35,203 nucleotides of DNA from Candidatus Brennerbacteria bacterium RIFOXYC1_FULL_41_11 (GTDB lineage Bacteria; Patescibacteriota; Minisyncoccia; UBA6257; Brennerbacteraceae), in contig MHHX01000010.1 of NCBI GenBank assembly GCA_001817215.1, forward strand, positions 8,772-43,974. The letters are read 5' to 3'. Positions 1 through 35,203 of this stretch are shown piece after piece; position 1 is the first letter of the stretch; each line of letters starts with the position of its first letter. Below the pieces are notes generated by a model that was not told the DNA's origin, did no database searches, and worked only from the letters and a program-made list of their open reading frames with translations. The translations under genes and the position numbers were made by a program.

Positions 1-1
1 C

Positions 2-1465
2 ACTTCTGGCGCCAAGACCGCCGGCGAGATTCAGGAGAGATTCGCCATGATGATGGAAGAGACGGTGGTCGCTACCAATGTCGTTCTTTATATTCCCGAC
101 CTGCACAATCTTGCCTTGACCGCTCAGAATAATCAGCTTGGAGGATTTGAGGCCCTAGAACCTATTTTAAATGCTTCGGTAATTCCGGTTGTTGGCACAA
201 CTTCGCCAAAGCTTTATCGGCAGATTATCGAACTGAATCCGCGGTTTAAAGATCTCTTTGAGACAGTGAGAGTTGAGGAGCTTTCGCAAGAAGAAGCTTT
301 GAAGCTTTTGGTTTTTGAAAGCGTGATTCTTGAAAAAAAATGGCGAGTGATTATCAGCTATCCGGCCCTCAAAAAGATCGTAGAGTTATCTGCGAGGTTT
401 TTTGCATCAAAACCGCTGTCTCGGGCTTCGACAGACCTTTTGCAAGAAGCATTGGCTGAAGCGCGGCAGCTTGGGAAAGAGGTGTTGATTCCCGAAATGG
501 TGATCGATCTTGTTTCACGGAAAACCAGAGTTCCTATCTCGGTTGCCAAAAACAAGGAAGCAGAAACACTTTTGAATCTTGAGGAAAAAATTCACGAAAA
601 GTTGATCAATCAAGAAGAGGCCGTCAAGCTGGTAGCTTCAGCTATGAGGCAGTATCGAACCGGGCTTGCGAGGGAGAAAAGCCCGATTGCCAGTTTTCTT
701 TTTGTCGGTCCGACCGGTGTCGGCAAAACCGAGCTTTCCAAGGTTTTGGCCGGACTTTATTTTGGTTCGGAAGAAAACATGATTCGGTTTGACATGTCCG
801 AATATCAAACATTGGAATCTGTTTGGAGTTTTATTGGTTCGCCTGACGGTAAGGTTATTGGCAACCTGACGGAAAAAATCAAACAAAACCCCTTTTCCCT
901 GATTCTTTTTGACGAGTTTGAAAAAGCTCACCCCAAAATCACTGAGCTGTTTTTGCCGTTGCTCGACGAAGGAGCAATGACAGATAACCTTGGTGATAAT
1001 ATTGATTTCCGGAATGCGATAATCATCTGCACCTCAAACGCCCAGTCAAATTTCATAAAAGATGAGATTCAAAAGGGCCGGTCGGTGGCGGAATTTTCTG
1101 GTGAGTTGAAAAACAAATTGACCGAAATATTTAAGCCCGAGCTTTTGAATCGTTTTGACAATGTGGTTGCTTTTAGGCAGTTGAGTCAAGAAGAAATAAG
1201 AAAGATTGCCAAACTTAATCTGCAGAAGCTGGCAAAACAAGTTTTGCAATCTCAGCAGATCGAGCTTGAGTTTTCCGAAGAGGTCGTTGATTTTATAGCT
1301 AAAATTGGATTCGACCCGGTTTTCGGAGCCAGGCCATTGCGGGCAGCTATTTCTCAACAAATAAAAGATGCTTTAGCGCGTCAGCTTTTGGAACAAAAAA
1401 TAAACCATGGTGATAAAGTTACAGTGGTTTTGGGGAGAGACGGCAGAGTAGAGTTTAAAAAATAA
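2..1465 (+). CDS. Clp-family AAA+ ATPase (ClpB/ClpC-like), C-terminal part; 5' end outside window
   Basis: Frame is open from base 2 (TSGAKTAGEIQERFAMMMEE...); Walker A GPTGVGKTE, Walker B LILFDEFEKAH, ClpB D2-small-like C-terminus (FDPVFGARPLRAAI). Confidence 0.93.
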   Translation, partial: TSGAKTAGEIQERFAMMMEETVVATNVVLYIPDLHNLALTAQNNQLGGFEALEPILNASVIPVVGTTSPKLYRQIIELNPRFKDLFETVRVEELSQEEALKLLVFESVILEKKWRVIISYPALKKIVELSARFFASKPLSRASTDLLQEALAEARQLGKEVLIPEMVIDLVSRKTRVPISVAKNKEAETLLNLEEKIHEKLINQEEAVKLVASAMRQYRTGLAREKSPIASFLFVGPTGVGKTELSKVLAGLYFGSEENMIRFDMSEYQTLESVWSFIGSPDGKVIGNLTEKIKQNPFSLILFDEFEKAHPKITELFLPLLDEGAMTDNLGDNIDFRNAIIICTSNAQSNFIKDEIQKGRSVAEFSGELKNKLTEIFKPELLNRFDNVVAFRQLSQEEIRKIAKLNLQKLAKQVLQSQQIELEFSEEVVDFIAKIGFDPVFGARPLRAAISQQIKDALARQLLEQKINHGDKVTVVLGRDGRVEFKK

Positions 1466-1480
1466 AGATTATTTTGAAAA

Positions 1481-1523
1481 ACAAAAACCGCAGAGTCTTT
1501 TCGACTCTGCGGTTTTGTTTTAT
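1481..1523. terminator. Bidirectional intrinsic terminator, copy 1 of an exact 43-bp duplicate
   Basis: acaaaaaccgcagagtcttttcgactctgcggttttgttttatt hairpin with A/T tails, between convergent genes. Confidence 0.85.
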
Positions 1524-1774
1524 TCAAGTATGTGCGGGAGACCGAACACAAGAAATGCTATTCCCCAGAGCATTGCGCCAAAGATGGCATTGCCGCAACA
1601 AATAGTGAGCAGTGGAAGTTGTTCTGCTTCCTGACCGCTTGCGTTGTTCCCGCAAGCGCTGAGTATCAGCGCGAGCAGGATGAATAACAAGATCAAGATG
1701 ACTGGGGCGATCTTGGTCTTGCGTCGCGGGCGCGTTTTCATTAACCCCTTAGGCAATTGATGACCTGTGAACAT
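1520..1774 (-). CDS. Small predicted lipoprotein/membrane protein (lipobox LSAC)
   Basis: 84 aa; RBS aaaggag before the ATG; hydrophobic N-terminus ending LILSAC; own promoter and terminator. Confidence 0.7.
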   Translation of the reverse strand: MFTGHQLPKGLMKTRPRRKTKIAPVILILLFILLALILSACGNNASGQEAEQLPLLTICCGNAIFGAMLWGIAFLVFGLPHILE

Positions 1775-1822
1775 AGTAACTCCTTTTCTGGTGATTGAAG
1801 GCCCATGGGTAGCAGTGTTTAT

Positions 1823-1850
1823 ACTATATACCGAATTGCCTGTGTGTCAA
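1823..1850 (-). promoter_or_regulatory. Sigma70-like promoter for the 1520..1774 gene
   Basis: Minus strand TTGACA-16-TATAGT. Confidence 0.6.
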
Positions 1851-1902
1851 GTATTAAAAATTGCGATTATTCTAATAATTGTGATTTAGAAAAATTGAGC
1901 AA

Positions 1903-1945
1903 ACAAAAACCGCAGAGTCTTTTCGACTCTGCGGTTTTGTTTTAT
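1903..1945 (-). terminator. Intrinsic terminator, copy 2 (identical to 1481..1523)
   Basis: Same hairpin cgcagagtcttttcgactctgcg with U-tract; follows gene 1953..2237. Confidence 0.85.
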
Positions 1946-1952
1946 TTGGCTT

Positions 1953-2237
1953 TCAACCCAGTATATTTACGATGTCTTTGATGACTGGGATGAGAAATAT
2001 CAGTGCCGCGATGATGATGATGATGATAATGATCGACGGCATGATTCTTTCGATTTTCTCGAATAGAGGTGCCGTGTCCCCTTGGTACCTTGGGTGGGCC
2101 TCTCGCCAAAGTTGAAGGTTTTCCCCATACATACCGATCGGTATGCGAAGTTCGGGATGGAGTACCAGCGGCCCGACGATCATCAGGCAACCGAGAATCA
2201 GAACAATCGCTAGTCCCAACAAAAGATCTCTACTCAT
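1953..2237 (-). CDS. Small two-TM membrane protein with poly-isoleucine run
   Basis: 94 aa; RBS aaaggag upstream; TM segments LLLGLAIVLILGCLMIVGPLVL and IIIIIIIIAALIFLIPVI. Confidence 0.7.
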   Translation of the reverse strand: MSRDLLLGLAIVLILGCLMIVGPLVLHPELRIPIGMYGENLQLWREAHPRYQGDTAPLFEKIERIMPSIIIIIIIIAALIFLIPVIKDIVNILG

Positions 2238-2344
2238 GGCATTCTCCTTTCTTTGGAAAATTAATGGGTCGGGGAACGTTCTCTACGAATCTTGATAAAA
2301 TTTTACCTTATCCTTAAAGTCCTAGGTAATATTGATGTGTTTAA

Positions 2345-2372
2345 ATTATGCCTTAAAATTCTTCAATGTCAA
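2345..2372 (-). promoter_or_regulatory. Sigma70-like promoter for the 1953..2237 gene
   Basis: Minus strand TTGACA-16-CATAAT. Confidence 0.6.
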
Positions 2373-2595
2373 GTGGGTGCAACACTTCAATAATGACTCT
2401 GCGTTGGAAGCAAGGAGTTAGATATTTTATCTAGAAGAGCCACGACTACTTTAATCAAATCTTCGGGGTCAAACACTACCTCGACTAACTATCTAGAGAT
2501 ATGATTAGTTTTGTGATTGGCCAGCGGATGAAGAGCAGAAGGTGTTCTAAGGCATTGAAATTAAGACAATGGAGAGTCTAGAATTTTGCAAAACA

Positions 2596-2628
2596 AAATC
2601 CGTAGCGTTATTTCAACGCTACGGATTT
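2596..2628 (-). terminator. Intrinsic terminator of the minus-strand 3863->2662 operon
   Basis: aaatccgtagcgtt-atttc-aacgctacggattt stem. Confidence 0.75.
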
Positions 2629-2661
2629 GTTTTTTTATTTGGTTTTAGAGCCGGTTATTTA

Positions 2662-2952
2662 TTACGATTGAGGGTGGGCTTTTTCCCATTTCTTGTATTG
2701 AAGCCATCCCCAGAAACCTCCGCCAAGCGGTAGTCCGACGCATATCACCGTATACATCAGGCCGCGGATGCAGGTCAGAATGTTGACGTAAGCGTCCGTT
2801 GCGAAAGTGAACGCTGGGTAGAGACTGGCGTCAGCCGCCGCGGCCAGAAAGGCGAAGACGTCTGGCGCGAGAGAGATACAGCAGGCGAGGACGAGAAAGA
2901 CAACGACCGCAATGAAAATAATGCGGTTCTTGTTTGATTTGTTTTCTTTCAT
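2662..2952 (-). CDS. Small two-TM membrane protein, hypothetical
   Basis: 96 aa, start MKENKSNKNRIIFIAVVVFLVLACC; downstream of 2970..3863 in the same direction. Confidence 0.7.
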   Translation of the reverse strand: MKENKSNKNRIIFIAVVVFLVLACCISLAPDVFAFLAAAADASLYPAFTFATDAYVNILTCIRGLMYTVICVGLPLGGGFWGWLQYKKWEKAHPQS

Positions 2953-2969
2953 TGTTTTTTTTCCTTTCT

Positions 2970-3863
2970 TTACGGAGTGGTTGTGTCAAGGGTTTCCGGG
3001 GGCAGAGTTAGGTTGGCTTGGCTGAGCCATTGCCCGATGGCGGCCAGATCTTCTGGATTAAGGGTATTGGGATCGCTCAGATACAAAGAAACTAGGCCGG
3101 AGAACAGGCCTTCGTATTGACCGAGGGGATCGGGGTTTAACCGATCAAGATCCCTGACCGTATAAATCCAAATTCCTTGGCTGCGGAGGACGTAGAATAC
3201 AATTCCTGCTTCATCTCCCGGGATGGTGCCAATCCGCATGTTCGCGCCCGTGGCATAGTAGGGGTCTTCGAAACAATCCCTGTACTCCAAGTTGCCTTGT
3301 GAAAACACCTTGATAGTGCATTTCCAAAGGAAATCAAGACCGGCAAAGAAGTCGTCAGGTTTAGCTCGACTCCGATCGTAATCATTGAAGTGTTTGCCTT
3401 GATCAGTGGGTTTGAATTTTTGCATTTCAAACCCATCACTGCCTATCACGGCAACGCCTCGGAAGAAGATGATCTTTGCTTTTTCGCCACTTTCTGCACC
3501 AGCGCGTGTGGGCGATAAGACGTCGAATACTGGTTGGGCGCTATCCGGGCAGATACGCACCTCTCCTTCTTTAACGCAGGCATTCTTAGGGACTGCGGTA
3601 AGACCACCGCCTTCAGGAATGCATCTTTGCGATCCGTCCGTGAAACAGAAACTGAATGCTAGATACGGCTGCTCATTGACGGTTATTTCGTATTTTCGCA
3701 TCACGCCGAAGAGCTGTTCTTCGAACACCTCATTGAGCACACCTTCTGAGGCCAGGTTGCTGTTGCGCAGCGAGATGATGCCAACTAACAACGCGCACGC
3801 TAAAACGCCCAGAATCACAAGGAAGACGATCCATATATAACCTCTTTCAGTTGGTCGATACAT
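2970..3863 (-). CDS. Hypothetical membrane-anchored protein (N-terminal TM, large soluble domain)
   Basis: Start reassigned to MYRPTERGYIWIVFLVILGV, preceded by RBS aaggagag; 297 aa. Confidence 0.75.
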   Translation of the reverse strand: MYRPTERGYIWIVFLVILGVLACALLVGIISLRNSNLASEGVLNEVFEEQLFGVMRKYEITVNEQPYLAFSFCFTDGSQRCIPEGGGLTAVPKNACVKEGEVRICPDSAQPVFDVLSPTRAGAESGEKAKIIFFRGVAVIGSDGFEMQKFKPTDQGKHFNDYDRSRAKPDDFFAGLDFLWKCTIKVFSQGNLEYRDCFEDPYYATGANMRIGTIPGDEAGIVFYVLRSQGIWIYTVRDLDRLNPDPLGQYEGLFSGLVSLYLSDPNTLNPEDLAAIGQWLSQANLTLPPETLDTTTP

Positions 3864-3972
3864 AACACTCTCCTTTCTTGAAGAAAAATGAGTCCGAGAG
3901 GCACGCCCCTTAGGACTTTGGACAATGAACACTCTTTATTTCTAAAATTTTCTAAGAGCTGATAATGGTTAA

Positions 3973-4000
3973 ATTATGCATCAAAGTTATAAAATGTCAA
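3973..4000 (-). promoter_or_regulatory. Sigma70-like promoter for the 2970..3863 operon
   Basis: Minus strand TTGACA-16-CATAAT, closely similar to the promoter at 2345..2372. Confidence 0.6.
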
Positions 4001-4012
4001 GGCTTGTCAATG

Positions 4013-4041
4013 TTGACAGGCGATTGATTAAGGTGTTTAAT
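4013..4041 (+). promoter_or_regulatory. Divergent sigma70-like promoter for the 4066 gene
   Basis: TTGACA-17-TTTAAT. Confidence 0.5.
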
Positions 4042-4065
4042 TAAATCAATCAAAAGGAGGCACGA

Positions 4066-4701
4066 ATGGAAAGCAAAGATAATCTCAGCGTTGGGAAGAT
4101 GGTTGTGGGGATTATTCTAATCGTCAGCGGTCTATGCATTGGTTTTTTTCTTGTTGCCGTGATCCTTGAGCAATTTCGGAATCACGATATTTTATGGACG
4201 TTATGGGTTGTTCCGATTCTGATTTTCATAAAGTTGTTCAAGCGTCAGCTGACTTGGCTTTTGGAACAGATCGGAAAAATTCCGAGGGCGATCAGGTTTT
4301 TATGGACGGCATTCAACTGGATTCGGCTGGCAGTTTTTGGCCTTACCGCGAAGAAGAGATCGTGGTTTTACTTCTTGACCATTGTGTTGCTGGCTGACCT
4401 TTCGGCAATGGTTTGGTTCGGCTCTTCCTGGGTATCGCAGATATCATTGGAAGAGTCGATCGGCGTTTCCATGACGGATCCAGCGAACGATTCGGTTGTG
4501 CCCTCATCATCCCCAGGGGAAGAAGAATATTCTTGGAATGGACTGTGGTTCATTCTTAGCTTACTGTTTGGGCCGGCGATCTTTGCTGGTTTGGCCCAGC
4601 GAGCTGCGCGCCAGAAAGACGAGGAAGCTGAAAAGAAGAAATCTGGAGGGGCGGAGTCAAAAGATGCGAAAAAAGAAGGCGAAAAGGACGAAAAGAAATA
4701 A
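4066..4701 (+). CDS. Multi-TM membrane protein with Lys/Glu-rich C-terminal tail, hypothetical
   Basis: 211 aa; RBS aaaaggaggcacga before the ATG; several TM segments. Confidence 0.75.
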   Translation: MESKDNLSVGKMVVGIILIVSGLCIGFFLVAVILEQFRNHDILWTLWVVPILIFIKLFKRQLTWLLEQIGKIPRAIRFLWTAFNWIRLAVFGLTAKKRSWFYFLTIVLLADLSAMVWFGSSWVSQISLEESIGVSMTDPANDSVVPSSSPGEEEYSWNGLWFILSLLFGPAIFAGLAQRAARQKDEEAEKKKSGGAESKDAKKEGEKDEKK

Positions 4702-4740
4702 TAAAAATCACCCGGTTTATAGCCGGGTGATTTTTATTAT
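4698..4740 (+). terminator. Intrinsic terminator
   Basis: ataataaaaatcacccgg-tttatag-ccgggtgatttttattat, 18-bp stem. Confidence 0.85.
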
Positions 4741-4762
4741 TTAAAGGATCGTGATTGTTAAA

Positions 4763-4806
4763 GTCTTTATTTTCAGAAGTTTGAGTCTTATTCTAAAAAT
4801 AAAGAC
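4763..4806. repeat. Hairpin A with loop GTTTGAGTCTTA
   Basis: gtctttattttcagaa-[gtttgagtctta]-ttctaaaaataaagac; 16-nt arms with one mismatch. Confidence 0.7.
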
Positions 4807-4889
4807 CCTGATAATAAAATTAGAATACAAGTGAGGAAAAGTGAAATCATGAGTGTAAAATTATGGAAATGTTTAGAGTTTTTTTGGAT

Positions 4890-4918
4890 TTGACACGTTG
4901 AATAATAAGTTGTATGGT
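4890..4918 (+). promoter_or_regulatory. Sigma70-like promoter for the 4940 gene
   Basis: TTGACA-17-TATGGT. Confidence 0.5.
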
Positions 4919-4939
4919 TAGTTATCGAAAGGAGGTCCC

Positions 4940-5716
4940 ATGACCTTTGGAAAATTACTCAACATTGTTTTTACTTTCCTTGAGGGGATTTTTCGTGGAG
5001 TTGGTATGACAAGCGTTGCGGCTGGAAGTCAAGCCGCACCGCCTACGAATCAGGCTGCCCCCGTGACCGCGACCTTGCCAACCGCGCCAGCGAAATCAGA
5101 TACTCCAGCAGAGACTGACGCGTTAGCGGAACCAAGCAAGAAATCAGGATTAAGCTTCCTCGTCAAGCTTGCCGGCGCGTTCTTCGTGATCGTGGTTCTC
5201 GTGGCCAGTGTCTTTGTCTGGAACGCGCGTCGTGCGCCGGCGTCAGATGAGGCGACACCTTTGATGGGGATAGAGGACTCGATTCCGAATCCAACGCCGA
5301 CGCTGGATCCAGTTTCGCCAGAGACTGAAGAGCCGACTGAGTCCATGACTCCCATGATTTGTGAGAATCGTGGCGCGTTTCTGGCTGACATTAGCGTGCC
5401 AGATAACACAGCATTTTCTACGCCCGGCGAGATTTTCATCAAAACCTGGCGCTTGAAAAACACCGGCACCTGCACCTGGACCACTGGGTATACCATTGTT
5501 TTTCAGGAAGGGGATATCCTTGGCGGTCAGAGCGTGAATCTGTCGCATGACGTGGCGCCCGGCGAGACAATTGAGGTGTCAGTTGAACTTACCGTCCCTG
5601 ATGCCAGTGACACTTATCAAGGTTGGTGGTGTCTGGCAGACGAGGCGGGCATGCGATTTTCTTCAGGAGGCAAAGGGGCTTATTTCTGGGTGAAGATCGT
5701 TGTGGCATTGCCGTAA
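4940..5716 (+). CDS. Membrane-anchored protein with C-terminal NBR1-like Ig domain
   Basis: 258 aa; TM FLVKLAGAFFVIVVLVASVFVW; C-terminus FIKTWRLKNTGTCTWTTGYTIVFQEGD...VAPGETIEVSVELTVPDASDTYQGWWCLADEAGMRFSSG matches the NBR1-type Ig pattern. Confidence 0.82.
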   Translation: MTFGKLLNIVFTFLEGIFRGVGMTSVAAGSQAAPPTNQAAPVTATLPTAPAKSDTPAETDALAEPSKKSGLSFLVKLAGAFFVIVVLVASVFVWNARRAPASDEATPLMGIEDSIPNPTPTLDPVSPETEEPTESMTPMICENRGAFLADISVPDNTAFSTPGEIFIKTWRLKNTGTCTWTTGYTIVFQEGDILGGQSVNLSHDVAPGETIEVSVELTVPDASDTYQGWWCLADEAGMRFSSGGKGAYFWVKIVVALP

Positions 5717-5734
5717 AATTTGAATAACAAACCG

Positions 5735-5763
5735 AAAGCCGCGATTGAAAAAATCGCGGCTTT
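5735..5763 (+). terminator. Intrinsic terminator
   Basis: aaagccgcgatt-gaaaa-aatcgcggcttt followed by t. Confidence 0.8.
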
Positions 5764-5782
5764 TCGTATTTTAAATTAATTT

Positions 5783-5842
5783 ATTGCCAGGAACTGATTT
5801 TTTGAAGTTTGGATCTTATTCAAAAAATCAGTGCCTGGCAAT
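5783..5842. repeat. Hairpin B with loop GTTTGGATCTTA and TGCCAGG/CCTGGCA base
   Basis: attgccaggaactgattttttgaa-[gtttggatctta]-ttcaaaaaatcagtgcctggcaat; 24-nt arms with one mismatch. Confidence 0.8.
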
Positions 5843-5905
5843 TATAAATTCAGACAGTTGTTTTCCATCAGAATTTATTTAGATAGCGTGTTATTATTTT
5901 TTATA

Positions 5906-6157
5906 ATGCTTATTGTTTCTTTTTCAGTCAAACCAACTATAAAAAATAAGAAATCTCGGTTTTTCAGTTTTGAGGTGGCCAAGAAAGAAGATTTGACGCA
6001 AAGTCTTGACTTTTTTCTAAAATCGCGTAAAATAAAACCCAGCTTTATCGAGCTATTTCACGTGAAACTTTCCAAAGAAGGCAGCTTTTTGGATGCTTAT
6101 ATTGCTCAAGCCTTGCTTAAAGCGAAGAAAATCGCTCTAGAGATTAATAAGTTTTAA
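5906..6157 (+). CDS. Hypothetical small protein, uncertain
   Basis: ORF listed from GTG 5831, which lies inside hairpin B; internal ATG at 5906 gives MLIVSFSVKPTIKNKK...; no clear RBS. Confidence 0.35.
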   Translation: MLIVSFSVKPTIKNKKSRFFSFEVAKKEDLTQSLDFFLKSRKIKPSFIELFHVKLSKEGSFLDAYIAQALLKAKKIALEINKF

Positions 6158-6285
6158 TAAGATTATTCTCGGTGGGATTAACAAATAAATACTGATTTTT
6201 TTTCTATCCTCTTTACTTAAGAGAATTTTTTGTTTTTTGAGTTTTTAGAATTTTAAAAGACGCGATTGCTTCAAGTCGTAAAAAT

Positions 6286-9200
6286 ATGTTTACAGAAACA
6301 AAAGTTTTTTCCTCTTCTCCCAAAAACGTCTTACCCCTGCCTAGGCTCGACGAAAATCAATTTCAGTCTTTTCGTTGGTTTATCGAGCATGGCATAAAAA
6401 ACGTTTTTGCTGAGTACTCACCGATTAAGGATTATACCAGCAAGGATCTTGAGCTTCATTTCGGTAAATATTGGTTCGACGAACCAAAAACTACGGAAGA
6501 AAAAGCCAGGCGTGATTTTTTGACGTTTGAGGCGCCTTGGCGCGTAGTTGTCAGTTTGCATAATAAAAAGACCGGCGAGATTAAGGAACAGGAGATATAT
6601 TTGGGTGAGTTGCCGATGATGACTTCGAAGGGTACATTCATTGTTAATGGCGTTGAGCGCGTGGTAATCTCTCAGCTGATCCGTTCTTCGGGAGTGTATT
6701 TTATTGAGAACACGGCTCGGGCAAAAAAACTTTTCGGAGCAAAAATACTGCCTGGTCGTGGTTCTTGGCTTGAGTTTGATACTGATTCCGCGGGCACGAT
6801 TGGCGTGAGAATTGATAGAAAAAGACGAGTTTTAGCCACCTCTCTTTTGAGGGTTTTTGGCATGGAAACTGACGAAGAGATTCTGAAAGCATTCAGTGAC
6901 ATTGATAAAGTTGGCTATATTGAGAAAACTTTGAAAACCGATCCGGCCAAGGATGCTGCCAGTGCCTACCTTGAAGTTTATAAGCGCTTGCGTCCCGGCG
7001 AGATGGGTGTTTTTGAAAATGCCAAATCGTTTTTGGATGCCATGTTCAAGAGGTCCGAACGGTATGATCTTTCTGATGTTGGCCGCTTCAAGCTTAGCCA
7101 GAGACTTTTTAATATTCATGCGATTAAGAATTATTCCCCACAGGAGCGTCTTTTGGATAAAAAAGATTTAGTGGCGGTGTTAAGGGAGATTATTCGCTTA
7201 AACACCACTCCTGGCGCTTTGTCTGACGACATTGATCATTTGGGCAACAGAAGAATCCGCGCCTGCGGTGAAATTCTGCGGGACAGATTGATTGTTGGCA
7301 TGTCGAGGATGAGGCGAACGGTCCAGGATCGAATGTCAACCATAGATTTGGCGATCTCGAATCCGGCCCAGTTGATATTTCCTAAACCGTTGATTAGCGC
7401 TGTTAAGGATTTTTTGATGACCTCCCAGCTGTCTCATTTTACTGATCAAATTAATCCCTTGTCTCAGCTCGAACACAAAAGAAGAATTTCTTCGATGGGT
7501 CCCGGAGGTTTAAAAAAAGAAAGAGCCGGGCTTGAAGTTCGCGACGTTCATCTTTCGCATTACGGCAGAATCTGTCCGGTTCAAACTCCCGAGGGGCAGA
7601 ACATCGGTTTAGTTTCTCAGTTCGCCAGTTTTTCAAGAATCAACAGTCTTGGCTTTATTGAGACGCCATATGTAGAAGTGAAGAACGGCAAGGTGACCGA
7701 GGAGATTCATTGGATGGATGCTTATGAAGAGGAAAAATACTTGATTGCCTACGGAACGATCAGAAGGAATCAAAAAGGCGAGATTGAGGATAAGGAAGTA
7801 AAGGTTAGAAACGGTCACAATATTCTTGTGGTTAAACCAAGTGACGTTCAGTATATTGATGCTTCGCCTCAGCAGCTGATTTCAATTGCCACGGGGTTAA
7901 TCCCGTTTTTGGAGAACACAGACGGCAACAGGGCGCTGATGGGATCAAACATGCAACGTCAAGCCGTGCCGTGCGTTTTGCCGCAAGCACCTTTGGTTTC
8001 TACTGGTTTTGAGGAGAGGGCGGCTTATGATTCGGGAGAGCTACTGGTAAGCGAGGAAGACGGGGAAGTGATTTTGGTAGATAGCTCTAAAATTGTCATT
8101 AAATACGCTGGTTCTGAAAAGAAAGAGAAAACTTATGAACTGAAAAAGTTTTCCATCACAAACCAGTATACTTGCATCAATCAACGTCCGATTATTAAGA
8201 GAGGCGATCGCGTGAAAAAGGGTCAAGTGATTGCCGATGGTGAATCTACGGCAAACGGAGTTCTGGCTTTGGGTCAAAATTTGAATGTCGCTTTTATGAC
8301 TTGGGGCGGGTATAACTTCGAGGATGCCGTCATCATTTCCGAAAGAGTTGTTAAGAATGACATTTTTTCTTCCGTTCATATCCATGAATTCAGTTGCGAT
8401 GTCAGAGAAACAAAACTCGGTGAAGAGCAGACGACTCCTGATATTCCAAACGTTTCCGAGGAAAGATTAAAAGATCTTGATGAAGAAGGTATCGTTAGGA
8501 TTGGCGCAGAGGTCAGGGAGAATGATATTTTAGTTGGTAAGATTACGCCGCGTGGCGAAGAAGAGTTGTCGGCGGAAGAAAAATTATTGCGCGCGATCTT
8601 CGGTGAAAAAGCCAAGGAAGTAAAAGACAGTTCTTTGAAACTTGACTATGGCAGGCAAGGAAGGGTAATAAAGGTTAAGGTTTTTTCAAGGGACAAGGGC
8701 GACAAGTTGCCGCCGGGAGTGATTAAAAAAGTTTACGTTGAAGTGGCCGAGTTGAGAAAAATTCGCGTCGGTGACAAAGTCGCCGGCCGTCACGGAAACA
8801 AGGGCGTGATTTCGATTATCGTTCCGGTTGAAGATATGCCGTATTTGGCTGATGGTACGCCGATCGATGTTGTTTTGAATCCTGTCGGCGTGGTTAAAAG
8901 AATGAATTTGGGTCAGATTCTTGAAACTCATCTTGGCTGGGCAGCTTCGAAGCTTGGATACAGGGCGATTACGCCGGTTTTTTCCGGTGCTACGGAAAAA
9001 GATATAAAAGAAGAGTTGAAACGAGCTGGCTTGCCAGAGTCAGGACAGACAGCTGTTTACGACGGCAAGTCCGGAGAAATTTTGGGAGAGAAGATTACTG
9101 TTGGCAGTATTTATTTGATGAAGTTGAATCATTTGGTTGAGGATAAAATTCATATGCGTTCTACTGGCCGTTATTCTTTGATTACTCAACAACCCTTGGG

Positions 9201-9498
9201 AGGAAAAGCTCGTGGTGGCGGTCAGAGATTTGGTGAGATGGAGGTTTGGGCTCTTGAGGGTTATGGCGCGGCTCACACTCTGCAGGAGATTTTAACCATT
9301 AAATCGGACGACATTTTCGGTCGGGCCTCGACTTACGAATCACTGGTCAAGGGCGAGGTCATCAGAAAGCCGAATATTCCGGCGTCCTTCGCCGTCTTGG
9401 TGAGTGAGCTTAAGGGCATGGCTTTGAACGTTTTGATTCTTGGCGAAAAAACCCTGGCAGAAAGGCGGGCAGAGGAAGAGCGGTTTGATGAAAATTAA
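6286..9498 (+). CDS. rpoB: DNA-directed RNA polymerase subunit beta
   Basis: 1070 aa; RpoB motifs ([55 protein letters not shown]). Confidence 0.98.
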   Translation: [1070 protein letters not shown]

Positions 9499-9512
9499 TT
9501 GATGAACGGTAA

Positions 9513-12500
9513 ATGAGAATTCCTTTAAAACAAACACAGAAGATAGAGAAAAAATCAATTATCCAGCAGAGCTTGATGAACATTGTTGATTTTGAGGCTT
9601 TGAAATTATCGTTGGCTTCGAGCGACGAGATTTTATCATGGTCTTTCGGCGAAGTGATCAAGCCGGAGACCATTAACTATCGAACTCAGCGTCCGGAAAA
9701 AGACGGTTTGTTTTCCGAAAGGATTTTTGGACCGACAAAAGATTTTGAATGCTATTGCGGTAAATACAAAAAGATGAGATTCAAGGGAGTCGTTTGCGAT
9801 CGTTGCGGCGTTGAAGTGACCTTCGCCATTGTCAGGCGTGAAAGAATGGGTCATATTGAGTTGGCGACCCCCTGCGCGCACATTTGGTTTTTGCGTGGTA
9901 TCCCCTCCAGAATCGGCATGATTCTGGATATCTCCCTGCCTCAACTGGAGAAGGTTGTCTACTATACCGGTTACATCATCACTTCAGTTGACGAAGAATC
10001 GAAAAAGAAAGTTCTGCAAGAGCTTGAGACCGAGCTTTCCTCAAAAGTAAAATTATTGAAGAAAGGGGTCAAGGGCAAGGTCCTTGACGAGAACTTGAAG
10101 AAATTAGAATTTCAGTACAAGAAAACCAAGGAAGAGATTCTGTCTTTGAGAGTGAGTCGGATTTTGACCGAGCTGGAATATCAACAGCTGGCCATGAAGT
10201 TTGGCCATGTTTTTGAAGCCGAGACCGGTTCTGAGCCGATCAGAAAGATTTTACAAAATGTTGATTTGAAAAAGCTCTACAGATTTTTGGCGAAAGAGGC
10301 ACAGGATAAAAAAACACTTTCGCGGAAAAAGATTCTTCAGAGGATGCGACTGGTGAAGTCGATGGTTGAATCTGGCGTCAAGCCGGAATCAATGTTTTTG
10401 ATGGTTTTGCCGGTGATTCCGCCCGATCTTAGGCCGATGGTTCAGCTTGACGGTGGGCGTTATGCTTCTTCTGATCTTAACGATCTCTATCGCCGAATCA
10501 TCAACCGAAACAATCGATTAAAAAAATTGATTGACCTGGGTTCGCCGGAAGTGATCGTTAGGAATGAAAAGAGAATGTTGCAAGAAGCAGTCGATGCTTT
10601 GATTGATAATTCTTCAAGAAAAACTCAAGGCGGATTGCAAGCGGCGGTGGCTGCAAACAGAAGACCGTTGAGATCCCTGGCAGATATTTTGAAAGGGAAA
10701 CAAGGTCGGTTCAGGCAGAACCTTTTGGGTAAAAGAGTGGATTATTCCGGTCGGTCAGTTATTGTTGTCGGTCCGGAATTGAATCTTGATCAATGTGGCG
10801 TGCCGAAAAAGATGGCGCTTGAGATTTTTAAACCGATCGTTATTAACGGTTTGATTCAGAGAGAATTGGCGCACAACACCAAGGCAGCTTCAAGAATGAT
10901 TGAAGACTACGATCCTGTTATCTGGGAGATTCTTGAGGACGCCATCAAGGATAAGTATATGATTCTTAACAGGGCGCCGACCCTGCATCGTTTGTCGATT
11001 CAGGCGTTTAAGCCGGTGCTCATAGAAGGCTTGGCGATCCAGATCCCACCGATGGTCTGTCAGGCGTTTAACGCTGATTTTGACGGTGACGCCATGGCAA
11101 TTCACTTACCGCTATCGGAAGAGGCCCAGAAAGAAGCCGGAGAGATCATGCTTTCATCGAAGAATATTTTAAAACCCGCAACCGGAGATCCGATTGCCGA
11201 ACCGTCAAAAGATATGACTTTTGGTATCTATTGGCTAACCAGTCTTGAGGATGAATCTCTGCCGGCAAAAAGGATTTTCTCTTCCATAGAAGAAGCTTTA
11301 TACGCCGAGGCGGTCAAGGTCGTCGGCCTGAGAGAGAAGATCAATGTCATGATAGACAATTCTTTGCCGAAGTTTAAAGACGTTGAGGGCAAATTTCTTG
11401 AAACAACTGTTGGTCGTATCATTTTCAATCAGTCTCTGGGAGATGGAGTTGGATTTATAAATGATAAATTGGATAAAAAGAAGGTTCAGAAATCAATTCA
11501 GAGTTTTATCAGGGCAGAGGGAATCGAGAAGACGAGTTTGTTCTTGGATAAATTGAGAGTGCTCGGTTTCACTTACGCCACCCTTTCTCGTCTTTCTTGG
11601 GGTATGGATGATCTGATCATTCCGAAAGAAAGGGATTACCTTGTTAAAGAGGCGAAAAAACAGGTTGATCAGATAAACGATCAGTTTATTCAGGGCTTTA
11701 TCTCAGCTAAAGAAAAATCAGTTAAAGTTATCCAGCTTTGGACCGCAACAATCAATGAATTAAAGGGTTATATTTCAAAGGTCTTACCGCAGCACGGCTC
11801 GGTTTTAAGCTTGATCAGATCAAAGGCTCAGGGTAATGAAGACCAAGTCCAGCAGCTTATGATCATGAAGGGCTTGGTGACTAGTCCGACTGGCCAGATT
11901 TATGAGGTTCCGGTTGAGGGGTGTTATAAAGAAGGCTTGAATCCGCTTGATTATTTTGTTTCTATTCACGGTTCGCGAAAGGGTCTTGTCGACACGGCTT
12001 TAAGAACGGCAGACGCTGGTTACCTGACTCGTAGGTTGGTTGATGTTGCTCAAGACATGGTGGTTAGAGAAGTTGACTGCGGTGACGTTGTCGGGAGATT
12101 GATTTCAAAGACAAGGCTTGAAAGAGCTCTTGGCTCAGCTTTCCAAGATTTTTCAAAAGTGATTTTTGGTCGGGTTCTCGTTGAAGATGTGAAGGTGGGG
12201 AAAAAGATTATTGCCCGGAAAGGCGAAGAGATTGACTGGCAAAAAGCCAAGGAAATTGTCGAGTCTGGTGCCGAGAGTGTTAGGGTGCGTTCTCCGCTTT
12301 ACTGCCGGACCAGGTTCGGTCTTTGCCAGCAGTGTATTGGTTATGATCTTGGTAAGAATCACTTGGCTGATATCGGTGATGCTGTCGGTGTGGTTGCGGC
12401 CCAGTCCATTGGCGAGCCGGGCACGCAGCTGACTTTGAGAACTTTTCACACCGGTGGCACGGCTTTGGCTTCTGATATTACCCAGGGTTTGCCAAGGGTT

Positions 12501-13241
12501 GAAGAAATCTTTGAGCTCCATTCCCCAAAAGGTAAGGCTGCTTTGACAAAAAGAGATGGTGCCGTTCATGAAATTGTTTCTTTGGGCGCAGATCGGGTTG
12601 TCAAGATTAAGCATCTTGAAAAAACCAAGACGAAAAGAACCCGGAAGGAATTTGATGAATACACTGTGTCTGCTGGTCTCAGTATTTTTGTTAAAACTGG
12701 AGATCAGGTGAAGAAAGGTCAGCCACTATCAGAAGGAAGCTTTGATATAAAAGAGGTTTTGGCTGCTTTGGGCAAGAGAGCAGCTGAAGAATATATTATA
12801 AAAGAGATCAAGAAGATTTATGTTTCTCAGGGCGCTGATATTGACGATCGTTGGCTTGAAGTGATAGCTAAATTGATGTTTTCTCGAGTTCAGATTAAAA
12901 ATCCAGGCGATTCAAACTTCTTGCCCGGCGAGGTCATCGATAAATCAAGATTCCTTTTGACTAATGATGAGCTCAAAAAATCAAAGAAGAAAGTTGCCAA
13001 GGCGTATCAGCTTGTGATGGGTATCTCCAAGGTGGCTCTTGGCGCAGAAGGATTTTTGTCAGCCGCTTCTTTCCAACATACAGCCAGGGTCTTGATTGAT
13101 GCTTCTTTGGGGGGCAGGGTTGATCACCTCCGCGGCCTTAAAGAGAACGTGATTATTGGCAAGATGATTCCTTGTGGCACTGGTTTTCGATCTCAGGATC
13201 GGACTGACGCAAAAAATATCAGGATAAGAAAAGATAAATAA
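9513..13241 (+). CDS. rpoC: DNA-directed RNA polymerase subunit beta'
   Basis: 1242 aa; zinc motif [44 protein letters not shown]; start may instead be Met at 9576. Confidence 0.98.
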
Positions 13242-13259
13242 CGCGCCCTTCCGACTTTC

Positions 13260-13300
13260 AACAGCCCAGATGTTTAATGAGTACATGTGGGCTGTTTTTT
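13260..13300 (+). terminator. Intrinsic terminator after rpoC
   Basis: aacagcccagatgt...acatgtgggctgtttttttt. Confidence 0.85.
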
Positions 13301-13362
13301 TTCTTCGTTTTCACAGTATTTTAAGCAAAAGATTTTATTTTAAAAAGTAAGAGAAAGATTTG

Positions 13363-13389
13363 TATTTTAGCTTAATCAAAGCTAAAATA
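13363..13389. promoter_or_regulatory. Palindrome upstream of ftsK, candidate operator
   Basis: TATTTTAGCTT-aatca-AAGCTAAAATA, followed by -10-like TATAAA near 13405. Confidence 0.45.
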
Positions 13390-13414
13390 GTGGTGCTATT
13401 TGGTATAAATAGTT

Positions 13415-15604
13415 ATGGCAAAAAAGAAAAAATCTCAGAAATCAACAAGATCACGGTTTAGTTTTATAAAATTCCCAAGTTTCTCTTTTGATTTTGATCC
13501 AGAAGTCAAAAGGATCGTCTTAGCGATTTTTTTTGTTTTTCTCGGATGTTTATCATTATTGTCTTTTTTTGAGCTTTCCGGCCCGATCGGCATGTTGCTT
13601 CGGGTGTTGCTTGAAGATTTTTTCGGTATTGGCAAATGGCTGGTGCCTTTTGTTTGTTTTGGCCTGGCAATCTTTTTGTTTAACAAGAATGAAGAAGAGG
13701 AATACTATTTTGGCACCGGGCTTGGAATCTTTTTAATTTTATTGTCTTTGTTAGGGTTGGGAGATCTGTTTGAATCTGGGTTGACCGGAAAATTTGGCTG
13801 GATTTTGGGGTCGCTTGAAAATATAATTGGTTTTTTCCCGAGCCTCATAGCTTTTATTTTGCTATTTTTGGTCGGCCTGGTAGTTGATTTTTGGCAGATT
13901 TTTAAATCTTACCTTAAAAATCGTAAAGAAAAATTCGCTTTGACGAAGCCTGAAAAAAAGGGTCTTCTTAAAATAAGAATGCCGGAGGGCAAGGTGGAAC
14001 GGCTTCTTCCGAACGAGGAGGTTGAGCAGATACTAGATGAAGAACGTCCGGTTATTGCTTCTTTCTTGAAGTCAAAGAAATTCAAAAAAGCCTTTGTCGA
14101 TGCTTCTGGCTGGGAGTTTCCGCCACTGGATCTTCTTGAAGTAGACGGAGCCAAGCCGACTGTCGGTGACATTAGGATTAATTCGCAGGTTATTCAGAGA
14201 ACGCTTGAGGATTTCGGCATTCCGGTTGAGATGGGGGAGGTAAATATCGGTCCGACAGTTACGCAATACACATTAAAACCGGCCCAGGGAGTCAAGCTTT
14301 CAAGGATTGTCGCCTTGCAGAATGATTTGGCGTTGGCTTTGGCCGCCCATCCATTAAGAATCGAGGCGCCGATTCCGGGGAAATCTTTGGTCGGCATCGA
14401 GGTTCCGAATAAAACCCCAAGCCTTGTGCGGTTGAGATCTTTGCTTGAATCTCCTGCATATAATGAATCCCCTGCGGCGTTGCTTTTTCCTCTTGGTCGT
14501 GATGTTATGGGAAACGCGGTGATGGCGGATATTTCCAAGCTTCCGCATCTTTTAGTCGCCGGTGCAACTGGCACGGGAAAATCAATTTTCATTCATAGCG
14601 TCATCACTTCATTGATTTACAGGAATTCACCACAGAATCTGAGATTCATTCTTATCGATCCGAAACGAGTTGAACTTTCAGCCTACGAAAACATTCCCTA
14701 TCTTCTTTGTCCGGTGATACTTGAGGGCAAGAAAGCGATCATGGCTTTGAAATGGGCAACACAGGAAATGGAAAGACGATACGATCTGCTTTTGTCAGAA
14801 CACTCAAGAGACATTCATTCGTATAACCAAAAGATCGGCAGTTCTAAAGAAAAAACCCTTCCTTACATTGTGATTTTTATTGACGAATTAGCAGACTTGA
14901 TGTCTGTTTACGGAAAGGACCTTGAAGCAGTGATTGTCAGGTTGTCTCAGATGGCCCGAGCGACTGGGATTCACTTGATTGTTTCGACTCAGAGACCGTC
15001 TGTTGAAGTGATTACTGGTTTGATCAAGGCGAACATCACCGCCAGAACAGCTTTCCAGGTGGCATCGCAGGTTGATTCAAGAACAATTCTTGATACTGCG
15101 GGTGCGGAAAAGCTTTTGGGACGTGGCGACAGTTTATTTGTTTCTGCCGAGACTTCAAAACCGAAAAGAATTCAGGGTCCAATGATCTCAGAGAAAGAAT
15201 CTGAAAAAGTAGTTGAATTTTTGAAAAATAAAGGAAAGGAGATCCTCGGTGAAGATTATGGTTACGATTCAGACCTTTCGGAAATGTTGATCCATGAAGC
15301 TCAAGATCAAGAAGAGACATTGTTTGATGTTGGCGATGACGAGCTTTATCAAGAGGCTTACGAAGTGGTTGTCAAAGTGGGAAAAGCTTCAGCTTCCTTA
15401 TTGCAAAGATATCTGAAAGTTGGTTATGCCAGGGCGGCAAGGCTACTGGATATTCTGGAAGCACGTAGTGTAATTGGCCCTTCCCAGGGAGCAAAGCCAA
15501 GGGAAGTATATTCTATTGAAGGAAGCGCCTTCATTGATCAGGCACAAGACAAAATAACCATAGAGGCGAATCGGGCCGTGGACGAATTAGACGAAGAAAA
15601 ATAA
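13415..15604 (+). CDS. ftsK: DNA translocase FtsK/SpoIIIE
   Basis: 729 aa; N-terminal TMs, Walker A AGATGTGKS, RFILIDPKRVELSAYENIPYLL, C-terminal gamma winged helix. Confidence 0.96.
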   Translation: MAKKKKSQKSTRSRFSFIKFPSFSFDFDPEVKRIVLAIFFVFLGCLSLLSFFELSGPIGMLLRVLLEDFFGIGKWLVPFVCFGLAIFLFNKNEEEEYYFGTGLGIFLILLSLLGLGDLFESGLTGKFGWILGSLENIIGFFPSLIAFILLFLVGLVVDFWQIFKSYLKNRKEKFALTKPEKKGLLKIRMPEGKVERLLPNEEVEQILDEERPVIASFLKSKKFKKAFVDASGWEFPPLDLLEVDGAKPTVGDIRINSQVIQRTLEDFGIPVEMGEVNIGPTVTQYTLKPAQGVKLSRIVALQNDLALALAAHPLRIEAPIPGKSLVGIEVPNKTPSLVRLRSLLESPAYNESPAALLFPLGRDVMGNAVMADISKLPHLLVAGATGTGKSIFIHSVITSLIYRNSPQNLRFILIDPKRVELSAYENIPYLLCPVILEGKKAIMALKWATQEMERRYDLLLSEHSRDIHSYNQKIGSSKEKTLPYIVIFIDELADLMSVYGKDLEAVIVRLSQMARATGIHLIVSTQRPSVEVITGLIKANITARTAFQVASQVDSRTILDTAGAEKLLGRGDSLFVSAETSKPKRIQGPMISEKESEKVVEFLKNKGKEILGEDYGYDSDLSEMLIHEAQDQEETLFDVGDDELYQEAYEVVVKVGKASASLLQRYLKVGYARAARLLDILEARSVIGPSQGAKPREVYSIEGSAFIDQAQDKITIEANRAVDELDEEK

Positions 15605-15606
15605 CA

Positions 15607-16236
15607 ATGAACCCTGAAGAGCTGAAAAATCTCGGTCAGTTTTTATCAGATTCTAGAGAGGCTTCGGGACTGTCTTTACAGAAATTTTCACAGGTTTCGG
15701 GAATTTCTGAAGATATTCTTGATCAAATAGAATCGGGGGATTTTAAAAAAATCGGTTCCGCACCGTATTTAAAAGGTATTTTAAAAAAATACGAACGCTT
15801 TGCCGGTGTCGGATATAAAGAAGTTTTTGGTTTTGTTAGCCAGTTTAAAACTTCCGGGAAACATGATGCCTTGCCTCAAAACAGGTTTTCTTCAAAGTCT
15901 GTTCTCAAGCTCCCCGAGTTCAATCCCGTAGTTTTTCTCTTGGCGATATTGTTTTTTTTCCTTGCCTTTCAATTTGTTGTTCTGGTTTTGCCACCAAAGA
16001 TTGTCTTGGGGGAGATGCCAACGGCAACAAGTGAAAAGAACGTGAAGGTTTTTGGAACGGTTTCCGGAAAAGTAAAGGATTTTTTTGTTAATAGTGAGAA
16101 AACAGAGCTTTTGAAAAATTCTTTTTCCAAAGATATTTTTTTGAATCAAGAGATCAATATTATTGAATTTAAGGCTATCAATTTTTTCGGTAAAGAAGTG
16201 GTGGTAAGAAGGATGGTGATTTTGAAGAGTGAGTAA
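15607..16236 (+). CDS. HTH domain plus TM protein, RodZ-like
   Basis: LGQFLSDSREASGLSLQKFSQVSGISEDILDQIESGDF HTH_25-like; TM FLLAILFFFLAFQFVVLVL. Confidence 0.75.
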   Translation: MNPEELKNLGQFLSDSREASGLSLQKFSQVSGISEDILDQIESGDFKKIGSAPYLKGILKKYERFAGVGYKEVFGFVSQFKTSGKHDALPQNRFSSKSVLKLPEFNPVVFLLAILFFFLAFQFVVLVLPPKIVLGEMPTATSEKNVKVFGTVSGKVKDFFVNSEKTELLKNSFSKDIFLNQEINIIEFKAINFFGKEVVVRRMVILKSE

Positions 16237-16389
16237 ACGCATTGTAAAAAATTCTTACTTTGGTTCATAAAATTTTTGTGTCTACCTGAGTTTTTTTGAT
16301 CGCTCGAAGATCTTAATCTCGTTTTTAAAATTCTCAAAAGCAACATATTTACGTGCCGGGAGGACGTGGCCGAAAGAGGAAATCAGGTA

Positions 16390-16543
16390 ATAGAAATCTC
16401 GGCTTATTTAGCCGAGATTTTCCATTCCCCCTTTTTCAGACAGACAGTTGGGCGGTGCGGGTAAGCGTTGCGACTGGTTCAGCCCAAACCGCGAGCATCC
16501 GGGCGCCCTGAGCCCGGCCGCGACGGCACCAACGGATCTGTAT
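16390..16543 (-). ncRNA. Unidentified structured ncRNA with own promoter and terminator hairpin
   Basis: Minus-strand promoter TTGAAA-17-TATAAT; GC-rich body with CCGGGC..GCCCGG hairpin and pairing ends; terminal hairpin AAATCTCGGCT..AGCCGAGATTT. Confidence 0.55.
16395..16421. terminator. Terminator-like hairpin
   Basis: aaatctcggct-tattt-agccgagattt, perfect 11-bp stem. Confidence 0.65.
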
Positions 16544-16548
16544 CTATA

Positions 16549-16577
16549 TTATACCATGTTTTAGTCTAATTTTCAAG
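16549..16577 (-). promoter_or_regulatory. Promoter for the ncRNA
   Basis: Minus strand TTGAAA (16577-16572), 17-bp spacer, TATAAT (16554-16549). Confidence 0.65.
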
Positions 16578-16598
16578 GTGGGCTTAGAATAGAAAAAC

Positions 16599-16616
16599 GG
16601 GGCAAAGATGCCCCGA
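16599..16616 (-). terminator. Intrinsic terminator for the 16620..16832 gene
   Basis: Minus strand CGGGGC-atcttt-GCCCCG followed by TTTTTC. Confidence 0.75.
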
Positions 16617-16619
16617 GTT

Positions 16620-16832
16620 TCATGTTTTTCTGCCCGGCGGCAGAAGCTGTGGAAATGCCGTCAGGATTGCGCCGAAACAAAGGCTGAACAACAATGAGAC
16701 AAAGAAGAGAATCAGACCGATGAACGATAATTCTCCGCTTTGTTTCGCGTAGCCAATGCTGCCGACAACGATGCTGGCAATGAATCCAAGTGCCAGCAAG
16801 CAAGTGACGGCATAGAGGGAAACCCGTTTCAT
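16620..16832 (-). CDS. Small two-TM membrane protein, hypothetical
   Basis: MKRVSLYAVTCLLALGFIASIVVGSIGYAKQSGELSFIGLILFFVSLLFSLCF; RBS aaaggag; start moved to ATG. Confidence 0.65.
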   Translation of the reverse strand: MKRVSLYAVTCLLALGFIASIVVGSIGYAKQSGELSFIGLILFFVSLLFSLCFGAILTAFPQLLPPGRKT

Positions 16833-16897
16833 GATCAACTCCTTTCTGTAGGCTGGAATTTTAACATGGATTTTTATGGTTTTAAAGTTTGCTATAA

Positions 16898-16921
16898 TGA
16901 TTAGTCATTAACCACTAATCA
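16898..16921 (+). promoter_or_regulatory. Palindrome next to the recA -10 element, candidate operator
   Basis: TATAAT (16893-16898) followed by TGATTAGT-N8-ACTAATCA. Confidence 0.5.
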
Positions 16922-16930
16922 AATAAATTT

Positions 16931-17992
16931 ATGCCAAAAGCAAAAAGCGCGAAACCGTTGTCAGAACAAAAAGATACCAAGTCAAAGGCCCTAGACGAAC
17001 TGATCAAGGACATCCAGTCACGCTATGGCGACGGTGCGATTATGAAGCTGGGAGAGGTTGGCAGGGTTGATGTTGATGCCATTCCGACCGGCTCTGTGTC
17101 ACTAGACATTGCCTTGGGTGTCGGTGGCGTGCCACAAGGAAGAATCATTGAGGTTTTCGGTCCTGAATCGTCAGGAAAAACAACTCTTGCCCTGCATATT
17201 GTTTCTCAGGCTCAGAAACGAGGCGGCAAAGCCGCTTTTGTTGATGCCGAGCACGCGCTTGACCCTGAATATGCGAAGAAAATCGGGGTTAAGATCAACG
17301 ACCTTCTGATCTCTCAACCGGACACGGGCGAACAAGCATTGGAAATTGTTGAGTCTTTAGTTAAGACTGGTGCCCTTGAGGTTGTTGTTGTTGACTCCGT
17401 GGCGGCGTTAACGCCGCAAGCGGAGATTGAAGGCGATATGGGAGCGCAGTTTATTGGCCTGCAAGCGAGATTGATGTCTCATGCTTTAAGAAAGTTGACA
17501 GCGATTGTCGCCAAGACAAAGACCACAATCGTTTTTATCAATCAAATCAGGATGCAGATTGGTACTTACGGTAATCCGGAAACAACTCCCGGCGGCAAGG
17601 CCTTGAAGTTCTATTCGTCGGTTAGGATTGAGGTTAGGCGTTCCGCTCAATTGAAAAAAGGCGATGAGATTGTCGGCAACAAGGTGAAAGCCAAGGTGGT
17701 TAAGAACAAGGTTGCGCCACCTTTTAAAACCGCAGAGTTCGACATTATGTATAACGAAGGTATTTCTTATGAAGCAGATTTGATTAATACGGGCGTGAAG
17801 TTTGGTATTTTGAGTCGCGCTGGCGCAAGCTATTCTTTTGATGGTCAGAAACTTGGAGTTGGCATTGAAGCTTCGAAGGCTTATCTTCGGGAGAACCCGA
17901 ATGTTGCTAAAGTTATCGTAAAAAAACTGATGGAGCCAGGGGCTCGGGCTCGTCAAGTTGAAGCAGAAACCGATCTGGCCGACGAGGCGTAA
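16931..17992 (+). CDS. recA: Recombinase RecA
   Basis: 353 aa; [39 protein letters not shown]. Confidence 0.98.
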
Positions 17993-18045
17993 AATCTGTA
18001 CTATCTGTTGTAAAATAGCAGTTTTCATGCTAAAATTCGCAGATT

Positions 18046-18498
18046 ATGGAAGAAAAGAAACTTTACGAAATTTGTTTTTGGCTCAAAGACAAAGGTGACG
18101 ATACCTTGCCCAAAGAAGACCTACAGAAAATTACTCAGGCAATAATCAATGCTGGCGGTTCTGTTATTTCAGAAAAATCTTTGGAAAAACGCAATCTTGC
18201 TTATCCCATAAAAAAGCAGAAGGTTGGCTTTTGGGGTGAAATCCAGTTTTCCGGAGAGCCTTCGATCTTGGAAGCTATCAGAAAGGTTCTTCAGTATGAC
18301 AACGAGATTTTGAGAAAAATGGTTTTTGAGGTGAAAAAGTCAAAGAAAATAAAGAAAGCGCGGATAGCTGTCGGAGCGAGAGCTTCCAGGAAATCAGAAC
18401 CAACAACGCTCGAACCATCAAAGAAGGGAGAAAAACCCCAGGTCTCTGAAGAGGCCTTAGATACTAAATTAAAAGAAATTTTAGGCGATGAATCTTAA
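18046..18498 (+). CDS. rpsF: 30S ribosomal protein S6
   Basis: S6 fold sequence, followed by ssb and rpsR in the classic order. Confidence 0.93.
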   Translation: MEEKKLYEICFWLKDKGDDTLPKEDLQKITQAIINAGGSVISEKSLEKRNLAYPIKKQKVGFWGEIQFSGEPSILEAIRKVLQYDNEILRKMVFEVKKSKKIKKARIAVGARASRKSEPTTLEPSKKGEKPQVSEEALDTKLKEILGDES

Positions 18499-18946
18499 TA
18501 AAGTTTTTTTGATCGGCAGAGTGGTAAAAGATATTGAACTGAGAGTGACGCCACAAGGGCAATCAGTGGCAAGTTTTCCTCTGGCGACAAACAGGGTTTG
18601 GAATGACAAAATGGGTCAGAAGCAGGAAGAAACTGAGTTTCATAATGTTGTTGTTTGGGGCAGACAAGCAGAAACCTGTAAACAATACGTTCAAAAAGGA
18701 AAACTTTTAATGATTGAGGGCAGGATCAAAACACGGTCTTGGGATGCACCAACCGGCGAAAGAAAGTATCGGACTGAAGTTATTGCTGATCGAGTTCAGT
18801 TCGGGCCGAAATCTGGCGACCAGGAACAGTTTTCGAGACCACAAGGAAAATCTGATTATTCACAGGACGCGCCGTTGCAAGAAGATGTGCCGATTTTGGA
18901 TATTGCTGATGAAACCGTTCCGACAGGAGAAGACCTGCCTTTTTAG
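18488..18946 (+). CDS. ssb: Single-stranded DNA-binding protein
   Basis: MNLNKVFLIGRVVKDIELRVTPQGQSVASFPLATNRVW; EFHNVVVWGRQAE. Confidence 0.97.
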   Translation: MNLNKVFLIGRVVKDIELRVTPQGQSVASFPLATNRVWNDKMGQKQEETEFHNVVVWGRQAETCKQYVQKGKLLMIEGRIKTRSWDAPTGERKYRTEVIADRVQFGPKSGDQEQFSRPQGKSDYSQDAPLQEDVPILDIADETVPTGEDLPF

Positions 18947-18973
18947 ATTTATTTTTTAATGATTAGCAACTAG

Positions 18974-19183
18974 ATGATCAAAAACTATAACAAGCAGTGC
19001 CATTTTTGTGGAAAACCAGATCCAAACTGGAAAGACGCTGAGACCTTGCGTAAATTTTTGGCAGTATCAATGAAAATCAAAACCAGATCCAAAACTGGTC
19101 TTTGTTCGAAACACCAGAGAGATCTGGCTCAAGCAGTGAAAAGAGCCAAACAAATGGCCCTGATCCCGTATTTATCATATTGA
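18974..19183 (+). CDS. rpsR: 30S ribosomal protein S18
   Basis: RKFLAVSMKIKTRSKTGLCSKHQRDLAQAVKRAKQMALIPY; position after ssb. Confidence 0.93.
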   Translation: MIKNYNKQCHFCGKPDPNWKDAETLRKFLAVSMKIKTRSKTGLCSKHQRDLAQAVKRAKQMALIPYLSY

Positions 19184-19231
19184 AGTTCTGTTTGGCAAGA
19201 AATACAAACATTTTATTGGAACGCGAAAAGG

Positions 19232-19263
19232 AATCAAAAAGAGCCGTACGGCTCTTTTTGATT
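19232..19263 (+). terminator. Perfect palindrome terminator
   Basis: aatcaaaaagagccgtacggctctttttgatt. Confidence 0.8.
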
Positions 19264-19351
19264 TAGATCTTCAATATTTTTTTACTTGGATTGGTCACAA
19301 TCCATCTTGTGCTTGACATAGATGAGCTTGGATGTAAGGTATTTATAACAT

Positions 19352-19380
19352 AAAAACAGCTACTCCAAAAGCTGTTTTTT
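19352..19380. terminator. Terminator-like hairpin
   Basis: aaaaacagctactccaaaagctgttttttg. Confidence 0.6.
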
Positions 19381-19397
19381 GAACTGTGTTTTTGTTT

Positions 19398-19422
19398 AGC
19401 TTGTCGAACTGCGCGGGTGACC
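19398..19422. repeat. 25-bp direct repeat, distal copy containing the tRNA-Asp 3' end
   Basis: agcttgtcgaactgcgcgggtgacc, identical to 19496..19520. Confidence 0.8.
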
Positions 19423-19495
19423 CTTCGATTATACTCAGGGCGAGATGTGCCAATATATTCAGGAATAAACTTAATCTCTTTCATTGCTAGCAGTG

Positions 19496-19520
19496 AGCTT
19501 GTCGAACTGCGCGGGTGACC
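19496..19520. repeat. 25-bp direct repeat, copy spanning the authentic tRNA-Asp 3' end
   Basis: agcttgtcgaactgcgcgggtgacc; includes 11 nt of the tRNA 3' end. Confidence 0.8.
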
Positions 19521-19585
19521 AGATTTGAACTGGCGATCTCCTCCGTGACAGGGAGGCGCTTTAAACCGGGCTAAGCTACACCCGC
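19510..19585 (-). tRNA. tRNA-Asp (anticodon GTC)
   Basis: GCGGGTGTAGCTTAGCCCGGTTTAAAGCGCCTCCCTGTCACGGAGGAGATCGCCAGTTCAAATCTGGTCACCCGCG cloverleaf; no encoded CCA. Confidence 0.93.
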
Positions 19586-19656
19586 AGGCAATAAAGATTT
19601 TAGCTTAAAAACTTTATTTTTGCCACTCCTGGCGGTTAAATTTAATATAATAGACA

Positions 19657-19875
19657 ATGCGTTATCAAGTTAAAATAAAATTCAAACAAGATTTCATAGA
19701 TCAAAACAACAAAGATTTGATCATTGGTATAAAGTCGCTGCCGGAAAAAGGTAAAGCCAATCAAGAGTTAATAAAAAAATTGGCAAAGTATTTTAACGTT
19801 GATGTTTCGAAAATAAAGATTATTTCTGGATTGAGTTCAAGAAACAAGGTTGTGGAAATCTTTTCCCACACCTAA
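19657..19875 (+). CDS. DUF167/YggU family protein
   Basis: 72 aa; GIKSLPEKGKANQELIKKLAKYFNVDVSKIKIISGLSSRNKVVEI. Confidence 0.88.
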   Translation: MRYQVKIKFKQDFIDQNNKDLIIGIKSLPEKGKANQELIKKLAKYFNVDVSKIKIISGLSSRNKVVEIFSHT

Positions 19876-19890
19876 CTTGGGTGTGGGAAA
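19862..19890 (+). terminator. Intrinsic terminator overlapping the stop codon of the DUF167 gene
   Basis: tttcccacacc-taacttg-ggtgtgggaaa then gttttttt. Confidence 0.88.
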
Positions 19891-19945
19891 GTTTTTTTGC
19901 GCCGAACCAACGCCATTCAACCGCCTTCCTCGCAGTTTTTTTCTG

Positions 19946-20200
19946 TTATGTTTTGAACAGATCTTCGTGATGGCCGCCCTGCCTTTGGTGGATTTTGTAG
20001 GCGATGTAGGCGGCCAAAAAGATCGGTCCAAAGATAACAATCAGTTCGAGCACAACCATGGCCAATACCAAGGGTATGGCTTTCGGTCCTTCAACCGGAT
20101 AGTTTTTTATGGAGTCTGGGAGGAAGACGAGGGTAAGGATCATAAATATCACTCCCGAGATCCCCAAAAGTCCTAGCCAGATTTTTGTCAGCGTTTTCAT
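19946..20200 (-). CDS. Small two-TM membrane protein, hypothetical
   Basis: 84 aa; RBS aaaggagg upstream. Confidence 0.7.
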   Translation of the reverse strand: MKTLTKIWLGLLGISGVIFMILTLVFLPDSIKNYPVEGPKAIPLVLAMVVLELIVIFGPIFLAAYIAYKIHQRQGGHHEDLFKT

Positions 20201-20235
20201 GAACGCCTCCTTTCAGCTTTATTATACAGGTTTTG

Positions 20236-20309
20236 TGTCAGGGGGGAGGCTCGAACTCCCGACCTCGGCGTTATGAGTGCCGCGCTCTAACCAGCTGAGC
20301 TACCCTGAC
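20236..20309 (-). tRNA. tRNA-Met (anticodon CAT)
   Basis: GTCAGGGTAGCTCAGCTGGTTAGAGCGCGGCACTCATAACGCCGAGGTCGGGAGTTCGAGCCTCCCCCCTGACA; loop CTCATAA; a CAT tRNA could alternatively be lysidine-Ile. Confidence 0.9.
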
Positions 20310-20356
20310 TTTTTTTGAATGTTTTTATTCTATCAAAAACGTTGCTTGCGAGCAAT

Positions 20357-21658
20357 TTATTCTTTTTCCAACGCAGCTTGGTTGTAGACGTTGCTTGGAT
20401 TCCACAAATACCAGCCTGCTTGTGGTGAGCTTGTCGAACCATTGTCATAAACAGCCTGGATTTGTTTTCTGATCATCTCCGGCGTGTAGACGGCGCCTAA
20501 GTCAAAAACTTGGAGCCATGGCCTTAGTTCTGCCAAGCCAGTATTTTGTGGAAGTTTTTCTATTTTAATGTGCGGTATCAAAGCAGTTGAGCTTGCCGTT
20601 GTCAGGTTTGTATTTAAAGCCTGGTGGAGAGTTGCCCGTCTGGCAGTAGCTTTTTTCATGGAGTAGTCAATAATTTCGTAAGGATATAAAGCCGGATTTT
20701 TATAACCGATAAAGCCCGGAGCGTAGTGAGACGGATAGACCATTGGCGACAAATAATCAAAATATGGCAGAGCATACTCGAGAATCTGGCCGATATTCAT
20801 ATCTGAGAGGTCAAAGCAGCTTTGTCCAAAAAGATCAGCCGAGGTTTTGATCCCCAGATCACGCGTGTTTGCTTTGAAATATTCGAAAAATTCTCTGATT
20901 TGTTCAGGCTTTGTTTTTTGTGATTGGTCGAAAAACGGGTAGTTTGTTTGGCCGATGGCCCCGTCGGAAGGGAAGCGAATGTAGTCAAGATTTATCTCAT
21001 CAACTCCGAGTCTTGCGGCCTCTTTGACCACGGCAATGTTGTAGTCCCAGACGTATTTTGATCCGGGATCGACCCAAGCTAATTTCTTGTTATCTCGCCA
21101 GATATTTCCAGTCGAGCTATTTTTTATTGCATACTCTGGTTTGTTTTCGGCCAGATAAAGGTCTTGAAAAACTGCCAGTCTGGCAATGACATAGATTTTT
21201 TCTTGGTGAAGCGTCTTTATTAAATCAGCGAGGTTTTTTATTCTTGGTTCTTCTGAACTAATCTCCTTGATTAATGTGTTTTGAGTTTCAAAGAAAACTC
21301 TGCCGGTGTAGTCTTTAATATCAATGACGACTCCGTTTATTTCCGTATTTTTCGCTAGATTGATTATTTCGTTAATCCTTTTGGGGTTTGAAGCTGACCA
21401 GGCGGTTAAATAAATGCCCTTGACTGTTTTCGGAGCCGGGTCGAGTTGTAAATGAATCGGTGAAGGAGAAGGTTTGATAATTGAGACAATGTTAGAGACA
21501 ACGTCACTTGAGACGACAAAGTCGTTTTTCAGACTCAACAAGCCGGAAAAAACAATTGTGGCGCAAATCCAGATAAAAAATTTGTTTTCGAGAATTTTCT
21601 CCGGGGCGCCTTCCCGATCTTTTTTTTCTGAACTTTCCGGGTTGTTCTTTTTTTCCAT
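20357..21658 (-). CDS. Putative glycoside hydrolase, DUF4015 type, N-terminal TM
   Basis: VKGIYLTAWSASNPKRINEIINLAKNTEINGVVIDIKDYTGRVFF...EINLDYIRFPSDG...LSPMVYPSHY. Confidence 0.85.
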   Translation of the reverse strand: MEKKNNPESSEKKDREGAPEKILENKFFIWICATIVFSGLLSLKNDFVVSSDVVSNIVSIIKPSPSPIHLQLDPAPKTVKGIYLTAWSASNPKRINEIINLAKNTEINGVVIDIKDYTGRVFFETQNTLIKEISSEEPRIKNLADLIKTLHQEKIYVIARLAVFQDLYLAENKPEYAIKNSSTGNIWRDNKKLAWVDPGSKYVWDYNIAVVKEAARLGVDEINLDYIRFPSDGAIGQTNYPFFDQSQKTKPEQIREFFEYFKANTRDLGIKTSADLFGQSCFDLSDMNIGQILEYALPYFDYLSPMVYPSHYAPGFIGYKNPALYPYEIIDYSMKKATARRATLHQALNTNLTTASSTALIPHIKIEKLPQNTGLAELRPWLQVFDLGAVYTPEMIRKQIQAVYDNGSTSSPQAGWYLWNPSNVYNQAALEKE

Positions 21659-21667
21659 AAATGATTT

Positions 21668-23047
21668 CTATCGGTAAAGCGCGCTGATTTTCGAGGCGAT
21701 TTCCTCAACATCTTCGTAGCTGCTGTCTGTTCCGAGGACGATAATTACCACTGGTCTTTTTTCCTGGCGGATCTCTATCTCGAAAATTGAGATGATGGTT
21801 TCCTTTGAGGCTTGGGTTAAGCCAATCTTGCCGCCGACAAATTGCTCCCATAAGGGTCTGTTGTTTCGGGGAGCATTGAAATTGGCCAAGTTTCTGAACG
21901 GATTTTCGCCATAGGCAGAATCTTTTATCGTTCCGCTTGAAAGTTTCAAGATGAAGTTTCGATTAAAGTAAAGATATTTGGCCAACGAAAAAAGATCTTT
22001 TGGCGAGCTCGCGGAGACTGGGCTGATGCCGGATGAATCAGCAAAGACGGAATCGTTCATGCCGAGCGACATTGCCTTTTGATTCATTAAGCTGATAAAC
22101 CGTTGCGGTCCGATGAAGTAACTTAGCGCTTGGGCGGCCTCATTTGAAGATTCAGTCATCAATGGGAAAAGTAGATCGTAGGCCTTATAACTTTGGTTGA
22201 TTTTCAGTCTTGGCACTGAGGTCGGAGTGATCATGGCTTGGGTAACAGTGATTTCTTTTTCGAGATTGATGTATTCCGTTGCGATAACGGCAGACATTAA
22301 TTTGGTTAATGAGGCGATTGGCAGAACTGAGTCTGGATTTCGTTCAAAAAAGACAAAGTTATTCTTTAGATCGGCGGCAAGATAGGCAGCGGCCTCAACT
22401 CTCGGGCCTTGAATTTCGTATTTGAAACTATCTTTTTCAAAATCTTTTTCAAAAACCAGTACGGGAACGCCGAGATTGGCAAGGTTAAAGAGCTTTTCGG
22501 CGTCTTCAGTTAAGATTTTGATGCACCCACCGGTATAGGAAAAACTGGTTTCCTGCCCGTCGGGATAATAGGGAATGCCGTGAATAAAAAAATTTCCTTG
22601 AAATTGCATTGAGTATGGCATGTAAACTTGACCAATCGAAGAGAAATGCAGTTTCTCCTTTAATTCAATTTTGTAGATGCCGGCTGGCGTTTCCCACCAG
22701 GATCCTTCTTTACCCTTTCCGATAATCTGGAATTCTTTGGTGGCGTTTCCGGATTGATAAAGGCTGATTTTCATTTCGGAGAGATTGGCTTCAATAAACT
22801 CAGCTTTTTCAGAAATAAGTTTTTTCTTTGTCCGCGCAAAGAAGTTTTCGTCTGACATTTGCGGCAACGAACCATACTCAAGATCAAAGATTTCCCTGCT
22901 TCCGGCGTCGTCCTGAAGCAAGAGCTGGTACTGATAAATTTTGTTTCTGAAGATAAAAAATAAGCCGGCGCTGGAAATACCAAGGACCATAATTATAGCC
23001 GCCGCAACCGGAAAAGAGATCTGTTTTTGAAGAATATTCTTTAACAT
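21668..23047 (-). CDS. L,D-transpeptidase (YkuD) / D-Ala-D-Ala carboxypeptidase (S11) fusion protein
   Basis: YkuD motif FFIHGIPYYP...YTGGCIKI; S11 SLTK and SSNEA motifs; third motif is KIG rather than KTG. Confidence 0.85.
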   Translation of the reverse strand: MLKNILQKQISFPVAAAIIMVLGISSAGLFFIFRNKIYQYQLLLQDDAGSREIFDLEYGSLPQMSDENFFARTKKKLISEKAEFIEANLSEMKISLYQSGNATKEFQIIGKGKEGSWWETPAGIYKIELKEKLHFSSIGQVYMPYSMQFQGNFFIHGIPYYPDGQETSFSYTGGCIKILTEDAEKLFNLANLGVPVLVFEKDFEKDSFKYEIQGPRVEAAAYLAADLKNNFVFFERNPDSVLPIASLTKLMSAVIATEYINLEKEITVTQAMITPTSVPRLKINQSYKAYDLLFPLMTESSNEAAQALSYFIGPQRFISLMNQKAMSLGMNDSVFADSSGISPVSASSPKDLFSLAKYLYFNRNFILKLSSGTIKDSAYGENPFRNLANFNAPRNNRPLWEQFVGGKIGLTQASKETIISIFEIEIRQEKRPVVIIVLGTDSSYEDVEEIASKISALYR

Positions 23048-23113
23048 TGAATTGTAAAAGACTTGGTATTAATAAATATAGCAAGAAATCATGGAGAGAA
23101 AAACTCTGAGAAT

Positions 23114-23145
23114 GAAAAATAGCCAAGTTGCCTTGGCCATTTTTC
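23114..23145 (-). terminator. Terminator-like hairpin in the leader of the 23047->21668 gene
   Basis: Minus strand GAAAAATGGCCAAG-GCAA-CTTGGCTATTTTTC. Confidence 0.55.
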
Positions 23146-23206
23146 AAACAACAGGAGTTGGTCTTTATTCTTGTAAGAATTCAGGCCTCACTCACTTAAC
23201 AGATAC

Positions 23207-23235
23207 AGTATAGCATGTCTTTCTTTAAAAGTCAA
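23207..23235 (-). promoter_or_regulatory. Promoter proximal to the transpeptidase fusion gene
   Basis: Minus strand TTGACT-17-TATACT. Confidence 0.55.
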
Positions 23236-23240
23236 GCTTT

Positions 23241-23336
23241 GATCATGTTATTTCCCCGGGTCCCCGCCAAGAGTGTACTCCTGTTGTTAAATTAAGTGAG
23301 TGCTGCTTGGCGGGGGCCGGGAGAAATAAAACAATC
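23241..23336 (-). ncRNA. Strong long-stem hairpin RNA candidate with 34-nt loop
   Basis: Arms 23250-23271 and 23306-23327 pair (atttccccgggtccccgccaag / cttggcgggggccgggagaaat); promoter at 23346..23373 upstream on the minus strand. Confidence 0.5.
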
Positions 23337-23345
23337 GATATCTTA

Positions 23346-23373
23346 ATTATAAAGAACAGAAACGAATAGTCAA
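23346..23373 (-). promoter_or_regulatory. Distal promoter upstream of the hairpin RNA
   Basis: Minus strand TTGACT-16-TATAAT. Confidence 0.55.
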
Positions 23374-23668
23374 TTTTTTCAAATTGTACTTTATTTTTTT
23401 GGATTTTTTTCACTATGGAATCTTTTCGGTATCACTTTTTGTTTTTGGGAAGATTTTGCGTGATCGATACTTTTTGTCTTTTGAAAAATCGGGAGAGAAA
23501 AAGTTATCCACCATTGCCATGAAGCCTTTGTTTCTCTAAAATTTAATTAGAAGGAAAGGTTGTTTGCTTCTACTCTTGTTTGTTTATTAGGGCAAGAATG
23601 TTGCCGGGCCGATCGTGGCTCGTGGGTCGTATCTTGCCAATTAACAAAAATTTGAACAAAAATAAAAA

Positions 23669-23845
23669 ATGGTAAAAAGAAAAAAAGTCTCGGCCAGGCC
23701 GGTTAAAAAGAAAGCAGCGAAGAAAGTTGTGAGAAGGCCAATTAAAAAAGTTGCCAAGAAGAAAATTACAGTTAAAAGAAAGGTTGTAAAGAAGGCGGTG
23801 TCGAAAAAGAAAGTTGTGAAGAAAAAAGCCGCAAAAAGAAAATAG
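23669..23845 (+). CDS. Histone H1-like Lys/Val/Ala-rich basic protein (58 aa, missed by the ORF track)
   Basis: MVKRKKVSARPVKKKAAKKVVRRPIKKVAKKKITVKRKVVKKAVSKKKVVKKKAAKRK*; strong terminator follows. Confidence 0.8.
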   Translation: MVKRKKVSARPVKKKAAKKVVRRPIKKVAKKKITVKRKVVKKAVSKKKVVKKKAAKRK

Positions 23846-23851
23846 TTTTCT

Positions 23852-23889
23852 AAATATCCCGCCCCGAATAACTTCGGGGCGGGATATTT
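23852..23889 (+). terminator. Intrinsic terminator
   Basis: aaatatcccgccccgaa-taac-ttcggggcgggatattt, 17-bp perfect stem. Confidence 0.85.
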
Positions 23890-23956
23890 AAGGCGTTGCC
23901 TAAAGGCTCTGTCTGGGGTAAAATTTACTAGTGTCTAAGATTAGTTTAGTTTTCCT

Positions 23957-24328
23957 ATGGCTATCTCGGATCATTTTTTAAGAAAAGTTCAGATTAATAC
24001 TCATGATTTTGTTTTGACTTCGGTTATCCGTGACTATCTGGATGAGAAAATAAAAAAGATTGAGAATTTTGTTAAAAAGCGATTCTCCGAAGTTTTGTTT
24101 GAGATCTCGGTTTCAAGGATCTCACATCGTCGTCACGGTACGAGGCTGTTAATGGTGATGAATCTAAAGCTTAATAAAGAGATGGTTCGAAGTGAAGAGC
24201 AGGGAGAAGATATTTATGAGATTATTGATACGGTGGAGTACGAGATCTTGCGTCAGCTAAAAGCCGAAAAAGACAAATTTTTGGCTCAACAAAGAAAGAG
24301 AAGCCGTAAAGCGAAAACAGAAATTTAA
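23957..24328 (+). CDS. Ribosome hibernation-promoting factor (HPF/RaiA family)
   Basis: 123 aa; INTHDFVLTSVIRDYLDEKIKKIENF, GEDIYEIIDTVEYEILRQLKAEK; adjacent to secA. Confidence 0.85.
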   Translation: MAISDHFLRKVQINTHDFVLTSVIRDYLDEKIKKIENFVKKRFSEVLFEISVSRISHRRHGTRLLMVMNLKLNKEMVRSEEQGEDIYEIIDTVEYEILRQLKAEKDKFLAQQRKRSRKAKTEI

Positions 24329-24329
24329 A

Positions 24330-26771
24330 GTGGTAAATTTTTTTAAGATTTTTTTAAAAGATGCTAACCAAAAAGCGATCGAGAAGTTGTCGACGATTCT
24401 TTTGTCAATCAACAGCTTGGAAAGCAGTTTGTCTGGTCTTGATGATGAGGGGTTGAGGCGGCGTAGCCTGGATCTCAGAAAAACAGTTCTTGGCGGCGCT
24501 TCTCTGGAATCAGTTTTACCGGAGTCTTTTGCTCTTGTTCGCGAATCAGCCAAGAGAACTTTGGGTCAAAGAGCATTTGACTCACAACTTCTTGGGGGCA
24601 TTGTTCTTTGGCAGGGAAAAGTTGCGGAGATGAAAACGGGAGAAGGTAAGACTCTGGCGGCGACGATGCCGGCTTATCTGCATGGATTAACCGGCAAAGG
24701 AGTGCACGTGGTGACTGTAAATGATTATTTGGCTCAACGCGATGCTGTTTGGATGGGTCAGATTTTCCACCTGCTCGGACTAAAGGTGTCGTGCTTAATC
24801 CACGAAAACTCTTTTATCTATGATTCGGATTGGCGGTCTGCTGAGACTGAAGATGAATCTCGAGATGAGTTTTCGAGCTTCAGGGTGTTTCACGATTTTT
24901 TAAAACCAGTAAAGAGAAAAGAAGCTTATCAGGCAGACATTATTTACGGTACTAATCATCAGTTTGGCTTTGATTATCTCCGCGATAATCTGGTTTATCG
25001 TTCCGAAGACTCCGTTCAGCGCGGACTTTATTTTGCGATTGTTGACGAGGTCGATAGTATCTTGATTGATGAAGCGAGAACGCCGTTGATTATCTCCGCT
25101 CCGGATGTCGATGCGGCTAAGATTTACCGAGAGTTTGCGAAGATCGCGCCTCGATTAAATTCAGGGTCCGATGTTGAAATTGATGAGAAAAAACACTCGG
25201 CTTTTTTGACCGATACGGGTATTGAGAAGCTGAAACAATTTTTTGGCCGCGATATTTATGAGGATAATAATCTTGTTTTGGTCCATCATCTTGAAGAGTC
25301 TTTGAAGGCGCAGTTTCTTTTTAAACGCGATAAAAACTATGTCGTGAAAGACGGACAAGTGATTATCGTTGATGAGTTCACGGGTCGGTTAATGCAAGGT
25401 CGTCGTTATTCAGGGGGGTTGCACCAGGCCATTGAGGCAAAGGAGGGTTTGAAGATCCAGGAAGAATCACGAACCGCGGCCACGATCACTTTACAGAATT
25501 ATTTCAGAATGTATCCGATTCTTTCAGGAATGACTGGCACAGCTTTGAGTTCAAGCGAGGAGTTCTCGAAAGTTTATCATCTGGATGTTCTGCCGATTCC
25601 GACTAATAAATCGAACATCAGGAAGGATGCTTCTGATATGATCTTTGTGACGGAAAAAGCAAAACTTGATAGTTTGGTTAAACAAGTGAAAACAAGAAGT
25701 GGGCTGGGTCAGCCAATACTGATTGGTACTGTTTCTATTGAAAAAAACGAAACTCTCTCTGCGCTTTTAAAAAGGAATGGTGTTGAACACAATGTTTTAA
25801 ATGCCAAACAGCATGAAAAAGAAGCCGAGGCGATTGCTCAGGCCGGAAAGAAGGGGCATGTTACCGTGGCAACGAATATGGCTGGCCGTGGTGTTGACAT
25901 TATTCTTGGCGGGAATCCCCAAAACGAAGAAGAAGCTGAAGAAATTAAAAAACTTGGCGGACTCTATGTCATTGGCACCGAAAGGCACGAGTCGAGGAGA
26001 ATTGATAACCAGTTGCGTGGCAGGTCGGGTCGACAAGGAGACCCCGGCATGACTCAATTTTTCGTTTCTCTGGAAGATGATTTGATGAGGATATTCGGTT
26101 CCGATAAGATTCGCGGTTTGATTCAGCGTCTTAATCTTCCCGAAGACCAGCCGGTTCAGAATGAGTTTGTTTCAAAAGCGTTGGATTCAGCTCAGGAAAA
26201 AGTAGAGGGAGCAAATTTTGATATCAGAAAATATGTGCTTGAGTACGACGATGTTTTGAGCAGGCAGCGCGACGCTGTTTATCGTCGGCGCAAAGAATTT
26301 TTACTTGCTGATCAGCAGCAGACGATGGCTTTGATTATGAATGTTATTGGTGAAGCTCTGGACATGTTTTTTAAAAAATATAACACCGATAGCTTTGATT
26401 TTGAAAATCTTTGGCGCGAGATTGATTCTTTGACCAATCTACCGGCAAGTTTAAAGGAAAGATCTCATTCCAAAGAGGACTTAAGAAACGTGGTTTTGGA
26501 ATTTTTCGAGCAGTTTTTGAAAACAAAGGAGGTTGAGTCTTTGCGTCAGGGTGCGTTGCGTGTTCTTGATGTTTTATGGATGGAGCACCTTGAGGCGATG
26601 GATCACTTGATCGATTCCGTGAGACTGAGAGATTATGCTCACCATCAGCCGATTTCTGAGTATAAACGAGAGAGTTACCAGATGTTTAAGGATTTGTTCG
26701 AAAATTTCTCTTTGAATTTGTTTATTGGTTTTGGAAGGATGATTAATGAACCGCGAAAGGTTACTGATTGA
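24330..26771 (+). CDS. secA: Protein translocase subunit SecA
   Basis: 813 aa; GTG start; MKTGEGKTLAA, VNDYLAQRDA, TNMAGRGVDI, RRIDNQLRGRSGRQGDPG. Confidence 0.98.
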   Translation: MVNFFKIFLKDANQKAIEKLSTILLSINSLESSLSGLDDEGLRRRSLDLRKTVLGGASLESVLPESFALVRESAKRTLGQRAFDSQLLGGIVLWQGKVAEMKTGEGKTLAATMPAYLHGLTGKGVHVVTVNDYLAQRDAVWMGQIFHLLGLKVSCLIHENSFIYDSDWRSAETEDESRDEFSSFRVFHDFLKPVKRKEAYQADIIYGTNHQFGFDYLRDNLVYRSEDSVQRGLYFAIVDEVDSILIDEARTPLIISAPDVDAAKIYREFAKIAPRLNSGSDVEIDEKKHSAFLTDTGIEKLKQFFGRDIYEDNNLVLVHHLEESLKAQFLFKRDKNYVVKDGQVIIVDEFTGRLMQGRRYSGGLHQAIEAKEGLKIQEESRTAATITLQNYFRMYPILSGMTGTALSSSEEFSKVYHLDVLPIPTNKSNIRKDASDMIFVTEKAKLDSLVKQVKTRSGLGQPILIGTVSIEKNETLSALLKRNGVEHNVLNAKQHEKEAEAIAQAGKKGHVTVATNMAGRGVDIILGGNPQNEEEAEEIKKLGGLYVIGTERHESRRIDNQLRGRSGRQGDPGMTQFFVSLEDDLMRIFGSDKIRGLIQRLNLPEDQPVQNEFVSKALDSAQEKVEGANFDIRKYVLEYDDVLSRQRDAVYRRRKEFLLADQQQTMALIMNVIGEALDMFFKKYNTDSFDFENLWREIDSLTNLPASLKERSHSKEDLRNVVLEFFEQFLKTKEVESLRQGALRVLDVLWMEHLEAMDHLIDSVRLRDYAHHQPISEYKRESYQMFKDLFENFSLNLFIGFGRMINEPRKVTD

Positions 26772-26780
26772 TTAAAGGCG

Positions 26781-27485
26781 ATGAACTTTAAACTTGATAA
26801 ATTTGAAGGTCCGTTAGATCTTTTATTGGAACTGATTGAGCGCCAAAAACTTGATGTTTGCGACGTGGCTTTGGCTAGTGTTACTGACCAGTACCTTGAG
26901 ATCATCAACCAGGGAGATCTCAATCCTTATGACTTGGCGGATTTTTTATTAGTGGCGTCTCGGTTGCTTTTGATCAAATCAAAAATTCTTCTACCTTCAA
27001 CTTCTTTGTCAGAAGAAGAGGAATCCGAGGTCAGAGATTTGGAAAGAGCACTTGAAGAATATCGTCGTTACAAGAATCAGGCAAAGATCGTAAAAAGCAT
27101 GATGTTGAAAAAAAATCTGATTATTACTCGTGAACTTTGGCAGGGGCGCTCAATTGTTTTTTTGCCGCCACCAAAATTATCTCTGCCCCTATTGGTTAAA
27201 GCTCTTGAGAATCTCGGTCTGGGATTGGAAAAGTTTCTTCATCCGCGTGTTTCGGGTTATCTTCAGAAGGTCGCATCAATCGAAGAGAGAATCAAAGAGA
27301 TCCTTAAGAATATTGAAACCCAGGCGACTTTGACATTCGCCCAGCTCTCGGCCTCTGGGAAGAAGATCGATACGATTATCAATTTTTTGGCAGTTTTATT
27401 TTTATTTCGTGAGAGAATGATTATGGTTTCTCAGACAAGAGACTTTGGTGAGATCGAGATAAAAAGGAACAAAGCAGACAATTAG
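26781..27485 (+). CDS. scpA: Segregation and condensation protein A
   Basis: FEGPLDLLLELIERQKLDVCDVALASVTDQYLEII; followed by scpB. Confidence 0.92.
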   Translation: MNFKLDKFEGPLDLLLELIERQKLDVCDVALASVTDQYLEIINQGDLNPYDLADFLLVASRLLLIKSKILLPSTSLSEEEESEVRDLERALEEYRRYKNQAKIVKSMMLKKNLIITRELWQGRSIVFLPPPKLSLPLLVKALENLGLGLEKFLHPRVSGYLQKVASIEERIKEILKNIETQATLTFAQLSASGKKIDTIINFLAVLFLFRERMIMVSQTRDFGEIEIKRNKADN

Positions 27486-27502
27486 TTTTATTAGCAAGAG
27501 AC

Positions 27503-28096
27503 ATGGAAGCAGGACCAGAAAAAAGCCGTTTTTTTTCAGCCTTAGAATCAATTCTTTTTGCTTACGGTGAACCAGTAAAGCTGGATAAGCTCGCTGTAAT
27601 CCTTGGGCTTGAACAAGCGATTGTTAACAGTCTTGTTGTCGAATATGCCGAAAAGATTGCTCAAAATCTTGAATCAGGAACAGTTTTGATCAGAAATAAT
27701 GACGAGATACAGCTCGGGACGAGACCGGGTAACTTTGTTTTCTTGGAAAAATTTCTGAAGAGGGATGTTGATGAAGAATTGAGTTCAGCCGCGACTGAGG
27801 TGTTAACATTGATTCTATACCGAGGCCCGATTTTAAGATCGGAGATTGACTTTATCAGGGGAGTCAACTCGTCGTATATTTTAAGAATGCTTTCAATGAG
27901 GGATCTGATCACACGGGAAAAACACGGCCTGTCTTTTGTTTATCGTCCCTCTTTTGGACTTCTGAAATTGCTTGGCATCTTAAGCCCCGAGGACCTTCCT
28001 GATTTTGACGCCTTGAACCAGAGATTGGGCGATTTGATGAAAAAAGTTGAGAATTTTGAGAGTGAAATCGAAAAAGATCATGGAACCGAACAATAA
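27503..28096 (+). CDS. scpB: Segregation and condensation protein B
   Basis: ALESILFAYGEPVKLDKLAVILG, LSSAATEVLTLILYRGPILRSEIDFIRGVNSSYILRML. Confidence 0.9.
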   Translation: MEAGPEKSRFFSALESILFAYGEPVKLDKLAVILGLEQAIVNSLVVEYAEKIAQNLESGTVLIRNNDEIQLGTRPGNFVFLEKFLKRDVDEELSSAATEVLTLILYRGPILRSEIDFIRGVNSSYILRMLSMRDLITREKHGLSFVYRPSFGLLKLLGILSPEDLPDFDALNQRLGDLMKKVENFESEIEKDHGTEQ

Positions 28097-29027
28097 TAAT
28101 TTTTCTTATCTTATGACCGCCGGTTTTTTTGCAGTTTTTCTTGTTTCTGTGGTTTTTTATCTTGGAGTGAAACCGGAGGATGTTGCGGCTGAGCCGTCTT
28201 TATCAGCCATTATTTTCGGATCCCCCGAGCCGGATTATCCGGTAGTGACTTTTTTACCCGTAGATATATTCCCGAACGAGGTTAATTTTTCAAGAAAACC
28301 GGAGGTTAAAGCCGAATCGGCACTTATCTACGACCTGACGAACGACAAGCCTTTGTTTGAAAAAGAACCGCAAAAAAGACTCTTGATCGCCTCCTTGACA
28401 AAACTCATGACTGCCCTGGTGGCATCGGAAAATATCAAAGACGCCAAGCAAAGGCTTTTCGTTCTTGATGAAGATCTGAAAATAGAAAACCCATACAATG
28501 ATTTAAAGTCTGGCGATAATTTCAATCTTGAGGAAGCCCTGCATTTTATCTTAATCAGATCGGATAATGCCGTTGCTAATGTTTTGGGAAGGTCTGTTTT
28601 TAAAGAGGGGTCAAAGTTTTTTGTTTTTGAAATGAACAGGAAGGCTCAGCAGTTAAAAATGGAAAACACATTGTTTTATGATCCTATCGGCTTGGCGAGC
28701 AATATCTCGACGGTTTATGATATGAAAAATCTCGCAAAGGAAATCTTGGAGTCTTATCAAGGCATATTTTTAATTTCAAAGATTCCGGAGATTAAAGTTA
28801 TTTCTCCGGCCGGTCTGGCTTTCAATTTGAAAAACACGAATACATTAGTTTCGAAAATTCAGGGAATTTTGGGTTCCAAAACCGGATTCACTCCCGAGGC
28901 TTCCGGCAGTCTTTTGGTGATATTTAAAGACGGCCAGAAAATGATTTTGAGTTTGGTGCTTGGTTCCCAGGACAGATTCAAAGATTCGCAAACCTTAATT
29001 GATTGGTATTGGAGGTATCGGAACTAA
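28080..29027 (+). CDS. D-alanyl-D-alanine carboxypeptidase (peptidase S11)
   Basis: SLTK, SDN and KTG motifs (ASLTKLMTA, RSDNAVA, GSKTGFT); start reassigned to ATG 28080. Confidence 0.9.
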   Translation: MEPNNNNFSYLMTAGFFAVFLVSVVFYLGVKPEDVAAEPSLSAIIFGSPEPDYPVVTFLPVDIFPNEVNFSRKPEVKAESALIYDLTNDKPLFEKEPQKRLLIASLTKLMTALVASENIKDAKQRLFVLDEDLKIENPYNDLKSGDNFNLEEALHFILIRSDNAVANVLGRSVFKEGSKFFVFEMNRKAQQLKMENTLFYDPIGLASNISTVYDMKNLAKEILESYQGIFLISKIPEIKVISPAGLAFNLKNTNTLVSKIQGILGSKTGFTPEASGSLLVIFKDGQKMILSLVLGSQDRFKDSQTLIDWYWRYRN

Positions 29028-29077
29028 AAGCGATGTTTGGCCTTCTGGTCTATAGTTCACTTAATTTTAATATCTAA

Positions 29078-30127
29078 ATGTCAGAGATTATTCAGGTGGT
29101 TAGATTTTTAGCTGTTTCCGTGTTTTCCTTTGCTATTGGCATGATTTTGGTTGCGCCGGTTGAGCGTTTGATTAAAAGATTGAACTCAAGAAAAGTTATC
29201 GCTAAACAAGGAACGCCGATTTTTAACCAAATGCACGCGCCCAAAGAGGGGACGCCGGTTATGGCCGGAATTATCATCTGGGGTACGGTTGTGATTGTCT
29301 CTCTTTTGTTTTTCGGTTTATCGAAGCTGTTTGACGGTTTTTGGGGCGAGCTGAACTTTCTTTCGAGATCACAAACATACTTGCCTTTGGCGGCGATGGT
29401 TTTGGCAGCGATAGTCGGTGCGGCAGACGATATCGCGGGCATTGTCAAGTTCAGAGGCAAGAACGGTTTCACCATGAAGGAGAGAATTGTTCTTTTTGGT
29501 ATCGTGGCTTTGCTTGGGGCGTTGTGGTTCGCTTTCAAGCTTGAATGGGATATTTTGCACATTCCGTTTTTGGGTGATTTGAATATCGGGATTTTTGGAT
29601 ATGCAACCTTCTTTGTTTTTGTGGTGATTGCCACCTCTTTTTCTCTTGATTTAACGAACGGCCTCGACGGATTGGCTGAAGGCGTGGCTTTGATTGCTCT
29701 ATCTTGTTTGGCGGTGGTCGCTTTTGCCAATCAAAGATATGACTTGGCGATGTTTGCCGGTAGTTTGATTGGCGCCTTGATTGCGTTTCTGTGGTTTAAT
29801 ATTTATCCGGCCAGATTTTTTATGGGCGATACTGGTGCGATGTCTTTGGGTGTGGCCATTGCCGTTATCAGCCTTTTAACAAATTCGGTCATGCTTTTGC
29901 CATTTTTTGCTTTTATTATGGTTGTTGAGGCGTTTTCAGATATTATTCAGCTTTTTTCGAAAAAATTTTTAAAACAGAAAATATTCATTTCAGCCCCAAT
30001 TCATCATCATTTTGAAGCCAGGGGCTGGCTGGAGCCGCAGATCACAATGCGCTTCTGGATCGTTTCCGGTATTGTTGCTAGTTTGGGATTGGTGATTTTC
30101 TTTTTGGATAAACTTTTGTTGAGCTGA
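29078..30127 (+). CDS. mraY: Phospho-N-acetylmuramoyl-pentapeptide-transferase
   Basis: 349 aa; NGLDGLAEG, MGDTGAMSLG, APIHHHFEARGWLEPQITMRFWI. Confidence 0.93.
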   Translation: MSEIIQVVRFLAVSVFSFAIGMILVAPVERLIKRLNSRKVIAKQGTPIFNQMHAPKEGTPVMAGIIIWGTVVIVSLLFFGLSKLFDGFWGELNFLSRSQTYLPLAAMVLAAIVGAADDIAGIVKFRGKNGFTMKERIVLFGIVALLGALWFAFKLEWDILHIPFLGDLNIGIFGYATFFVFVVIATSFSLDLTNGLDGLAEGVALIALSCLAVVAFANQRYDLAMFAGSLIGALIAFLWFNIYPARFFMGDTGAMSLGVAIAVISLLTNSVMLLPFFAFIMVVEAFSDIIQLFSKKFLKQKIFISAPIHHHFEARGWLEPQITMRFWIVSGIVASLGLVIFFLDKLLLS

Positions 30128-30160
30128 GTTTGTTATAATTAAGATTATTAAGAAAAAAAC

Positions 30161-30910
30161 ATGGTTATATATTTGATCCTTCTATCTTTAGTTCTTTCCG
30201 GACTGAGGCTTATTAATCAGTACGAACGTGGTATTATTTTGACTCTTGGAAGGTATTCTAATACTCGCGATCCGGGTTTGACCTGGATTTTTCCAGTGAT
30301 TCAGAGAATGATAAAGGTGGATATCAGGATAGTTACTTCTTCAATTCCTCAGCAAGAGGTCATTACTAAAGACAATGTTCCTGTCGGTATCAATGCGGTG
30401 GTCTATTTTCGTGTTTCCAATTCGGAAAAGGCTATTCTTGAGATTGAGGATTTTTCCAAGGCCGTGAAAGAATATGCCCAAGCGACATTGAGGGATGTGA
30501 TCGGTGGTGTTGAGCTCGATGATCTTCTGGCTGAAAGAACCAAGATTGCCGAAGAGATCTCAAAAGTTGTTGGTGGAGCGACAAAAAATTGGGGCGTGGA
30601 TATTGTTGATATTAAGATTCAAGATATTGAACTGCCGGCAGACATGAAAAGAGTTATGGCTAAGCAAGCAGAGTCAGAGAGAGAAAGGCGGGCTGTTATC
30701 ATTCGCTCTGCGGGTGAATTTTCCGCAGCGGAAAAATTGGCTCAAGCCGCGGAAAGGCTTTCTAAGGTTCCTGTAGGCATGTCTTTAAGGACGTTGGCGA
30801 CCATTGAAAAAATCAATCCCGATCCTTCAAAAACAGTGATCTTCGCTCTTCCGGTTGAGATTCTTGATGGTATCAAATCTCTGTCAGAGCATCTGAAAAT
30901 CAAAAAATAG
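30161..30910 (+). CDS. Slipin (SPFH/band 7 family)
   Basis: INQYERGIILTLGRYSNTRDPGLTWIFPVIQRM...LPADMKRVMAKQAESERERRAVIIRSAGE. Confidence 0.93.
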   Translation: MVIYLILLSLVLSGLRLINQYERGIILTLGRYSNTRDPGLTWIFPVIQRMIKVDIRIVTSSIPQQEVITKDNVPVGINAVVYFRVSNSEKAILEIEDFSKAVKEYAQATLRDVIGGVELDDLLAERTKIAEEISKVVGGATKNWGVDIVDIKIQDIELPADMKRVMAKQAESERERRAVIIRSAGEFSAAEKLAQAAERLSKVPVGMSLRTLATIEKINPDPSKTVIFALPVEILDGIKSLSEHLKIKK

Positions 30911-30930
30911 AATAAGTTTTTGTCTCATAC

Positions 30931-30960
30931 AAAACGCCGCTTATTTCAAAGCGGTGCTTT
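30931..30960. terminator. Terminator hairpin between convergent genes
   Basis: aaaacgccgcttatttcaaagcggtgctttgtg. Confidence 0.6.
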
Positions 30961-30972
30961 GTGTTAATTGAC

Positions 30973-31779
30973 TTATTTTATTTGCTTCAAAAATTCATAG
31001 GCTAAATCAGTTGTCTCTTGATTTGAATGGAGAAATTCTTTCCAGACGATAACGATGTCGGCATCATTAAAAATGGCTCGCTGGACCTCCCTTGGCGTGT
31101 CGCCACCGGCCACGGCAACCAGAATATCGAGTGAACCCTTGATTCTTTGTATGTCATGATAAGGAATCTGTTTCTCTCTGTTGAACTCGGTTTCATCGAC
31201 ACCGCGATGCAAAATCACCACGGTCGGTTTGTTTCTCATGACCCTTAATGTGGTGATCGGGTTTTCAACGTTCATCATGTCAATCATTGAATCAAGGCCC
31301 AGCTCGGCGCAATTTTTCACAAAGCTTTCAAGGGTTTCGATGGGCGCGTGTCCCAAGGCAATGGCCGCGTCTGCGCCGGCTTCGGCTGCGAGCCTGACCT
31401 CGGTTTTGCCGCGATCCATTGTTTTTAGATCGGCAACCACATACGGATAGAGATCTTCCCCCTCTTCTTCAGAGCCAGAAACTTCTCTTTGGAAATCATC
31501 TGGTGGTTTTTGTGGTTTTATGAGCATCTTCAGGAGTTTGTTGAGGTCTCCAAGGTTATTGGGTTTTGTCATGGGCTCCATAATAGATAGACCGAGAAGG
31601 TGATTTTTGTATGTTTGCTTGATAAATCTGATTCCCTCTGAGCCGTATTGTTTGATCAAGGGCGTGCCGGCTTCGATTAGGATGCGGTTGTTTCTTGGCA
31701 GCCGCGAGATAATGGTGCCAGCTTCTTCAAGAGAGCTGTTTAGAGCGATTTGGATATAAGATCTTCTTTTTTTAAGCAT
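30973..31779 (-). CDS. HPS/OMP decarboxylase-family (HUMPS) protein with an acidic insertion
   Basis: IQIALNSSLEEA, IEAGTPLIKQYG, VVADLKTMDRGKTEVRLAAEAGADAAIALGHAP; start moved to MLKKRRSY because TATAAT overlaps the first codons of the listed ORF. Confidence 0.85.
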   Translation of the reverse strand: MLKKRRSYIQIALNSSLEEAGTIISRLPRNNRILIEAGTPLIKQYGSEGIRFIKQTYKNHLLGLSIMEPMTKPNNLGDLNKLLKMLIKPQKPPDDFQREVSGSEEEGEDLYPYVVADLKTMDRGKTEVRLAAEAGADAAIALGHAPIETLESFVKNCAELGLDSMIDMMNVENPITTLRVMRNKPTVVILHRGVDETEFNREKQIPYHDIQRIKGSLDILVAVAGGDTPREVQRAIFNDADIVIVWKEFLHSNQETTDLAYEFLKQIK

Positions 31780-31815
31780 AGTAGTAATATTATATACCAA
31801 TAAATTGTTTATCCC

Positions 31816-31843
31816 TTGACAAGGAGAATGTTTTTGCTAAAAT
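31816..31843 (+). promoter_or_regulatory. Strong extended -10 promoter
   Basis: TTGACA-16-TAAAAT preceded by TGC. Confidence 0.65.
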
Positions 31844-31850
31844 CTATCTT

Positions 31851-31973
31851 ATGTTGAATATGAATAGCTCGGTTCAGAAAATTTATTCCCTCAGAACAGT
31901 TTGGATGGCAACAATTATTTGCCCCACTTTTGTTTTCAATTTTGTTGCTATTGGGCCGAGAGTTACGATGTAG
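31851..31973 (+). CDS. 40-aa hydrophobic small ORF, possible leader peptide
   Basis: MLNMNSSVQKIYSLRTVWMATIICPTFVFNFVAIGPRVTM*; ATG lies where transcription should start. Confidence 0.4.
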   Translation: MLNMNSSVQKIYSLRTVWMATIICPTFVFNFVAIGPRVTM

Positions 31974-32001
31974 AGTTTTTAAAATAATTTTTAAACCAAC
32001 C

Positions 32002-32041
32002 TATCAAAAACCTCTCGGCTGAAACCGAGAGGTTTTTGATA
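32002..32041. terminator. Intrinsic terminator hairpin
   Basis: tatcaaaaacctctcgg-ctgaaa-ccgagaggtttttgata, 17-bp stem. Confidence 0.8.
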
Positions 32042-32156
32042 GAGGGAATTTGTGAACTGAGAACTGGTTAATTCTTATAATCAGTAGGGAGTTAGCCAGT
32101 TCCCAGATTGCAAATAATGTTTTGTGACTGGTCATCTTAGAACAAGGAGTGTGCCT

Positions 32157-32252
32157 ATGTTGAGTCATTCAGCAGGTGGTGGCGAACAGCCCCAAGAAGG
32201 GTCGTCGTGCCCAGATCCTGGACCGGGTTCTGGGTATGATGGAGACGGGTAA
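32157..32252 (+). CDS. 31-aa Gly/Pro-rich peptide ORF
   Basis: MLSHSAGGGEQPQEGSSCPDPGPGSGYDGDG*; RBS aacaaggag 9 nt before the ATG; too short for the ORF track. Confidence 0.45.
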   Translation: MLSHSAGGGEQPQEGSSCPDPGPGSGYDGDG

Positions 32253-32293
32253 GTCTTTCGAATCCAAGTTTTTATAAACAGAAGGAGAAAAAC

Positions 32294-32524
32294 ATGTCTC
32301 TCGTACAGGCGAGTGTCGTAAATGCTGTCGGTCAAACGTATTCTGTTGCTGTCAATGTTGGCGGCAGAACATACGAAATTACCCCGAACGTTTCTGGAGC
32401 GTCAGCCTTGGCAGCGCAACCGAGCGGAACGATCGTAGAACTTGAACTCGATGGCACGAATCAGGTTCTTTCCGTCAGGATATTAGAGGGTCCTCATTAT
32501 CCGCTGGGCTTAACGCAGCCTTGA
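32294..32524 (+). CDS. Small hypothetical protein, predicted beta-rich
   Basis: 76 aa; RBS agaaggag; MSLVQASVVNAVGQTYSVAVNVGGRTYEITPNVSG. Confidence 0.7.
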   Translation: MSLVQASVVNAVGQTYSVAVNVGGRTYEITPNVSGASALAAQPSGTIVELELDGTNQVLSVRILEGPHYPLGLTQP

Positions 32525-32560
32525 GGTTTTTCAAAGGGACGAGCAATAAGATTGTTCGTC

Positions 32561-32611
32561 TCCTGAAAACTGGTTGTTTCTGTCAGCAAGGGAAATAACT
32601 AGTTTTCAGGA
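32561..32611. repeat. 20-bp stem hairpin between small genes
   Basis: tcctgaaaactggttgtttc-[tgtcagcaagg]-gaaataactagttttcagga (two G-U pairs). Confidence 0.75.
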
Positions 32612-32656
32612 AAGATGATATTCCTGAGTAGCTTTAGTCAAAAAAAGGAGATTCGT

Positions 32657-32899
32657 ATGCCAGCCGGAGCGAGAGGTGTCAAGTATGCGGTGCGAACATG
32701 GGTTTTGAGTCCCGGAAAGAACACTTGTGGAATCACTGGTAAAAGCATCGAGGTTCCTGATCCAGCCAGCTATCCAGAGGGTACTTTCAGATGTCCGTCG
32801 TGTAACGCGCCAATGTTTACTAACAGTGGCGGCGGTGATCGCTGGCAAACTTATTGGCATCCGGGGTGTCAGGCAGGCGGAGGTGTTGGTGACGAATAA
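32657..32899 (+). CDS. Small zinc-ribbon-like protein
   Basis: 80 aa from ATG 32657 with RBS aaaaaaggag; C...CPSC...HPGC. Confidence 0.7.
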   Translation: MPAGARGVKYAVRTWVLSPGKNTCGITGKSIEVPDPASYPEGTFRCPSCNAPMFTNSGGGDRWQTYWHPGCQAGGGVGDE

Positions 32900-32903
32900 A
32901 GAA

Positions 32904-32942
32904 GCAGGGGCGGACCAATTGGGATTGGCAGCCCGCCCCTGC
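32904..32942 (+). terminator. Hairpin terminator
   Basis: gcaggggcgg...ccgcccctgc stem. Confidence 0.6.
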
Positions 32943-32964
32943 ATCTGTATTATAATTAAAATAT

Positions 32965-34284
32965 ATGTTTGAGCAATATAAAAGTCTCTTGAGCGAATTA
33001 GTCAAGTTTAAAAGCGTTTCCACGGACGCGAGTTTTTTGTCTGAGATACAGGCAACCGTGGTTTGGTATAAAAAATTGTTTCAGGACAATGGTTTTACGG
33101 TTCAGGTCGTTGAGGGCCATGACAATCCTTTAATTGTTGCCGATTACGTTGCCGATTCGAGCCTGAAAACAGTTTTGGTTTATGGTCACTACGATGTTCA
33201 GCCGGCAAGTAAAGAAGAAGGCTGGGACTCAGAGCCTTTTGCGTTATCAGAAAGAAATGGTCGTTTATATGCGCGAGGCGTGATTGACAACAAGGGTCAG
33301 CATCTGGTGCATGTTGTTAATGTTTTTAAACATATTCATAACAAAACTTTAGGTTATAACATTAAGTTCCTTATTGAAGGCGCAGAAGAGATAGGTTCGC
33401 CAAATCTTGAAAGGTTTATTAAAGAAAACAGAAAGTTCTTAAAAGCAGACTTTGTTTTATTATCTGACGGAGAAATTTCCGGAAACATGCCGAACATTGA
33501 GATTGGTTTCCGTGGCATCTTTAACGCGACCTTAAACATTAAGGTTGGCAATGTTGACCTACATTCTGGCATGTATGGCGGATTTGCGCCGAATGCAATC
33601 CATGAATTAGCAAAAATAATCTCGAAGTTTTATACTGAAGATAATCGGATCAGTGAAGATGAGCTTTATCTTGAATCCGCACCAATCACTAAAGAGATTT
33701 TGGAAAATAACAAAAACATTCCATTCTTCCAAGAAGAATACGAGAAAATCACGGGTAAAAGGAAGTTTTTTACAGAGAATAATCTTGATTTTTATACCAA
33801 AACCGGGCTTCTGCCCTCAATTGAAGTTACCGGCATTCAGTCTGGTTATGCGGGCGAGGGTTATCGTAATGCTATTCCTCATAAAGCCCTGGCCAAGATT
33901 AATGTTCGTTTATCGCCAACACAAGATCCCCAAAGAGTTTTTGCATCTTTCAAAAAGTTTTTGAAAAAGATTACACCAGACTACATTGACTGGGATATTA
34001 ACTGCGATCAATCCGGCAAGGGCGTGTTTGTCGAGGTTGATAATGAACATGTTGCCGGAGCGAAAAAAATCCTTGAAACAGTTTGGCAGAAACCAGTAGC
34101 TTTGAAATACGTTGGTGGTTCTTTGCCGATCATTACTTTTTTCAAAGATAATCTGGATTTGCCGACTCTATCGATTCCATTGGTTAACGAAGATTGCAAC
34201 ATGCATGGCGCCAATGAAAATTTTGAGTTGTCGTATCTTGAAAAAGCTATGGAGTTTTCGAAAATCTTTTTCACTAAGAAATAA
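32965..34284 (+). CDS. M20 family metallopeptidase (dipeptidase-like)
   Basis: 439 aa; VYGHYDVQPAS, YARGVIDNKGQ, LIEGAEEIGSPNL. Confidence 0.92.
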   Translation: MFEQYKSLLSELVKFKSVSTDASFLSEIQATVVWYKKLFQDNGFTVQVVEGHDNPLIVADYVADSSLKTVLVYGHYDVQPASKEEGWDSEPFALSERNGRLYARGVIDNKGQHLVHVVNVFKHIHNKTLGYNIKFLIEGAEEIGSPNLERFIKENRKFLKADFVLLSDGEISGNMPNIEIGFRGIFNATLNIKVGNVDLHSGMYGGFAPNAIHELAKIISKFYTEDNRISEDELYLESAPITKEILENNKNIPFFQEEYEKITGKRKFFTENNLDFYTKTGLLPSIEVTGIQSGYAGEGYRNAIPHKALAKINVRLSPTQDPQRVFASFKKFLKKITPDYIDWDINCDQSGKGVFVEVDNEHVAGAKKILETVWQKPVALKYVGGSLPIITFFKDNLDLPTLSIPLVNEDCNMHGANENFELSYLEKAMEFSKIFFTKK

Positions 34285-34287
34285 ATA

Positions 34288-34325
34288 AATACTAAAGCGC
34301 GGCCTTAAGGCCGCGCTTTAGTATT
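34288..34325. terminator. Perfect 38-nt palindrome, terminator-like
   Basis: AATACTAAAGCGCGGCCTT/AAGGCCGCGCTTTAGTATT. Confidence 0.75.
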
Positions 34326-34382
34326 GGTGCAGTATTCTTGAATTAGTCCGAACGCATTTTTCCGAAAAAATCCTCCCGCGAA

Positions 34383-34471
34383 TCCGCCAACTGGCGGACG
34401 GAAAGGCGGCGGTCTGTACTGAGCGAAGTCGAAGTGAGCCGCACCGCTGACAATTTTCCGCCAGAGGCGGA
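34383..34471. repeat. Cluster of short palindromic intergenic repeats (tccgccaactggcgga, ctgagcgaagtcgaag, tccgccagaggcgga)
   Basis: Three short repeat units in an otherwise non-coding stretch. Confidence 0.65.
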
Positions 34472-34515
34472 TCTGCCCTGGGCACGACAAGTTTTTCTTT
34501 GGCGGCAGGAATAAA

Positions 34516-34938
34516 TTATATTTCGACTCCGAATGTATTCTTTCGCATCCAATAAAGGACTAATGCCGCATTTAAAAATAATCCAGTAAAAAGAGCTAGT
34601 AAATTAAAATTCGGAGCTTGGCTATACCATGAGCTGAAAAAATATAAAAGCGGTGTCGATAATAATTTAAGGTTGATAAGCGTATAAACAACCAATACAA
34701 TTACTTCGTATTTTTTCTTTGTCAGAATTTTGAAGTATAAAATTAGGAATGCATTCAAAAAAATACCGATGCAAAGTGCCATCAAATTATTATTCAGTAA
34801 AGTGAACATACTGAGGCTGTCTAAAAATTCGCCCCAAGTATTTGGGAAAACATAAAATAAAAATGGATACACGACTTTAAGCGTAAGAAGTGTATACAAG
34901 AAAATGATTAAGATTTTAATTTTTCTTTTTGAGAACAT
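34516..34938 (-). CDS. Four-TM membrane protein with internal duplication
   Basis: 140 aa; two similar halves YTLLTLKVVYPFLFYVF...NLMALCIGIFLNAFLILYF and YTLINLKLLSTPLLYFF...NLLALFTGLFLNAALVLYW. Confidence 0.75.
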   Translation of the reverse strand: MFSKRKIKILIIFLYTLLTLKVVYPFLFYVFPNTWGEFLDSLSMFTLLNNNLMALCIGIFLNAFLILYFKILTKKKYEVIVLVVYTLINLKLLSTPLLYFFSSWYSQAPNFNLLALFTGLFLNAALVLYWMRKNTFGVEI

Positions 34939-34957
34939 ATTTTAAAAATCTTAAGAA

Positions 34958-35191
34958 TCAAAAAATAATGGAGGCCACTAAACCCAAAATAGAAACAACA
35001 AGAATGGCAGTAGAAAGCTTGAAGATTTTTTCATCAGATTTTTCAGCACTTTTTTTGTTTCTTATTAACAATTCAGCAAGACCTGCTTCTTTTGCGCCGC
35101 TAAAACCACTTTCTTTCAGCGCCCCGATTTCTATGCCGTCTCTTATTTCCTCATCATTATAATCTTTGGGCCAATTTTTCTTTTGTTCCAT
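34958..35191 (-). CDS. Small C-terminally anchored membrane protein, hypothetical
   Basis: 77 aa; charged N-terminus and C-terminal TM LSTAILVVSILGLVASIIF. Confidence 0.65.
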   Translation of the reverse strand: MEQKKNWPKDYNDEEIRDGIEIGALKESGFSGAKEAGLAELLIRNKKSAEKSDEKIFKLSTAILVVSILGLVASIIF

Positions 35192-35203
35192 ATGTTTTAA
35201 ATT

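Follow-up and report, generated by a model that had tools for sequence, protein, structure and literature searches.

Two small RNA genes with crossing, compensated complementarity near hpf and secA in Parcubacteria: a candidate two-RNA riboregulator

Introduction

In the plasmid antisense pairs RNAI/RNAII and CopA/CopT, pairing between two RNAs starts by a loop-loop (kissing) contact, and in crRNA:tracrRNA and U4/U6 two RNAs are assembled into a joint multi-helix junction. The raiA-motif RNA, or ModT (RF03072), is a trans-acting structured RNA of Bacillota and Actinomycetota, which adjoins hpf (raiA) in 66% of cases (PMC11706538) and whose core is held by two pseudoknots within one shared loop (PMC11751092). 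The locus described here lies in a 35,203-nucleotide stretch of DNA from Candidatus Brennerbacteria bacterium RIFOXYC1_FULL_41_11 (contig MHHX01000010.1), referred to as the window. Its two small RNAs, RNA1 and RNA2, look like an undescribed, ancient RNA partnership of ultra-small Parcubacteria, and a literature search found no paper on such an RNA.

Results

Layout of the locus

Two small RNA genes are encoded on the minus strand of the window, flanked by hpf/secA on one side and by a YkuD/Peptidase_S11 fusion gene on the other; the features are as follows.

23346..23373, minus strand: RNA1 promoter, TTGACT-16-TATAAT, 11/12 matches.
23250..23327, minus strand: RNA1 long hairpin, arms 23306-23327 and 23250-23271 (~22 bp), 34-nt loop 23272-23305.
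23292..23302, minus strand: block A in the RNA1 loop, CACTCACTTAA, pairing with A' of RNA2.
23277..23288, minus strand: block B in the RNA1 loop, AACAACAGGAGT, pairing with B' of RNA2, with a conserved GGAG inside.
23277..23301, minus strand: alternative inner helix of free RNA1, ACUC (23298-23301) with GAGU (23277-23280), excluding A:A'.
23207..23235, minus strand: RNA2 promoter, TTGACT-17-TATACT with extended -10, from promoter matching.
~23115..23200, minus strand: RNA2, a small RNA in the order A', hairpin, B', intrinsic terminator.
23189..23199, minus strand: A' at the 5' end of RNA2, TTAAGTGAGTG, exact complement of A.
23160..23187, minus strand: RNA2 hairpin between A' and B', from folding and from covariation in relatives.
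23147..23158, minus strand: B' of RNA2, ACTCCTGTTGTT, exact complement of B.
23115..23145, minus strand: RNA2 intrinsic terminator, AAAAATGGCCAAGGCAACTTGGCTATTTTT, bidirectional, from sequence and folding.
21668..23047, minus strand: YkuD/Peptidase_S11 fusion gene, downstream of RNA2 in the window's family.
23957..24328, plus strand: hpf (S30AE ribosome hibernation factor), divergent neighbour.
24330..26771, plus strand: secA, divergent neighbour.

Both TTGACT promoters are the top minus-strand promoter matches in the region. RNA1 alone folds at -37.8 kcal/mol, and the whole 241-nt stretch has a folding z of -8.5 compared with shuffles; RNA1 has no terminator of its own in the window. Re-reading of the minus strand bore out to the base the coordinates that the initial annotation had given for the hairpin arms and both promoters, and the 11-nt A:A' and 12-nt B:B' complementarities that it described proved exact. 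What it had taken for a gene-proximal leader behind the second promoter is, with that promoter confirmed, a complete small RNA with a bidirectional terminator that had been overlooked. Between the RNA pair and hpf, at ~23670-23850 on the plus strand of the window, a small, extremely lysine-rich, histone-H1-like ORF was also observed, with a strong hairpin after it.

Distribution of RNA1

A similarity search of 100 related genomes revealed RNA1 copies with differing stems and the same loop; with plain DNA comparison, the one strong score outside the family fell on the RNA1 hairpin of genome G005. A pattern search located RNA1 in 19 genomes. Two pattern hits outside Patescibacteria, in Sphingomonadaceae and Deltaproteobacteria, were rejected as chance, the covariance model matching neither. 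Covariance models, home-made and with E-values that are rough, detected RNA1 in 170 of 244 genomes from the order, almost all of them with a single copy, and, with a second model, in 103 of 384 genomes of the class, all single-copy and about two-thirds of them outside the order. No RNA1 was found outside the class, as the nine carriers among 380 genomes of a phylum sample all belong to it, and none was found in viral contigs. Named carriers include Harrisonbacteria, Liptonbacteria, Colwellbacteria, Wolfebacteria, Jorgensenbacteria and other Parcubacteria. Two families of the order, f3 and f8, gave no RNA1 match in any listed genome, which may reflect loss or strong divergence. Judged from its sequence distribution, inheritance of the RNA pair is apparently vertical.

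Conservation of RNA1

The stem of RNA1 covaries at 12 of 12 pairs among 73 relatives. MAFFT alone was unable to align these stems; manual padding of the spacers was used instead, with slid controls as a check. In the 73 sequences 93.5% of cells are paired, a percentage that leans upward because the stem itself guided the structural alignments, and 361 cells are double-changed, compared with at most 87 in slid controls. The covariation was repeated in 20 sequences from outside the order; slid controls and out-of-order sequences agree with the fitted alignments. Of 93 loci examined, 63 have a -10 box no more than 40 nt ahead of the stem, at a median distance of 7 nt from it, compared with 17 at the control position, and a recognisable terminator or T-run follows RNA1 in 33 of the 93 (control, 5).

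Within the loop, the CUC and GAG of the inner helix are invariant in 54 sequences. The helix is nevertheless changed on both sides in a few genomes: ACUC/GAGU becomes GCUC/GAGC in L081 and L103, with A' altered in step (GCGCUC / GAGC / GAGCG in L081), and a third double change, ACCC/GGGU, occurs in L190. Conservation of CTC and GAG beyond the needs of pairing suggests another partner, for example a protein or the ribosome; no conserved start codon is present among relatives behind the loop GGAG. In family f21 (L085, L080, L087, L083, L059 and L084) the 3' arm of RNA1 can also pair with a second segment further downstream, which in some members precedes a T-run.

Several variant arrangements were also observed. 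A second downstream partner of the 3' arm is present in L117 and L090 as well; in these and in the f21 loci it makes a terminator/antiterminator layout before hpf-secA or murB. L073, L064 and L189 carry an RNA1 nested inside an apparent outer, older RNA1, where the inner copy fills the outer loop; the outer hairpin still has portions of A and of B/GGAG, and more than one lineage shows this arrangement. The outer RNA1 stems of L171 and L183 are similarly extended.

Architecture of RNA2

RNA2 was found beside RNA1 in most of the loci examined, and in roughly one quarter it was not found within ~2.5 kb of RNA1. Its architecture of A', hairpin, B' and terminator is present in 52 of 73 loci, chosen without using B, and in ~13 of 20 loci from outside the order. 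The hairpin shows double changes at 10 of 13 pairs (25 sequences). Its tip is nearly fixed in many families as CGAUGAUAUCGA, with a compensatory CGACGACGUCGA, and this fixation beyond what pairing requires makes a protein or RNA contact possible.

Pairing of RNA1 with RNA2

The two exact blocks go beyond what shuffling yields: in 3000 shuffles the longest single complementary block was 12, and a second block of at least 8 arose in 4. The 9-mers CACTCACTT and AAGTGAGTG are confined, in the 608-kb genome of the window, to the RNA1 and RNA2 elements, and no third exact site for the core of A was found anywhere in that genome. Block A is more conserved than block B.

Two tests of unequal design address the two helices. 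For A:A', the A' segments were anchored on a consensus (one row, L092, re-anchored by hand) at RNA2 loci that had been picked by their A' match. In 54 sequences 90.7% of cells are paired, a value that the choice of loci biases towards pairing, and 6 of 10 pairs have changes on both sides. Because of that bias the double changes are the stronger evidence; they number 48 cells, compared with 11.0 in shuffles, where cells are not to be read as events since related genomes are not independent. Examples of compensated A/A' pairs are CACUCAUUCA/UGAAUGAGUG, CACUCGUUUA/UAAACGAGUG and UACUCAUUCA/UGAAUGAGUA. For B:B', the choice of RNA2 loci relied solely on A', the -10 box and the terminator. The duplex score of a genome's own B:B' averages 8.73, compared with 5.73 (sd 0.15) when genomes are swapped, and none of 5000 permutations scored as high as the own matches. 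L116 (CAAUGUAUAAUUGG/CCAGAUUAUACAUUGG) and L100 (CAAAUGACGU/ACGUCAUUUG) illustrate the changes in B/B'. The initial annotation had left its proposal to covariation across relatives, and these do carry compensatory changes in A:A', with B:B' upheld by the swap test. As far as sequence evidence can tell, RNA1 and RNA2 almost certainly pair with each other.

Gene order and neighbours

In the window and in its genus-mate L082, RNA2 is located downstream of RNA1 on the same strand, ~60-80 nt apart, and in L003 it lies 600 nt downstream. Most families have it ~100-300 nt upstream of RNA1, and in L025 and L081 it occupies the opposite strand. That order and strand vary while the pairings are kept by compensatory change points to an interaction between two separate RNAs. 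With predicted -10 boxes and terminators of their own, and with this variable order and strand, RNA1 and RNA2 are read as separate transcripts.

Of 93 loci, 55 have murB directly after RNA1 in the same orientation, and another 23 have hpf and/or secA but no murB; hpf falls inside the fetched locus in 53 of the 93. In family f1 and at several loci elsewhere the pair is arranged divergently to murB/hpf/secA, and in the window's family the RNA block points away from hpf-secA with the pair still kept. The transpeptidase/carboxypeptidase fusion gene reported earlier as a neighbour was recovered as YkuD plus Peptidase_S11, with a link that is local to the window's family; in other families the pair has murB, hpf and secA next to it. 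A search of the window's genome by tblastn with five queries did not find murB (assembly 96.5% complete); its loss from this genome is not proven. A fixed link of the RNA pair to murB was dropped because of this result.

Known RNA families and the signal recognition particle

Rfam 15 at the gathering threshold gave nothing for the window pair, in agreement with the earlier statement that no known riboswitch, 6S, tmRNA or RNase P signature was recognised, and for three RNA pairs scanned at low threshold the best scores were far below gathering. Neither the window nor these three pairs matched the raiA-motif RNA (RF03072). A scan of all but ~20 kb of the window's genome recognised only rRNA, tRNA and tmRNA, with RNase P below its gathering score. 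Among 21 relatives, matches to 6S RNA (RF00013) and to SRP RNA (RF00169 or RF01854) were found in none. The pair was rejected as a split tmRNA, a separate tmRNA being present in 21 of 21 relatives, and as a split RNase P RNA, which has a separate match in 20 of 21. The SRP54 domain (Ffh) is practically absent, with weak partial hits only, from the window's genome and 40 relatives, which agrees with the SRP loss already published for Parcubacteria (PMC4508563). Since SRP is missing, a split SRP RNA was considered for RNA1 and rejected: its loop motifs GCAC and GGUCACC have to be read with the strands swapped to look like the SRP symmetric loop, and by eye the likeness is not general.

Discussion

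The explanation favoured as a whole, by a modest preference, is a dedicated two-RNA riboregulator; that it works specifically by RNA2 opening the RNA1 loop at the murB-hpf-secA locus is plausible and falls just short of being probable. In free RNA1, ACUC of block A would pair with GAGU inside the conserved GGAG and close the loop. As ACUC/GAGU and A:A' are mutually exclusive, RNA2 binding must open this helix, and would thereby switch RNA1 from a closed to an open loop. Pairing of both blocks would produce a four-way junction of the RNA1 stem, A:A', the RNA2 hairpin and B:B', in which the short A-B linker would tie together both intermolecular arms. Where RNA1 precedes (murB-)hpf-secA, RNA2 would most likely set transcript read-through into the genes, and the second partner of the RNA1 3' arm in family f21, with its T-run in some members, would fit the anatomy of transcription attenuation. 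The term attenuator does not fit all copies, because a terminator or T-run follows RNA1 in only 33 of 93 loci. The switch may have arisen, or may serve, at the murB-hpf-secA locus and could act in trans; judging by gene order, the detachment of the block from the operon in the window's family means that the pair must also be able to do so. The cellular role would accordingly be either leader control of murB-hpf-secA or that of a stand-alone two-RNA particle.

Such a particle is the main rival to a dedicated RNA-RNA switch. The pair would then be a two-subunit housekeeping RNA or RNA-protein particle acting in trans, with murB-hpf-secA as inherited gene order only, a reading we consider a serious one and yet less probable than regulation. 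It would account for a single copy per genome, class-wide and vertical-looking, for the strong promoters kept by both halves, for persistence of the pair once parted from the operon, even in a genome in which the search for murB gave nothing, and for CTC and GAG being invariant beyond pairing needs, in genomes where 6S and SRP RNAs are not recognisable. On the other hand, RNA1 adjoins the first operon gene on the same strand in most loci, and the searches made did not find it in families f3 and f8. Stated in full, the proposal is equally tentative: an obligate housekeeping RNA of two independently transcribed subunits, functional only as a tied four-way-junction heterodimer and co-inherited across the class in cells without SRP and with no 6S RNA seen.

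The placement of A' at the very start of RNA2, where it resembles the seed of an sRNA, and the greater conservation of A than of B would also be expected if the free 5' end of RNA2 (AGUGAGUG) regulated other mRNAs and RNA1 were its decoy. This sponge or antisense arrangement is improbable, as RNA1 and the complement of RNA2 are the only places in the window's genome that contain CACTCACTT, and A' changes together with A of RNA1, as expected for a one-to-one partner. The initial annotation had proposed a pseudoknot or paired regulatory RNAs. Separate genes and compensatory change strongly support the paired RNAs, whereas an obligatory cis pseudoknot did not hold up. Control of the transpeptidase/carboxypeptidase gene by such a pseudoknot in one leader transcript might be read from the window and L082, with both RNAs on the same strand ~60-80 nt apart and RNA1 lacking its own terminator here, and is nonetheless very unlikely: the RNA2 terminator precedes the gene, and in many relatives RNA2 comes before RNA1 and is separated from it by the RNA2 terminator, or is encoded on the opposite strand, and the pairing stays intact. 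Because gene order varies, a cis pseudoknot is contradicted as a general mechanism; a joint transcript in the window and this genus-mate could at most pair in cis as an extra option. Finally, chance complementarity or a functionless inverted duplication, for which only the low sequence complexity near the blocks could be cited, is refuted for practical purposes by the crossing block order, the class-wide conservation, the covariation and the permutation tests.

Few undescribed RNAs of the Candidate Phyla Radiation would be as widespread as a single-copy, class-conserved pair whose interaction is recorded in covariation, found, in the case of the window, in a genome with almost no other RNA recognised by Rfam beyond rRNA, tRNA and tmRNA. 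The pair is a ready model for the co-evolution of an RNA-RNA interface, and it allows ideas on RNA heterodimers to be tried on an example that belongs to neither CRISPR nor the spliceosome. With hpf and secA so steadily beside it in cells that lack SRP, a connection with translation or with export becomes testable.

By position and style the nearest known RNA is the raiA motif/ModT, with which the pair shares the hpf neighbourhood. The raiA motif is one RNA of ~210 nt with eight helices, whereas here there are two RNAs of ~75 and ~85 nt, and inspection of the listed upstream genes by eye did not turn up comFC, which usually precedes the raiA motif. As in trans-encoded sRNAs with an mRNA leader or attenuator target, a terminated small RNA pairs with a leader loop before genes, its binding competes with an internal helix, and conserved complementarity is kept by compensatory change. 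In those systems the target always precedes the controlled gene, whereas here the operon and the pair diverge at several loci, that of the window included; unlike them, RNA1 is itself widespread in the class and kept even without the downstream gene, and there is one dedicated target with two pairing segments in crossing order. A loop-loop start of pairing between two RNAs is shared with RNAI/RNAII and CopA/CopT, from which the present pair differs in being chromosomal and apparently vertical, in having only partial complementarity and in not being read from the two strands of one DNA segment. The joint multi-helix junction formed by two RNAs recalls crRNA:tracrRNA and U4/U6, although here there is no array, the pair is single-copy, and the segments cross rather than nest.
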